64,000 bases of DNA from positions 219,048 to 283,047 of the forward strand of contig PAVS01000005.1 of assembly GCA_002713145.1 (NCBI GenBank), in the 5' to 3' direction. Source of the DNA: Halobacteriovoraceae bacterium. Its GTDB lineage: Bacteria > Bdellovibrionota > Bacteriovoracia > Bacteriovoracales > Bacteriovoracaceae. This document shows, piece by piece, positions 1 to 64,000 of this stretch (positions within the stretch are counted from its first letter, which is position 1; the number at the start of each line of letters is the position of its first letter). Below the pieces are notes generated by a model. The model was not told the origin of the DNA, searched no databases, and was given only the letters and a program-made list of their open reading frames with translations. The translations under genes and the position numbers were made by a program.

Positions 1-693
1 AATCCAAGGTAAGAGGGACAGGGCCAGAGGATGGCCAAATTGCTCTTTGGGGAATTGAGAGTCATTAAAGCTGCCCGTCATAAGCTTTTCGTATTCAAGA
101 GCTGTGGTAGCCGCATTCGCTGTTAATTGAGAGCTATACTTTTGCGAGAAAAATTGCATTTGCTCTAAGAGCTCAATCATATTGCGAGCCCCTGCTCCAC
201 TAGCTGCTTGATAAGTCATGCTGGTCATCCACTCCACAAGTCCTTCCTTAAAAAGACCCCCTAGTCCCATCAGCATCAGAGAAACGGTACAGTTTCCTCC
301 CACAAAATCTTTAACACCCCTATTGAGCCCCTGCTCAATTTGGTTTTTATTGACTGGGTCAAGAACGATAATTGCTTTCTCATCCATTCTTAGCGCCGAG
401 GCAGCATCAATCCAAATTCCTTGCCAATTTTGGGCCCTCAATTGCGGGTGAATTTTTTTGGTATAATCTCCCCCTTGGCAACTGATGAGAATATCCATAT
501 CCATAAGTTCCTCAAGATTATCTGAGTTAAGAATTGTTTCATGACAATTTGTATAATCAGGAGCTTTTTCTCCTTTGAGTCCACCAGAGAACAAGTAAGA
601 CTTAATTTTATTAAAGTCTCCCTCTTCTTGCATTCGTTCCATAAGAACAGAACCCACCATTCCACGCCAGCCGATAATCCCTACTTTATGCAT
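1..693 (-). CDS. asd: Aspartate-semialdehyde dehydrogenase, 3' part runs off the window
   Basis: Minus-strand reading from ATG at 693 gives MHKVGIIGWRGMVGSVLMERMQEEGDFNK..., with GGNCTVSLMLMGLGGL and AASGAGARNM; typical Asd N-terminus and active-site region. Missing from the ORF track because it is truncated by the window edge. Confidence 0.93.
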   Translation of the reverse strand, partial: MHKVGIIGWRGMVGSVLMERMQEEGDFNKIKSYLFSGGLKGEKAPDYTNCHETILNSDNLEELMDMDILISCQGGDYTKKIHPQLRAQNWQGIWIDAASALRMDEKAIIVLDPVNKNQIEQGLNRGVKDFVGGNCTVSLMLMGLGGLFKEGLVEWMTSMTYQAASGAGARNMIELLEQMQFFSQKYSSQLTANAATTALEYEKLMTGSFNDSQFPKEQFGHPLALSLLPWI

Positions 694-784
694 AATTCTC
701 TCCTCTCTTGCATTCAAGGCATTTTCCAGAGTTTTTTCCTTTCTGTAAACTTGTTATTTCATCCGAACTCTACTATCCTATACC

Positions 785-970
785 TGTCTGAAGAGGTGCG
801 AAACTAAGTAAGTCTACGGATCCAACCTAGTGGATTTGAAGTAGACCCAGGAAGTCTTCGCCGAAATTCTTAAGCTCTAGGCAAGCTTTCGAATTGGTGA
901 GTGGGATTGAGAGCCGCTTACTGTCATAGAGTCATGCAATCACTCTATGGAGAGCTTTGAGATCTAACTC
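785..970 (+). ncRNA. Lysine riboswitch (L-box) in the lysC leader
   Basis: L-box core blocks in order: GAAGAGGTGCGAAACTAAGTAA, CTTCGCCGAA, GCTCTAGGC, GCCGCTTACTGTCATAGAGT...ACTCTATGGAGAGCT; located directly upstream of aspartokinase. Ends are approximate. Confidence 0.9.
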
Positions 971-1041
971 CTTCCGGGTTTATCCTTTTCAAAAGACTCT
1001 TTCTGACATTAAATATGGGTGCATATAAAAAGGAAGTTTAC

Positions 1042-2385
1042 ATGAGCAAAATTATTGTTTCCAAGTTCGGAGGCAGCTCCATGAAAGATCAAGAAGCGAT
1101 GCTAAGATCTGCAAAAATTTGTCAGAAACAAAAATCCACGATCACACTCGTCTCTGCGACCTATGGCACCACTGATAAACTTCATGAGTTAGTCAATAAT
1201 GCTGTGAAAGGAAATTGGAATGAGTGCGAAAAATTGCTCTTCACTCTTCGCGAGAAACATTTTGATATTTTACAAAATCTAACTAATGACAAATTAGTGG
1301 GGGAAAGACTAAGAGAGCTCATTAATAATCTTGAGACTCTCATCCGAGGGATTTTTCTTATCAGCGAATGTAGCCCTAAGGCCCATGACCGAGTGGTTTC
1401 TTTTGGAGAGAGACTTTCTTCTCTTCTTTTTTGTGAAGCCATGAAGATGACAATCAAAGATAAACCAGTAGAACTTTTTGATAGCCGAGACATTCTCAAA
1501 ACGAATAATCAATTTGGAAGAGCTAAACCAAATATCCAAACGATTCATCATAAATGCCAAAATTATTTTAAGCTCGATGGCTCTACCACTTACGTAGGTC
1601 AGGGTTATATTGGGTCTACTGATGAAGGCTCTACCACCACCCTAGGTCGTGGTGGGTCAGACTATTCCGCGGCCCTTTTTGCGGAAGGTGTAAGAGCAGA
1701 TGTTTTGGAGATATGGACGGATGTAGCAGGGATTGCGACTTGTGACCCTCGTATTTGTGAAAACACCAAACCCATTGAAGAGATCAGTTATAATGAAGCG
1801 GGAGAGATGGCCCATTATGGGGCGAAAATTCTCCACCCCACCACCCTCGTTCCGGCCATGCGTCAGAGTATTCCGGTGTTTGTTGGTTCCAGCTATGCAA
1901 GTGAAGAACTTGGCACATGGATTAGACATGAGGTGGAACAAAAGCCACTCATCCGGGCCATTGCTAAAAGAGATAATCAAGCCCTCCTGACAATTACCAC
2001 TCCCAAAATGTTAGATGCCTTTGGTTTTATGAGTAAAATCTTCGCGGTTTTCACAGAGTTTGAAGTCAGTGTTGATTGCGTCACCACTTCAGAAATATCA
2101 GTGGCGGTTTCACTTGATCCTAAAACATTAGATAATAAAGAATTGATTCAAAAATTAGCTCAAATTGGTGAGGTCAAAACTGAATACGGTTTTTCTCTCA
2201 TCAGTCTTATTGGAAATAAAATGTTGGAGCAAGCTGGTTTGGCCAAAAGAGTTTTTGCAGCTATTGAGGATATTAATGTTCGTATGCTCTGCTTAGGCGC
2301 CTCACCTTATAACTTTAATATTCTTGTGACAGAGAAAGAATCTAATGATGCCATAGGGCTTTTACACAAGGAGTTTATTGCATGA
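1042..2385 (+). CDS. lysC: Aspartate kinase, monofunctional, with C-terminal ACT domains
   Basis: SKIIVSKFGGSSMKDQ N-terminus, TLGRGGSDYSAALFA, ACT-like C-terminus. ATG at 1042 preferred over the ORF-track ATG at 1015 because AGGAAG precedes it. Confidence 0.93.
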   Translation: MSKIIVSKFGGSSMKDQEAMLRSAKICQKQKSTITLVSATYGTTDKLHELVNNAVKGNWNECEKLLFTLREKHFDILQNLTNDKLVGERLRELINNLETLIRGIFLISECSPKAHDRVVSFGERLSSLLFCEAMKMTIKDKPVELFDSRDILKTNNQFGRAKPNIQTIHHKCQNYFKLDGSTTYVGQGYIGSTDEGSTTTLGRGGSDYSAALFAEGVRADVLEIWTDVAGIATCDPRICENTKPIEEISYNEAGEMAHYGAKILHPTTLVPAMRQSIPVFVGSSYASEELGTWIRHEVEQKPLIRAIAKRDNQALLTITTPKMLDAFGFMSKIFAVFTEFEVSVDCVTTSEISVAVSLDPKTLDNKELIQKLAQIGEVKTEYGFSLISLIGNKMLEQAGLAKRVFAAIEDINVRMLCLGASPYNFNILVTEKESNDAIGLLHKEFIA

Positions 2386-3047
2386 AAGTTGCCTTAGTAG
2401 GAAGTGGCCGCACAGGAAGTAAAGTGGCCGAACTTCATCAAGACACTGTTTGCTTTGATCAAAATAATAAACCTACCTTGGAGTCTCTGCAAGCTTGTGA
2501 CGTGATCATCTGTTTTCTTCCGGGTCATGTGTTTACAGAGTATATTGATATGTTTATTGCGAGCAAAAAGCCATGTGTGATTGGTTCAACTGGCTTTGTT
2601 TGGAATAGAACCTTGCTGACTCAATTAGAAGAAAAGAAATTAAAATGGGTGAATTCTCATAACTTTTCATTGGGTATGAATTTAGTGAAGGCCATGATTG
2701 AAATAATGGGAAAAGCCGACAAGCTTTTTCCCGGAGCTGAGTTCTCTATTCACGATATCCATCATCAGCATAAAGTTGACTCCCCTAGCGGCACAGCACT
2801 TTCATGGAAGCAATGGCTAGATAAACCAGCAAAAATCACAGCCGAACGAACTGGTGAAGTGATTGGTTATCATCATATTGAAATGAAGTCAGATGTAGAG
2901 AAAATCAAGATCACCCATGAAGCTCTTGATCGCGGTATTTTTGCCAAAGGTGCTTTATGGAGTGCAGAACGCTTGCTGTCTGATAAAGATATTGCCTATG
3001 GTCTGACTCAGTTTAATAACCTCGTAAAAAAACACTTACATGTATAA
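2382..3047 (+). CDS. dapB: 4-hydroxy-tetrahydrodipicolinate reductase (short form)
   Basis: MKVALVGSGRTGSKV Rossmann start; IHDIHHQHKVDSPSGTAL signature; overlaps the lysC stop by 4 bp. Confidence 0.9.
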   Translation: MKVALVGSGRTGSKVAELHQDTVCFDQNNKPTLESLQACDVIICFLPGHVFTEYIDMFIASKKPCVIGSTGFVWNRTLLTQLEEKKLKWVNSHNFSLGMNLVKAMIEIMGKADKLFPGAEFSIHDIHHQHKVDSPSGTALSWKQWLDKPAKITAERTGEVIGYHHIEMKSDVEKIKITHEALDRGIFAKGALWSAERLLSDKDIAYGLTQFNNLVKKHLHV

Positions 3048-3056
3048 AGGATTCTT

Positions 3057-3938
3057 ATGAAACTACAAGATTACCATTTATGGACGGCCCTCATCACCCC
3101 TTTAAAACCAGGGCTTGGTGTTGACTATAAAAGTCTCGAGAAAATTATATCGGAACAAACCGAGGCAAAAAATGGTTTATTAATTCTTGGGTCAACTGGA
3201 GAAGCACTTAATCTCGATCTTGATACCAGAAAAAAAATAGTTGAGTTTGTACTCTCCTTAAAACCCTCTAGTCCTGTGATGGTAGGAGTCGGGGGGCATG
3301 ATTTAGGAGCCCAAAGAGAGTGGATTAAATGGCTTGAGACTAAAAATATAGATGCCTACCTGATGGTCACTCCAATCTACGCTAAAGCGGGAGATGAAGG
3401 TCAGTACCTTTGGTTTAAAGACTTAATGGATAAAGTCTCAAAGCCAGTTATGTTATATAATGTCCCGGGCCGAGCAGGATCTTGGCTAAGTTTTAAAGCA
3501 GTGAGAAGACTGAACTCTCATCCCAACTTTTGGGCGATCAAAGAAGCTGGTGGCTCTCCAGAAAAAATGAAAGAATATTTAAAAGCAGCTAACGGTGGAC
3601 AAGTATTTTGTGGTGATGATGGACTCATGTCAGAGTTTGCAGCTGCAGGAAGCTGTGGTCTTGTGAGCGTTGCATCCAACACTTGGCCTATGGCCACTCA
3701 TACTTATGTCAAAAAATGTCTAAATGGTTCAGTCACTGATCTCCCTCAATGGAAGCATGCCTGCGATACACTTTTTATCGCAAGTAATCCAGTTCCGGCT
3801 AAAGCACTCATGGCCATGGAAGGAAGAATTGCTCATAACACTATGATGCCGCCACTTGCTAGCGAAGACTTAAAAGATTTTGGCAGACTGAAAGAAGCAA
3901 ATCATTTTGTAAATACTTGGTATAAAAATAATAAATAA
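3057..3938 (+). CDS. dapA: 4-hydroxy-tetrahydrodipicolinate synthase
   Basis: GSTGEALNLD, YNVPGRAG, AIKEAGGSPEKM, CGDDGLMSEFAAAGSCGLVSV. Confidence 0.93.
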   Translation: MKLQDYHLWTALITPLKPGLGVDYKSLEKIISEQTEAKNGLLILGSTGEALNLDLDTRKKIVEFVLSLKPSSPVMVGVGGHDLGAQREWIKWLETKNIDAYLMVTPIYAKAGDEGQYLWFKDLMDKVSKPVMLYNVPGRAGSWLSFKAVRRLNSHPNFWAIKEAGGSPEKMKEYLKAANGGQVFCGDDGLMSEFAAAGSCGLVSVASNTWPMATHTYVKKCLNGSVTDLPQWKHACDTLFIASNPVPAKALMAMEGRIAHNTMMPPLASEDLKDFGRLKEANHFVNTWYKNNK

Positions 3939-3948
3939 GGATATTGAA

Positions 3949-4701
3949 ATGAACTGGGAAGAAATATTAGATAAACTAGAGTCAGGTGAACTGAGATCAG
4001 CTAATAAAGTTGATGGAAAATGGGTGGCCAATACTGCTGTTAAAGAAGGCATCTTAGCTTCATTTAAAGCTGGTGAGTTAAAAGAGTTTTCTGAAACAGG
4101 CCATAAAGGTTTTGTAGATAAGCATAATCTAGCGGCACGTATGTTTACTCCCAATGACGGGATACGAATGGTGCCAGGGGGAAGTAGTGTCAGACGAGGC
4201 TCCTATGTTGCCAGTGGAGTTATTATCATGCCTCCGGCCTACATCAATGTCGGTGCCTATGTTGATAGTGGCTCTATGGTAGACTCCCATGCCCTTGTGG
4301 GAAGTTGTGCTCAAATTGGAAAAAATGTTCATCTCTCAGCAGCGGTACAAATTGGTGGAGTCTTAGAGCCCATTGGTGCTTCCCCAGTTGTGATAGAAGA
4401 TAATTGTTTTGTGGGAGCTGGTGCTGTTATTGTTGAAGGTATTCAAGTCCTAAGTGGAGCGGTTATTGCCCCTGGAGTGATTCTCTCTAAAGGAACTCCT
4501 ATCTACGATGCAGTCAAGGAAAAGCAAGTGACTGATGGAATAATCCCTGAGAATGCAGTGGTGGTCCCAGGAACGAGACCAGTGAGCAGCAAGCTTAATT
4601 GGGCCAATGAAATAGGGCTCAGTCTCAATTGCGCCATCATTGTTAAATACCGTGATAGTAAAACTGATGACTCTCTTAAGCTTGAAGAGTTCTTACGCTA
4701 A
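3949..4701 (+). CDS. dapD: 2,3,4,5-tetrahydropyridine-2,6-dicarboxylate N-succinyltransferase (left-handed beta-helix acyltransferase)
   Basis: Hexapeptide-repeat region GSSVRRGSYVASGVIIMPPAYINVGAYVDSGSMVDSHALVGSCAQIGKNVHLSAAVQIGGVLEP; operon context. Confidence 0.92.
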   Translation: MNWEEILDKLESGELRSANKVDGKWVANTAVKEGILASFKAGELKEFSETGHKGFVDKHNLAARMFTPNDGIRMVPGGSSVRRGSYVASGVIIMPPAYINVGAYVDSGSMVDSHALVGSCAQIGKNVHLSAAVQIGGVLEPIGASPVVIEDNCFVGAGAVIVEGIQVLSGAVIAPGVILSKGTPIYDAVKEKQVTDGIIPENAVVVPGTRPVSSKLNWANEIGLSLNCAIIVKYRDSKTDDSLKLEEFLR

Positions 4702-5888
4702 TGCAAGATAAAATACAAAGTATTATAGATAGATTTGATGCTCCTTTTTTCTTCTATAATTTAGATCATCTCAAAGCTAAATTAGAAGATATGAAACAAG
4801 GCCTTGACCCTGATATTAAGCTCTGGTACGCCTGCAAGGCTAATCCTATGAGTGCGGTGATCAAAGTCCTGCGCAACCTAGGCTTTGGTCTAGATGTGGC
4901 CAGCTCAGGAGAACTTCATCAAGTGCTCAATACCGGCGTGCAAGGATCAAAAATTTTAGCCACAGGCCCTGGAAAATCTAAAGAGTATCTTGAACACCTC
5001 ATTAAAAATGGGGTGCAAACGATTGTCTTAGAAAGTCCAAATCAAGCCGTTTGGTTAAATGAAGTGGCAGAAAAACTTGATAAGAAAATAGATTGTTTAT
5101 TGCGACTGCAGTTGAGCTGGAGCGAAGGTAAAAGTGTTCTGGGTGGAGATGAAATCACCCCTTTTGGAGTTGATACAGAAACATGGGATACTGTTGATTT
5201 TAAATCTCTTGCTCATCTCAATATAAGGGGCTTTCATTGTTTTCAGTGGGGAAATATGTTGGAAGTTTCCAAGCTCGAAAAAATTTGGGAAGTCACCATC
5301 AATACCGCTCTTGAATTTGCAAAAAAACATTCCCTTAAATCTGAAGTGTTAGACCTCGGCGGAGGACTCGGCATCCCTTATGATTTCGAAACGCCCCCTA
5401 TTGATTTCACTGAAGTCAAAGCGGTTTTACATAAGCTAAAAGAGAAGTATAAGCTGCAAGAAATATGGATGGAGCTTGGTCGCTTTGTGATTGGCGATAG
5501 TGGCCGTTATTATTGCAAAGTTGTAGATATTAAAAAGTCGAGAGGAAAAAACCTGATTGTGACAGATGGGGGCATTAATCATATTGCTCGCGTGGCCTTG
5601 GTCAATCAAGCTTTTCCCATCAAGCAGTTTGCTAGTGATAAAGAACATGATCAAGCTTTTCAAATTCATGGCCCTCTTTGCACTGCTCTAGATAAATTAG
5701 GTGAATTTCCCCTCCCTGCAGATATCAAGATTGGTGACTGGTTAGAATTTCACGGGGCCGGCGCCTATGGTTTTACCGAGTCTATGCCCTATTTTTTATG
5801 TCATATGTTACCAGGGGAAGTGGTTTATTATAATGGTGATCTCATGATCCCAAGACCTCCTAAAACTTCATACGATTGGATGATATAA
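4701..5888 (+). CDS. lysA: PLP-dependent decarboxylase, probably diaminopimelate decarboxylase
   Basis: Alanine-racemase-fold decarboxylase motifs (YACKANP, GFGLDVASSGEL, LDLGGGLGIPYD, GAGAYGFTESM). Position in a lysine operon favours LysA over carboxynorspermidine decarboxylase. Confidence 0.78.
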   Translation: MQDKIQSIIDRFDAPFFFYNLDHLKAKLEDMKQGLDPDIKLWYACKANPMSAVIKVLRNLGFGLDVASSGELHQVLNTGVQGSKILATGPGKSKEYLEHLIKNGVQTIVLESPNQAVWLNEVAEKLDKKIDCLLRLQLSWSEGKSVLGGDEITPFGVDTETWDTVDFKSLAHLNIRGFHCFQWGNMLEVSKLEKIWEVTINTALEFAKKHSLKSEVLDLGGGLGIPYDFETPPIDFTEVKAVLHKLKEKYKLQEIWMELGRFVIGDSGRYYCKVVDIKKSRGKNLIVTDGGINHIARVALVNQAFPIKQFASDKEHDQAFQIHGPLCTALDKLGEFPLPADIKIGDWLEFHGAGAYGFTESMPYFLCHMLPGEVVYYNGDLMIPRPPKTSYDWMI

Positions 5889-7019
5889 ATGTGGACCATT
5901 GAAAACTACCCTATTAAAGAACTGGCCAGTGGCGAAAACCTCTCTATTAATACTTACACTATCAAAGGTCATGCTGGTCCTCATATCCATATTCAGGCCA
6001 GCGTCCATGGGGCAGAACTCCAGGGAAATGCTGTCATATTGCAGCTGATGGAAAAATTAAAAAATAAAAAAATTAATGGGAGCATCACTTTTATTCCTCT
6101 TGCTAATCCTTATGCCACCAACAACAAACATGGAACTTATACTTACGGTCGCTATAATCCAGTGACAGGTGATAATTGGAACCGTAACTATGTCGATGTG
6201 GTTAAAGCCTCTGGCTTTGATATGCAGCAATTTGTGGCCGATAATAAAAGTCTTCCCTGGCATGAACTTCGGTTAGTTTTTAAAGCTGAACTTGATCATA
6301 TTATTGATAGTCATATTCAAAAATTAGTAGATAAGCGCTTACTCGCTGAAAACAATAAGCTTAACCTCATTTTACAAAAGCTTGCGGCCAAAGCCGATGG
6401 AGTGCTCGACCTTCACACCGGACCAGTTGCCACTCGCTATCTCTATAGTGCTGAGTACGAAAAAGAAATCTCTTATTATTTAAAATTTAAGCATATCTTG
6501 GTTATTCCAGATGAGTTTGGAGGGGCCATGGATGAAGCTGCCTTTATGCCATGGGTTCACTTGCGTAATGAATTAGAAAAGCATGGCAGAGATATAACCC
6601 TTGATATAGAGAGTTTTACTCTTGAATTTGGTTCTGAAGAATCATTTTGTATGGAAGATGCAGATAAGGATGTTGAGAGCATACTTAATTATTTAAAATA
6701 TAAAGGTGTCCTGGAAGAGGAGCCGGAAAGCTTTTCAGGTTATGTTTGCAAACTCGCAGACTATCGAACACTCTTCTCCCCCCATGGAGGTTTAGTGGAT
6801 TACCATTTTAAACCAGGCGATCGATTTAAAGAAAATGATGTGCTCGCTAGTTTTTATCAATTTAAAAATCTAGACCCGCAGGATCCCATTCAATCTTCAC
6901 GTCAACAGTTCAAGGCCACAACAGATGGTATCATTATCAACCGCTGTCCTTCCAGTGCTGTCCATCAAGGTATGGAATTATATCAAGTCATGACAAATTT
7001 AGAGGAGTTTCAATTATAA
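5889..7019 (+). CDS. M14-family (succinylglutamate desuccinylase/aspartoacylase-like) zinc hydrolase, candidate DapE substitute
   Basis: HIHIQASVHGAELQGNAVI (HxxE zinc motif), PLANPYATN, DGVLDLHTGP; operon context. Confidence 0.75.
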   Translation: MWTIENYPIKELASGENLSINTYTIKGHAGPHIHIQASVHGAELQGNAVILQLMEKLKNKKINGSITFIPLANPYATNNKHGTYTYGRYNPVTGDNWNRNYVDVVKASGFDMQQFVADNKSLPWHELRLVFKAELDHIIDSHIQKLVDKRLLAENNKLNLILQKLAAKADGVLDLHTGPVATRYLYSAEYEKEISYYLKFKHILVIPDEFGGAMDEAAFMPWVHLRNELEKHGRDITLDIESFTLEFGSEESFCMEDADKDVESILNYLKYKGVLEEEPESFSGYVCKLADYRTLFSPHGGLVDYHFKPGDRFKENDVLASFYQFKNLDPQDPIQSSRQQFKATTDGIIINRCPSSAVHQGMELYQVMTNLEEFQL

Positions 7020-8230
7020 TGAGTTTATCTAAAAGAGCTTCCCAGTTAATGAATCATCCAAGTGCTATCGTTGCAGGTATTATAAAGTGCAATAATGATC
7101 CCTATGACGCTCAAACAAATCCAGAGGGATTTTTAAATTTTGGAACTGCCGAAAACACTTTAATGGAAGATCTTTTAAGTAAAAAATTATCGTCTCAAAT
7201 TGAAATTAAATCTGAACATATTCAGTATTCAGGCATGGATGTACCGGCGCTACGAGAAACATTTTCTCAATTTGCGATGAACCATTTAAATATTGAAGCC
7301 TTAAAACCTGAAAATATTGTTGTTCAATGTGGTGTGAGTGCTATCTGTGAAGCACTGTCTTTTACTCTTTTTGACGAAGGGGACGCGATCATGATTGCCA
7401 CTCCCTATTATAATGGTTTTGAGCATGACTTCACCAAGAGATTCAAGTGTGAATTTGTCAAAGTTGATCTTAGTCCAACCAATAATTTTCAACACTCAAT
7501 TGAAGCCTTTGAACAAGCCTATAACCAATATCCAGAGCCGGAGAAAATCAAAGCTGTTCTCATATGTCATCCTCATAACCCCACAGGTGAAATTCTCTCC
7601 CAAGAATTTATGTTTTCTCTCCTCGACTTTATTCAAAACAAAAAACTAGAGCTCATAAGTGATGAAATCTATGCTTTATCCACCCACTGCAAGGAAAGGC
7701 ATCAGTCTCTTTATCAACTCGCAAGAGAGCGAAAACTACCCGCTCACCTACTTTACGGTATGGCCAAAGACTTTGCCATTGCTGGGTTTAAAGTAGGATT
7801 TTTTTACTCAGAGGATAATGAACTGGTAGAGGCCATGAGTTCACTATGCTATTTTCATCCAGTTGCGAGTTTAACTCAATTAGCGGTCGCTGATTTGTTA
7901 AGTGATGAACAATTCTTACATCACTATATTGAACTGAACCAAGAGCGTTTAAATAAAACAAAAAGAGACCTCATTCATAGAAATGACCATCTTAATTTTT
8001 TACCAGCTGAAGCGGGGTTATTTATAGTACTGGATCTCTCCCAATGGTGTGAGTCTTTTGAAGATGAAGAAAGATATCATCAATTTATCTTGGATGAGCT
8101 AAAAATAAATATTCTTAAAGGCCGTGACCTGGGGCTTTCGAAACCAGGTTATTTTCGAGTTTGTTTTGCACGGCCCGAAGATCAAATTCATACTTTTAGT
8201 CAACGCATGCAAAAATTAAAGAGATTATAG
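7019..8230 (+). CDS. Class I/II PLP aminotransferase (ACC-synthase-like), candidate DapC
   Basis: CHPHNPTGEILS, LISDEIYAL, YGMAKDFAIAGFKVGF; adjacent lysine genes. Confidence 0.78.
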   Translation: MSLSKRASQLMNHPSAIVAGIIKCNNDPYDAQTNPEGFLNFGTAENTLMEDLLSKKLSSQIEIKSEHIQYSGMDVPALRETFSQFAMNHLNIEALKPENIVVQCGVSAICEALSFTLFDEGDAIMIATPYYNGFEHDFTKRFKCEFVKVDLSPTNNFQHSIEAFEQAYNQYPEPEKIKAVLICHPHNPTGEILSQEFMFSLLDFIQNKKLELISDEIYALSTHCKERHQSLYQLARERKLPAHLLYGMAKDFAIAGFKVGFFYSEDNELVEAMSSLCYFHPVASLTQLAVADLLSDEQFLHHYIELNQERLNKTKRDLIHRNDHLNFLPAEAGLFIVLDLSQWCESFEDEERYHQFILDELKINILKGRDLGLSKPGYFRVCFARPEDQIHTFSQRMQKLKRL

Positions 8231-8233
8231 TTT

Positions 8234-9466
8234 ATGAAAAAATACACAACTGAATTTTTAAAAGATATGCCAAAGTCGGATGTGCATCTCCATCTTGATG
8301 GATCCATGCGAGTTGATTCTTTAATAGAAATGGCGCAAAAATTAAAAATTGATTTACCGGCTTATTCAACGGAAGGTTTAAAAGAATTGGTTTTTAAATC
8401 CCATTACGCTAATTTAGGTGAGTACCTCCACGGTTTTCAGTACACATGTTCAGTACTTCGTGATTTAGAAAATATTGAGAGAGCATCCTATGAATTGGCG
8501 ATCGATTGTCAAAAAGAAGGTGTGAACTATATTGAAGTGAGGTTTGCTCCTCAACTTCTCGTTGATCATAGCAAAGGGCTTACCATTGAAACAGTTTTAA
8601 CAGCTTGTAATGATGGTCTTCAAAGAGCAAAGAAAGAATACAATAACTCTAAAGCGGTAAAAATAGAACACAAGCCTGAATTTCATTACGGAATCATCAA
8701 CTGTGCTATGCGGATGTTCGGACCGAAAGGTTTTTCTCCTTATTATACAAATCTTTATAAAATGATGAACTACGCCAGAGACATGCAAGTTATCACCATG
8801 GCCGCGATGGAAATGGTAAGGGCCTCCGTCAAACTAAGAGACGATAAAGGACTTCCTATTGCAGGAATTGATTTAGCTGGGCAAGAAGAAGGCTATCCAG
8901 CTCGAAAATTTAAAGACGTGTATGCCTATGCCCATAAAAACTTTATGCATAAAACAGTTCATGCAGGTGAAGCCTACGGTGCAGAAAGTATTTTCGAAGC
9001 CATTACCGAGTGTTATGCAGATAGAATTGGTCATGGCTACTCACTCTTTATGCCAGAGCGTATACAAGCGGAAAACATCACCGATAAAAAACGCTATATT
9101 GAGCAACTTGCTTCCTTTATTGCTGATAAGAGAACTGTTATTGAAGTTTGTCTAACCAGTAATTTACAAACAAATCCTGAAATCAAATCCATCAAAGAGC
9201 ATAAGTTTAAAAATATGTTGGAAAATAGAATGGCCACAACCATCTGTACCGATAATAGACTTGTTTCAAACACCACTGTCACAAATGAGTACAAGCTTGC
9301 CACTGATAATTTTGATATACCACTCAAAAGACTCAAAGATATTGTGGCCTATGGCTTTAAGAAAAGCTTTTATCCTGGAAACTACGTGGAAAAAAGAGAG
9401 TACGCTAAATTAAATATGCAGTACTTTGATCAAATATGTGAAAAACATAAGATTAGTTCAAAGTAG
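8234..9466 (+). CDS. Adenosine deaminase family protein
   Basis: KSDVHLHLDGSMR, HAGEAYGAESIFEAI, DRIGHGYSL, CLTSNLQTNPEI, CTDNRLVSNTTVTNEY. Confidence 0.88.
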   Translation: MKKYTTEFLKDMPKSDVHLHLDGSMRVDSLIEMAQKLKIDLPAYSTEGLKELVFKSHYANLGEYLHGFQYTCSVLRDLENIERASYELAIDCQKEGVNYIEVRFAPQLLVDHSKGLTIETVLTACNDGLQRAKKEYNNSKAVKIEHKPEFHYGIINCAMRMFGPKGFSPYYTNLYKMMNYARDMQVITMAAMEMVRASVKLRDDKGLPIAGIDLAGQEEGYPARKFKDVYAYAHKNFMHKTVHAGEAYGAESIFEAITECYADRIGHGYSLFMPERIQAENITDKKRYIEQLASFIADKRTVIEVCLTSNLQTNPEIKSIKEHKFKNMLENRMATTICTDNRLVSNTTVTNEYKLATDNFDIPLKRLKDIVAYGFKKSFYPGNYVEKREYAKLNMQYFDQICEKHKISSK

Positions 9467-9755
9467 TGACATGTTGAATTAAGACATAAGGCTGTATAAT
9501 AATAAATTTAAATTGTTTTTTGAATTGATCTTCTTCAAAAGCTTTACTATCAATATCATCAGTTTTAGTAATCAGCCCTTCATCTAGCCAAAGTTTAATG
9601 AACTGAACCTTGTCTTGAGCGATAGCGACTCCAACGTCCAAAAGATCCAATTGAGAAGAGATAAGCAGAACTGCTCCTCGTTCCACATGAGGTTTAATCA
9701 TTGACCAATCAGCTTCTTCAATTTCTGTTTTTAATTTTTCTTTTAAATCATCCAT
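9453..9755 (-). CDS. DUF2288 family protein
   Basis: 100 aa; MDDLKEKLKTEIEEADWSMIKPHVERGAVLLISSQLDLLDVGVAIAQDKVQFIKLWLDEG resembles DUF2288. Confidence 0.65.
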   Translation of the reverse strand: MDDLKEKLKTEIEEADWSMIKPHVERGAVLLISSQLDLLDVGVAIAQDKVQFIKLWLDEGLITKTDDIDSKAFEEDQFKKQFKFIIIQPYVLIQHVTTLN

Positions 9756-9776
9756 TACATCGATTATAATAAAAGC

Positions 9777-10256
9777 ATGGGTATATTAAAAACAATTTCT
9801 AAAGTTCTTTTATTCTTAATTTTAGCGGCCATACTATTTTTCTTAGTTAGACTGCTTCTGCTGGCCCGAGAAAGCCAGAATATGCAGGTCGCTTCGACTT
9901 ATAATATGCAAAACAATTCGTTAGCCCCTTGTTCAGACAAGCCCAATTGTGTCAGTTCTTTTGCCCCTCAAGCCTCAACTCATTATATCCCAGCTATTTC
10001 TCTGAATGCGACCCAATGGAGCCAGGCGAAAGCTTTTTTCGACCATTGTAATTTACTTTCGGATAAACCTCATTATGTTCATTATGCCTGTGCCACCAGT
10101 GCCTTTGGTTTTGTAGATGATGTAGAACTTCTTTATTTACCAGAGACCAATGAACTCCACATGAGGTCTCAATCCAGAGTGGGCTACTCTGATTTAGGTG
10201 CCAATAGAGATCGTATCAATGAACTTATCTCCCACTTAAAATTTCAAAATGACTAA
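9777..10256 (+). CDS. DUF1499 family protein with N-terminal TM segment
   Basis: [15 protein letters not shown]...[49 protein letters not shown] is the DUF1499 pattern. Confidence 0.8.
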
Positions 10257-11290
10257 TCAAAAAGCTTAGAGTACTTTTCAAGATTATTCTCTTTGAGTTT
10301 TTCTTTAGGAATAAATTTGAGCGCTGCTGAGTTTATACAATAGCGCATACCAGTAGGTTTGGGTCCATCGTTAAAGACGTGGCCTAGATGTGAGTCAGCA
10401 TATCTTGATCTGACTTCAATCCTCTCCATGCCTAAAGTAGAATCGTGTTTCTCGATCACTAAATTTGGCTCTAGAGGCTTGGTAAACGAAGGCCAACCAG
10501 TACCCGATTTAAATTTATCTTGAGAGCTAAAAAGTGGTTCATTTGAAACAATATCCACATAAATGCCTTCTTTTTTATGGTCCCAATATTTATTCTCAAA
10601 TGGCTTTTCAGTAGCATCCTCTTGGGTGACTTGATACTGAATATCACTCAGTTTTTTCTTAAGCTCTTTTTGTGACAGTTTTTTATACTTTTCTTGATTT
10701 AAAAAAGTTTCTCCCTCTTTCCAGTACTTTTCAAGAAAATCATCTCTTCCACTGGCACTCCGGTAGTATTTGTACTTAGCTTTTGTGATCAAACTTTTTT
10801 TATAATAATCTTGGTGATACTCCTCAGCTTTATAAAAATTTTTAAATTCTATAAGAGGAGTAGAAACTTTTTTATCAAATTTTTTTAAATCCTGGAGGGT
10901 CTTTTTTGATCTCTCTGCAACTTTTTTTTGCTCATTGTTATGATAGAAAATTGCTGGTGAATATTGAAACCCTCTATCCACAAACTGCCCCTTATTGTCC
11001 GTTGGATTTATATTTTGCCAAAAGATCTCAACTAATCTCTCATAGCTCACCAATTGAGGATCATAGATTATCTGCACTGCCTCACGGTGCTGAGTAGACC
11101 CACTTGAGACTTGCTTATAAGTGGGATTTTTTTTCTCGCCCCCACTATAGCCTGAGATGACTTCTTTCACTCCTACCAGTTTTTCAAAAGGAGGCTCCAT
11201 ACACCAAAAACACCCTCCAGCAAAAGTTGCTTTTTCCCACTTTGCATGAGCACTGACACTAAGAATAAGCATGAAAAACAATAGACGCAT
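10253..11290 (-). CDS. msrAB: Exported bifunctional peptide-methionine sulfoxide reductase MsrA/MsrB
   Basis: Signal peptide; [16 protein letters not shown] (MsrA); [10 protein letters not shown]...[35 protein letters not shown] (MsrB). Start set at ATG 11290. Confidence 0.94.
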
Positions 11291-11343
11291 GATAACTCCT
11301 TGATTATTCATTATAGCATCAATTAAAAATTTTCATGTTAGAT

Positions 11344-12846
11344 TTATGTAAGATTTTTTGAAAGGGCCACTTTGATGCGAGTAAATTGACCTTCTACGCT
11401 GTCGATACTCATATTTCCACCGTGTAAATCGATGATTTCATTAACTAAATGCATTCCGAGTCCAGTGCCCTCTCCCGTTGGCTTGGTGGTAAAAAAAGGA
11501 TCATTAATTTTCAAAAGATCATCGGGTGAGATTCCAATACCATTATCTTCAATTTCAATAAAAACAAAATTCTCGTTTTGATCCGTCTTGATTTTTATAA
11601 GTGGCTGAAAATCAGATTTTTCTGATTCTTTTTTCTTAAGGGCATAAAAAGCATTATCGAGAATATTGATCAGAGCCCTGGATATATCCGGTAAAGAGAG
11701 TTTGATAGGTTTTATATCAGATAAGGAGAGCTCTGTTTTTACTTTGTTTTTCTCCATCATACTTGTGGAGTCAAAGTAGAATTGAATGGCTTCTTCAATG
11801 ATGGCATTGATATTATGAAAAGCTAAATCTCGCTTGTGCTTGCGTGAGTGCATGAGCATATTTTTGATGATGACATCAGCTCGATCAACATTTTTTTCTA
11901 TAAACTGGCTGACTTTTTTTAGTTTTGTTTGTTCCGCCTCAAACCTTTGTGCGATTTCTTTATTTACTTTAAACAACTCATCTCTGAAGTCATCAAAGCT
12001 TGTCACGCTGTCTTTTATTAAAAAATTATTATTTTTGATGATGTTCAGAGGATTCTTAATTTCATGCGCAATACCTGCTGTAAGAGTCCCCACCATGGCC
12101 AATTTCTCTTTATTTATCACTTCTTGTTGAGCAACATCTAACTGCTTTGAAGTTTCATCAAGTTGAGAAGAAAGCAAGCTTGTTAATTGTAAGTATATTT
12201 TATGATTCACCATCACGGGAAATAAAACTGAAGCACAGTAGGTTAAAAAAAGAGCAAAGGAAAAGCCAAAAACAGAGAATCTTATATCTGTAAGAGGTCT
12301 TAAAAAAGGATAATCCAACAGGTGAATCCCCCACAGAAAGACGATGACTAAAAAAAGTCGATCCACACTTTTGATTTCGGAAGTATTTTCTTTTTCTGAT
12401 TTTTTAGCATGCTTTATTTTTTTTACCCCTTGCCAAAAAACATAAAACTGAGGGGCGGTAACACCTACTCCTATAATGGCCCCTAAAAACCAAAACTCTC
12501 TAAAGCCTAGAAGGTAAAAAAGAACACTCAAAAAATAGCATAGAATAAGAAAACCTAATTTCTTGCGCCAAGAATAAGAGAGCTCAAAAAGTCTTGCGGT
12601 TAATTCACCTAGGGCAATACTACTTAGACCAGCAAAAATAAAAGAAAAGTAAAGTTGTGCTGGACCTATCTCTCCTAGAAGTACATCTGAAGTAAAAAAG
12701 ATAAATGCGCCACACCAAATGATGGTAGCGCAAAGGTAGTCAGTATTTTTATTGTAAATTCTATAGAGAGTAAGGGAGACGAAAATATCACAGAGCTGAA
12801 CACAACCAAGTACGATTAATAAGACTGATAAAAATGTATGATCCAT
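11344..12846 (-). CDS. Membrane sensor histidine kinase
   Basis: Multiple N-terminal TM segments; GTLTAGIAHEIKNPLNIIKNN H-box; IEDNGIGISPDDLLKINDPFFTTKPTGEGTGLGMHLV. Confidence 0.9.
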   Translation of the reverse strand: MDHTFLSVLLIVLGCVQLCDIFVSLTLYRIYNKNTDYLCATIIWCGAFIFFTSDVLLGEIGPAQLYFSFIFAGLSSIALGELTARLFELSYSWRKKLGFLILCYFLSVLFYLLGFREFWFLGAIIGVGVTAPQFYVFWQGVKKIKHAKKSEKENTSEIKSVDRLFLVIVFLWGIHLLDYPFLRPLTDIRFSVFGFSFALFLTYCASVLFPVMVNHKIYLQLTSLLSSQLDETSKQLDVAQQEVINKEKLAMVGTLTAGIAHEIKNPLNIIKNNNFLIKDSVTSFDDFRDELFKVNKEIAQRFEAEQTKLKKVSQFIEKNVDRADVIIKNMLMHSRKHKRDLAFHNINAIIEEAIQFYFDSTSMMEKNKVKTELSLSDIKPIKLSLPDISRALINILDNAFYALKKKESEKSDFQPLIKIKTDQNENFVFIEIEDNGIGISPDDLLKINDPFFTTKPTGEGTGLGMHLVNEIIDLHGGNMSIDSVEGQFTRIKVALSKNLT

Positions 12847-12899
12847 TAAATAATCTTAGTTTTAACGTACTTAGTTGTAAACTTAAGCTGTTTTTTTAA

Positions 12900-13613
12900 T
12901 TAAAAGTCTTCAATAAGCTGTGCTAGGTCAGGGTCATCAATAAATGGATTTCGATTACCTTGAACTGTTTCAATAAAGTCATTTCTTGCTAACTCATCGC
13001 TATCAACAGGATCAATAAGATGCCACTGTCTTAGAAAAAACTCTTCATAAGCTGGAATACGCATATTATAGCGAAGGGCAAAGTAGAAAAGTGCTCTTGC
13101 TACATTTCCTTTATGCTCTTCAGGTGGTTCAAAACCTCTGGCTCCAGTTTGAGAAATAGTCCCAACTGAAGAAGCTTGACACTCATGAGAGAGAACTTGT
13201 CCATTTTTAAACTGATTAAAGTAATGATTGCCACGAGTCGAATTTGCTCTTGAATTGGTTGGATACAAGTGATGCAAATCTGCTTTTTGATAGCTTCTAC
13301 TTTCTGATCTATTAAATCGTGACTGAGGCCATGTATGCTCGATATTTATTTTGGTATGATCAGGCATAGTATTTGGAGATATTCTCTCTCTATACTGAAT
13401 TAAACAGTAAACGTCCCTGACAAAGTATCCTTTATGATCTTGATCGAGGTGGATATTCTGCATAACGTACTTACGAGACTGAGAATAACTTGTTAAAGGT
13501 CTATGACCGTCTAAAGTCATCTGCTTGATTTCTTCGCGATATTCGTCGAACAAAACTGTTCTGGCAAAACTCGCTGTACTCATCATGAGTAATACTAAGA
13601 GTAGTTTAGTCAT
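12900..13613 (-). CDS. Exported endonuclease I family nuclease
   Basis: Signal peptide MTKLLLVLLMMSTASFA; NIEHTWPQSRFN, KADLHHLYPTNSRANSTRGNHYF. Start placed at 13613. Confidence 0.88.
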   Translation of the reverse strand: MTKLLLVLLMMSTASFARTVLFDEYREEIKQMTLDGHRPLTSYSQSRKYVMQNIHLDQDHKGYFVRDVYCLIQYRERISPNTMPDHTKINIEHTWPQSRFNRSESRSYQKADLHHLYPTNSRANSTRGNHYFNQFKNGQVLSHECQASSVGTISQTGARGFEPPEEHKGNVARALFYFALRYNMRIPAYEEFFLRQWHLIDPVDSDELARNDFIETVQGNRNPFIDDPDLAQLIEDF

Positions 13614-13773
13614 AAATTTCTCCGGTTGATAAAAATTTACCGTGAAGCTTACGTTTTTAAAAGTAAAAATAATAAAAAAATTAAGTTTTACTAATAAAAG
13701 TTTAACGCATAGCAAATTTCAATATTTTCAGTTTTTTATAGGCACTTTTCTATTTTAGTCTATAATCTCATAC

Positions 13774-14613
13774 ATGTTTAAACTCCCCGTTATTTGCCTG
13801 CTCTTGCTTCCTTTTACTTTCATTACCGCCAAAGAGGCTAAACCTCTTTATGAATGGGGTGTCGTTGGGGGGGTGGCGCGAACTCCTCACTACCCCGCAG
13901 CAGCAGATTCCAGCACTTATTATCTGACTTTTCCCTCTTTCATATACAGAGGGCTCACTTTTAGAAATGATGATAAAGGTTTCAGAGCTCGTTTTTTAAC
14001 CACCACAAATCTAGATTTAGATTTAAGCTTTGGAGGCTCTTTTCCTGCTGATTCAGAAGACAATAAAGCACGCTCCGGCATGGATGACTTAGATCTTTTA
14101 TTAGAATTCGGACCTAGGCTCAGTTATATTCTTCACAAAAACAATGGGCATGAGTGGGAGATTGAACTCCCTCTTCGTTATGTGTTTTCTACTGATTTTA
14201 ATTTTACCAGTCATAGAGGTTATAGGCTGCAGCCTCAGTTGGATTATCGCTATAAATTCTTTGAGTATTTTATCTTGAGTATGGGGTATAAGCTTAATTA
14301 TGCCACGGAGAAACTTTCTGATTATTTTTATGAAGTAGATGATAAGGATATTATTCCTAATATTCGTGAACGTTATAACGCATCTGCAGGGTATATAGGA
14401 CAAGATTTATCAGTCAGCTTCATGGTGAGGTACTTTAAGTTTTTTGGCATTATAGGAGTGAGAACAAGTCAATATCACGATGCAAGTAATGAAGAGTCTC
14501 CTCTCTTTAAATCAAGAGAAAACTCATCAACGTTTATTGCTTTTAATTATTTTTTCTATGCTTCAGAAGAAAAGGCTCCGAAAAACAAATACCTTAGAAC
14601 GCCCACCCAATAA
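13774..14613 (+). CDS. MipA/OmpV family outer-membrane protein
   Basis: Signal peptide; YEWGVVGGVARTPHYPAAADSSTYYLTFPSFIYRG; beta-strand-rich. Confidence 0.75.
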   Translation: MFKLPVICLLLLPFTFITAKEAKPLYEWGVVGGVARTPHYPAAADSSTYYLTFPSFIYRGLTFRNDDKGFRARFLTTTNLDLDLSFGGSFPADSEDNKARSGMDDLDLLLEFGPRLSYILHKNNGHEWEIELPLRYVFSTDFNFTSHRGYRLQPQLDYRYKFFEYFILSMGYKLNYATEKLSDYFYEVDDKDIIPNIRERYNASAGYIGQDLSVSFMVRYFKFFGIIGVRTSQYHDASNEESPLFKSRENSSTFIAFNYFFYASEEKAPKNKYLRTPTQ

Positions 14614-15139
14614 AAAGTTCAACTCCCCAGGTTCCAAAGGCAGGAACATTTTCTTTTTGAGTGTTACCGTTATCATCTTCGAGTTCAACCTCGTCACCGA
14701 AATCGTAAACACCTAAGAACCCTCCGAGGGCCACATTAAAATGATCCCACTGCCAATGATGACCGAATTGCCCTATGAGTCCTAGGGAACTAATTGATCC
14801 AGAAAATTCTTCATCGTCAATTTCAGAAGTTAAATCCATATTAAGTTGAGAGATCTGTCCCCCAGCATAGTAGCCTTGTTCAAAAGCTTTATTCCACCAA
14901 TAATCAAATCGCACATGTCCTTCGGTCGCTTTAAAGTCTACATCGAGAAGAGTTGTCTCCCAAAGCGTCCCCCCTACTCCTAAGGACCAATTATCAACCA
15001 AAGCATATTGTGCTTCTAAATTATTTGACCCCATGAGCAGTCCAATAGGATTTGTCCTGACATTGATATTATGTGCGTGAACAGTAAATGATGACAGACA
15101 CAGAATGAGAAAAAAAACCTTATATTTAAGATTCATCAT
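14594..15139 (-). CDS. Outer-membrane beta-barrel-like exported protein, unknown function
   Basis: Signal peptide; alternating aromatic strands ending in WGVELFIGWAF; ATG overlaps the upp stop by 4 bp. Confidence 0.6.
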   Translation of the reverse strand: MMNLKYKVFFLILCLSSFTVHAHNINVRTNPIGLLMGSNNLEAQYALVDNWSLGVGGTLWETTLLDVDFKATEGHVRFDYWWNKAFEQGYYAGGQISQLNMDLTSEIDDEEFSGSISSLGLIGQFGHHWQWDHFNVALGGFLGVYDFGDEVELEDDNGNTQKENVPAFGTWGVELFIGWAF

Positions 15140-15765
15140 TTGGTTCCAAACAACCTATCACCAGCATCCCCTATCCCAGGAACCAGATAACCTTTATCAT
15201 TAATTTCTTCATTCCCTTTAAGAGTATAGATATCGACATCAGGATGAAATTCATGCACACGTTTCACACCAGAAGGACAAGTGAGCATGGTCAGTAATTT
15301 AATCTTACCTACTTCATATTGTTTTAATCGATCAATACTGGCAACGGCAGTATCACCTGTGGCAAGCAGGGGATCTAATAACAAGATCGTCTTATCTTTA
15401 ACATCCGTAGGAAGTTTAAAATAATACTCGACAGTGTTATTAATAAACTTATCGCGATAAATTCCAATATGTCCTGATTGGCTAAAAGGAAGCACTTCCA
15501 ACATCGATTCCAGCATCCCATTTCCTGCACGCATAATAGAGACAATGACCGGTGGTCTCGTTACTTTTCGTACATTTGCTTTTGAGAGAGGAGACTCTAC
15601 GGTGCAATCTTCAAGTTCTATATCTCTTGTTGCTTCAAAACCTAAAAACTTAGTCAGTTCTCTGATAATATTTCTAAATTCTGCAGACCCGGTATTTTTG
15701 TCTCTCAAAAATGCAAGCTTATGTTCAATAAGAGGGTGTTCAATTTGAATTAATTTTTTACTCAT
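15136..15765 (-). CDS. upp: Uracil phosphoribosyltransferase
   Basis: LLLDPLLATGDTAVASIDRLKQY PRPP-binding loop; VPGIGDAGDRLFGTK C-terminus. Confidence 0.93.
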   Translation of the reverse strand: MSKKLIQIEHPLIEHKLAFLRDKNTGSAEFRNIIRELTKFLGFEATRDIELEDCTVESPLSKANVRKVTRPPVIVSIMRAGNGMLESMLEVLPFSQSGHIGIYRDKFINNTVEYYFKLPTDVKDKTILLLDPLLATGDTAVASIDRLKQYEVGKIKLLTMLTCPSGVKRVHEFHPDVDIYTLKGNEEINDKGYLVPGIGDAGDRLFGTK

Positions 15766-15784
15766 ATCTCTATTTCCTTATGAC

Positions 15785-16990
15785 TTAAAATACTGTTCCA
15801 TCACTTTCAAGTTTCAGTGGAGGAGAGCTATCACTTCTTTTTTGTTTCGCTAATTTTCTACCGGCCCACCAAGTACCACCTTCTAACACTTTGGCCAAGG
15901 GAAAATCAGCAGGAGATTTTTGTAATCGGTTTTGAACTAATTGACCAATACGATCTAAGAGTTGAATCGTCAGAGCACGCCATTCAATGATCAGATCACT
16001 TTGAGGAAGATGGGACTGATTCAAAAGAGAAGGATCTTTTAATTCTATAACGCCGAAATCTAGAAACAATCCTCCATTTCTATATTCTGCAAGACCTGTT
16101 AATTCTTCTGCCCCACTCACACTCAATCCCGCTTCTTCTATGGGGCCGACTAAAGAATAGGTTAACCACTGTGAGAGCTTATGAAAGCAAACAACTGACT
16201 GAGCGGAGAAATCTCCAAAGCTAGAGTAATGCCAAACATCTCCAAGATTTACCCCATGTGATTGTATTCGGCCAGGCCAGATACTTCCAAGGCCTTTTAA
16301 GACCACTTCTAAAATATCTTGGACTTTAAATTGATCACCCTTATGAGCGATAAGATAATCAATCATCCCTCCTGGTCTATCTCCGGGAAAATACTTATTG
16401 TCTTTTACAGTTTCCCCTAATTTTTGAATAAGAGCGACTCTGCCTTGCACACCAACGAGTGGATTGTTCTCATCGACTTGAAAACCTTTTTCAAGTGTCT
16501 CTTTACTGAATGCTTGCAAACCTTTGGCGTCTGCTAAACATTCATTTTTCTCTGAAAAACTACCTTCGAGAAAAAGGTGAAAGCTTGCCACCGCTAACCC
16601 TTCTGATCGATTATAAACTTTATCAATTTCTTTATAACTCCACTCAGGTCCAGCTCCAGCATCTAAAAGTACTGACGTGATGGCCAATTCAATCTTACGA
16701 CGAGCTTTTTCTAAAGAATCACATTGAGCGACTTTATCATCAAAGAGCTTTATGCGATCAACTCCGCCTACTTGAAAATGTCCCCAACGAGAGTGAAAAG
16801 GAATTTTTAAACTAGGATAGTTTTTATAAATAACATCCAAAACAAAATCAGCACAATCATTGAGTTTATTTTCATGGACTTTGAAATGAGTGCCACCTTC
16901 TAATGCGTTTTTATAAACTGCAGCTGTTGTGTCTCTAATGGCTTGAGGAGTGAGAAGATACTCAACATCTTCTTTAGTTAAATCAGTCAT
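15785..16990 (-). CDS. DUF1688 / URC4-like uracil catabolism protein
   Basis: YLLTPQAIRDTTAAVYKNALEGGTHFKVHENKLNDCADFVLDVI...PFHSRWGHFQVGGVDR and PGGMIDYLIAHKGDQF resemble URC4/DUF1688. Confidence 0.82.
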   Translation of the reverse strand: MTDLTKEDVEYLLTPQAIRDTTAAVYKNALEGGTHFKVHENKLNDCADFVLDVIYKNYPSLKIPFHSRWGHFQVGGVDRIKLFDDKVAQCDSLEKARRKIELAITSVLLDAGAGPEWSYKEIDKVYNRSEGLAVASFHLFLEGSFSEKNECLADAKGLQAFSKETLEKGFQVDENNPLVGVQGRVALIQKLGETVKDNKYFPGDRPGGMIDYLIAHKGDQFKVQDILEVVLKGLGSIWPGRIQSHGVNLGDVWHYSSFGDFSAQSVVCFHKLSQWLTYSLVGPIEEAGLSVSGAEELTGLAEYRNGGLFLDFGVIELKDPSLLNQSHLPQSDLIIEWRALTIQLLDRIGQLVQNRLQKSPADFPLAKVLEGGTWWAGRKLAKQKRSDSSPPLKLESDGTVF

Positions 16991-18242
16991 CTAGTTTACG
17001 TCCCTGTACATTTTGTAATTCTTTTTCATCTTTTACTTCACCGGCGGTAAAATAACCTGCCGCTTTTTTAGCTTCAATTTCAACTTGAGCATCAGCAGGA
17101 ATTAATTCTTCTGGTATCGAAAGTCTATTCACTACTTCAATACCAGCAGCTTTAATAGCATCGTATTTCATATTGCTCATCGAATGGAGGTTGTGAATTT
17201 TTTTAACACCTAAAAAATTGAGAGTGTCGGGCATGAACTCTTGGAACCTGGCATCTTGAACACCTGCCACACATTCAGTTCGATAGAAATAATTTTTAGC
17301 TGAATCACCACCTTCTTGTCTTTTTCGAGCGTTATAGACCATAAACTTAGTCACTTCTCCTAGAGCACGCCCTTCTTTTCTAAAATAAACAATCAGTCCC
17401 ACTCCACCACGTTGTGCGGTTCTTGCAGCATCTTCAATTCCCCAAGTAAGGTAAGGCCTACAAGTACAGATATCAGAGCCGAAAACATCACTTCCATTAC
17501 ATTCATCATGCACTCTACAAGTGAGTTCTATCTCTGGATTTTGTAAATCATCGGGATTACCAAAGACATAAGCAGTCGTACTTCCGATAGGAGGAAGTAG
17601 AATTTTTAAATCAGGTCTTGTGACTAACTCAGGAAACATTCCTCCTGTTTCTTGAAAAAGAATTTTTCGGAGTTCTCCTTCGTCAATTTTCAATCTTTTC
17701 GCCATACCTGGAAGATACCAAACTGGCTCGAGAGCAATTTTAGTACATTTAACAGAACCATCTTCTTTGACCACTTTTCCATCCACTTTAAGTTTTCCAG
17801 CTTTTACAGCTTCTTGAACTTCGGGGATGTGCAGGTGTGCCTGAGTCACAGCAATGGAAGGTTTAATATTAAAACCTTTGTCTAAATAATCTTTGAAATG
17901 AATATTGACATCCGCACCAAATGGGTCGATAGAGACAATTTTATCTTCTTCAAACCAAGCTGGATTTGGTTTCACTTGGTAAGTTCCTTCCGTATTGGCC
18001 AACTCAGGACGATGATCCTTAGGAAAAGCGCCTGATGCTATTGAGAGAGCTCTATAAACAGTGTAAGAGCCAGAATGTGATCCAATAGCATTACGATTTT
18101 GTTTATCAGAAATCGTTGCGATCACTGGTCCACGTTCTTTGGGATCTTTTGCTCCCCAATTGATAGGTGGTGTATCTTTAAAAATTTGATTTGCATGTGA
18201 AGTCAAAACTACATGTGATGTGCGCTTCATTTCTTCGGCCAT
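16983..18242 (-). CDS. GTP cyclohydrolase II homologue of the URC1 type
   Basis: GCHII core CRVHDECNGSDVFGSDICTCRPYL and FRKEGRALGEVTKFMVYNARKRQEGGDSA, with the long N-terminal region typical of URC1. Confidence 0.83.
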   Translation of the reverse strand: MAEEMKRTSHVVLTSHANQIFKDTPPINWGAKDPKERGPVIATISDKQNRNAIGSHSGSYTVYRALSIASGAFPKDHRPELANTEGTYQVKPNPAWFEEDKIVSIDPFGADVNIHFKDYLDKGFNIKPSIAVTQAHLHIPEVQEAVKAGKLKVDGKVVKEDGSVKCTKIALEPVWYLPGMAKRLKIDEGELRKILFQETGGMFPELVTRPDLKILLPPIGSTTAYVFGNPDDLQNPEIELTCRVHDECNGSDVFGSDICTCRPYLTWGIEDAARTAQRGGVGLIVYFRKEGRALGEVTKFMVYNARKRQEGGDSAKNYFYRTECVAGVQDARFQEFMPDTLNFLGVKKIHNLHSMSNMKYDAIKAAGIEVVNRLSIPEELIPADAQVEIEAKKAAGYFTAGEVKDEKELQNVQGRKLDD

Positions 18243-18255
18243 AATATATTCCTTT

Positions 18256-19731
18256 TTAAGACATCCAATTCGAGTCTTTTTGCATTTCCCATTTTGTCGT
18301 TACTTTTTTTACATCGGTCCAAAAATCTAAGGAATGATCTCCCGTTATATCTCCGTGTCCAAACTTTGAAGCTTTCACCCCTCCAAAGCTAAAAGGCTCT
18401 CTGGGAACAGGCACACCGATATTGACGCCAAACATTCCACACTCAGCATGAGCAGCTACATATTCGGCCATAGGACCTGAGCTGGTGAAGACACTCGCTG
18501 CATTTCCATAGACACTTGAATTTTGAATTTCGATTGCTTCAGTCACATTTTTACATCTAATAATTGAAAGTATGGGACCAAAAAGTTCAGAACATGCGGC
18601 TACACTTCCAGGAGCTACATTATCTAAGATAGTAGGCCCTATCCAATGACCTTCCCTCATATCACTTGGCTTTTTTGACTCCCGACCGTCTAAAATGAGA
18701 GTGGCTCCATCTTTAACCGCATCTTCTATCGCTTGATATAAGAAGTCACATTGTTCACGTGTGATAATAGCACCCATCGACTCTCCTAAAACTTGAGATT
18801 GAGCGCGCTCTTTAATCTTTTCAATATGTTTATCCACTTCCCCTACCGCTAAAAGAACAGATGCGGCCATACATCTTTGACCAGCACAACCTGTAAAGGA
18901 ATCTGAGATCCCCATCCCTGTTACATCTAAATCAGCATCAGGCAGGAGAATAATATGATTTTTAGCGCCCCCTAAACAAAGAGCTCTTTTATTGTGAGCC
19001 GTTGCACTTTTATAGACGATCTCTGCGACTTTAGTTGACCCTACAAAAGCCACAGCTTTTATATCAGGGTGAGTGGTGATCATCTCGACCACCTCTTTTT
19101 CACCTTGGGCTACGGTGAGAATACCACTAGGAAGACCTGCTTCAGCAAAAGCATCTGCTACGAACTTACTCGTGAGTGGTGTTTTTTCACTAGGCTTCCA
19201 GACATAAGCATTTCCCAAAACGATGGCGATGGGTATCGTCCACATCGGCACCATAGCAGGAAAATTAAAAGGAGTGATACTCCCTACAACCCCAAGAGGC
19301 TCTCTTCGGTATTCACAAAAAACACCTCGGCTGACTTCCATTTTTCCACCAATATCTGAGTTTTGCAGGGAAAGAGCATATTCAAGAACTTCAATTCCTT
19401 TCATCAAACCGGCGCGAGCTTCATTGATCGTTTTACCATTTTCAAGGGCCACAATATGAGAGATTTTATCTTGGTCGCGTAATAAGATATTTCTAAAATT
19501 AAAAAGGACGGCTGATCTCGCTTTTAGAGGGGTTTGCGCCCATTGTTTTTGAGCTGATTTTGCCGAATCAACGGCCGAGTTAAAATCATCTTTATTTATA
19601 TAAAAGACTTCCCCACAGTTTTTTCCAGTATAAGGACTGATCACTGGCCTTGTTTCACCTGCTGACTTTTGCCACTTCCCTGCGATGAAGTTTTGAGCTT
19701 GATGATTTGTCTGAGATGTATCTAATTGCAT
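18256..19731 (-). CDS. mmsA: CoA-acylating (methyl)malonate-semialdehyde dehydrogenase
   Basis: ITPFNFPAMVPMWTIPIAIVLGNAYVWKPSEKTP, CLGGAKNHIILLPDAD, GCAGQRCMAAS. Confidence 0.9.
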   Translation of the reverse strand: MQLDTSQTNHQAQNFIAGKWQKSAGETRPVISPYTGKNCGEVFYINKDDFNSAVDSAKSAQKQWAQTPLKARSAVLFNFRNILLRDQDKISHIVALENGKTINEARAGLMKGIEVLEYALSLQNSDIGGKMEVSRGVFCEYRREPLGVVGSITPFNFPAMVPMWTIPIAIVLGNAYVWKPSEKTPLTSKFVADAFAEAGLPSGILTVAQGEKEVVEMITTHPDIKAVAFVGSTKVAEIVYKSATAHNKRALCLGGAKNHIILLPDADLDVTGMGISDSFTGCAGQRCMAASVLLAVGEVDKHIEKIKERAQSQVLGESMGAIITREQCDFLYQAIEDAVKDGATLILDGRESKKPSDMREGHWIGPTILDNVAPGSVAACSELFGPILSIIRCKNVTEAIEIQNSSVYGNAASVFTSSGPMAEYVAAHAECGMFGVNIGVPVPREPFSFGGVKASKFGHGDITGDHSLDFWTDVKKVTTKWEMQKDSNWMS

Positions 19732-19817
19732 AAAGTCTCCGTAATTAAAAAACTATTATGTTATAGATAAAGCAGGAACTTGATAAGTTGCACTGCGCAT
19801 ACTGCTGTGCAAAGAAT

Positions 19818-20300
19818 CTATTTTATATCAAGTATTTTGTAGAGCCTTGTTTGATCGTTAATTTCTACTTCAAATTCATCATTTTGAGTGAGATCAAGTA
19901 TTTCTCGACCGATAGGTGAAAAGACCGAGATGACCATTAATGCCTCACCCTCAATATTGAGTAAGCTCCCACCACTGGTAGGAGAAATATAATACCAACG
20001 CTTTTGATGATTATGTTCTATTTTAACCATAGCGCCGATGCAAACTTCATCTTTTGAAGTGAGATCTCTAAGGGGGAGATCTTCGAGCAAAAGTCTTTCA
20101 TGCTCTAGATCATTCAGCCGTTGTCTAAGTCCATCAGCAAGATAGTTTGCTTCCGTTGCTCTGGTGTCATATTTGCCATCACTTTTAAGATCACCTTTTT
20201 GCACCAGATTCTCAGAGGTTTTTAAAGTTTCTTTGAGACTATTGAGCTCTTTTTGGTTTTTTTCTAGAAGTTGTTTTTTTATTTCAGCTTTCATTCTCAT
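19818..20300 (-). CDS. GreA/GreB family transcription elongation factor
   Basis: Coiled-coil N-terminus plus VKIEHNHQKRWYYISPTSGG...MVISVFSPIGREILDLTQNDEFEVEIN. Confidence 0.8.
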   Translation of the reverse strand: MRMKAEIKKQLLEKNQKELNSLKETLKTSENLVQKGDLKSDGKYDTRATEANYLADGLRQRLNDLEHERLLLEDLPLRDLTSKDEVCIGAMVKIEHNHQKRWYYISPTSGGSLLNIEGEALMVISVFSPIGREILDLTQNDEFEVEINDQTRLYKILDIK

Positions 20301-20364
20301 TATTATGCCTAAGATTATCTACTAACTCTATCGTTTTCTTTTTTTTACCTATATAGTCTTACCC

Positions 20365-22302
20365 ATGACTATCTTATGTAATCTTGCCAATATTAATTTG
20401 GCGTTTGGGGAGAAGATCCTCTTTAATGATGCAAAATTAACCATTAATAAAGCTGATCGTATTGGTCTCATTGGCCTAAATGGTCATGGAAAGTCCACTT
20501 TATTTAATATTCTTTCGGGAAAACAAACACCTGATATCTCAACCCCTCCCTTTATCTTTGATAAAAATAAAGATTTTACCCTTTTTCTCATCCCTCAAGA
20601 GCTGGATGTTAAAAGTTTTCCGGAACTTGATATCAATAATTTTTGGATCTCTTTTTACCCAGACCTTTATGACACATGGAAAGAATTAAAAGTTGTAGAG
20701 GAAAAACTTATCGAAAATTATGAAGATGAAAGTCTTTTACATAAACAAACCGATTTACTTGAAGCCTTCGATCAAGCTGGTGGTTGGCAGATTGAATCTA
20801 GTTATCAATCTTACCTGGGGCTTTTTGGATTAAACAATAGAGAGACTCTCCCCCTAGATTTATCTGGAGGGGAACAAAGAAAGATGGCCCTCAGTATTGG
20901 TCTATCTGCTCCTCATGAATTTATTCTCTGGGATGAGCCAACAAACCATCTTGATATTGAAACCATTGAAACATTTGAAGATGAGCTGCTAGGCTGTCAA
21001 AAAACATTTATGATCATCTCACATGACCGTTACCTTCTTAACCATGTGACCAACCGTATCGTGCATATTGAAAGAGGTGAAATCAATACTTTTCAAGGAA
21101 CTTACCTCACCTATTTGGAACATTTAGAAGAAAAAGAAAAAGAGCTCGCCAAAAACTTATCCACTCTTGAAAATAAACATCGCCGGGAATTGGCCTGGAT
21201 GAGACAGGGAATCAAAGCACGAGGCACTCGTTCCAAAAAGCGCGTTGAAGGTTTTGAGAATATCAAAAAAGATATTGCCCATCTTAAATCTCGCGCCCGT
21301 AAATCCGTTGAGCTAGATTTAAGTCATAGTGGAAGAAAAACAAAAATATTGGTCCAAATCAGTGATGGTGAATTTGGGTATAACCAAGACGTTCTTTTAA
21401 AAGAACTGAATCTCATCGTGGCCAAAAAAGACAAGATTGCTCTCATTGGTCCTAATGGTGCAGGTAAATCGACACTCCTTAAAATTATAAGTGGAGATCT
21501 CAGCTTAAACAAAGGAAACATCAAAACTCCTGATGAGTTTAAAGTGATTCGCTTTGATCAAAAAAGATCAGAGCTAGATGAATCAAAAACACTTTTTGAA
21601 GCTGTGGGTGCAGGACAGGATTTTGTTCATCTCGCTGATGGTTCTCGTAAACATATCATGAGCTATTTAGAAAACTTTCTTTTTCATAGAAATCAAATCA
21701 ACCGCCCTATCTCCACCTTATCCGGAGGAGAAAAAAATAGACTTCAATTGGCCATGTTTATGAGTCAGAGTGCAGATTTATGGATATTCGATGAACCTAC
21801 CAACGATCTCGATATTGAAACCATTGAACTCCTAGAAGCTGAGCTAAAAAACTATGACGCTCCCGTGATAATCGTAGGGCATGACCGAGCTTTCCTAGAT
21901 AATATCTGTAAAAGCACGTGGCTGGTTCATGAAAAAAAGATCGAAGTTTTTGAAGGGGGTTATTCTCAAGTGGCTCCTTATTTACATGCCTTAGAATTAG
22001 AGAAAGCCAATCAATCCACCAGACCAAAAACAGAAGAAAAGCCTAAGACAGTTGGGGGGGAGAAAGAGTCTTCAAAAAAACCTAGCCTGAAAGATCAAAA
22101 AAGATTTGAAGAGGTTGAGCAACTTATATCTGAAGTTGATGATAAAATTATTGCTCTTGAAGAAAAGCTATCGGCAATTGATTACTCCTCAGAGGATGCG
22201 GCTCAAGATGCACAAGACCTACAAAAAGAAATTCAAACATTCAAAAATCAATCAGAAAAGCTGATGAGTGAGTGGGAAGAATTAGCAGAGAAAATGAATT
22301 AA
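20365..22302 (+). CDS. ABC-F family ATPase (Uup-like)
   Basis: Two Walker A motifs (GLNGHGKSTL, GPNGAGKSTL), two signatures (LSGGEQRKMAL, LSGGEKNRLQL), no TM, C-terminal coiled coil. Confidence 0.93.
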   Translation: MTILCNLANINLAFGEKILFNDAKLTINKADRIGLIGLNGHGKSTLFNILSGKQTPDISTPPFIFDKNKDFTLFLIPQELDVKSFPELDINNFWISFYPDLYDTWKELKVVEEKLIENYEDESLLHKQTDLLEAFDQAGGWQIESSYQSYLGLFGLNNRETLPLDLSGGEQRKMALSIGLSAPHEFILWDEPTNHLDIETIETFEDELLGCQKTFMIISHDRYLLNHVTNRIVHIERGEINTFQGTYLTYLEHLEEKEKELAKNLSTLENKHRRELAWMRQGIKARGTRSKKRVEGFENIKKDIAHLKSRARKSVELDLSHSGRKTKILVQISDGEFGYNQDVLLKELNLIVAKKDKIALIGPNGAGKSTLLKIISGDLSLNKGNIKTPDEFKVIRFDQKRSELDESKTLFEAVGAGQDFVHLADGSRKHIMSYLENFLFHRNQINRPISTLSGGEKNRLQLAMFMSQSADLWIFDEPTNDLDIETIELLEAELKNYDAPVIIVGHDRAFLDNICKSTWLVHEKKIEVFEGGYSQVAPYLHALELEKANQSTRPKTEEKPKTVGGEKESSKKPSLKDQKRFEEVEQLISEVDDKIIALEEKLSAIDYSSEDAAQDAQDLQKEIQTFKNQSEKLMSEWEELAEKMN

Positions 22303-23459
22303 ATTTTAAAAACACCTCTTAAACCAAAAGCACGAGTCTGCCCTCTAAATTTACGATAGACATTAACGTTAATTAAGAGCTTAGCGCCTTTTTCTTTATA
22401 TTTCTGAGGTATTTTCATTCGCCCTAGGGCCAAATAAAAACTTTGATTCTTATAAGTGATAAAGCGAGATGGCACATCATAAAACTTTGTGGCGTCTTCA
22501 ACAATATCTTCAGCATTTAATTTCTTAATAGAGATCACAAACCTAGAGTCTACCAGGGGGTCTAAGGGTCTTTTTTCAGTGATCTCCAAGTTGAGAGCGC
22601 GGCCATGGCCTCTGAGCTTTTTTAAATCAAGGTTCGTAAATTGATAGTCTCGAATAACATTATTGACTTGTATGACATAAGCTGAATCCGCATCCAAGAT
22701 ACGATAGTCGATGAGGGCCCCTTGATAGCTCGTCAAATCAAAAGAATTATCTTTAAGTTTGAATGCGATTCTGGTGTCAGAGAATTTTGAAAAATCGTGC
22801 TCTGTGTTCCAATCAAGTTTTATATTAAAGTACTGTGTATGGGCGTAGGTATAATAATGCTCTCGTACATAGGAACCTGGGGCCACAAGAAATTTAAGTC
22901 CAAATATTTTATTCCAAAAATGTTTTCCTAAAAAAATATTATTGGCAGCAAGTTTTTTGAGTGTCGTTATTTTTGATTGTTGCACACTGGGAAGTTCAAA
23001 GTTCCTTGGGAAGATATAGACCATCCCTAACTCTCCTGGCATTCCTCTTGTTCCATCCTCACCTGGATCGCCTGAAAGTCCACCATTGCAACCCTCACCA
23101 CCAGCGCCGCCCCGTCCTTTCTCTCCTCCGAGTCCTCCTCGTTGGTCAATTTTCAGAACATTTAATCTATCAATTGAATCAGTATAGAGATAAAGATTAG
23201 CTCCAGGCTCTCCATCTTCTCCATCCCCTCCATCTTCTCCGTCATTTCCATCAAGGGTGCGCTCATCACAAACGAGATGTGAGCCACTATGGCCGTCGAC
23301 ACCATCAGCCCCATCCGCTCCAGAGAGATCTAAGCGCTCGGCCCTAATATTCTCTTCTAACAATAGTAACCCTTCGGTACCCAAAGCCGTTGGAATGAAA
23401 AGAATAAGAGCGACAGTGAGCTGTCTCAAAATTAATTTGAACAGGGCATTTAAATTCAT
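22299..23459 (-). CDS. Exported protein with collagen-like Gly-X-Y region
   Basis: Signal peptide followed by GADGADGVDGHSG...DGNDGEDGGDGEDGEPG...GGLGGEKGRGGAGGEGCNGGLSGDPGEDGTRGMPGELG; unrecognised C-terminal domain. Confidence 0.75.
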   Translation of the reverse strand: MNLNALFKLILRQLTVALILFIPTALGTEGLLLLEENIRAERLDLSGADGADGVDGHSGSHLVCDERTLDGNDGEDGGDGEDGEPGANLYLYTDSIDRLNVLKIDQRGGLGGEKGRGGAGGEGCNGGLSGDPGEDGTRGMPGELGMVYIFPRNFELPSVQQSKITTLKKLAANNIFLGKHFWNKIFGLKFLVAPGSYVREHYYTYAHTQYFNIKLDWNTEHDFSKFSDTRIAFKLKDNSFDLTSYQGALIDYRILDADSAYVIQVNNVIRDYQFTNLDLKKLRGHGRALNLEITEKRPLDPLVDSRFVISIKKLNAEDIVEDATKFYDVPSRFITYKNQSFYLALGRMKIPQKYKEKGAKLLINVNVYRKFRGQTRAFGLRGVFKI

Positions 23460-23636
23460 AAGGCTTTATAAACAAAAAAGGCAGGTATGTAACCCGGTTA
23501 GTAAAATTTATCCCTTCTGAGTGCCCATTATTTAAGGGGGTTATGTATATGGTACATACGTAAAATCAATAAGTTAAAATAAAGCTCATGACCTTAATTA
23601 AACTCAATTATAATAAGCCTGGGGGACATTGCGATC

Positions 23637-24347
23637 ATGGGAAAGAAAATTGTTTTATTGTTAATGATATTCATTATAGCTGGTTGTGAGGCTCCTGAAG
23701 CCATTGAAGACACTGAACTGGATGAAAACAACCCGATTATCATTGCTGACTATCCTGAAGATGAAATCCCCCCTAAAGAAGCTCCTTACCTTAAACTCGA
23801 GATCAATGGCGAAAAGCAAGAATTAATCAATACCGATCAATTTGTAGGTTGCCAAAGAAGCTATGGCTCCCAGGTATTAGATATCAATATAAGTGGAGAT
23901 GACGGCTCTTTTTTAAATAAGCAAGGAAGGTTTGAAGTCACACTCCCTTTAGTAAAAATTTTTACAGATGAGGAGGAAACGCTTTTCTCAGACTCATATA
24001 ATCCCATTGGAATGCCTATCGTAGACTTTATTGCAGAAGATGCACCCATTGAGTTTGTTGAACTCCCTATTGGTATCGTGGAAATTCCAAAAGTCACTCA
24101 TAGTATCGTCAGTGTGTATAACCAACCCGGAGTAAATCCCAACTGTGCTATAAGGGCCAAAAAAAGAGGCGCTCTTATTATAGATTATGGAAAAAGAAGC
24201 TCTTATGGTGTTAAAAAACATTATCGAGAATTTGAGATTTCATGTCAGCACTTTGTGGTCAAGGATCAACTAGAAGATGAATTTGTTGATTTGAAAATTG
24301 ATTCACTCAAATTAGATTTTAACTGTGAAGAAATGGTTTATTATTAA
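23637..24347 (+). CDS. Hypothetical lipoprotein
   Basis: MGKKIVLLLMIFIIAGCEAPEA has a lipobox (IAGC). Confidence 0.65.
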   Translation: MGKKIVLLLMIFIIAGCEAPEAIEDTELDENNPIIIADYPEDEIPPKEAPYLKLEINGEKQELINTDQFVGCQRSYGSQVLDINISGDDGSFLNKQGRFEVTLPLVKIFTDEEETLFSDSYNPIGMPIVDFIAEDAPIEFVELPIGIVEIPKVTHSIVSVYNQPGVNPNCAIRAKKRGALIIDYGKRSSYGVKKHYREFEISCQHFVVKDQLEDEFVDLKIDSLKLDFNCEEMVYY

Positions 24348-24655
24348 AAAGGTGCGCGTTTCGTAATGGACCCCTTGATATAGGGGGGGATTTCCTCAGG
24401 CTTAAACTTTAACCCACTGGCAAGATAAATTTCGGTAAAACCACAGTCAAAGAGTCTTCTGGCTTCAATTTCACCTTTGATATTATGACCGAGTTGTGAA
24501 TCGATATAAATAGCTTCAGGCATCACTTCACTTTTTTCTAAAAACTCTAAGGCTTCATCCACAGTAAAGAAAGTAACAAGTTCCACTTCTGCTTTTTGAG
24601 CAGCAAGCTTCCAACTCATATGAATTAATTTATCATCATCAATTAAAATAATCAT
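24344..24655 (-). CDS. Stand-alone response-regulator receiver-like protein
   Basis: MIILIDDDKLIHMSWKLAAQKAEVEL...PEAIYIDSQLGHNIKGEI; CheY-like acidic pocket and Asp. Confidence 0.65.
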   Translation of the reverse strand: MIILIDDDKLIHMSWKLAAQKAEVELVTFFTVDEALEFLEKSEVMPEAIYIDSQLGHNIKGEIEARRLFDCGFTEIYLASGLKFKPEEIPPYIKGSITKRAPF

Positions 24656-25143
24656 AGGCCGGTGAAGATCTCCACTTTTCGAGGGTAATTTTCAAGAAAA
24701 AGCTCACAACGTTTTTTCTCAGGCACCAGTGGCTCTGGTGTTTTTTCAATCATCTCAAAGGTATCTTTGAGAACAATACCTTCACTCACCTCATACTCTC
24801 TAATGCGAAAATTTTTAATCTTTTTGTAACCAAATTTAAAATGATTGAGAAGGCTCTCCGTAAAAAACACATCTTCACTAAAGCCATCAAGTTGAAGTTT
24901 CACTCGTCCTTCGTTTTTCATGCCACGGTAGATAAGTTCATCTGGCTTAACTTCATAGGTGTAATCGTTACTGATGAGGTAACAAAAATTATATTTTTTA
25001 TTGAAGAGGATGGTAAATTGACGATCAAATGAAAAAAAAGCGCTGTAAATAATTGAGCTCATGGCCACAGCGAGGGCCAGCATAAGAATGATGAGAACTT
25101 TCATCGTTTTTTTGTTTTTGGATTTAGTCTTTTTTAAGCTCAC
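24652..25143 (-). CDS. Hypothetical single-pass membrane protein
   Basis: Lys-rich N-terminus and one TM; overlaps the next ORF start by 4 bp. Confidence 0.6.
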   Translation of the reverse strand: MSLKKTKSKNKKTMKVLIILMLALAVAMSSIIYSAFFSFDRQFTILFNKKYNFCYLISNDYTYEVKPDELIYRGMKNEGRVKLQLDGFSEDVFFTESLLNHFKFGYKKIKNFRIREYEVSEGIVLKDTFEMIEKTPEPLVPEKKRCELFLENYPRKVEIFTGL

Positions 25144-25269
25144 TGTAAATTCAACCGTTCGTAACTCTTATCAATTAGCATAAGTGCTGAGTCATATTAG
25201 ATCGCTAGTTTAGCACAGTCATTTTCTCTTTGTCATAGGCCAAGAAGAATTAATAACTATTGCTAAGCA

Positions 25270-25932
25270 TTAAATCATCTGATCAATTAGCTCTTTAATG
25301 CCCTCAGGGCAGGTTAATTTTGTCTTGGAAGCAAACTCTGAGAGTGACATAATAAAATCATAAGGCATGGAAGATTGAACCAAATTTACGGCCCAGGTCG
25401 GAATGCTCCCCTTTGGATCCACCAGTAAAATCAACTCAACGTAAGTATCTTCTCCTCTTGGAGAAAAATAGATTTTTCCAAACTCAATCTCTGCTCTGAC
25501 TTTTCCTTCCCCCGCTGGTGCATTGGGATGTTCAGTAGATTTAAAATAAAGGATTAAACTACGTTTATCTTCTGAGAGTTTAAGTTTGTAATGAACAACG
25601 GTATCTCGATCATTCACAGGCCAGGGCATATCTGTGATGTCATAAAGTATAGCTTCAGTATCGGAGATATTCTTTACGTATTTTCTTTCCACCAGATTAG
25701 GAACCCAGGACCCAGCTGCTTCCACATTTCTTAAAATAGCGGTGATCTTACTAATGGGTGCATTGACGATGCCATGGGCACGCATAGAGCGTATGGCGGT
25801 ATTTTTGCTTTTTTTAGAATAAACAGTGATGCCATCTTTTTTACTAATCACTACCCAATCATCTTGAGCCGCAAATAGAGAATTTGCGCTGATAATACAA
25901 ATCAATATAAGGGAGCTGAGTGATAAATTCAT
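25270..25932 (-). CDS. Exported START/SRPBCC-domain protein
   Basis: Signal peptide; DDWVVISKKDGITVYSKKSKNTAIRSMRAHGIVNAPISKITAILRNVEAAGSWVPNL, DMPWPVNDRD; START-like pattern. Confidence 0.78.
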   Translation of the reverse strand: MNLSLSSLILICIISANSLFAAQDDWVVISKKDGITVYSKKSKNTAIRSMRAHGIVNAPISKITAILRNVEAAGSWVPNLVERKYVKNISDTEAILYDITDMPWPVNDRDTVVHYKLKLSEDKRSLILYFKSTEHPNAPAGEGKVRAEIEFGKIYFSPRGEDTYVELILLVDPKGSIPTWAVNLVQSSMPYDFIMSLSEFASKTKLTCPEGIKELIDQMI

Positions 25933-26066
25933 TTGTTTGCCATTTTAGCCGATTGCAAAACAAAAATGAAACAGTTTATACTTGAGTAATACTCTCGCTG
26001 TCATTCCTCATGATTTTTTAACATTTAAAAGTTATTGAGTATAATATTTAAAGTGTAAGGAGAATT

Positions 26067-26276
26067 ATGCCTAAAATTAAAGAACTTTCTAATGATCAAC
26101 TAGAAGACTATCTTGATGCTTATAATGCTATGTTGTCTACTCAACCTAAAAACAAAGAATATTTGCGAAAAGCCAGGTGTATTGAAGAAGCTCTCAATCG
26201 TAGAGAACAGACAGGTTATGATTTAGATCAACCTAAAAAAGGCTTTTTTAAAAGACTGTTTTCTAAGAAAAAATAA
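26067..26276 (+). CDS. Small hypothetical protein, basic C-terminus
   Basis: 69 aa ORF with AAGGAG upstream, abutting the next gene. Confidence 0.5.
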   Translation: MPKIKELSNDQLEDYLDAYNAMLSTQPKNKEYLRKARCIEEALNRREQTGYDLDQPKKGFFKRLFSKKK

Positions 26277-26278
26277 TT

Positions 26279-28468
26279 ATGGCCAGTTTAGAGCGCCGTT
26301 TAGGCTTATTTTCCATCATCACTATTTGCATTAGCTCTATGATAGGTGATGGCATTTTTATTCTTCCCGCTCTTGGTTTCATGGCCACGGGACCTAGCCT
26401 CTTTATTGCTTTTCTCATTTCTGCCTTTTGTGTTTTTCCAGCTGCCGTTAGTAAAGCGGAATTAGCCACTGCCATGCCTACCAGCGGAGGGACTTATGTA
26501 TACTTAGAAAGAACTTTTGGACCCCTCGCTGGAACGATTGCTGGCCTTGGTCTTTTTATGTCTATTTTATTAAAAGCGAGTGTTTCTCTCTTTGGCATTG
26601 GTCTCTATCTTTCATTTGTTTCGAACTTTACAGACCTACATGTCATACTGTTTTTTCTCACGATCATTACTTTTCTCAACATTCTAGGAGTGGGGAAAGT
26701 TTCCAGTTTTGTTACAGCTGTATTGTTTATTACATTAACTTCAGTATTTATACTATGTATCTTTGCCGGCTTTAATATTCAACCGGCTTATTATGACCCC
26801 CTCCTTCCAAACGATATACTAGGACTTTTGAGTGCTTGTGGTATTTTATTTGTGGCCTACTCGGGTGTCACCAAAGTCGCTGCCATTGCTGAGGAAGTTA
26901 AAAACCCCGAGAGAAACTTGCCCGTGGGGATATTATTGTCACTTTTTATCACCACCATCCTCTACAGTTTAGTCAGCTTTATCTTAGTGGGAAATTTTGA
27001 TTTTCAAAGCATTACGAATTTCACTGAATTCAACCAAACTCCTATAGTCTTGCGACTTGCTTCTTCAGTAGGAGGTAAAGTTTTTATTCATATCATGGCC
27101 ATTGTCGCTGTGCTCACGATGGTTAATACCGCCAACGCTGGAATATTAGCAGGGAGTCGCTTTCCTTTTGCCATGGCCAGAGACCAATTGATTCCAGGCT
27201 TTTTAGGTAAGTTACATAAAAAGTTTTTAACCCCAGTGACCAGTATTTTATTATCTGGCTTCACGATTGCTATTATTCTTACTCAACTTGATGTCATTAA
27301 GATCGCTAAGCTTGCTTCAGCTTTTATGATTTTTATATTCATCATTATTAACTTTTCTATAATCGTGTTAAGAGAGTCAGGAGCACAGTGGTATAAACCT
27401 GGTTATAAAGCTCCTTTTTATCCCTTTGTCCAAATCTTTGGAATTTTAACCGGTTCTATTTTATTGATTGGAATTGGCCAACTTGCTATCTTTGCTATTA
27501 TTGGTATGGCGGTGCCTGGGGTGCTGATTTATTTTTTCTTTGCCCGCAAGAGAGTTTCTCGTAAAGGAGTTATTGGGATAAGAGGCCGTAGAACAGATTT
27601 AACTTCTCAACCTCCTCAAGAAATCAATAAACACTACTTGGGACAAGAATCAGAATTTACCACTGATGCGGAAGTTGTGATTGCTCTCTTTGGAAAAGAA
27701 CGATCGGCTGAAATGTTGGTGGAGATGGGAATCTCTATGGCCCAACATACCAGCATAGAAGTAGCACATATATTAGAAATTCCAGAACAAACTGATATTC
27801 ATGACTTAATTGAAGAGCCAGCCGAAATGAAATCAGTAAGAAGAAGAATTAACGCCATGGCCGAAGATAAAGATGAAAACATCACCTATGACCCCGTTGT
27901 CAGCCATGATGTATCCCGTACTATTTTTGAGATCTCACAAAGAGTTCACTGTAATTGGCTCTTGGTAGAATGGAGAGGCAAAGCAAGAGGAAGATTTACT
28001 TTTGATAACCCCATTGGTTGGTTGAAGTCACACCTCCAATGTAACTTAGCCGTTTTTAAAGATAAAGGCGTTCGTTATATCAGAAAAATAATGGTGGTTA
28101 TTCATAATGACAAAAATGATAAACTCATATTAAAAATGGCTGATCACTTGGCGAAAATTTATCTAGCCGAAGTCACTCTCATGCGTTTTGCAAAAACCTC
28201 TTCTAGCGATGAACATAAATCCTTTGAACAGCGGTATTTAAAAGAGCTTTCCCAGCAACTCACTGCTCCTACTCGTGTTAAAGTCGTTGTGGGTAAAAAC
28301 CAAGTCTCTTCTTTTATTGCGGAAACCATAGAATATGATTTGCTCATTATGGGGGCAAATGAACCTCGCCTCTTTAAAAGAATACAGGGAACTTTTAAAG
28401 ACAAGATGATGAGCCGTGCAGCTTGTTCTGTTTTAGCTGTTCATGAGTCGACTTTTATTCGTTCTTAG
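26279..28468 (+). CDS. APC-superfamily permease fused to two USP-like domains
   Basis: GDGIFILPALGFMATGPSLFIAFLISAF..., about 12 TM; C-terminal half soluble with USP-like ending LLIMGANEPRLFKRIQGTFKDKMMSRAACSVLAVHES. Confidence 0.85.
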   Translation: MASLERRLGLFSIITICISSMIGDGIFILPALGFMATGPSLFIAFLISAFCVFPAAVSKAELATAMPTSGGTYVYLERTFGPLAGTIAGLGLFMSILLKASVSLFGIGLYLSFVSNFTDLHVILFFLTIITFLNILGVGKVSSFVTAVLFITLTSVFILCIFAGFNIQPAYYDPLLPNDILGLLSACGILFVAYSGVTKVAAIAEEVKNPERNLPVGILLSLFITTILYSLVSFILVGNFDFQSITNFTEFNQTPIVLRLASSVGGKVFIHIMAIVAVLTMVNTANAGILAGSRFPFAMARDQLIPGFLGKLHKKFLTPVTSILLSGFTIAIILTQLDVIKIAKLASAFMIFIFIIINFSIIVLRESGAQWYKPGYKAPFYPFVQIFGILTGSILLIGIGQLAIFAIIGMAVPGVLIYFFFARKRVSRKGVIGIRGRRTDLTSQPPQEINKHYLGQESEFTTDAEVVIALFGKERSAEMLVEMGISMAQHTSIEVAHILEIPEQTDIHDLIEEPAEMKSVRRRINAMAEDKDENITYDPVVSHDVSRTIFEISQRVHCNWLLVEWRGKARGRFTFDNPIGWLKSHLQCNLAVFKDKGVRYIRKIMVVIHNDKNDKLILKMADHLAKIYLAEVTLMRFAKTSSSDEHKSFEQRYLKELSQQLTAPTRVKVVVGKNQVSSFIAETIEYDLLIMGANEPRLFKRIQGTFKDKMMSRAACSVLAVHESTFIRS

Positions 28469-28509
28469 GAAAACTACCTCATTAAAAGAGCGTGAATGAG
28501 AAAAACCTC

Positions 28510-28538
28510 TTGACGCAGCGCATTTTTACTGTTATCAT
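28510..28538 (+). promoter_or_regulatory. Sigma70-like promoter
   Basis: TTGACG - 17 bp - TATCAT upstream of the lipoprotein gene at 28658. Confidence 0.6.
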
Positions 28539-28657
28539 AGCCTCATTCCAAACAACAAAGCCCGTTTTTAAATTTCAAAACATTTATTCAAAAAAATCAA
28601 TCCAGGCTTTTTATCTTTTTCCCTATTTCAATCCCTGAAATAGCTCGGAGGTTATTC

Positions 28658-29500
28658 ATGAAACTCAACACGACTTTATTCAAAAACGTATGCACACTCA
28701 TGGGAACGCTGGCCCTTGTCTCATGTGAGAAACCCATCACGCAAGACCCAGTCAGTGCCCTCAATGGTCTCATGGGGGAATATGGATTTATCGGCTACGA
28801 AAATCCCTTAGAAAATTCTGGAACAGGAGTTATGCTGGCAGGACGACCTACCGCCTTGGCCTATGTCGCTCCAGCGGATGATTGCTTTAACCCAGAAGCC
28901 ATTCCAAGGGAGTACGATCGCCAACATTTTGATATGAAGAAAACCTATAACTTTCACGGAGATTTAGGATTTACCGTTTTTGGTTCCGCCCTCTTTGGTG
29001 CCGGATTTGGACTCACCAATAAACATATTGTTGAAGTTGAACTCAATGGACTTACGATTGAGTATATGTCTTCCATTGATGTCACTCATTGGTACCGCAA
29101 TGGGATGGATGATGTTTGTAAAGACTATCTAGATGATGTGGGGTTTGTGATCCAAGCGGCCATGGTTGATAGCATGAAAATTAAAATCAGTAATTTAAAA
29201 GGCACCAACCTCAGTCTTAACGCGGATAATATTTCACAATATATCGGAATAAACCTTGGAGTCGAATACTCTTTTCTGGATGAGTACACTCTTGAAATCA
29301 CCACTCCTAAATACGTAGGTTATCAATTAGGGAGATTGCGTTTAGAAGATGAAGGCAGAACTCTTTACCGTGCTATGGTTGCTGAAGACGATCAGTTTAT
29401 ATTTGAGCCAATTGGACTCTTTCAAGATGAAGAAGCTGTGGATATAGAAAAAGCGCTTATTCCTTCTGAGTTAGACCAAAATTCTGTGTACCTTCGTTAA
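28658..29500 (+). CDS. Hypothetical lipoprotein
   Basis: MKLNTTLFKNVCTLMGTLALVSCEKP (lipobox LVSC); CGGAGGT SD. Confidence 0.65.
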   Translation: MKLNTTLFKNVCTLMGTLALVSCEKPITQDPVSALNGLMGEYGFIGYENPLENSGTGVMLAGRPTALAYVAPADDCFNPEAIPREYDRQHFDMKKTYNFHGDLGFTVFGSALFGAGFGLTNKHIVEVELNGLTIEYMSSIDVTHWYRNGMDDVCKDYLDDVGFVIQAAMVDSMKIKISNLKGTNLSLNADNISQYIGINLGVEYSFLDEYTLEITTPKYVGYQLGRLRLEDEGRTLYRAMVAEDDQFIFEPIGLFQDEEAVDIEKALIPSELDQNSVYLR

Positions 29501-29511
29501 CAATCTCCATA

Positions 29512-29545
29512 TACCAGGTGGTTAACACCCTAATCACCTGGTATT
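29512..29545 (+). terminator. Stem-loop after the lipoprotein gene, possible terminator
   Basis: ATACCAGGTG / CACCTGGTAT perfect 10-bp stem with 14-nt loop; weak T tract afterwards. Confidence 0.45.
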
Positions 29546-29613
29546 AATTTCAATTTAGTTTTCAAAGTCTTTTCTTTTTCATATATATGGCCTTCAATTT
29601 GTGGAGGATTGTT

Positions 29614-30198
29614 ATGAAAAATTTACTAGTTTTACTGGCCATTATTGTCCAGACCCAAGCTTTTTCAAGCGAAATTGTATTACTCGGACCAAAAGCTACT
29701 TGCGAATCTAAAGCGGATATCAAAAAGTCTCAAAGAAATGGTGTTTACCGAGTCAAGAGTGAAGAAATTAGAGAGCTTGAAAATACTATAGAGATAAGTA
29801 TTGCTGTTGAGCTGCTCACTTGTGCAAAAATGGGAGATGAATATCAATTCATCATCGATAATAACCATATGAGCGCCACATATTCAGAAATGGGTGCACT
29901 CTCACGTCAAATGATGACAGTCACTAGAACAGACATTAAAAAAAGCATCATTTTTTTTAATGATGATTCAAAAATCTTAGGTGATATCCAATTAGACGAA
30001 GCTTATGGAGAACAGAGAATCACTGTGGAAATTATGAAAAATGCTGCGTCAGTGAATAGATTTCCAAGATCAATTTCAAAGGGTGAATTCTATATTGATT
30101 TAGCTCTCAAAAGAATGACTAAATACTCAACCCCTGAGGGTGTCATTGGACCAATGAGACATATCACTCGTGGGTATAGAATCTTTTTTGATTTGTAA
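29614..30198 (+). CDS. Hypothetical exported protein
   Basis: MKNLLVLLAIIVQTQAFSSEI signal peptide; GGAGG SD upstream of ATG 29614. Confidence 0.6.
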   Translation: MKNLLVLLAIIVQTQAFSSEIVLLGPKATCESKADIKKSQRNGVYRVKSEEIRELENTIEISIAVELLTCAKMGDEYQFIIDNNHMSATYSEMGALSRQMMTVTRTDIKKSIIFFNDDSKILGDIQLDEAYGEQRITVEIMKNAASVNRFPRSISKGEFYIDLALKRMTKYSTPEGVIGPMRHITRGYRIFFDL

Positions 30199-30221
30199 TC
30201 ATAACAGACCTATATGATAAT

Positions 30222-30248
30222 AAGCCTGAACTAAGTTTCAGGCTTTTT
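30222..30248 (+). terminator. Rho-independent terminator
   Basis: AAGCCTGAA ctaagt TTCAGGCTT followed by TTTTT. Confidence 0.85.
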
Positions 30249-30250
30249 TT

Positions 30251-30511
30251 ATGGATAAACTCGAAGAAGAATTACTCAAAACACTTTCATTCATGGAGCC
30301 CATGAGCGAAGAGTTTATCTATCTAGACCTCGACCAACAATTTCTACTTGAAAATCCCGAACTGACAATCGAAGACCTCAAGTCCGCGCTCACGGCTTTA
30401 GAAAAACAATTAAAAATCAAACGAATGAGTTCTGAGAACCAAGAAAAGTGGATTAAAGTCTTTCCCAGAAAATCCCTATTTCAAAGACTTAAGCGCTTCA
30501 TAGGGTTATAA
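30251..30511 (+). CDS. Hypothetical protein, 86 aa
   Basis: Open frame; start ATG directly after a terminator T tract with no SD, so start uncertain. Confidence 0.45.
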   Translation: MDKLEEELLKTLSFMEPMSEEFIYLDLDQQFLLENPELTIEDLKSALTALEKQLKIKRMSSENQEKWIKVFPRKSLFQRLKRFIGL

Positions 30512-30578
30512 ACAGGCTTATTTTGCCGCGGCCCTAGCTTCATTACATTAATTAGCTTGCCCCTACGATAAGCAGGGT

Positions 30579-30908
30579 ATGAAAATTATCACTCTCCTGC
30601 TACTCGTAAGTACTGGCCTATGTGCCGGACAATTTGAAATCAATGTTATGGAAATTGAGCCCGATTTTGCTCTTAAGTTTAATCTCTATAATGACCAACA
30701 AACTCAACAGACTGCGGTTTTAGATTGTCAGAGTTTTTTCCAGAAATTTGATATTTTTGATAAGTATCACCAGGTAACTCATGAAAATTTTCTCACGATA
30801 TCTGAATGTTATAAAATATATGAAAACACTGTTAATTGCCTAGAGGCGGGTCATGTTAAATGTATTGATTCCAGTGATATCTTTAATAACAAATGTTCCT
30901 GTGACTAA
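30579..30908 (+). CDS. Hypothetical exported Cys-containing protein
   Basis: MKIITLLLLVSTGLCAGQ signal peptide; 109 aa. Confidence 0.5.
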   Translation: MKIITLLLLVSTGLCAGQFEINVMEIEPDFALKFNLYNDQQTQQTAVLDCQSFFQKFDIFDKYHQVTHENFLTISECYKIYENTVNCLEAGHVKCIDSSDIFNNKCSCD

Positions 30909-30920
30909 AAAACCGACCCA

Positions 30921-31802
30921 CTAGCCTGAGGGTAAACCTCCTAAATAAATCTGGTTATAATAATACGTAAAAATTTCTAAATGACCTTTTAGTCGAACAG
31001 GATCTTGGGTTGTACACCAAGTTCTTCGAACCAATGTACTTATTCCATCTCGTAGCATACCAAGCGTATGGTTAATTCCGTAAAGAGGATCATAATGAGT
31101 CTTTTTTAGCTCTCCTTGTCCTGCAACACATCCACGCTCGCTTTTAAATTGAGAAAAAATACTTTGTGGAAAGTATTTATCAATTATTGGTTTGTAATTC
31201 TTATGCTCATCTGACTCTATCAAAGCTGTAGTGGCTACTATTGGTTTGATTGTTTGAAAAACATGTTCCAGATTTTCTCTGTGAAATGATTTTCGTGGGC
31301 CGTATTTTTTTATTGATAATTTAGAGAGATGACCAAATGAAGCGATTTGGCAGGGTGATGCATACAATATAAATCTTCTATCAGCATCACAGACAACTGT
31401 AATTGAGAGTGGCTTTAATTTTGTTTTCTCTTTTGTGATAAGGTCATCAAACTGAATATGACTTGCTTGAGAAAGTGATAACTTCTCACGAAATCGATTA
31501 TTTTTAATTGCCGCTTTTTTCGCCCAATAATCGAATTTTCTTTGCACAGTTTTCTTGTTCACACCCACTATTTTAGCCGCACGCCTTTGAGAAACTTTTG
31601 CTGCAAATAACTTCATTAATAAATGATTTACTCTTCTCTTTTTTTGCCCAAACTCTAAAGTTCCGGTGCTCGAACTAAATTGCTTGCCGCATACCTGACA
31701 TTTAAACCGCTGGATTCGACGAGAATCATTTGCTCTAAAATAGTGACCGTTTTTAATAATATTTTGGGAATGACATTGAATATTAGGGCAGTTTCTTTTC
31801 AT
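30921..31802 (-). mobile_element. Transposase (IS1-like: InsA-type zinc ribbon plus HTH plus DDE-type region)
   Basis: CPNIQCHSQNIIKNG...RFKCQVCGKQFSS zinc ribbon; SQRRAAKIVGVNKKTVQRKFDYW HTH; IQFDDLITKEKTKLKPLSITVVCDADRRFIL; ALIESDEHKNYKPII. Single intact ORF; no terminal inverted repeats found by eye. Confidence 0.72.
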
Positions 31803-31962
31803 GTAATTTCAACTGCAAATAGAGCTTTCTTTCTATCTCACTAAGTACCTGAAAATATTGAAACCACGAGAAAGGCACTAGAATAAAAAGTCACAGTTCT
31901 GGAAAAACTAAACATCATCGTTGTAGGTCAGTTAGTAAAAATTACAATTTAAGTCACCAGCC

Positions 31963-31991
31963 TTGAGATCAAGGTCATACCTCTTTATAAC
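31963..31991 (+). promoter_or_regulatory. Sigma70-like promoter of the 1041-aa coiled-coil gene
   Basis: TTGAGA - 17 bp - TATAAC; inverted repeats overlap both elements. Confidence 0.55.
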
Positions 31992-32042
31992 TATATGCAG
32001 CATCCCTTTAATTAAATACGGAAACTTATAAAGAGGCACACC

Positions 32043-35000
32043 ATGAAGAAGAATTCTTTGTTTATTATCCCTATGTTAGCACCTGCGCTTTTCATATCAT
32101 CAGCACAGGCGAATCTCCCTGACGAGATCAACTACTCCCCTTATGAACGAAGCTATAATTTAAGTGGTCAAAAGGTTGAGACCCTCACGGCGAGTTTAAA
32201 TAGAGCTCAATCTGAGTTGCAGACAGCTTATAATAATGAGTCAAACCTAACTGCTCAAATAGAGCAACTCGAAATCAATATTGCACGAACGAATAGCCAA
32301 ATTGAAAACCATATACTGGAACGTGATCAGTTAATTGTTGATTCTCAAAATTTAGATAATGACATAAGAAGAATTGAAAACAGGCTCAGTCGAGCTGAAG
32401 GTAGAAGAGCCGAACTTGAAAGAACAATAGATCGCGAACAACGAAAGCTAAGACCTTTTAAGCAAAAACTTGAACAGCTGCAACAACAACTGGGTGAGGC
32501 CAATAGAAAAGTCACACGCGCTAATGATAAACTTAAAAACCTTAAAAGTGCACAAGCTTCAGCTCAAAGAAATCTTCAAACGGCCAGACAGGCCAAAACA
32601 AATCTTGAAAATCAGCTTAAAACACAAGAAGCCACACTTGCAAATCTCGATAAACTTTTAAGTAATGCGCAAAAGCGAGTGCAAAACCTAGAGACACAAC
32701 TCAGTGAGACTCAAACACAAAAAATCACAGAGACTCAAAAACTCACGGCAATCACTCAAGAGATCACAGAGCTTATGCAACAAATGAGAGGGCTTCCCCC
32801 AAGAGGTCCACAAGCCAGAGAAATAAGACAAAAAATAGCTCAAAAGAGTGTAGAGAAAAGAGCGCAAGAAAAAGTTGTCAGTAGAATCAATCAACAGGCG
32901 GCAAGCCTCACCAGACAGGTGACTCAGGCCAAAGGAACTGTTGCTTCACTTAAAAACCAGCAAACAACTTTGCCTCAATCTATTAATCAAACAAAAACTC
33001 AAATCACCAATGCCCAAAAAGTTATTCGCACACGGAGAAGTGAGCTCGAGGCTGCAAAAACCAATGTTGAAAATCAACAAGCGAGAGTGAATTCTTTGGT
33101 GACGGAAGCCAATATTGCTTCAGCTGAAGTTAATGCTCAAAAAGAGGAAGTGATTCGCAGATCTGGTCCTCTTAATCAGGCCATGTCAAATCTTGGTAAT
33201 GTTAATGATCGAATTCGTACGATTGGTGAAAATTTAAGAGTGGCTTCTAACGATTACAACACTGTTTTAGATAAGATCAAATTTTTAGACCGTGAGATCC
33301 CTAACCTTCGTCGTTCTTCAGCAGATATGAACCGCGAGCTGAGAAGTGCCAATACAGACCTTATTGTTGCTCAAGACCAAATCATTACTTTGAATAGTGA
33401 TGTAACTATTCTCTCTTCAGACTTAAGAGCAGCCACCAATGACAGAGATATTAAATATCAAGAATATATCGTACGCTACAATCTTTATACAGATAAATTA
33501 AATGAAGCCAAAACATTAGGTATTTCCCAGACAGATGTGGCCTTAAGTATTGCAAGAGAAGACTCTCATCAATATGTAGTTGTTCAAGCAAACAAACTAG
33601 GTACTGTAGCCGGGACAGACATGGCGCAAGCTCAAGCCCAATACTGGGGAGCGATTAGAGCTGAGATCAAAGGTTATAATGATGGTTACAACCAAGGTTA
33701 TGCTTCTGATAGTGACCAGATGCGAGGTCAAGAAGAAGGAACTCGCGCGGGAATTAAAGCAGCTCAAGATTATGCCCAGACTGTACTAAAACCAAAATAT
33801 TTCACTGAAATTTTTGCTGAAGCTCTCAAGACTGGAAAAATGCAAAAAATGGATCAAGTGACTTTTTCACAAGCGGGAACTCAAAAATCACTTAATCAAA
33901 GTCTGGTCAAAAATGTGATGGAGTTTTTTGGAAGTGTAAGTCCTATTTCGGCGAATGAAATCAATCAATCATTGGATATCACGACAGATTTAGATACAAA
34001 GATTAACACATTCCAATCTAATTTATCAGCTGCGCAAACTCAGCAAGACAATTATAGTCTAGCGAGAAACACTTATACTGCTCCTACAATCATTCCTTTT
34101 CAAAATTATGACTGTAGTCAGGTTTATAAAGACTTGGCCGTTTTTGAGAAAGCTTGTGCCAACGAGTATGAAAAAGTATTTTCGTCAAAGTATCTTAGAG
34201 AACATCAAGAAAATTATTATGATCAGTATCCTACAGAGTTTACTACTATCACTGAAGACACCAGGGATAGCAAAATTGAAGCTCTATACAATCAAACAAT
34301 GGATGACCTCTACCCTATCGCAAATGCAAAAGGCCTGAGCGACGGTAAAGATCAAATTTATAAAGAAACTTTTGCTCTGGCAAAAAACAACGCTTACAAT
34401 AATGAGCTTCCCAATGCTGATGCAGTGGCGAAAGCTCAAGCAGGCAACGAAGTGCAAACCTGGGTGAGCAATAATGCTTCACTGACTATTGATAAAGCTG
34501 CCATTATCGGCACTGAATTAAGAGGGGGAAGCCCGGCAAAGATAAGGCTCGCCCTGAAAAATATTTCGCCCGTGGCACTCGATAAGCCCCTAGAAGTCGT
34601 TATAACCAATGCTCAAAATGCAGAGTTTGCCTCACGGACATTCTTTATAAAGTCAGCTGATGCGAACACGACAACAAATTTTGAAGATATCAGCTTTAAT
34701 GTCTCTGCCTTTGCAACCAGTGGCTCACAGATAAAAATTCAAGGAAAGGTAAAACTTCCCGGAGGAAAATATGAAGCTTCAAGAGAAGAATCTTTTGAAG
34801 TAGAAGCCCTTACTGTAGTGAACCCCAAGTTAAATTATAATGGGCTTGATTATGACTCCACTCCAAAAATAAAAGGGATCTTTAATTATTACACCCATGC
34901 CTTTAATGCCAATATTGCGGCAGCGGTAGAAGATATAAAAGATGGATATACAGTGACACTCAAACCTGTCAGCGGCTATGAGTCTCTTATCAAAATGCAA

Positions 35001-35168
35001 AACACTTCAGTTTTTACAGGAAAGATGACAAGAGGAACGAATAATCAGATGCGATTTGTTTACTCATTTCCCAAAGCTGCAGATAATAAAGTGGTCAAAC
35101 TTGAGCTTAAATATCTTTTCAAAGGTCGAGTGATGAAATCAGAAATAATTGAGTTAAGACCTCATTAA
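32043..35168 (+). CDS. Large exported coiled-coil protein
   Basis: Signal peptide MKKNSLFIIPMLAPALFISSAQA; about 450 aa of heptad-like Q/N/R/E-rich sequence; GYNDGYNQGYASDSDQMRGQEEG segment; beta-rich C-terminus. Confidence 0.75.
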   Translation: MKKNSLFIIPMLAPALFISSAQANLPDEINYSPYERSYNLSGQKVETLTASLNRAQSELQTAYNNESNLTAQIEQLEINIARTNSQIENHILERDQLIVDSQNLDNDIRRIENRLSRAEGRRAELERTIDREQRKLRPFKQKLEQLQQQLGEANRKVTRANDKLKNLKSAQASAQRNLQTARQAKTNLENQLKTQEATLANLDKLLSNAQKRVQNLETQLSETQTQKITETQKLTAITQEITELMQQMRGLPPRGPQAREIRQKIAQKSVEKRAQEKVVSRINQQAASLTRQVTQAKGTVASLKNQQTTLPQSINQTKTQITNAQKVIRTRRSELEAAKTNVENQQARVNSLVTEANIASAEVNAQKEEVIRRSGPLNQAMSNLGNVNDRIRTIGENLRVASNDYNTVLDKIKFLDREIPNLRRSSADMNRELRSANTDLIVAQDQIITLNSDVTILSSDLRAATNDRDIKYQEYIVRYNLYTDKLNEAKTLGISQTDVALSIAREDSHQYVVVQANKLGTVAGTDMAQAQAQYWGAIRAEIKGYNDGYNQGYASDSDQMRGQEEGTRAGIKAAQDYAQTVLKPKYFTEIFAEALKTGKMQKMDQVTFSQAGTQKSLNQSLVKNVMEFFGSVSPISANEINQSLDITTDLDTKINTFQSNLSAAQTQQDNYSLARNTYTAPTIIPFQNYDCSQVYKDLAVFEKACANEYEKVFSSKYLREHQENYYDQYPTEFTTITEDTRDSKIEALYNQTMDDLYPIANAKGLSDGKDQIYKETFALAKNNAYNNELPNADAVAKAQAGNEVQTWVSNNASLTIDKAAIIGTELRGGSPAKIRLALKNISPVALDKPLEVVITNAQNAEFASRTFFIKSADANTTTNFEDISFNVSAFATSGSQIKIQGKVKLPGGKYEASREESFEVEALTVVNPKLNYNGLDYDSTPKIKGIFNYYTHAFNANIAAAVEDIKDGYTVTLKPVSGYESLIKMQNTSVFTGKMTRGTNNQMRFVYSFPKAADNKVVKLELKYLFKGRVMKSEIIELRPH

Positions 35169-35175
35169 AATAAGA

Positions 35176-35203
35176 AAGCGCTCTTTTAAGGGCGCTTTTT
35201 TTT
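35176..35203 (+). terminator. Rho-independent terminator
   Basis: AAGCGCTC ttttaa GGGCGCTT followed by TTTTTT; overlaps the 3' end of the convergent tpm gene. Confidence 0.85.
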
Positions 35204-35830
35204 GCTCAAAAAATACGCTTTATAAGTGATCTTATCAATCTTATCTTGATGAATATGGACTTTCTCACCACTAAACTCGACTTCTTTTTTTAATTCAATT
35301 TGAAATGCTTCACCAAAATAGCGTTTTAAGTCAGATAACTGAATGGAAAAAGGTGGACCAACTTCAGAGGCAAATTCAAAGACAACTAAAAGTATTCTCT
35401 CCACATGAGGCAGTGCTATGAGCCACTTTGCATAATCCATTCGCATGTCTTCGGGCAAAGCAACAAGTGCAGCTCGATCATAAACAAACTTAATAGCATC
35501 AAAGCCTTTAGGATCTAGGGTGAATATATCATCACACCAAAGCTCATAGTCTTTGTTCGTGTAGGAATGACCTTCTACTCTATATTCTATTTTTTGTTCT
35601 TGAAAAAACTCTTTTAACGCTTTTTGCGCTAACTCGACTCCAACAACTTTATGCCCGTGTTCATGGAGATACACCATATCCTTTGATTTTCCACATAAAG
35701 GCACAAGTACGTCTTCTCTACTATCCCCAACGAGGTCAGGCCACAGTTGAGTGAGGAAGGGATTGTACTCTGCTTGATGAAAACCTATTTGGTTTTCTTC
35801 CCATTTTTCTAACCAAAAAGTTTTTTTCAT
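35186..35830 (-). CDS. tpm: Thiopurine S-methyltransferase family protein
   Basis: WLEKWEENQIGFHQAEYNPFL, VLVPLCGKSKDMVYLHEHGHKVVGVE, YDRAALVALPEDMR. Confidence 0.88.
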   Translation of the reverse strand: MKKTFWLEKWEENQIGFHQAEYNPFLTQLWPDLVGDSREDVLVPLCGKSKDMVYLHEHGHKVVGVELAQKALKEFFQEQKIEYRVEGHSYTNKDYELWCDDIFTLDPKGFDAIKFVYDRAALVALPEDMRMDYAKWLIALPHVERILLVVFEFASEVGPPFSIQLSDLKRYFGEAFQIELKKEVEFSGEKVHIHQDKIDKITYKAYFLSKKKRP

Positions 35831-35846
35831 AGGCTGCTGTTATCCA

Positions 35847-36248
35847 TCAAATTTCACCGATCAATGAATAGAGATAACTTTCTGTAATCCCTTGATCTTG
35901 AAAATGTTCTTTCAATTTTAAATCAACGATTTTACCAACTTCTAGGTACATCAGACCACAGGGGACTTCTTTGAGAGTCAAGGCATAAGCTTGGTTGTCA
36001 GCATATTTTTTAGTTGTTCCAAAAGCACCAGCAAGTAAATGGGAAGTAAAATCACTTGGATTAAGTTCTTTAATGAGGCCATCGACAAGATCTCTATTAT
36101 CAGCATATGAGATCAATTTAATGCCCAGCTTTTTGAGGGTGGTACCATAAGGACAATGCAAGCAATTAGATTTGCAACAAGTTCCTCTTTTTCTTAGAAA
36201 TTGACTTGTAAGGACTGAATTTCCTTGTTCATTAACATAAGAGTCCAT
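35847..36248 (-). CDS. DUF5522-like Cys-rich protein
   Basis: RGTCCKSNCLHCPYG motif at the N-terminus; otherwise unknown. Confidence 0.55.
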   Translation of the reverse strand: MDSYVNEQGNSVLTSQFLRKRGTCCKSNCLHCPYGTTLKKLGIKLISYADNRDLVDGLIKELNPSDFTSHLLAGAFGTTKKYADNQAYALTLKEVPCGLMYLEVGKIVDLKLKEHFQDQGITESYLYSLIGEI

Positions 36249-36934
36249 TATTTCACTTTAAAATGCAGCATAAAATTTTCTGTTAAAAAATCACCTGACT
36301 CACGCTTGAGTTCAAAACCATACCCTTGGATTTGGTTGATATAGTCTTCTTTACTTAGTTTAATATGTTTAGCAATCCACTCTCGAGACTTGCCTTTTTC
36401 TCGGTCAAAATCGACGATAATCAGCTCACCACCGGGCTTTAAAATCTTTCTAAAATCATCCAGCATATTTTGAGGTTTATCAAAGTGATGATAGGTATCA
36501 CATACAAAAACCTTATCCACACTTCCTATGGGTAAATTGGTTTGGTCTAGGCCACCTTTGATAACTTTTAAATTTGTGAGTCCTTCTTTATCTCCCCTCG
36601 CTCTCAGAAATTTAACAAAGGCAGGTGAGATTTCAACAGCATACACAAGTCCCTTCTCACCAACTTGATCGTGGAGAGGCTTGAGAAAAAAGCCTGTCCC
36701 AGCTCCCACATCTACGACTCGATCTCCAGCTTTGAGCTGAAGATTTTGCACTATTTGATCTTTATTTTTATAAACATCACGATCTCTATTCTCAAAACGC
36801 TCTTGCCACAACTTGACATCTAAATCGTCTTTTAAAAATTTAGCGTTATCACTTACTTGTGGGGAGTTATGGGTGTGTTTTTGAGTGGAGCAAGCCACAC
36901 ATAGGAAACAAAGAATGAGTGAGATCAATTTCAT
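36248..36934 (-). CDS. Class I SAM-dependent methyltransferase with lipoprotein-like signal
   Basis: MKLISLILCFLCVACSTQKH; VVDVGAGTGFFLKPL, VYAVEISPAF, LKPGGELIIVDFD. Confidence 0.82.
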   Translation of the reverse strand: MKLISLILCFLCVACSTQKHTHNSPQVSDNAKFLKDDLDVKLWQERFENRDRDVYKNKDQIVQNLQLKAGDRVVDVGAGTGFFLKPLHDQVGEKGLVYAVEISPAFVKFLRARGDKEGLTNLKVIKGGLDQTNLPIGSVDKVFVCDTYHHFDKPQNMLDDFRKILKPGGELIIVDFDREKGKSREWIAKHIKLSKEDYINQIQGYGFELKRESGDFLTENFMLHFKVK

Positions 36935-36954
36935 GAGGACTATTATAAGGGAAA

Positions 36955-38640
36955 CTAAGCAGCTTCATCAAGCAGATCTAGAAAATGACTAACTTGGTCT
37001 TCTAAAGCTTGAGTTTGAGAATCATTTAGTTCGATAAACTGAAGTCCCAACCCTCTCTCTTCAGGGATGACGGCCTTAATGAGAGCTTTGAGTGAAAAAC
37101 CTTTCTCAATAAAAAGTTCACTCTCAGACTTGAGTACAACTTCATCTTCAGCTCGTAGGTCATATGCGTTAAATTCATTAACTTCGATAAAACATCCCCC
37201 TTTGGAGAGATTGATACAAAGACCTGTAAATTCTGCTTTTTCTGTAGTCAACGTCACCCTAAAATGTGTGGGGATTCTAATATTTTGTCTTTCGATAAAT
37301 ACTTTTGTTTCTCCCGCAACTGTTTTTGTAAAATAATTTATTTTAAATTCGGGACAATCTTTGATTTTTTTCCACCATTTAGATTCTTGTCGAACAAAAG
37401 TGTTATTATCCACTTCTTTGGAAAGAATAAGATCTTTGAGTTCAAGAAAAGTAAATTTCTTATCTTGAGCACTCTCTAGCCCTCGAACTTCCCATATAGC
37501 GTTATTGTTAATCTCGACAACCTTTCCTACACTTTTGTCATTTCTCAAAGGAGAAGACTGGTCACTTGCGATTTTTTTCTCTAAGCTTTTTTGATCTTCC
37601 AGTAGTTTTTCTAACTCTTGAGCTTTCTTGCGCTCTTCAAGAACCACCACATTAAGCTTTTTAACTTTTTCTTGCTCAGCTTTTAAAGAAAATTGATATT
37701 GTTCAAATTGAGACTTAACCTGTTTCGACTCTTCTGAAAATTTATCTTTGATTTTTTCATTTTGTTGTAAGAGGAGATGAATTTTTTCATTTTTCTTGGC
37801 AATAATTTGGTTATATTGAGTTTTAATTTTATCTTGCCCAGCTATATATTTTTCATCTTGTTCTAGGATTTTGTTTTTCTCTCTAAGGTTTTCTACTTCT
37901 GCATTTAATTTTTCTTTATCGAGATGCTCTTTTTTAAGATCTGAGAGCAGATTTTCTATCTCAACTTGTAACTCCTCAATCTTGTCATTTTTGAGTTTAA
38001 GTGTATGCTCTAGCTCTTTATATTCTTGGAAAGAATGTTCCAGCTTGAGATTAACTTCACGATGAGAAGAGTTGATTTTCTCATGAAGTATTTTATTCTC
38101 AGCAAGAAGACTTTGAATATGAGCTTCTCCATCTTCTATCTTGTTCGTGAGCACGTCTATTTCTTTAGATTGTTTTTGGTACTTGGACTCGTAATCAAGC
38201 TTCGTCACTTCATTTTGAGTTATAAGTTCATTTTTACTCACCTTGAGCTTAATATTTTCATCAACCAGCTCTAAGTTTTTATCTAATAAAATATCGAATT
38301 GTGTTTGAAACACTTTCACATAATCCTGCAGATGAGTGTCATCACTGACGAAGCTGCTTTGATCAGTTAGGACATGGCCGACTTGAGTTTTCATTTTTAT
38401 TGGTGAGCGCTCCGGAGGAACTTGTTTTTCACTGGTTTGGGGAAAGCTCATGCCTAAGGCCTTAAAGACGGGGAGCTCATTGAGCGGCATCCACTGTTTG
38501 CTTAGAGTTTCATAAACATAGCTATTACCATAAATTACTTGGTCTTCAATCAATTGATGGAGCTCACTTACACTAAGCTCTTTTAATTCATTGTCTAATT
38601 TTACGTAATAAACGGTCTTAATACCCAACCTCCAAGACAT
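36955..38640 (-). CDS. GYF_2-like / coiled-coil / GYF_2-like / PilZ-domain protein
   Basis: Two similar modules (YYVKLDNELKELSVSELHQLI...KQWMPLNELPVF and WEVRGLESAQDKKFTFLELKDLI...KWWKKIKDCPEF), long coiled coil, C-terminal RIPTHFRVTLTTEKAEFTGLCINLSKGGCFIEV (PilZ). Confidence 0.72.
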   Translation of the reverse strand: MSWRLGIKTVYYVKLDNELKELSVSELHQLIEDQVIYGNSYVYETLSKQWMPLNELPVFKALGMSFPQTSEKQVPPERSPIKMKTQVGHVLTDQSSFVSDDTHLQDYVKVFQTQFDILLDKNLELVDENIKLKVSKNELITQNEVTKLDYESKYQKQSKEIDVLTNKIEDGEAHIQSLLAENKILHEKINSSHREVNLKLEHSFQEYKELEHTLKLKNDKIEELQVEIENLLSDLKKEHLDKEKLNAEVENLREKNKILEQDEKYIAGQDKIKTQYNQIIAKKNEKIHLLLQQNEKIKDKFSEESKQVKSQFEQYQFSLKAEQEKVKKLNVVVLEERKKAQELEKLLEDQKSLEKKIASDQSSPLRNDKSVGKVVEINNNAIWEVRGLESAQDKKFTFLELKDLILSKEVDNNTFVRQESKWWKKIKDCPEFKINYFTKTVAGETKVFIERQNIRIPTHFRVTLTTEKAEFTGLCINLSKGGCFIEVNEFNAYDLRAEDEVVLKSESELFIEKGFSLKALIKAVIPEERGLGLQFIELNDSQTQALEDQVSHFLDLLDEAA

Positions 38641-38729
38641 GGTTTTTATCGGTTATTCAGGGTAAAATTTTAAATAAATTCAAAATAAAAGTTAAAGTTT
38701 ACTTCACACTCCCGAGCAAAAGCCTCGGT

Positions 38730-40403
38730 TTACTGATTGAATAACTTAACCAAATTGATAACACCGGGCTTAGCCGCCAGTGAGCTCAGAGGAATTAAGC
38801 TTGAGGTTTGATCAGCAGTGGTGGGTCTGAGAACTTCAGGCTGCTCACTAAGAACCACAGCTGACTTTAAATTTTGAATGAGTTTTTCAACAGAGACATC
38901 AGGATGATGGGCTAAATATAGGGCGGCCATAGCACTCACAATAGGTGCTGCGATGGAAGTACCACTGACACTTCCGTATTGGTTAAAAGGAAGAATCGAT
39001 TGAATCTGAACCCCTGGAGCAAAGAAATCCACAGAGGATTGCCCGTAATTACTGAATGACGCCACAAAATTTTCATTATCATGTTGCGTACTCGCCCCTA
39101 CTTCAATGAAATTTTTATGAATGCTCTGAGAGACGACTCCTTGCCCAGCTAATAAAAATTTGTTCGGAAAGTGACTTTGTCCTCCCTCTAAATTTTTACT
39201 CTCATTTCCTGCTGCATGAATCACCAAAACATTATTTTGAGCTGCATAAAGAAGAGCTGCATCCACTTGCGTTTTAAATTGAGAAAAGCTTTTTCCAAAA
39301 CTTAGGTTAATGATGTCGGCCCCATTATCAACAGCATAGCGAATAGATAAAGCCACATCTTTATCCCGTTCATCTCCTTTAGGAATGGCACGAAGAGGCA
39401 TAATCATGACTTCAGAAGTAAGCCCTCTACTTTTTGTCTCGTTGTTAAATTGAGCAGCGATCACCCCCGCCACAGTCGTTCCATGTGTGGCATCAGGTCC
39501 AATCACATCATTATTTCCATATGATTTGTCTTGAAAATCAATGGGGTTGTCACCCACAATTTTTGAACGCAAATCATATTCCGGGTTATAGCCCACTTGC
39601 ACATAATACTTTGCCATCTCCCTAGCTTTTTTCATGCCGCTAAAGCCGTTGTGATATTGATCCCAAATATCAAGTAACTCCGTTTTGATAAGAGCAACGA
39701 AATCATTTTTAGGCTGAATACTTTCAATTTGCTCTCGCTTATTGATGTTATCCATACCTGCTAGAATTTTTAATAACTCCAAGTGCTGCGCAACTTTATT
39801 TATATGTTGAGAAATTTCAGTAAAGCGTTTTTGAAAATGTTCTCTATTCTGAAGAACAATGGCTTCAAGCAAGCTAAAATTCTCTGCTTCATACTCATCT
39901 AGCTCTTCATCATTCTCTATTTTGGTAAGGATACGTTTATATATTCTAGTGGCGACTAATGTATCTTCGACAAGGTTATCGCCCTCACTATTTCCTAAAA
40001 AATTCCAGCCATGAATATCGTCAACATAGCCATTGGCATCATCATCGATTCCATTACCTGGTATTTCATCTGGATTAGTCCAAATACGGCCTTTAAGATC
40101 TTGATGGTGAATATCTACTCCGCTATCGATCACAGCGACAATAATTTTTTTAAGCGGAGCTTGGCCTAAGGTGCTATAGAATTTTTTAGCACTCACACCA
40201 AACACACCATCTAACTCCCTATCTTGAAAATGCCACTGGCCTTCAAATTCTTTTATGTTGAGGGGGGAAACAATATTTCCTTTAACATCTTGTTCAAAAA
40301 TTTTAGCGCGACGGAAATCTTTTTCAGCAGACTTATGCTTACCGCATGACACTGCTAAAAAGATAAAACTTACGAATATGATGAAAAGAGTCTTAGTCCC
40401 CAT
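38730..40403 (-). CDS. S8 (subtilisin-like) serine protease, lipoprotein
   Basis: Lipobox LAVSC; catalytic blocks VIAVIDSGVDIHHQDLKGR, DATHGTTVAGVIAA, GSVSGTSIAAPIVSAMAALY. Confidence 0.92.
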   Translation of the reverse strand: MGTKTLFIIFVSFIFLAVSCGKHKSAEKDFRRAKIFEQDVKGNIVSPLNIKEFEGQWHFQDRELDGVFGVSAKKFYSTLGQAPLKKIIVAVIDSGVDIHHQDLKGRIWTNPDEIPGNGIDDDANGYVDDIHGWNFLGNSEGDNLVEDTLVATRIYKRILTKIENDEELDEYEAENFSLLEAIVLQNREHFQKRFTEISQHINKVAQHLELLKILAGMDNINKREQIESIQPKNDFVALIKTELLDIWDQYHNGFSGMKKAREMAKYYVQVGYNPEYDLRSKIVGDNPIDFQDKSYGNNDVIGPDATHGTTVAGVIAAQFNNETKSRGLTSEVMIMPLRAIPKGDERDKDVALSIRYAVDNGADIINLSFGKSFSQFKTQVDAALLYAAQNNVLVIHAAGNESKNLEGGQSHFPNKFLLAGQGVVSQSIHKNFIEVGASTQHDNENFVASFSNYGQSSVDFFAPGVQIQSILPFNQYGSVSGTSIAAPIVSAMAALYLAHHPDVSVEKLIQNLKSAVVLSEQPEVLRPTTADQTSSLIPLSSLAAKPGVINLVKLFNQ

Positions 40404-40523
40404 TCATTCCCCCATTTCCACACACATTATTAAGTATTTAGCTCATTGGAAAGCCGTACTCACCTTTTTACAGGGTTTAGCTTTTAGCTGGCTAAGTTAT
40501 TAAATTTACGTTATTTTAGCCTT

Positions 40524-41393
40524 ATGAATTTTGATCATCTGGCCGTATTCACCGCCATTTTAAGCACTGTTGAAATTGGGCTGGGAAGTTTATTACACGG
40601 ACTCAAATTACCATTTTCCGGGCATTTTCTCTCCCTCAATCAAATTTTTATTTTAACTCTGCTTAATAGACAGCAAGCTGGGAAAAACGGTCCCGCACTT
40701 GTCAGCAGCTGCTCTGCACTTTTAAAAACCCTCGCCCCTGCGGGAAAAAAACTCACACCGATGCTGGCCATCACCATGCAAGGACAACTTTATACCTGGG
40801 GTCTTTATGTATTGGGTGAAAATATCTTTGGCCGAATATTGGGTGGAATTCTGGGTGGATTATGGTCTTTTATCCAGCCACTGCTGCTCTATCTACTCAT
40901 CTTTGGAAAAGGACTGATCGATGTTTATGATTATTTTTTCTCAAAACTCTCCCAGTTCACTAGTTTATCTGAACAAAGCTTTATAACTCTTCTTCTAGGT
41001 CTTATTGTCATAAAACTTCTCCTCTCTCTTGGAGTCGTCTTACTTGCTCACAAAGTCACTCAACAACAATTTGATCGCTATCAAAGCTGGACCAAAAAAT
41101 TTATAAATCCAAGGACTCAAAAAAACAAACCATCGAAGTCTCCACTGAAAGGAGCTCTCTCAGATATGTTCCAAGGCTTTTTTCTTTTTACAATCTTGCT
41201 CACCATTATCTTCTTTGTATTTGCTAAATCCAGTTACGCCCCATCCATTTGGATCATTTTAAGACCTCTGGCCATGGGCTTTCTTGTTTTTTATTTACTA
41301 CGTCGTTTTCCTTTGAAAAACACCCTGGCTAAAATGCCTGAGAGTAAATATAAAAAAATACTCAGTCTTGTGGTTGAGAAAATTAATGCTTAA
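40524..41393 (+). CDS. Hypothetical polytopic membrane protein
   Basis: 289 aa with several hydrophobic segments. Confidence 0.6.
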   Translation: MNFDHLAVFTAILSTVEIGLGSLLHGLKLPFSGHFLSLNQIFILTLLNRQQAGKNGPALVSSCSALLKTLAPAGKKLTPMLAITMQGQLYTWGLYVLGENIFGRILGGILGGLWSFIQPLLLYLLIFGKGLIDVYDYFFSKLSQFTSLSEQSFITLLLGLIVIKLLLSLGVVLLAHKVTQQQFDRYQSWTKKFINPRTQKNKPSKSPLKGALSDMFQGFFLFTILLTIIFFVFAKSSYAPSIWIILRPLAMGFLVFYLLRRFPLKNTLAKMPESKYKKILSLVVEKINA

Positions 41394-42165
41394 CCTGATC
41401 TCTTAGTTTGAGGAGCTGGGCCACGATACTGATGGCAATCTCACTTGGGTCATTACTCCCTATGGGCTCACCGATAGGACATATGAGTTTTTCAAGTTCT
41501 AAGTCAGATAATCCACTTTTTTGCAAATCCTTAAGAATGGCATTTCGTTTTGACTTTGATCCAATCACACCCACATAGGGAAATTCTTTTTTAAGGGCCT
41601 TTGCTAGGATAGGAACATCATAAGCATGACCCATGGTCATAGAGAGAACAAATGAGTTCTCGGGAAGATTTTCAACTGCCTCTGCCATCTCAGAGATAAG
41701 GAGGGTTTTGATATTTTTGCTTTGAGAAATTCGCTTTAACCAGTCTTCTCGGTGATCTATGAAGACCGCCTGACAGGAAAGAGTGGCGAGTATCGTTGCG
41801 AGTGATTGGGCCACATGTCCAGCACCAAAAATAGCGATATTAAAATCGTGCTCTGTTGTTTCATTTTCAAAAAGAAATGAAACGGCTCCACCACAAGTCA
41901 TACCGATATCTTTTTGTAAATTCCAAGTCTCACTGGCCAGTGTCGTTTGATTCTCTAACATATTTTGAGCATACTGAATGCAGTGAGCTTCGACCTTACC
42001 TCCCCCAACTGTCCCCCATAACAGTCCATCCCTATCAACAAACATTCTGGCCCCCAGATCCTGAGGAGCAGATCCAGCCACCTTGGTGAGGGTCACAACC
42101 ACAAATGATTTGTTCTGCTTAGTATAATGAGCATAAGCTTCTAAAAAGTTATTAAGCTTAGTCAC
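41383..42165 (-). CDS. xdhC: Xanthine dehydrogenase accessory protein XdhC
   Basis: VTLTKVAGSAPQDLGARMFVDRDGLLWGTVGGGKVEA; GAGHVAQSLATILATL; GVIGSKSKRNAI. Confidence 0.92.
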   Translation of the reverse strand: MTKLNNFLEAYAHYTKQNKSFVVVTLTKVAGSAPQDLGARMFVDRDGLLWGTVGGGKVEAHCIQYAQNMLENQTTLASETWNLQKDIGMTCGGAVSFLFENETTEHDFNIAIFGAGHVAQSLATILATLSCQAVFIDHREDWLKRISQSKNIKTLLISEMAEAVENLPENSFVLSMTMGHAYDVPILAKALKKEFPYVGVIGSKSKRNAILKDLQKSGLSDLELEKLICPIGEPIGSNDPSEIAISIVAQLLKLRDQVKH

Positions 42166-44486
42166 GGTGATTTCACCTTTGTGAGTTCGTTAATAATAAC
42201 TTCATTAGTGGCAGGAGAGATAATATTGATAAGCTTGGATTGACTTCTATAGCTGAGAGCATTCTTCACAGCTGTCCAAACACTTATCCCAAGCAGGAAG
42301 GGAGGCTCCCCAACTGCTTTTGAGCGATGAACATTACAATCGTTATCATCATTAGAAATAAAAGCCACATTAAACTCTCTTGGAGTATCGTGAATATTTG
42401 GGATTTTATAAGTTGTTGGGCTATAAGTGAGAAGATGCCCTTTATCAGAATAGACGAGATTCTCAGTTGTCACCCACCCCATAGATTGAATGAAGGCGCC
42501 AGTCACCTGACCTTTATCAATGCCAGGGTTGATAGGTCGCCCCAAATCCATATAGATATCAGAGCGAAGAACTTTCAATTCACCTGTGTATTCATCAACC
42601 TCAACTTCACTGACAGCCGCCCCTTGGGTGAAATAATTAAAAGCCTTTCCTTGGACAATTTCTTTTGAAAAACCAAGTGCCGGTGTTTTAAAATGAGCAT
42701 AATCCCCTAGAGAGATACGGTTGAGGTAAGCTGCGCTCAAAAGCTCCACAAGGGACATCGTTTGCCCTGAAGATAATTTTTTTACTTTTTTATCTTTAAA
42801 TTCAATATCACTATCGAGTTCACCTTTTTTGATTTCATATTCATTTAAATCATCAGATTTAATTCCTTCAAACATAAGTTTTGCGAGACTTGTCAGTCTT
42901 GATTTAATCTTATTACAAGCCGCAAGGGCAGCTGCTCCATTAATATCAGAGCCACTTGAAGCTGCTGTAGGAGAAGTATTATGATTTTTCTCTGTTGAGG
43001 TGGGCATCACTTTTACATCTAAATAATCAAGGCCAAAGGCGTGTGCCACGATTTGCGCAATCTTCGCATTCACTCCCTGGCCCATCTCTGTTGCACCTGT
43101 CGAGACTTGAGCCGTACCATCGAGATGAAGATTCACTAAGGCATTTCCTTGATTGAGAAATCTGGCGGTAAAAGCAATCCCAAACTTAGTGCCACTCATG
43201 CTTAAGCCACGTACTTTCCCATTCTTTTGAGCATTGAATTTTTTAATTTTTTCTCGTCTTTGAGCGTAGTCTGATTGTTTATACAGTCCATCGAAAAGTT
43301 CAGGTAAAAGATTATTTTCTAGTTTTTGGTTATAGGGAGTGAGCACATTATCACCCTCATAGAGATTGATACGACGTACATCATAACTATCTATTCCTAA
43401 GTGAACAGCAATATCTTCCATAATACTTTCTATTGTCATTGCCCCCTGAGGCCCACCAAAACCTCTAAAAGCGGTATTAGGATGAGTATGAGTTCTATAG
43501 CAGGTTCCTGTGATTTTACAGTTCTCTAAATAATAGGCGTTATCTAAATGAAACATTCCTCGCTCTAATATGGAGCTTGAAAGATCAGCATAGGCGCCCC
43601 CATCACTTTTCAAATCACATTTAAGAGCAAGAATTTTGCCTTGATCATCAAAAGCAACTTCGTAATCATTTTCAAAAGGATGGCGTTTCCCAGTTATTTT
43701 CATGTCTTCATCTTTAGTGAGAATACATCTCGCGGGACGCTTGAGTTTCGAGGCGGCCACTGCCGCATAAGCAGCGATGGGTGCCGCTTGGGATTCTTTT
43801 CCTCCGAAACCTCCCCCCATGCGTTTTACAATACAAGTGACTTTGTGAAAGGGAAGCCCTAATGCTTCGGCCACCACTCTTTGAGTTTCACTTGGATGTT
43901 GAGAAGAAGAGTGAACTTCCATTTGATCTTCTTCCAGAGGATAGACCACGGCTGCTTGGGACTCCATATAAAATTGCTCTTGCCCGCCACATCTAAAGCG
44001 GCCAGCTAAGGTATGAGGAGCTGTTTTAAGGATCTCATCAACATTCCCTCGTTCAAAAGGAGTCGGTGCCTGATAAATAATCATATTTTTTTGACGAGCT
44101 TCATCGATACTAAAAACCGCAGGCAATTCATCAATCTCTAGAGTAAATAATTCTTTTATTTCTTCGATTTTATATCTGTTATCAGTAACAAAAATGGCAA
44201 CGGCTTCATCCATATAAGAGATTTTGTCTATGACCAAAAAAGGTTGTTCATGAACGATGGTGCCCCATTTTTTTTGAACAAAATCATCAGCAGTATAAAC
44301 CGCTAAGCAGTTGGGATGAGCGAGGGCTTTTTCACTCTGTATACTTTTCAGGACACCATGGGCAACGGGGCTAGTCAGTATTCCTACAAAGACCTCACTC
44401 CCCAATGCTTCTCTATCATCAATAAAAATAGACTCTCCACTGACATGACTCACTCCACTGTCGTGACGAACATTTTTACCTATCAT
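42162..44486 (-). CDS. xdhB: Xanthine dehydrogenase, molybdenum-binding subunit
   Basis: GGGFGGKESQAAPIAAYAA, RGFGGPQGA, GATEMGQGVNAKIAQI, VGEPPFLLG. Confidence 0.93.
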   Translation of the reverse strand: MIGKNVRHDSGVSHVSGESIFIDDREALGSEVFVGILTSPVAHGVLKSIQSEKALAHPNCLAVYTADDFVQKKWGTIVHEQPFLVIDKISYMDEAVAIFVTDNRYKIEEIKELFTLEIDELPAVFSIDEARQKNMIIYQAPTPFERGNVDEILKTAPHTLAGRFRCGGQEQFYMESQAAVVYPLEEDQMEVHSSSQHPSETQRVVAEALGLPFHKVTCIVKRMGGGFGGKESQAAPIAAYAAVAASKLKRPARCILTKDEDMKITGKRHPFENDYEVAFDDQGKILALKCDLKSDGGAYADLSSSILERGMFHLDNAYYLENCKITGTCYRTHTHPNTAFRGFGGPQGAMTIESIMEDIAVHLGIDSYDVRRINLYEGDNVLTPYNQKLENNLLPELFDGLYKQSDYAQRREKIKKFNAQKNGKVRGLSMSGTKFGIAFTARFLNQGNALVNLHLDGTAQVSTGATEMGQGVNAKIAQIVAHAFGLDYLDVKVMPTSTEKNHNTSPTAASSGSDINGAAALAACNKIKSRLTSLAKLMFEGIKSDDLNEYEIKKGELDSDIEFKDKKVKKLSSGQTMSLVELLSAAYLNRISLGDYAHFKTPALGFSKEIVQGKAFNYFTQGAAVSEVEVDEYTGELKVLRSDIYMDLGRPINPGIDKGQVTGAFIQSMGWVTTENLVYSDKGHLLTYSPTTYKIPNIHDTPREFNVAFISNDDNDCNVHRSKAVGEPPFLLGISVWTAVKNALSYRSQSKLINIISPATNEVIINELTKVKSP

Positions 44487-45958
44487 ATGCTCGCCTCAAA
44501 TTGACTTGGATTTAATTCCTTGAGAATTTCATCTCCAAATTTAATCATTAAATTCCTAGCTAATTGATAGCGAAATTGATCACTCCCTCTGTGATCAGTC
44601 ATAGGGGTTATTTCATGTTCTACTTCTTGGGCCAAATACTGAAATAACTTTGGCCCTAGGTTTTTCCCTAAAGCATTCTGTTCTAATTTTTTTGGGGTGA
44701 TCACGATGGGCCCCACTCCTCCCAAAGCCAATCTTAAACTTTCGAATTGATTGTTTTGAAGTTTATATCCTGCTGCAAAAGTCACAACAGAAATATCTAG
44801 ATCTTTGCGAACACTCACCTTATAGAGCTTATATTCATCTTGAGTTCTTGGAATGATGACCGCAGTAACGATTTCATCATCTCTTAAATCCAGTTCTTTA
44901 TAGCCACCTTTAAAAAAGGATTTGATTTCCACTTCTCTTAAACCTTTTTGACTCTGAAGGCGTACTTTCGCTCCACTCACCATGAGAAAAGGAATAGTGT
45001 CTGCAATAGGACTTGCATTGACGAGATTCCCCACCAAAGTTGCTGCATTTTTAATTTGGGGAGAAGCAAAAATATGAAGCAGTCTTGCAAATTCAGGAAA
45101 GTCAGAACTTAATTTTTTTTCCAGTTCAGTCAGATTAACCTTAGCTCCAATAGTATAGAAATGATCTGACTTTTCTACTTGATACAAATTTTCAATATTA
45201 TTCAAACTCAGTGTTTTATTGAGCTTTAATTTCCCTTTGTTGGTTACGACTCCTAAATCCGTCGCTCCTGAGATCATTTTGACCTCATGAGTTTTATAGG
45301 CAAGGGCCTCATCTATTGTTTTTGGTAAGAAGATTTCTTGATCAGGTCCCGTAATTTTAATACTTATTGGTTTTTCTTTTTTATAATCAGCGAGAATATC
45401 TTCATCCCGGTAGAGATCTTTTAAAGAGGGAGTGTTCTCAAGATCGAGCTTTAACCCTGCTTGTATAATAGGTTCATAACCAGTACAACGACAAAGGTTT
45501 CCTGTGAGATAATTTTTAACTTTCTGAGCACAGGGCTTTTGATTTTTTATTTTCAAATCTTCGGCTAAACCGGCCATGGCACAAATAAACCCTGGGGTGC
45601 AATAGCCACATTGGGCCCCTTGCTCATCAACGAAAACCTCTTGAACAGGGTGAAGGTCCATGGCTTTACCAAGACCTTCTACCGTCAGTATATGACAGCC
45701 CTCATAAAGATACATTTTAGCAATACAGGCATTGATCGATTGATAGGGAGAAAGTTGATCATTGTGAATGCGGGAGACGAGAACACTACATGCACCACAA
45801 TCACCTTCAGCACAAACAATCTTAGTTCCAGTTAATCCTCTGATATAACGGAGGTATTCCGCCATCGTCATAAAGGCATGATCCTGGTTCAGTTGGTAAC
45901 GCTTTCCGTTAATATAGCATATAATATGATCTCGCATAGGAGCAAATTTTAGCAACAA
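44483..45958 (-). CDS. xdhA: Xanthine dehydrogenase, 2Fe-2S/FAD small subunit
   Basis: CAEGDCGACSVL, QCGYCTPGFICAM, GNLCRCTGYEPI; FAD-domain SPIADTIPFLM. Start may be 45937. Confidence 0.93.
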   Translation of the reverse strand: MLLKFAPMRDHIICYINGKRYQLNQDHAFMTMAEYLRYIRGLTGTKIVCAEGDCGACSVLVSRIHNDQLSPYQSINACIAKMYLYEGCHILTVEGLGKAMDLHPVQEVFVDEQGAQCGYCTPGFICAMAGLAEDLKIKNQKPCAQKVKNYLTGNLCRCTGYEPIIQAGLKLDLENTPSLKDLYRDEDILADYKKEKPISIKITGPDQEIFLPKTIDEALAYKTHEVKMISGATDLGVVTNKGKLKLNKTLSLNNIENLYQVEKSDHFYTIGAKVNLTELEKKLSSDFPEFARLLHIFASPQIKNAATLVGNLVNASPIADTIPFLMVSGAKVRLQSQKGLREVEIKSFFKGGYKELDLRDDEIVTAVIIPRTQDEYKLYKVSVRKDLDISVVTFAAGYKLQNNQFESLRLALGGVGPIVITPKKLEQNALGKNLGPKLFQYLAQEVEHEITPMTDHRGSDQFRYQLARNLMIKFGDEILKELNPSQFEASI

Positions 45959-46012
45959 AACTAAAGATTATCTAATGAATTTCGAGTTCTAAAAAGTTTT
46001 ATCTCAAGGGTT

Positions 46013-46405
46013 TTATATCAAACCTAAGTCACGACCTTTTTCCATCAACTCTTCTTTCTCTTCTTCTGTCATGTTCATAAACATGTCTTGCATTTGTTTG
46101 ATTTGATCAGGACTCATATTTTTGAGCATATCCCCTGCTTGTTTGAAAAGTTGTTCTTTATCAAAGGGATTGATTTCGGGGTTGGGTGCCTCAGTTGATT
46201 TTTGTGAAAAAATAACTTTCTCATCTGTTATTTCAACATCTATATCAATCGTATTTTTGAGTTCTTCGATAACCTTGTTAAAGCTTAGCTCCCTTTTATC
46301 CGCAGCTTCATACATTTTAAGCGTGGGAAGGCTCACTTTTTTATCAGGGAAACCATTTTCTTTTAAAGTATTAAGGATTTTTTCGATGAATTCTAACATA
46401 GGCAC
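46013..46405 (-). CDS. Hypothetical acidic protein, 130 aa
   Basis: Open frame with charged C-terminal helix (MSPDQIKQMQDMFMNMTEEEKEELMEKGRDLG). Confidence 0.55.
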   Translation of the reverse strand: MPMLEFIEKILNTLKENGFPDKKVSLPTLKMYEAADKRELSFNKVIEELKNTIDIDVEITDEKVIFSQKSTEAPNPEINPFDKEQLFKQAGDMLKNMSPDQIKQMQDMFMNMTEEEKEELMEKGRDLGLI

Positions 46406-46690
46406 CTCTTTTCAGAAGGGCCATATTAACGTGAAAGTAATGCTTTGTCCATTGACCATACTTGCACCTTCCTCTTCGCATCCTGCTCCAAGGTGCAAGT
46501 TAATCCCTGCGTTTGCTCACATCCTGTTTGCAATAATTTTGTATATTCTTATTGTGACAGAAATTAAGAAAGTTTCAAATATTACTTTAAATTGTAAGGT
46601 ATTGTAATGTAGAGCAATTTAGTTGGCCCTCAACCTAATTTAAACCATATTCTACTTTCCAGACATATTGAAGCTGATTAAACTAACACC

Positions 46691-49480
46691 ATGAAAATCT
46701 GGCTTCTTTTTATTTTATTAGGCACCGCCTTTGCTCAGGAATCTCTCCCTGTTGATATTGCTCAAGACTCTCCCAAGATTCAGTGGAAACAAATTGAAAA
46801 TGATTCCCTCAGAGTTATTTTTTCTAGTGAATTAGAAAATGATGCTCGCTTTGTCTTTGAATTAATCAATTACTACAAAGAGGTGGCCAGTCAAACTTAC
46901 GAACATCACTCAGAGAAAATAACTATCGTTCTCAGGCCTCAAAGTGCGGTGGCCAATGGCTTTGTCGCTTTAGCACCGAGAAGAAGTGAATTCTTTATGC
47001 ACACCAACTACTCACCTTTTGTTGGATCACTAGAATGGTATCAAACCTTGGCCATTCACGAATATCGTCATATTGTTCAATTCGATTTTCTCAATCGCAG
47101 TAATATAGCTCTTGGATATTATCTAGGAGGAGAAGCCATACAAGCCACTCTGTTAGGGTTAACACTTCCCCCTTGGTATTTTGAAGGAGATGCGGTTTGG
47201 GTTGAAACCACTCAAACTAATGGGGGAAGAGGAAGATCTCCTCGATTTGCAGCAAGATTAAAAGCGTTAGTGATGAGTGAACAAAATATCACTTATGACC
47301 AGCTGCTAGCAGGTGATTATACTCAAGGACTTCCCAACCATTATGTGTTTGGATATTTTTTAGTGACTAAAGCCACACTTAAATATGGTCCAAAGATTTG
47401 GGCGCAGATCACAGCCAGAGCCGCTGACGAGCCTCTCAACCCCTACGCTCTATACTCTGCTTTTACGGATATCACTGGAGATAATTTTGATGGATTTTAC
47501 CAAGAGACAATAAGAGAGCTAAAAAAATTATGGGGTGACTTAGCTCCTCCCCGTCCAACAGAAGAATACAAACTACAAAAAAGACCACACTCTATTGCTG
47601 GTGATTTGTACCATTTTGAAAGAACAACGGATCATCTCTGGCAATTGCATAAAAATGGCAAAGCCATGGAGGAGTTTATTCTTGATCCTCAATCTCATAA
47701 GTTAGATATCAATGAAGATTATCTCTTTTACACTCAAACAAGACCCCATCATCGATACGGTTATAAAAGTTTTGAAGAACTGATTCGTTTTGATTTAAAA
47801 AATTCAGAGAAAAAGCAACTCAGCCATGGCCAGCGTTTTTTTCACCCTCAAATAAGCCCAGCCGGAGATAAAATCTTAGTCACGCAATTTGGTGATGATC
47901 ATTCTTGGTCTCTTAAACTCCTTACCTTAGAAGGTGAAGAGCTTGATAGTATTGCTCCTCCCCAAGGTCATAAAATTGTGGAAGCTGTTTGGGGAAGAGA
48001 GCATGAACTTTATTTACTCCTTCTTAATCTGAGAGGTGAAAAATTCATTTCCCAGTTTGATCTCAGACAAAGAAGTTTCACCGCCTTAACAGAAGCGACC
48101 CGCAATAATATTTGGAACCTCCACTTTAATGAGAATATTTATTTTGAAGCCGATTATAAAGGAGCTGTGAATATATTTGAACTTCATCCTCTTACCCAAG
48201 TGATCGCTCAATGTACCTCTGAAATAATTCAAGCAAGTGATCCCTTTGTTCAAGTGGATAAAATTTACTACTCCAACACTACAGCTACGGGAAGTGCTAT
48301 TAAATCTCAAGAACTCTCTTGCACTCCTCTTGAAAATAATAACTTACTTTTAATAGATTTTTTAGGCTCAACACCCAGTGATGATTATCACCAATCACCT
48401 GCCAAGACTCTAAGTGAAGAGCAGTGGAATAGCTTTATTAAAAGAGATAAAGCTATAGATCACTATAATGAATATTCAGGGGCCCTGACGCCACATAGTT
48501 GGTCCTTTATAGGCTCACGTGGCTCAGAGATATCTTTAAACACGTCAAATATATTGAGAACCCTCTCTCTTTATGCCGCTGTCGGAGTTAATGCTGAAGA
48601 GCAAACCCCTTATTACCAACTCAGTTTAAGTTACAACAAGTACTACCCCATTTTTAGTTTGAACTTCGCTCATGTGGACAGAAGATACACTGATGATGAT
48701 GATGATGATACAGAAGAAGAATTTGAGTGGTCAGAAAAAAAAGTCGGGCTCAGTGTGGATCTGCCCTATGTTTTTCAACGTTATCTTTATAGTGGCTTTC
48801 ATAATTTACGCTTTTCTTATGATTTGATTGCGGTAGGAGAACAAAGAGAGGACAGAGAAATTTATGATTTAAGTGATGAAACTCTAAAAGCAAAAGGGGT
48901 TCATTTTCAAACACAGATGCTGAAAACGAAAATTCCCAAAGAAATTTTTGCGCCTCTAGGCTATCAGCTTGATTTATCTTATACAGATTACTCTTTGCAA
49001 CAAAATGATGATTTAGTGAATTATTTAGGGGTCTATAATTTAAGTCTCTTCTCACCTGGTTTTGGTGAGCATCATGGCATCCATTTCCGTGTCAGTGGCG
49101 AATACAGACCCCAGACGAAGTACTTATGGCAGCAACAAACTGAATATCTTCCCTCAGAGGGTTATACCTTCTCTCGAGGTTATGGATTTGACTTTACCCC
49201 CCACTTTACCAAATACACCCTTGAGTATGCTCTTCCAGGCCTATACCCCAATACAGGCTATAAAGATTGGATTTATTTTAACCGTATTTACTTTAAGATT
49301 TTCTATGATCACACTTATAGTCATTTTAATGATGAGAGTGAACGCACTCTCAATTCAAAAGGAATGGAAATTTATTTTGAATCTCTCACTTTCAGAAAGT
49401 TTCCCCTCACCTATGGTTTAAGGCTTTATAACCGCAATGAAGCATCTGATACCCATGGCGAGTTATTTATAACGCTCTAG
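46691..49480 (+). CDS. Exported protein with gluzincin-like N-terminal domain, probable propeller and C-terminal barrel
   Basis: Signal peptide; LAIHEYRHIVQFDF (HExxH) plus WYFEGDAVWVE; propeller-like middle; beta-strand-rich C-terminus. Confidence 0.7.
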   Translation: MKIWLLFILLGTAFAQESLPVDIAQDSPKIQWKQIENDSLRVIFSSELENDARFVFELINYYKEVASQTYEHHSEKITIVLRPQSAVANGFVALAPRRSEFFMHTNYSPFVGSLEWYQTLAIHEYRHIVQFDFLNRSNIALGYYLGGEAIQATLLGLTLPPWYFEGDAVWVETTQTNGGRGRSPRFAARLKALVMSEQNITYDQLLAGDYTQGLPNHYVFGYFLVTKATLKYGPKIWAQITARAADEPLNPYALYSAFTDITGDNFDGFYQETIRELKKLWGDLAPPRPTEEYKLQKRPHSIAGDLYHFERTTDHLWQLHKNGKAMEEFILDPQSHKLDINEDYLFYTQTRPHHRYGYKSFEELIRFDLKNSEKKQLSHGQRFFHPQISPAGDKILVTQFGDDHSWSLKLLTLEGEELDSIAPPQGHKIVEAVWGREHELYLLLLNLRGEKFISQFDLRQRSFTALTEATRNNIWNLHFNENIYFEADYKGAVNIFELHPLTQVIAQCTSEIIQASDPFVQVDKIYYSNTTATGSAIKSQELSCTPLENNNLLLIDFLGSTPSDDYHQSPAKTLSEEQWNSFIKRDKAIDHYNEYSGALTPHSWSFIGSRGSEISLNTSNILRTLSLYAAVGVNAEEQTPYYQLSLSYNKYYPIFSLNFAHVDRRYTDDDDDDTEEEFEWSEKKVGLSVDLPYVFQRYLYSGFHNLRFSYDLIAVGEQREDREIYDLSDETLKAKGVHFQTQMLKTKIPKEIFAPLGYQLDLSYTDYSLQQNDDLVNYLGVYNLSLFSPGFGEHHGIHFRVSGEYRPQTKYLWQQQTEYLPSEGYTFSRGYGFDFTPHFTKYTLEYALPGLYPNTGYKDWIYFNRIYFKIFYDHTYSHFNDESERTLNSKGMEIYFESLTFRKFPLTYGLRLYNRNEASDTHGELFITL

Positions 49481-49577
49481 CTTTCATCTTAAAATATCTC
49501 ACATCTGGGCATTATGAGTTTACGATGTCCGACTATCTTTCTAAGCTAAAGTGCATAATTTTCACGAGGAGAATATT

Positions 49578-50930
49578 TTGAAAGTATTTTTATTAACAAT
49601 GCTAAGCATTAATTTAGCAGTAGCGGGAATAAGTTTTGCCCCAAAAAACTTTGAGGTCAAAGGCAGTCAGGCCGTCTTCGTCGACTTTATCACAATGGAA
49701 TCTGTGGTGACGTATGATCTTAAAGAAAAAGAAACAACAGCAGAATCTACCATTCACTTTAAAGTGATCAAGAAAGGGAAACCACTTTTTGATCTCAAAG
49801 AAAAAGTCATTCGTGCCACTCTCACGGGATCACCTGTTAAGATCGTGGAGGTTGATTCTCCAGATAGAGAAACAAGCTATATGATGGTAGACCAGACACT
49901 TGAGCCTGGAGATTACACTTTAACGCTGACTAACCTTATTGAAGCAAACCAAAGATATGATTGGTATGGAAAATCTGTTCGAGCTGCTTTTTGGATGAGT
50001 GACCTCACTGATAGAAAGTACCTTGAGCAATACTTACCCACAAACCTTGAGTTTGATCAATTTGCACTTACTATGCATGTGAAAATGGTGGGCAATGCTA
50101 AAATGGATCTGCATGAGGTTTATACCAATGGTCAGTTAACCGTGAATGGAAAAAATGATTTTACCATTGAATTTCCAGAGTACTTTACAGCTTCATCTTT
50201 TTACTATCATTTAAGTGTTCAAAACTCATTTGAGAAAACAAGTTTTAATTTTAAATCTATAAATGGTAAGCAAGTTCCAGTTGTTGTTTATTCTTCAAGC
50301 ACTAGCAATGTGAGATCGGCGACAACAAAGACGAAAAAAGTATTAGCTGAGCTAGAAGGGAAACTGGGAGCATGGCCACATCCAAGTTTAGTGGTGTATG
50401 TGGCAGGTTCTGGTGGAATGGAGCACTCAGGTGCCACACGTACGTCTCTCTATGCGCTTGGACATGAACTTATTCATAGTTATTATGCAAGAGGTGTCAT
50501 GCCCATGGATGGGAACTCTGGTTGGATGGACGAAGCCATTGCCTCATGGCGTGATGATGGCTATCAAGTCGCTCAAAGACCTTCTTTTGGTTCTAGTACC
50601 ATGAGTGGACACTCTCCTTATAGAAGAACGACAGATCGTAAGGCCTATAGTCAAGGTGCTAATTTTATGGCCTATCTTAATTACCAGCTCTCTGAGCAAG
50701 GTGGACTCATTGCCTTCTTGAAGCATTTCCATGACTTAAACTCACATAAAAGTGTCACAACTAAAATGTTTAAACAGGAATTGGAAAGCTATTCTGGAAT
50801 GAGCTTTACCAGAGAATTTGATCGTTATATCTATGGTCAGAAAAAAGAGCAATCAACTGACAAAGCTGGTGTAAAGGAGAACCCTTACCATGTTGAACTC
50901 AGCGAGAAAGAGCTAGAGAATTTATTATAA
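49578..50930 (+). CDS. Exported metallopeptidase-like protein (HExxH)
   Basis: YALGHELIHSYYARGVMPMDGNSGWMDEAIASWRDDG. TTG start at 49578 preceded by GAGGAGA and followed by signal peptide KVFLLTMLSINLAVAG. Confidence 0.7.
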   Translation: MKVFLLTMLSINLAVAGISFAPKNFEVKGSQAVFVDFITMESVVTYDLKEKETTAESTIHFKVIKKGKPLFDLKEKVIRATLTGSPVKIVEVDSPDRETSYMMVDQTLEPGDYTLTLTNLIEANQRYDWYGKSVRAAFWMSDLTDRKYLEQYLPTNLEFDQFALTMHVKMVGNAKMDLHEVYTNGQLTVNGKNDFTIEFPEYFTASSFYYHLSVQNSFEKTSFNFKSINGKQVPVVVYSSSTSNVRSATTKTKKVLAELEGKLGAWPHPSLVVYVAGSGGMEHSGATRTSLYALGHELIHSYYARGVMPMDGNSGWMDEAIASWRDDGYQVAQRPSFGSSTMSGHSPYRRTTDRKAYSQGANFMAYLNYQLSEQGGLIAFLKHFHDLNSHKSVTTKMFKQELESYSGMSFTREFDRYIYGQKKEQSTDKAGVKENPYHVELSEKELENLL

Positions 50931-50940
50931 TATCTTATGA

Positions 50941-50967
50941 GGGTCAGACTCGATCTGGCCCTTTTTT
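50941..50967 (+). terminator. Rho-independent terminator
   Basis: GGGTCAGA ctcga TCTGGCCC followed by TTTTTT. Confidence 0.85.
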
Positions 50968-52186
50968 AACTTGATATAACCAAGCGTTTATTTTCAAATT
51001 TCAGTTTTCCAATTTCATACATATATTGATAAAACTTCACATACAACTCACTTCTTAATTCGTTTAACTTCAATTCTGCATCTATTAAGTAAGAATTGAT
51101 ATCAAGAATTTTTAAAGGAGAGATACCACTTCTCCTAGAATAAATACGAAGAAATCTTTTTGCCTCACGAAGAGCTTTAGAGTTTTCTAACTGCTCAACT
51201 CTGTCTGCAAGATTATCAACCTCACCTTTAAGCAGTACCATATTTGATTCAGATTCTGAGTAATCGACTCTTGCTTTTCGTTGTTTGATAAAGCTCTCAA
51301 TGGTATTCTCAGCACGCTTCATATTGGAGTCAAGAAAAGGGACGAGGAAACCAAGCTTAATAGAGAGTCGCTGGTCTTCGACGCTCGCATCTTCAAACTC
51401 TCTTGTTCCCGGCAATTGTCGTTGATCAAAACCGATTCCTACAAATTCTAAAATTTTATTATCCTCTTCTATCTCAAGCTTGCGCTCTATCTGCATTTTT
51501 TCTAAATTAAATTTAGTAAGCTTAACGCTTAAAGCATCGTCTGAGACAGTGGTTTGTTTAAGTTTCTCTTTAATGTAATTCACCGACACCAGTCTTTCAT
51601 TTTCTGCAAACTGATCGAGGGTATAGTTCTCACCCACCAGATGATTGATAGCGGTGACAAGAGCTTTGATTTGGATGAGATGATTTTTACTTTCTTGTTG
51701 ATTGGTTTCTAATTTTTCAATAGCATCAAGGTAATCCTTAGCATCAGCCCGGCCTTTATTCACAAGTTTTTTATTTACACTCACATTGTCTTTGAGAACA
51801 GTATTCATTTTTTTCAAAAGCTGATATTTCTTACGGTACATATTGAGCGAGATATAGAGTTGAATCACTTGATTGAGATCATCTCCCATACTTATTTTTT
51901 GAATGATTTTCTTTCTCTTTTTTTGATTTTCATAGAGCTTTTTTTTGAGTCGATATTCTTTATAATTATCCAAAGAGAACCTGGCTTCGACTTCAATATC
52001 ACCTTCTTTAAATTCATGATCGTCATCTAAGCGAAGAGAGATTTCTTTGATAAAGGGTTTAGGCATCGTGAGTGAAATATCCTGCTCGATGGCATTGATT
52101 TTGGAAATCAGGTCATTTAACGTTATTTTTTTTCCCAAGGCCGTGGTGGCCATCAGACTTATAAATACCAATAAAGCACTTTTCAT
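50966..52186 (-). CDS. TolC-like outer-membrane efflux family protein
   Basis: Signal peptide; long helical segments with VNKKLVNKGRADAKDYLDAIEKLETNQQES (TolC/OEP-like hairpin pattern) and a repeated second half. Confidence 0.65.
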   Translation of the reverse strand: MKSALLVFISLMATTALGKKITLNDLISKINAIEQDISLTMPKPFIKEISLRLDDDHEFKEGDIEVEARFSLDNYKEYRLKKKLYENQKKRKKIIQKISMGDDLNQVIQLYISLNMYRKKYQLLKKMNTVLKDNVSVNKKLVNKGRADAKDYLDAIEKLETNQQESKNHLIQIKALVTAINHLVGENYTLDQFAENERLVSVNYIKEKLKQTTVSDDALSVKLTKFNLEKMQIERKLEIEEDNKILEFVGIGFDQRQLPGTREFEDASVEDQRLSIKLGFLVPFLDSNMKRAENTIESFIKQRKARVDYSESESNMVLLKGEVDNLADRVEQLENSKALREAKRFLRIYSRRSGISPLKILDINSYLIDAELKLNELRSELYVKFYQYMYEIGKLKFENKRLVISS

Positions 52187-52198
52187 TTCACTTCCAAC

Positions 52199-53992
52199 TT
52201 ATTCGAGTTTGATAGTAGACATAACAAGAGGGGCATCTTGATCATTATTATCAAAAACAACAAGAAATTCGTTTTGAGTGGCATCAAAGGTAATCCCCTC
52301 TGGCCTATGATCAGAATAGTTCTTAAGCTCGACAACTGGACTTTGATAGTCAAAGCTCGTTTTAAGCACGCGCCCTCGGTTCTTATACTTATTATTTCCT
52401 GTAACGATATAGAGGTCTTTTTTATGTAGTAAGAGATCGCTTATCCCCTCATGTCTATCTGTTTTTCTATTCACAGGCAGCTTATAGGTTCTAAAGATAC
52501 TTACCTGTCGTCGTGAGAGCTTACCTTTCTCAAACATTCTGTCTAAATGATTTATTTGCAAGATACTGACTTCATTATTATCACCCACATCATTACGAAG
52601 ACCTAAGTAGGCAGTGTTCTCATAAACAACTAAACCTTCCACATCGATTTCTATATTATGCTTCCCTTTTTTCTTCTTTACTAACTTCACCCATTCATCT
52701 TTTGAGTATTTATCAGCTAAATCATCCAATAAATTAAATAAGTTCACTTCTTTTTTAGAAATAAGCTGAACGCCTTTTCGCTCTAATTGAATAAGTTTTT
52801 GGCGAAGTTTCGAGAGCTTGCCATTTTTAGATTCAGACTGAGAAGATGATATATATATGTTCCCCTTTTCATCTTGGGTGATCGCTTCCATATCCTTTAT
52901 CTCTTTTAGTCCTTCCACCGTAATGATATGGGGGTCAATGGTTCCATCTCTATTCAGTAAATAAACGAGGGGTTTGTGATCATAATTATCATCACTAATG
53001 AACATAAATTTATTTAGCTCTTTAACAAATAATACCCCTGATGGTTCGATATTATTTTCTGATAATTCTCCAGGTTTAATTTCAATAATCTCATAGGAAA
53101 AAGACTTAGGATTTGTTTCCTTTGCTACTGACTGATTTAGAAAAGAGATATTATTTCCTTCTTCCACATCGATGAAAACTTTTTCACCTAAGAGAAAAGA
53201 GTTTTTATGAGGAATTTCGATCATAACCTCTCGCCCCCAGACCTTAATCTCTGGCGTTCTGCGAAACCTTTCCGGAAACTCGACGATCCTTGTTCCTACT
53301 GACTTTACTCTGGCCACCACACTTTGTTTTGATGAAAGGGATTTCACATATACTTTTTTGCCTTCCGCAACTTGATTGGATAGGTTTTCGTGAATATAAC
53401 CTCTGACAAAACTCGGTGTTTTTTTATGCAAAGTCAGAATGGGAGTAAAAGGAGAAACAAGCTCACCTACTTTGAAGTTTACAAATCCAATATGCCCATC
53501 AAAATTTGAGAAAATATATTGTTCCGCTTGGTCTGTTTTGAGAAGTTTAAGTTCTTTCTCTAGGTTTTTAATTTGTATACTCAGAAGGTCTTCGTCTTCA
53601 TTTGTCCCTTGAGATCTTTTATAATTTCTCATGCTCTTAATATTAGCATTAAGCTCAGAGTTAAGCTTATACTGGGCCCGTAACTCATCAAGTCTATAAG
53701 TGACTTCATTTATACTTTTTTCCAAGTCTTTTCGTTCAAGTTGAACTAGGAGTTCTCCTTGTTTAACATACTGGCCAGGGATGACATTGATCCCCTTGAT
53801 CACAACCGGATGGCGTGATGTGATATTGACTTCCTTAGAATCTGTTTCTCCTACAAACTTGTGAGATGAAGATGTCATCGAGTTAACCATGATAATAGTT
53901 AAAAGAGTCAGTATCCACACTGACAGATAAAGTTTATTTTCAACAAACTTCTCTTTTAATAATTCAAAATCAACTTGTTGGAGCAGTTTCAT
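52199..53992 (-). CDS. HlyD-like membrane fusion protein fused to C-terminal beta-propeller (DUF3616/SdiA-regulated-like)
   Basis: N-terminal TM; lipoyl/barrel-sandwich VIPGQYVKQGELLVQLERKDLEKSI and SNFDGHIGFVNFKVGELVSPFTPILTL; C-terminal repeats DMEAITQDEKGNIYISS, DVEGLVVYENTAYLGLR, HEGISDLLLHKKDLYIVTG, RPEGITFDATQNEFLVVFDN. Confidence 0.75.
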   Translation of the reverse strand: MKLLQQVDFELLKEKFVENKLYLSVWILTLLTIIMVNSMTSSSHKFVGETDSKEVNITSRHPVVIKGINVIPGQYVKQGELLVQLERKDLEKSINEVTYRLDELRAQYKLNSELNANIKSMRNYKRSQGTNEDEDLLSIQIKNLEKELKLLKTDQAEQYIFSNFDGHIGFVNFKVGELVSPFTPILTLHKKTPSFVRGYIHENLSNQVAEGKKVYVKSLSSKQSVVARVKSVGTRIVEFPERFRRTPEIKVWGREVMIEIPHKNSFLLGEKVFIDVEEGNNISFLNQSVAKETNPKSFSYEIIEIKPGELSENNIEPSGVLFVKELNKFMFISDDNYDHKPLVYLLNRDGTIDPHIITVEGLKEIKDMEAITQDEKGNIYISSSQSESKNGKLSKLRQKLIQLERKGVQLISKKEVNLFNLLDDLADKYSKDEWVKLVKKKKGKHNIEIDVEGLVVYENTAYLGLRNDVGDNNEVSILQINHLDRMFEKGKLSRRQVSIFRTYKLPVNRKTDRHEGISDLLLHKKDLYIVTGNNKYKNRGRVLKTSFDYQSPVVELKNYSDHRPEGITFDATQNEFLVVFDNNDQDAPLVMSTIKLE

Positions 53993-54716
53993 TTGGTCCT
54001 TTGTCCTTGTTTTTATTTTTTGACTTCTTCTTATTGAGCTCGACCATCAACTCTTGAGTTGAAAAGCGTAAGCCTTTCATGGAGGAGATTTCTTGCAAGC
54101 CCCCCATTAATTGGTCGTGTGTTATATCATTTTTAAGCTTAATTTGGTAGTTATATGCGAGTCGTTTTCCTTTAGATGCTTCAGCTAAGGACACGAGTGA
54201 GTAATGCTGACAATGCTTAGACATGACCTCTTCGAGTTGTCTTTTTTCTTCTGCTGTATTGTCTAAACTAAAGCGGAGGATTCCATCAAAATAATCTTCT
54301 TTACTAAAAGGCATGGTGCTTACAATCATGGCAAAAATTGAATAACCTATAGTTCCAAGTGCTGCGATGGTAAAAGCATAGACCCCACAAGCAATTCCCA
54401 CTGCAAGTGACATAAAGACAAAGATCATATCTCTTGGGTCTCGCATATTATTACGAAACCGAATCATGGCTAGCGCTCCCATCATTCCTAAACCACGAGC
54501 TAGATTATCGCCTATGGCCTGCATGGCCACGGTGGCCACAATGGATGCTAGAATGAGAGCTTGTACGTAATTTCTTGAGTAACTTAAACCCTGGTAAGTT
54601 CGCTGATATGTCATGGCAATAAGAGAAGAGAGCACAAAAGATAAACATATCGAATAAGTGATCGATATTGTTGTTGGATTTTGTACTGTCGTAAATAAGC
54701 TCGACATATCAAGCAT
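53970..54716 (-). CDS. DUF4956 family membrane protein
   Basis: QALILASIVATVAMQAIGDNLARGLGMMGALAMIRFRNNMRDPRDMIFVFMSLAVGIACGVYAFTIAALGTI is the DUF4956 core. Confidence 0.82.
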   Translation of the reverse strand: MLDMSSLFTTVQNPTTISITYSICLSFVLSSLIAMTYQRTYQGLSYSRNYVQALILASIVATVAMQAIGDNLARGLGMMGALAMIRFRNNMRDPRDMIFVFMSLAVGIACGVYAFTIAALGTIGYSIFAMIVSTMPFSKEDYFDGILRFSLDNTAEEKRQLEEVMSKHCQHYSLVSLAEASKGKRLAYNYQIKLKNDITHDQLMGGLQEISSMKGLRFSTQELMVELNKKKSKNKNKDKGPNETAPTS

Positions 54717-55252
54717 AGCTGTCCTTTAGTTTATGAAACTTAAGTGTACAACGCGCAGCACAATTCAACAATTATAGAGTCTTTCTTTGTAAATTTTACA
54801 GATGTTAAAAAGGATTTTTACGAGATAAGTCATTGATTTTTATAAGAAGGTCTTGGCAAGAGATGAAAAAGTAAGCACAAATAAAGGGTTTCTCACCAAG
54901 ACCTCATCTTAAAGCTTGAACAAACTCTCTTAAGTCCAAGCTCTAGGATCACTATCGAGTAGATCAGTAAAAAATAATGAGCAGTTCACGAGACTAGTAG
55001 CATAAACATAAGGAGTGATAATAGACAGCACAAATAACGTTCACTTGACTCACTTAGTTTTTAATAACTCCAATTTTAGATTTAACGTAACCCTCTCTAC
55101 CGAATGATTAATCCATGTATTCATTATACGAGAGTAATGAATTTAAAAGAAATAAAGGCAAAGTCTTAAGGGGAAAAGACTGAAAAATTCATTACATAGT
55201 GAAAATCAACTTAATTGAAGGGTGACCTATATTGTAGGCAAAAACAGAGGGC

Positions 55253-55915
55253 TTATAAACTTTTTAAACACTTAGGCTCTTTCCATTTATAGTTGTTACA
55301 ATTTTTTGAGAAGTTTAAACCAAGGCCTTTAATTTCTACCCGATGATTCTGAAATTCAGGACAGCTCTGATGGGTTTTATAATTGAGCCCTTTACAGTTT
55401 TTTTCTTTAAAATTTTTATATTCACAACTCAACACTTTCATTTGGGCCAGCGCATCTCGAGAGCAGATATGACCGAGGTTTTGGGCACTGTCGACAAAAT
55501 AAAACTCTTTATTCAATTGGCAATTCGCTGCATCTTTATTGAGCTTAAGACATTGGTCTACTGCTTGGATGAAAATTTCTGAAACTTTTGATTTAAAGGT
55601 AGGAAAAAGATATCTCGTGAGGCTTGAAAAATTATAATAACAAATCTCTGAGTTGTTTTCATGGTAGTATTTAAAAAGTATCTCTTCGGGATAGGTCTTA
55701 AAAGTTTTATTAAACTCTAGCCGATCAGGGGAAGTGAGGTCACTTAAACCAAAATCTTGGCAGCCTTTTTTAAGAAGCTTTCCTAAATTGGCTTCATTCT
55801 CTTTTAAACTCAAATCACTATTATAATGATATTGACTTAATTCTCCATAAGCATAGGAATGAAATGCGAAAACGAGGATAAGGAATAAATTGTTCATGAG
55901 ATTTATTATCCTCAA
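55253..55915 (-). CDS. Hypothetical exported Cys-rich protein
   Basis: Signal peptide-like N-terminus; many Cys. Confidence 0.55.
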   Translation of the reverse strand: MRIINLMNNLFLILVFAFHSYAYGELSQYHYNSDLSLKENEANLGKLLKKGCQDFGLSDLTSPDRLEFNKTFKTYPEEILFKYYHENNSEICYYNFSSLTRYLFPTFKSKVSEIFIQAVDQCLKLNKDAANCQLNKEFYFVDSAQNLGHICSRDALAQMKVLSCEYKNFKEKNCKGLNYKTHQSCPEFQNHRVEIKGLGLNFSKNCNNYKWKEPKCLKSL

Positions 55916-55942
55916 ATTAATTAATAAAACAAGCTCCTTTGG

Positions 55943-56605
55943 CTATTGCCTTGAGCTCTTAGCTTCATATTTTCTTAAGATTTTTTTTAATGGACCGGTA
56001 TAGGCCGTTTTGTTGTGAATATCCCCATAAGCAATCTCCACCGGGTTCATACAGTGTCTGATTCCATGGGGAAGTTTTAAGATAAAGACAATCCCCTTTT
56101 CTGAGAAATAAAAATTTAAATATTCCTTAAATAACTTCTCGCTCTCTAAATAATAAGTAATTTCATCCTGACAAGCTTCTTGAGTGATGCGCGAGTATAA
56201 TTTCTCACGTATTAAGCTCAGAGTGCTGGATTTCTTTTGAAAAATATCATCTAGAGTCACTAACCTATTATTTTCGAGATCGTATGAGAATGAGTGATCA
56301 ATATCCAAACTGGGGTGAACACCGTCGCAATTATAATTAGAGCGGATTTTAATGCTCAAAATATCATTTTTTGAATACTGAATACTCGTATAGTTTTCCC
56401 AAAAGCTAAAAGGTTTATCTGCAAAGCGTGGATGACATCTCAGCCTCGCTAATCTTTTGCTCAGCTCAGTGTTAAAATGATGTTTTACCTTTTCATCTGA
56501 AAATGTTTCGATAAAAGGTATAGAGCTGTTTTTAAATTTTAAAATTTTTGAATCTGCTGAAAGGTTTTGAATGAACAAGAGCAGAATAATCAGTGTCCGC
56601 GTCAT
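55943..56605 (-). CDS. Hypothetical exported protein, DUF3298-like
   Basis: Signal peptide; NNRLVTLDDIFQ...LNFYFSEKGIVFILKLPHGIRHCMNPVEIAYGDI pattern. Confidence 0.5.
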   Translation of the reverse strand: MTRTLIILLLFIQNLSADSKILKFKNSSIPFIETFSDEKVKHHFNTELSKRLARLRCHPRFADKPFSFWENYTSIQYSKNDILSIKIRSNYNCDGVHPSLDIDHSFSYDLENNRLVTLDDIFQKKSSTLSLIREKLYSRITQEACQDEITYYLESEKLFKEYLNFYFSEKGIVFILKLPHGIRHCMNPVEIAYGDIHNKTAYTGPLKKILRKYEAKSSRQ

Positions 56606-56708
56606 GGAGATATCTTAGCATCTTTAGCCATACTTTTAAATATCGATTATTTGAGGCAGCATCTCGTTATGAAAAATAAAATGCCTGAAAAAGTTTGCAG
56701 CCCAAAGA

Positions 56709-57182
56709 TTAAAAGTAATATCTCACACCGACTAATAGGTTTGAATCGTAGTCTGTTGCAGGGACAATATTCAAGACGACAGCAGCATCAGCAAATGCTT
56801 TGAGAGGTGAGGATCCGATATCATAAAGAAGCCCTACACTTGCTCTGGCTCCGACTTTGTAGTCATCCTTATCTTCTTTCTTTTCGTAAGTTCGGTAACG
56901 CACACCCAGTCCGTAGTACCAGGACATGACTTGGCCTTCAAGTTTTAAGGACTCTGGCTTTTTAAATAATCTGGTGACATGAAGATGTAATTTTCTTCTG
57001 TCTCCAATATCAAATGAAAGAGCACTGTCATAACTGGCCACATCATTTAGAATATACTCCCCTGAGATCGCAGCATAACTACCGGCACCACCACCGACAC
57101 CATATTTCAGGTCAGAAGAAAAAGCTCTGGCACTCATAACAAGGAGGATAAAAAGAAGTAAATTTTTAAAAATTGTTTTCAT
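56709..57182 (-). CDS. Hypothetical outer-membrane beta-barrel-like protein
   Basis: Signal peptide; strand-rich, terminal YDSNLLVGVRYYF. Confidence 0.55.
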   Translation of the reverse strand: MKTIFKNLLLFILLVMSARAFSSDLKYGVGGGAGSYAAISGEYILNDVASYDSALSFDIGDRRKLHLHVTRLFKKPESLKLEGQVMSWYYGLGVRYRTYEKKEDKDDYKVGARASVGLLYDIGSSPLKAFADAAVVLNIVPATDYDSNLLVGVRYYF

Positions 57183-57212
57183 GAAAATAGTTTATTTTTA
57201 TTTTAAATATAT

Positions 57213-57962
57213 TCAAGAAATATTCTGTTTAAATACAGTGTTAATACTTGAGTAATAATTTTCTCCAAACAAATTATAGTGGTTTAAATTATGATAGAGA
57301 TTATAAAGAGCCTTTCTTTTTTCAAAGTTTTTATCAAGGGGGTATTCATGATGATAAGCTTCATAAAAATCCTTACTGAAGCCTCCAAATAATTTACTCA
57401 TAGCGATATCAACTTCTCGATCACCATAGTAAACAGCGGGGTCAATAACATAGACGTCTCTCACTGTAGCAATATAATTGCCAGACCATAAGTCTCCGTG
57501 GACGAGACTAGCTTCTGGTCTGTGGTCATTGAGGAGTTGCCTAAGTGCAGCTTCATTCTTAGACAGCCAACTGAGAGCCTGATCTCTTACACTCATCTTT
57601 TGGATCATCTCTATTTGGAAACGGAGCCTATTCTCAATAAAGAAAGTAGCCCAGTCATCACAAGGCGTATTTTTTTGGGGGTTAAGTCCAATATAATTAT
57701 CTTCAAAAAAACCAAATTTATCTGTGGTGCATCTGTGTAGATTGGCCAATTGAAAACCTAATTCAATAAAATGTTCGGGTTGAGCCGGTTGCGATTCAAG
57801 ATATTCCAGCAGAAGTTTTTCTTGAGTCAAACTGATAATTTCAGGGGTTTTCAGGGCATGTTTTTTATCAAAAAACTTTTGGATTTCTTTAAGACCAGTT
57901 GCTTCACATTCGAGTGATCTCGAAAAAGCTATAGGATTTTTCTTTTCAAAAGTTTTCATCAC
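57213..57962 (-). CDS. Fructosamine kinase family protein
   Basis: QLANLHRCTTDKFGFFEDNYIGLNPQKNTPCDDWATFFIENRLRFQIE; LVHGDLWSGNYI; VIDPAVYYGDREVDIAMSKLFGGF. Confidence 0.87.
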   Translation of the reverse strand: MMKTFEKKNPIAFSRSLECEATGLKEIQKFFDKKHALKTPEIISLTQEKLLLEYLESQPAQPEHFIELGFQLANLHRCTTDKFGFFEDNYIGLNPQKNTPCDDWATFFIENRLRFQIEMIQKMSVRDQALSWLSKNEAALRQLLNDHRPEASLVHGDLWSGNYIATVRDVYVIDPAVYYGDREVDIAMSKLFGGFSKDFYEAYHHEYPLDKNFEKRKALYNLYHNLNHYNLFGENYYSSINTVFKQNIS

Positions 57963-57973
57963 TATAGAGGGAA

Positions 57974-58282
57974 TTATAATCGGTATTGCTCAGAGCAATT
58001 CTTAACTAATTCCTCATAGCACATTCCATCCACTCCCCAATAGGCACAACAGCTATCGGGGTTGAAAAATTTCTCTTGAAATAAAGGGGCGCTGTCTTTA
58101 TAGCAGTCAGGCACAATTTCTTCATAGCAACGCCCATCCCTTCCTCTCACCATACAACATTGGATATTAGGGGCTTGCTCGATAGAATATTTTTGAGATT
58201 TTTGTGAGTGAGTGCAGGAACCAAAAAAGACTCCTGCACATATTAGAATAAATAAGTGTAAATTAAGCTTCTGATTTCTCAT
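57974..58282 (-). CDS. Small lipoprotein with duplicated Cys motif
   Basis: MRNQKLNLHLFILICAGVFFGSCTHSQ (lipobox); start at 58282 overlaps the rplY 3' end. Confidence 0.62.
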   Translation of the reverse strand: MRNQKLNLHLFILICAGVFFGSCTHSQKSQKYSIEQAPNIQCCMVRGRDGRCYEEIVPDCYKDSAPLFQEKFFNPDSCCAYWGVDGMCYEELVKNCSEQYRL

Positions 58283-58928
58283 CGTTATCATCAGAACCTT
58301 CAGCAGCAGCTTCATCGCCACCTTGTTCTGTTGCTGGAACCGCTTCAGGATCGAGATCACCTTCTGTCACTTCTTCTTCAGCTTGTTGTTTTGGCATGGT
58401 ACATGTCACCACAGCAAGTTCAGCTTCATCAATCAACTCAAGTCCACTGGCGAGTTTTAAATCACCAAAAGAAAGTGAGTCACCAATATTCATTCCAGAG
58501 ATATCAACTTCTATCGAGTTTGGAATATCTTTAGGTGCGGCTGCGACTTGAATGACATCGCGAATCTGTTGAATCATTCCACCTTCTTTTTTACCAGCAG
58601 CTTCTCCAACTAACTCGAGAGGAACTTTAACCGTGGTCTTCTCACCTCTTTTCAATTTATGAAAATTGATATGAGTTGTTTTTCCAAAAACAGTTGTATC
58701 AATGAGTTTTGTGTTTACGAGAATTTTTTTACCCGCTACATCTAGTTCAAAGATTTTTCCATTCTTGTTGTACGTATCTCTAAAGGCCAAGTAATCTACA
58801 AAGACAGGAACTGAATCCATACCTTTCCCATAAACCACGCCTGGAACTTTACCTTCAGCGCGAAATTTATCTAAATCACCTTTAGAAAATTTTAATTCTC
58901 TTTTTTCTGTTGTTAATACATCACTCAT
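58263..58928 (-). CDS. rplY: Ribosomal protein bL25 (Ctc form)
   Basis: LKFSKGDLDKFRAEGKVPGVVYGKGMDSVPVFV...VNTKLIDTTVFGKTTHINFHKLKRGEKTTVKVPLELVGEA; acidic C-terminal tail. Confidence 0.9.
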   Translation of the reverse strand: MSDVLTTEKRELKFSKGDLDKFRAEGKVPGVVYGKGMDSVPVFVDYLAFRDTYNKNGKIFELDVAGKKILVNTKLIDTTVFGKTTHINFHKLKRGEKTTVKVPLELVGEAAGKKEGGMIQQIRDVIQVAAAPKDIPNSIEVDISGMNIGDSLSFGDLKLASGLELIDEAELAVVTCTMPKQQAEEEVTEGDLDPEAVPATEQGGDEAAAEGSDDNDEKSEA

Positions 58929-59034
58929 ATTCGTCCTTTTTTTATTCAGTATTAATGCATTAACTAGGCTAAAACACTGTCAACAATTTATCAAGCCACA
59001 GAGCTCAAAGGGGGGAAAGTGGACTTTCTTTCCC

Positions 59035-59478
59035 CTAGTTTTGTAGTTTTTGTTGATCAAATGTTTTAATTTCTAAAACTTTACTGGTCTCTGGTTTTAT
59101 TTGCTTAGGAAGCAACACATCAAGAACACCATTGGAGTGACTAACTTCGATATTTTCAACATCCACAGATTTAGGTAATGAAAAACTTCGCTCAAAACGA
59201 CCTTGAGATATAAACTCTCCTTGGTCATCTTTGTACTTACTTTTCCGTTCTCCAGTGATGCTTAAAATATTTTCTTTGAGCTCAACTTTTATATCCTCTT
59301 TACTAATACCAGGAATATCTAGACTTAATTCAAAATAATCTTTTTCTTCTCTGACATTGGTGATCGGACTTAAATCTGATTTAAAAGTAGAAGTATTTCC
59401 TTCACTGAGAAACTTTCCAAAACTTCTATCCAGCTCGTGAAATAAACTCATTGGATTAACTAATTCATATCTTCCCAT
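59035..59478 (-). CDS. Hsp20/alpha-crystallin family small heat-shock protein
   Basis: YFELSLDIPGISKEDIKVELKENILSITGERKSK...FERSFSLPKSVDVENIEVSHSNGVLDVLLPK. Start at 59478. Confidence 0.92.
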   Translation of the reverse strand: MGRYELVNPMSLFHELDRSFGKFLSEGNTSTFKSDLSPITNVREEKDYFELSLDIPGISKEDIKVELKENILSITGERKSKYKDDQGEFISQGRFERSFSLPKSVDVENIEVSHSNGVLDVLLPKQIKPETSKVLEIKTFDQQKLQN

Positions 59479-59509
59479 TTTAACCTCCAAGTTAAATACT
59501 TAAATTATT

Positions 59510-59534
59510 AAAAAGAGAAAAGGCCTTGTCTCTT
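59510..59534 (-). terminator. Probable intrinsic terminator of the symporter gene
   Basis: Minus strand AAGAGACAAGG/CCTTTTCTCTT near-perfect inverted repeat (one mismatched pair) followed by TTTAAT. Confidence 0.6.
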
Positions 59535-59576
59535 GGTCTAATTTAAATATGGGAGCTGAATTTTAAGTGTCAAGGG

Positions 59577-61415
59577 TCATATCAAAACTTCTAAATATAA
59601 TTTTTTATCAGGCACAAAATGGCCTTGCTTAATAAAATTTTCAGCAAGATACACTTTTTCTTTCTCTTCTGAATGGAGGTCTTCTATTTTGATGTGGATA
59701 GATTTCAGTCCACCTAACCACCACCTTTGATCGGAAAGATAAACAATATCACCTACTCCTACTCTGAGTTCTTCAGCAAGCTTATCACTTATAGAAAGAC
59801 CTGAAATATCTCTGGCCTGGTAATCAACTGGTACTTTTTTTGGGTTAAACGAATCATTTGGTTGTCCCCCTTTAAAAAACTCGCGCGCCTTGTGGTAACT
59901 ATCAATCGTCAGCCCTTGTATTTCATGGTCTGCTTTTGGTTGGGTGATAAAGGATATTCCTAAGCCCAGGATGAAGGCGCAGAGAATACCTAAAAAAGCA
60001 CGCATAAATTTATAGCCACCTTCTGGGCTCACCCCATGGGCAATGGGCTCAATCATCTCCGGGAACCAAGCCGAAATAGCCGTAATAGCGCTGCCTAAAA
60101 TGAGTGTGAAAAAAGCAGCATTCGCTGTAAAACGCTTCCAAAAAACCGAAAGAAGAATCACAACGATCATAGCTGGAGTCACTGTCGCAATGAACTTTCC
60201 ATGGGCCACATAAATCGTTTTTTCTGCCGCAAAAATTGGAACTAAAAGCACACCAATGACAGCACAAGCGATGGCCACCATCCTTGCCACATGCAAATAG
60301 TAGGCGTCTTCTTTTTGATCATCAATAAAAGGTTTATAGATATCATTCACGAAAATAGCACAGATAGCTGTGATCAAAGTATCAATAGTACTCATAAGAG
60401 CAGCAGTTAATGCCGCGAGAATAAGACCAAAAACTCCGGGCTGAGTCACCAGATTAGCCACAATCAAGAAAATCTCATCCGGGTTGATCATCTCCCGAGA
60501 AGGTATAAGCCCCATTTCAGTCATGGCGCTTCCCAGCCAGCCGGAATTAGCAATGGCCAAGGAAGCGAGAGGCATCAAAATAAGAACGACAAAAAATACG
60601 GCTTTAAAAGAATCTTTGGGACTCTTTGCACTCATAAAGCGCATAAGTGTGCCTTGATTCATAAAATAAAATGCAACAGAGCTAGCAAGAGCATCTTGCC
60701 AAAAAATCCCGACAAAATTAAACTTAGGGGGCTCATTAAATTTGGCCAAAGGAAATCTATGGTCATTGGGAAGGTTCTCCCAAAAAACATTGAAGCCTCC
60801 CATATAATCTAAACCTAAATAGAGTAAAGAGAGACCAGCAGCAAGAAGCACAAAGCCTTGTAAAAGATCAGTCATGATTACTGAAGTTTGTCCTCCTGCG
60901 TGCATATATATAGCAGAAATGATGGCGATGATGACTATCACCACGTACATATTCATATCTAAGATAGGGGCCAATGCCTTACCTAAGGTAAAGAAGTTGA
61001 TCCCTACATACCCAATCATATAAATGAGAATAAGAACAATAGCGGCAACCCGAGTTTTGCGATCGAACCTTTTCTCAAAATATTCAGGAATACTTGTCAC
61101 TCGCATAAAGTAAATTATGGGAAGCCAACCTAAAATAAAAAAAGGAAGAATGAGCCAATCATTTAAATAAGTCATCGAACTTGAAAGACCATATTTAAAA
61201 CCAGCAGCCGAGTACTTCATAAAAGAATATGACCCTACCACTGTGGCCACACAACTCATGGCAATTAACCACCAACTAAAACGTTGTCCTCCGAAGAAAA
61301 AGTCTTTGGTTGAAGTTGTGTACCGGGCAAACCATGCTCCGAAACCAAGAATGGTTAAAAAGTAGATAGCGATAACAATATAATCAAGAGAAGTTGCTGT
61401 GAGCGTTGTGTTCAT
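59577..61415 (-). CDS. Sodium:solute symporter (SSS) family transporter with soluble C-terminal extension
   Basis: LDYIVIAIYFLTILGFGAWFARYTTSTKDFFFGGQRFSWWLIAMSCVATVVGSYSFM and multi-TM. Start at ATG 61415. Confidence 0.88.
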   Translation of the reverse strand: MNTTLTATSLDYIVIAIYFLTILGFGAWFARYTTSTKDFFFGGQRFSWWLIAMSCVATVVGSYSFMKYSAAGFKYGLSSSMTYLNDWLILPFFILGWLPIIYFMRVTSIPEYFEKRFDRKTRVAAIVLILIYMIGYVGINFFTLGKALAPILDMNMYVVIVIIAIISAIYMHAGGQTSVIMTDLLQGFVLLAAGLSLLYLGLDYMGGFNVFWENLPNDHRFPLAKFNEPPKFNFVGIFWQDALASSVAFYFMNQGTLMRFMSAKSPKDSFKAVFFVVLILMPLASLAIANSGWLGSAMTEMGLIPSREMINPDEIFLIVANLVTQPGVFGLILAALTAALMSTIDTLITAICAIFVNDIYKPFIDDQKEDAYYLHVARMVAIACAVIGVLLVPIFAAEKTIYVAHGKFIATVTPAMIVVILLSVFWKRFTANAAFFTLILGSAITAISAWFPEMIEPIAHGVSPEGGYKFMRAFLGILCAFILGLGISFITQPKADHEIQGLTIDSYHKAREFFKGGQPNDSFNPKKVPVDYQARDISGLSISDKLAEELRVGVGDIVYLSDQRWWLGGLKSIHIKIEDLHSEEKEKVYLAENFIKQGHFVPDKKLYLEVLI

Positions 61416-61627
61416 TTTACGGCTCCTATGGCCGATAGATTCCATAAAGCGTGTAAGCCTGCATAAGCAAAGTAAGCAAATAGGAAACCAAACATGAGTT
61501 TTTTCCCCTCTCTCGATTTTAAGTCAAGCACACCTTTTTTAACTCCTAAAAAGAAAGCAAAAAAGAAGAGAGCTCCCCCTACTCCATATAAATAGAGATA
61601 AGATTCCCAATATTGGTTCATGAACAA
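61412..61627 (-). CDS. Small two-TM membrane protein, 71 aa
   Basis: Hydrophobic segments; stop overlaps the SSS start by 4 bp. Confidence 0.6.
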   Translation of the reverse strand: MFMNQYWESYLYLYGVGGALFFFAFFLGVKKGVLDLKSREGKKLMFGFLFAYFAYAGLHALWNLSAIGAVK

Positions 61628-61794
61628 AACTCCTTAAATTTATTCTGTTTATTGATCTTAAGTTTTTTAATTTTATCCGCCAATATAAATTATGACTAAG
61701 GGAAATACTGTAGTTTGATAATCAACTAACTTCTGACTATTTGTGATTTATCCCATGCAATGATAATCTTAAGAAAATTAAGAGAGCATATATC

Positions 61795-63843
61795 ATGACA
61801 AAAATCATTATTCCTATCTGCTTATTATTTAGTTTCTGTGCTTGGAGTCTTTCAGAAGATTCAAGGCTTCCTGATATCGATGAGCGCTTTAGAAAAAGAG
61901 TTGATTTTTGGAAAAAGGTGTACACGGAAATTGATTCTAAGTCAGCTTTTATTCACGATAAAGAAGACCTCACGATTATCTATAAAAAAGTAAAACTCAA
62001 GGCCAATAATTATAGACAACGTTCACGAAGCGCTTATAAGGAAGTTAAAAAAGTCAGAAGACTGCTAAGAAGTATTTACAAAAAGCGCATGAAAAATTTA
62101 ACTCAAGCTGAAAAAGAAATAGTTAAGATAGCTGGGCTCAAAACTGCAACGGATGCAAGACGAGCGATTAATCGAGTCCGTTCCCAATACGGACTTAAAG
62201 ATAATTATTTTATCGGGCTGAAACGCTCGCATCGCTACCTGGATTATATCAAAAAAGTTTTTGCTCAATACAATCTTCCTAAAGAACTTATTTATCTTCC
62301 TCACGTAGAAAGCTCGTTTAACTACCGAGCGTATTCAAAAGTTGGAGCGGCCGGAATCTGGCAATTCATGAGAAGTACGGGACGTATGTTTGGACTTAAA
62401 TTCACCTATGTTATAGATGAAAGGAGAGATCCATTTAAAGCGACCGTCGCTGCTGCAAAACTTTTAAGATCCAATTATGACCGAATTAAAAATTGGCCTT
62501 TGGCCATCACCGGTTATAACCATGGTATACGCTCCATGGAAAGAGCTCTTAAAAAAGTCGGCTCAGGAGAGATTGCTGACATTATCGAAAAATATGATGG
62601 CAGAAGATTTGGCTTTGCCTCTAAAAACTTCTACGCTACCTTTATTGCGACAGTTGAGATTTCTCAAGACCCCAGTCGGTATTTTCCAGAGTTCAAAAAA
62701 CCTGAGCCCTTTACCTACTCTTCAATTCCACTTCCAAAATCACTGACTGTGAAACAAATCTTAAAAGCAACGAGGCTTAATCCAAATGATTTGAAACTCT
62801 ACAACCCTGCCATTCGAAGTATTGCTTATCGTACTTCACTCCAAATTCCAAAAGGTTATGATTTACAGCTTCCCTCAATCGGTGAAGAAGAGAAAAAGAA
62901 TTTACTCGCGAAACTTGAAGCTCTCGAGAGCTTCACAGCTGGAATGAGAACAGCTGCTGTTCATAAAATTAGAAAGGGTGATAATTTATATATTGTTTCT
63001 AAAATGTATCAAGTCCCTATGCATGACATCATCGTGTTTAATCAAATAGCGAACCCCTCACGCATCTATCCCGGTATGAAAATCAAAATACCAGGCAGTC
63101 AAGATATGAAAAAGCTCAAAGCTGCGGAGCCTAAAGTCGCAAAGGTTGAGCCTCAAATAAAACCAGCACCTGTAAAAAAGGTTAAAACGCCTCCTGCCTC
63201 AAGCGAAGAAACAGAACTTAGGAAAGAAAAAGAACCAGGTACCATGGCCAAAGTCGGGCCAAAGATCTCATGGTTTGAGAAATTATTTAAGTCAGATGAA
63301 GAAATCATAGCTGAAACTCCCATTGAAAAAGTGGAAGCTGCAGAAGCCGAAGAAGAAAGTCAGTCAGTTGAAAAAGCAAGTAAGCTTGTTAGTTTAGATA
63401 ACTATCATCTTGATATTAAAAATTTATCTGAAGATTTGTATGAAATTCAAATTGAAACTGACGAAACTCTCGGTCATTACGCTGACTGGGCGGTGATTCG
63501 AATTTCAAATATCCGACGTGACAATAGGTTGAATACCAGAAGTATCATCCGTCCTGGACAAGAACTGAAGTTACGATTGACTCCTGAGCAATACCAAGCC
63601 TTTGTTTCAAAAAGAGCTGAATACCATATGTCTATTCAAGAAGATTTTTATCAGGCCTATCGAGTGACTGGAACGACACCTTATCGTGTCAGAAGAGGAG
63701 ACACTCTCAATCAGATTTTACAGGTTAATGAAGTGCCGATGTGGTTGTTTCGCAAGTATCAAGATGAGAAATTTAAAATCACTAACGATTTGATTGTTGG
63801 GCAAAACCTTACTGTTCCTACCATTCAAATTATTAATGAATGA
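61795..63843 (+). CDS. Lytic transglycosylase (MltD-like) with LysM domains
   Basis: SLT domain LPKELIYLPHVESSFNYRAYSKVGAAGIWQFMRSTGRMFGL; LysM HKIRKGDNLYIVSKMYQVPMHDIIVFNQI...RIYPGMKIKIP and YRVRRGDTLNQILQVNEVPMWLFRKYQ. Confidence 0.92.
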   Translation: MTKIIIPICLLFSFCAWSLSEDSRLPDIDERFRKRVDFWKKVYTEIDSKSAFIHDKEDLTIIYKKVKLKANNYRQRSRSAYKEVKKVRRLLRSIYKKRMKNLTQAEKEIVKIAGLKTATDARRAINRVRSQYGLKDNYFIGLKRSHRYLDYIKKVFAQYNLPKELIYLPHVESSFNYRAYSKVGAAGIWQFMRSTGRMFGLKFTYVIDERRDPFKATVAAAKLLRSNYDRIKNWPLAITGYNHGIRSMERALKKVGSGEIADIIEKYDGRRFGFASKNFYATFIATVEISQDPSRYFPEFKKPEPFTYSSIPLPKSLTVKQILKATRLNPNDLKLYNPAIRSIAYRTSLQIPKGYDLQLPSIGEEEKKNLLAKLEALESFTAGMRTAAVHKIRKGDNLYIVSKMYQVPMHDIIVFNQIANPSRIYPGMKIKIPGSQDMKKLKAAEPKVAKVEPQIKPAPVKKVKTPPASSEETELRKEKEPGTMAKVGPKISWFEKLFKSDEEIIAETPIEKVEAAEAEEESQSVEKASKLVSLDNYHLDIKNLSEDLYEIQIETDETLGHYADWAVIRISNIRRDNRLNTRSIIRPGQELKLRLTPEQYQAFVSKRAEYHMSIQEDFYQAYRVTGTTPYRVRRGDTLNQILQVNEVPMWLFRKYQDEKFKITNDLIVGQNLTVPTIQIINE

Positions 63844-64000
63844 TAAACCGACCGACTAGTGTGGTGACTAAACTTTCTGAAGATGTCTTAAAATATTCAA
63901 TATTAATTTTTAAATAAGCTTAGTATTATGAAACTTCATGTAAAGATCAAGATGGAGTTGTAATTTTTCAATAGATTGAGTAACACACCAGCTTTTTCTA

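Follow-up and report, generated by a model that had tools for sequence, protein, structure and literature searches.

Tripartite efflux and type I secretion systems such as MacAB-TolC, EmrAB-TolC and HlyBD-TolC carry in one operon an HlyD-type adaptor and a TolC-fold outer-membrane factor, and are driven by an ABC, RND or MFS pump. In synthase-dependent exopolysaccharide secretion (cellulose, alginate, Pel) it is polymer synthesis that is proposed to drive passage across the two membranes, and the outer-membrane part is a dedicated barrel porin. Synthesis and transport are also joined in the yeast VTC complex, which links the making of polyphosphate to its translocation through a membrane channel, with Vtc4 building the polymer from ATP (PMC9911596). 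A Gram-positive accessory set of the Pel cluster (S. intermedius SIR_1592-1594) includes SIR_1592, a protein with an MgtC-type membrane part and an intracellular ACT domain, the gene for which adjoins a polyphosphate polymerase gene and CotH (PMC12345266); reading this report together with PMC7112168, we take SIR_1592 to be a DUF4956 protein. As to the outer membrane, work on the polyphosphate coat of gonococci suggested that other gene products may help to carry polyphosphate across it (PMC10237660).

The operon analysed here shares an adaptor and a TolC-fold factor with the tripartite systems, but a polymerase replaces the pump and the adaptor often bears a propeller. Like the exopolysaccharide synthases it would use synthesis to drive transport, but its proposed product is polyphosphate and its outer-membrane part is of the TolC type. 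With the S. intermedius set it has VTC and DUF4956 (membrane part plus ACT domain) in common, whereas that set has a CotH kinase and Pel genes and lacks HlyD and TolC. On balance, and with reservations, we favour the reading that the three-gene form we began with derives, by loss of VTC, from a conserved, VTC-driven, trans-envelope polyphosphate synthase/exporter operon.

The three genes of the window

The window (a stretch of 64,000 nucleotides from a Halobacteriovoraceae bacterium) contains three consecutive minus-strand genes, the first two overlapping by 23 bp and the last two lying 12 bp apart. These ORF coordinates agree with those of a sequence-only reading, which had seen in them an envelope-spanning set of a DUF4956 protein, an HlyD-like adaptor and a TolC-like factor. 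The first two identities are borne out by Pfam matches over cut-off, the third by a structure model, and, as that reading had it, the triad contains no ABC, RND or MFS pump gene. PADLOC gave no defence match.

The first gene (53970..54716) encodes a DUF4956 inner-membrane protein of 248 aa (PF16316, 51.4 bits, E=1.4e-13), with approximately four transmembrane helices and a C-terminal ACT-like domain. The transmembrane region (aa 15-137, 54306..54674, from hydropathy) carries an RFR...(K/R)DP motif, of which R86, F87, R88, D93 and P94 are invariant across 14 members of this DUF4956 subtype. The C-terminal domain (aa 141-227, 54036..54296) is modelled as beta-alpha-beta-beta-alpha-beta at a pLDDT of ~80 and matches ACT domains (ACT/ferredoxin-like); the membrane part is modelled at a pLDDT of only ~60, and the ACT-like domain alone was matched in structure searches. 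By profile comparison, DUF4956 is homologous to MgtC. Indeed, hhalign aligned the two families over both the transmembrane part and the C-terminal domain (prob 94.6, score 58.3, against 15.6 for the reversed control and maxima of 19.4 and 22.6 for shuffled controls and unrelated hydrophobic proteins, respectively), and the MgtC Pfam model by itself matches the DUF4956 protein of one four-gene operon described below (genome G010, E=5.4e-4). DUF4956 thus appears to share its membrane core and ACT-like domain with the MgtC/SapB family, but it lacks the GLTTAATIW motif of that family, and has instead the RFR..(K/R)DP motif and a VTC partner.

The second gene (52199..53992, 597 aa) encodes an adaptor of the HlyD/membrane-fusion type (HlyD_3 exceeds its cut-off at 37.6 bits; RND_mfp, at 69.8 bits, falls short of its own), the profile of which matches the MexA/MacA and EmrA structures. 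Fused to it is a C-terminal propeller-like domain (aa 300-597, 52202..53095) related to the Phytase-like, DUF3616 and DUF6929 families. In the window protein the DUF3616 match reaches 26.1 bits against a cut-off of 20.6 and the Phytase-like match is weak; among family members, 7 of 10 match Phytase-like PF13449 (best E=1.1e-6). The propeller is optional, as the shortest adaptors (loci L011, L066, L067 and L068) lack it.

The third gene (50966..52186, 406 aa) encodes the putative outer-membrane factor (OEP). Its Pfam OEP match is weak (E=0.013, below cut-off), and an OEP profile search of PDB sequences returned no TolC match. The AlphaFold2 model (mean pLDDT 80.4), in contrast to the weak Pfam match, has the TolC layout, and all 44 of its PDB matches at E<=0.001 are TolC/OprM-type channels (best E=3e-11). 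The predicted structure thereby confirms a TolC fold, settling a point on which the sequence-only reading could have failed.

A four-gene operon in Bdellovibrionota

We surveyed 291 Bdellovibrionota genomes for the DUF4956 subtype (threshold >200 bits) and scanned the neighbourhoods with profiles built for this analysis. The subtype is present in 33 of the 291 genomes, the window's included, which fall in five families (f1, f6, f11, f17 and f27), so that the conservation beyond close relatives on which the earlier proposal hinged is seen. Wherever the context is complete, in 30 of 30 genomes (29 from the survey and one, G016, from a set of relatives), the genes stand in the order DUF4956-HlyD-OEP-VTC, with VTC directly 3' of OEP. 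The full operon was observed in four of the five families; at three further loci, including the sole f27 locus, the contig breaks off. At L064 the profile did not pick up the OEP, but its position is taken by a 397-aa ORF with matching features; L011, known from a contig scan for relatives only, is an additional complete example. Since 30 other genomes of the phylum carry relatives of all three window genes in this order, the triad is not a chance arrangement. The conserved unit is DUF4956-HlyD-OEP-VTC and the triad is incomplete, the window being the only locus of this operon type without VTC.

Across the 30 loci the four genes mostly overlap or lie less than 20 bp apart, leaving no room between them for an ABC, RND or MFS pump gene, and a dedicated ABC or RND partner, which would have spoken against a new kind of system, was not found in these operons. 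The CotH profile applied here found no match adjacent to either the triad or the four-gene operons. Across the phylum, DUF4956 genes almost always have VTC within ~6 kb. The pair belongs either to a four-gene operon or to a VTC-DUF4956 set (with CotH in some cases), and it also occurs where HlyD and OEP are absent. The mention of VTC and of polymer assembly in the sequence-only reading proved well placed.

The operon is present in the predator Bdellovibrio bacteriovorus. Outside Bdellovibrionota, no second full operon appeared in one close-relative contig scan or among plasmid and phage record matches; the three plasmid records that were read have DUF4956 genes that are CotH-type, TolC-adjacent or solitary. 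Among the open-licence papers searched we found no description of the four-gene system or of any bacterial VTC-TolC system, and no experiment on this operon.

The VTC protein and a candidate route across the envelope

The fourth gene encodes a VTC-domain protein of ~265 aa (PF09359, 147.8 bits for locus L004). The bacterial VTC profile matches the yeast Vtc4 structure 3g3q (E=1.7e-13), and all nine mapped Vtc4 tunnel residues (K200, R264, R266, K281, K294, R361, R373, E426 and K458) have an identical, conserved counterpart in the bacterial family; R264A/R266A/E426N is the inactivating Vtc4 set of the VTC cryo-EM study (PMC9911596). The relationship to Vtc4, the conserved tunnel and the known activity of Vtc4 (PMC9911596) together suggest that the operon's VTC makes polyphosphate; a search of open-licence papers found no biochemical data on a bacterial VTC of this type, which counts against this reading. 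The eukaryotic complex (Vtc1/Vtc3/Vtc4) would share with the operon a polyphosphate polymerase of TTM fold that has these tunnel residues, and a chain-passing membrane part (PMC9911596), but the bacterial VTC lacks SPX and a transmembrane domain of its own, its membrane partner is an MgtC-like DUF4956 protein rather than a Vtc1-type transmembrane domain, and an adaptor and an outer-membrane channel are added.

We propose that cytosolic VTC, docked on the cytosolic ACT-like domain of DUF4956, would build polyphosphate from ATP and push the growing chain into a membrane conduit. DUF4956 may form or gate the inner-membrane passage, after which the chain would cross the periplasm and the outer membrane via the HlyD adaptor and the TolC-type channel. 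The kinship of the propeller to the Phytase-like family suggests that, where present, it may bind or trim the chain, although a family name is no tested activity. Polymer synthesis would be the driving force, substituting for an ABC or RND ATPase. That polyphosphate is the cargo is suggested by the VTC sequence, and that transport is out of the cell by analogy with HlyD/TolC systems.

The sequence-only reading had put DUF4956 itself in the pump's place. The absence of a pump stands, but the triad is incomplete, and the energy most likely comes from the ATP-consuming VTC polymerase rather than from pumping by DUF4956. We regard it as very unlikely that DUF4956 is a primary or secondary pump: it is an integral membrane protein in an operon with no ATPase gene between its genes, but it has ~4 transmembrane helices and MgtC ancestry and matches no nucleotide-binding family (Pfam, window protein), VTC would account for the energy, and DUF4956 pairs with VTC also where there is no HlyD or OEP.

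The module could instead make or steer the export of another polymer, for example a polysaccharide, with VTC-DUF4956 supplying only phosphate groups or regulation. VTC-DUF4956-CotH genes adjoin Pel genes in Gram-positives (PMC7112168), and one VTC set elsewhere in the window genome, on contig C14, has a glycosyltransferase gene as its neighbour. Deletion of DUF4956 or CotH in S. intermedius alters aggregation or Pel levels, and deletion of VTC had no reported effect on either (PMC12345266); as only the former deletions had an effect, DUF4956 can matter there without VTC, which counts against the exporter reading. We nevertheless find this alternative rather unlikely, because the abutting or overlapping genes leave no glycosyltransferase inside the 30 loci, and VTC is the sole conserved synthetic enzyme of the operon.

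A different use of the product, which seems to us quite doubtful, is that polyphosphate from VTC-DUF4956 serves as phosphate donor for extracytoplasmic kinases, as ATP is scarce outside the cytoplasm; these kinases would be CotH and perhaps a large secreted family, and the HlyD/TolC version would supply the cell surface. Proteins of this secreted family, which are 1,109-1,315 aa long and in which K, E, N and D-x-G are invariant, recur beside four-gene operons and have no Pfam or PDB match of note. The family was also considered as a divergent CotH, which hhalign ruled out (prob 0.3).

Loss of VTC and change in DUF4956

In a genome of the same genus (G001, locus L027) the order is DUF4956-HlyD-OEP-VTC, followed by genes for a 1109-aa secreted protein, a hexapeptide protein and a peptidase, so that VTC (9709-10530) and the next two genes separate OEP from the peptidase gene. 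In the window, the orthologous peptidase-like gene (49551..50930, plus strand; 57.6% identical to L027:14784-15827), a synteny anchor outside the system, ends 35 bp from the TolC gene. This gap (50931..50965), where relatives have VTC, holds a terminator hairpin at 50939-50963. The upstream flank of the triad matches L004. Given that synteny with relatives matches on both flanks, the arrangement is most simply explained by an in-place deletion of the VTC gene. A search with a close VTC protein found no ortholog or degenerate remnant elsewhere in the window assembly (99.4% complete, 8.3% contamination), and there is no VTC on the triad's own contig (C8). The genome's only two VTC genes lie in VTC-DUF4956-CotH sets on contigs C14 and C17, the C14 set being the one adjoining a glycosyltransferase gene; the conduit genes of the triad may use one of these two enzymes. 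The lack of a polymerase in the window itself counts against the exporter reading.

In gene trees, the window genes group with same-genus and same-family copies, and DUF4956 stands apart in its rate. Its end branch in the window is 0.94, against 0.19-0.21 in the three nearest relatives, all of which have VTC, whereas the window HlyD branch (0.64) is shorter than those of relatives (0.79-0.96). Counts of lineage-specific changes in the window versus L031 gave the same picture: 38:7 and 34:9 for DUF4956 with L029 and L063 as outgroups, respectively, against 57:69 and 44:70 for HlyD. For OEP (45:28, p=0.047, and 41:36) acceleration is marginal at most. The changes in DUF4956 are concentrated in the C-terminal ACT-like domain, its most altered part: of sites conserved in five relatives, 18 of 42 are altered there versus 10 of 86 in the transmembrane part (Fisher p=1.6e-4). 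Furthermore, among the DUF4956 loci examined in the phylum that have complete context, L035 is the other one without VTC, and it encodes a 170-aa DUF4956 that ends after the transmembrane part.

The acceleration of DUF4956, but not of HlyD, after the loss of VTC supports a coupling of DUF4956 to VTC, in which the C-terminal domain probably serves the enzyme. This is support rather than proof, as it comes from one lineage and L035, and as the divergent members L064 and L067 have long branches although they retain VTC. General degeneration of the window DUF4956 was considered separately and is ruled against by leave-one-out counts, in which it is not the most deviant member.

It is possible, though we doubt it, that the window triad is a decaying remnant without function, given that VTC is gone from the locus with no ortholog elsewhere in the assembly and that DUF4956 is accelerated. 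On the other hand, all three ORFs are intact with their tight spacing, HlyD evolves no faster than in sister lineages, and the RFR..DP membrane motif is kept. The rate pattern bears also on the view that DUF4956 regulates ATP synthase or phosphate signalling in the manner of MgtC, with VTC acting intracellularly and HlyD-OEP exporting an unrelated small compound. This view draws on the homology to MgtC, which in Salmonella reportedly acts on both ATP synthase and PhoR (work cited in PMC12345266). We judge it unlikely: it would leave HlyD and OEP without a pump in 30 of 30 genomes, all four genes are kept as one overlapping operon across four families, and the change in DUF4956 tracks the loss of VTC specifically.

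If VTC does drive export of polyphosphate through this set, the four-gene operon would be a testable candidate for the machine that transfers polyphosphate to the bacterial surface. It would also give a role to DUF4956 and extend the VTC principle of yeast vacuoles to a two-membrane bacterial envelope, and the loss of VTC in the window is a natural experiment for finding the part of DUF4956 that serves the enzyme.

DUF4956 genes in other contexts

At one locus (L035:5530-7163) we found a 170-amino-acid DUF4956 protein that stops past its membrane part, with no VTC gene near the gene encoding it. This gene overlaps by 1 base that of a separate phytase-like PF13449 protein (228.6 bits); the HlyD protein of the window carries a related propeller as a fused domain. 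On a Hymenobacter plasmid (L038:5896-7979), DUF4956 is followed directly by a TolC family gene, and neither HlyD nor VTC adjoins the pair. On Sinorhizobium meliloti pSymA (L037:5272-7642), a solitary DUF4956 gene follows a gene for what, by eye, appears to be a caspase-like protein.

VTC/DUF4956/CotH-type sets

The window's genome carries two such sets (L019:8968-11695 and L020:10324-13770), beside which no Pel genes were recognised, though without a Pel-specific search. A study of S. intermedius did not find this arrangement outside Pel (PMC12345266).

A secreted-looking family

DUF4956/VTC loci are repeatedly adjoined by one putatively secreted protein family of about 500-1,315 amino acids (L027:10666-13995, in a same-genus genome; L029:11058-14510; L030:1611-5558; L064:1820-5419; versions of ~510 amino acids in L032 and L075-L077). 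It has no notable Pfam or PDB matches; K, E, N and D-x-G residues are invariant. The window's genome holds a copy (38% identical; G000:C10:248869-252237), located apart from the DUF4956-HlyD-TolC triad.
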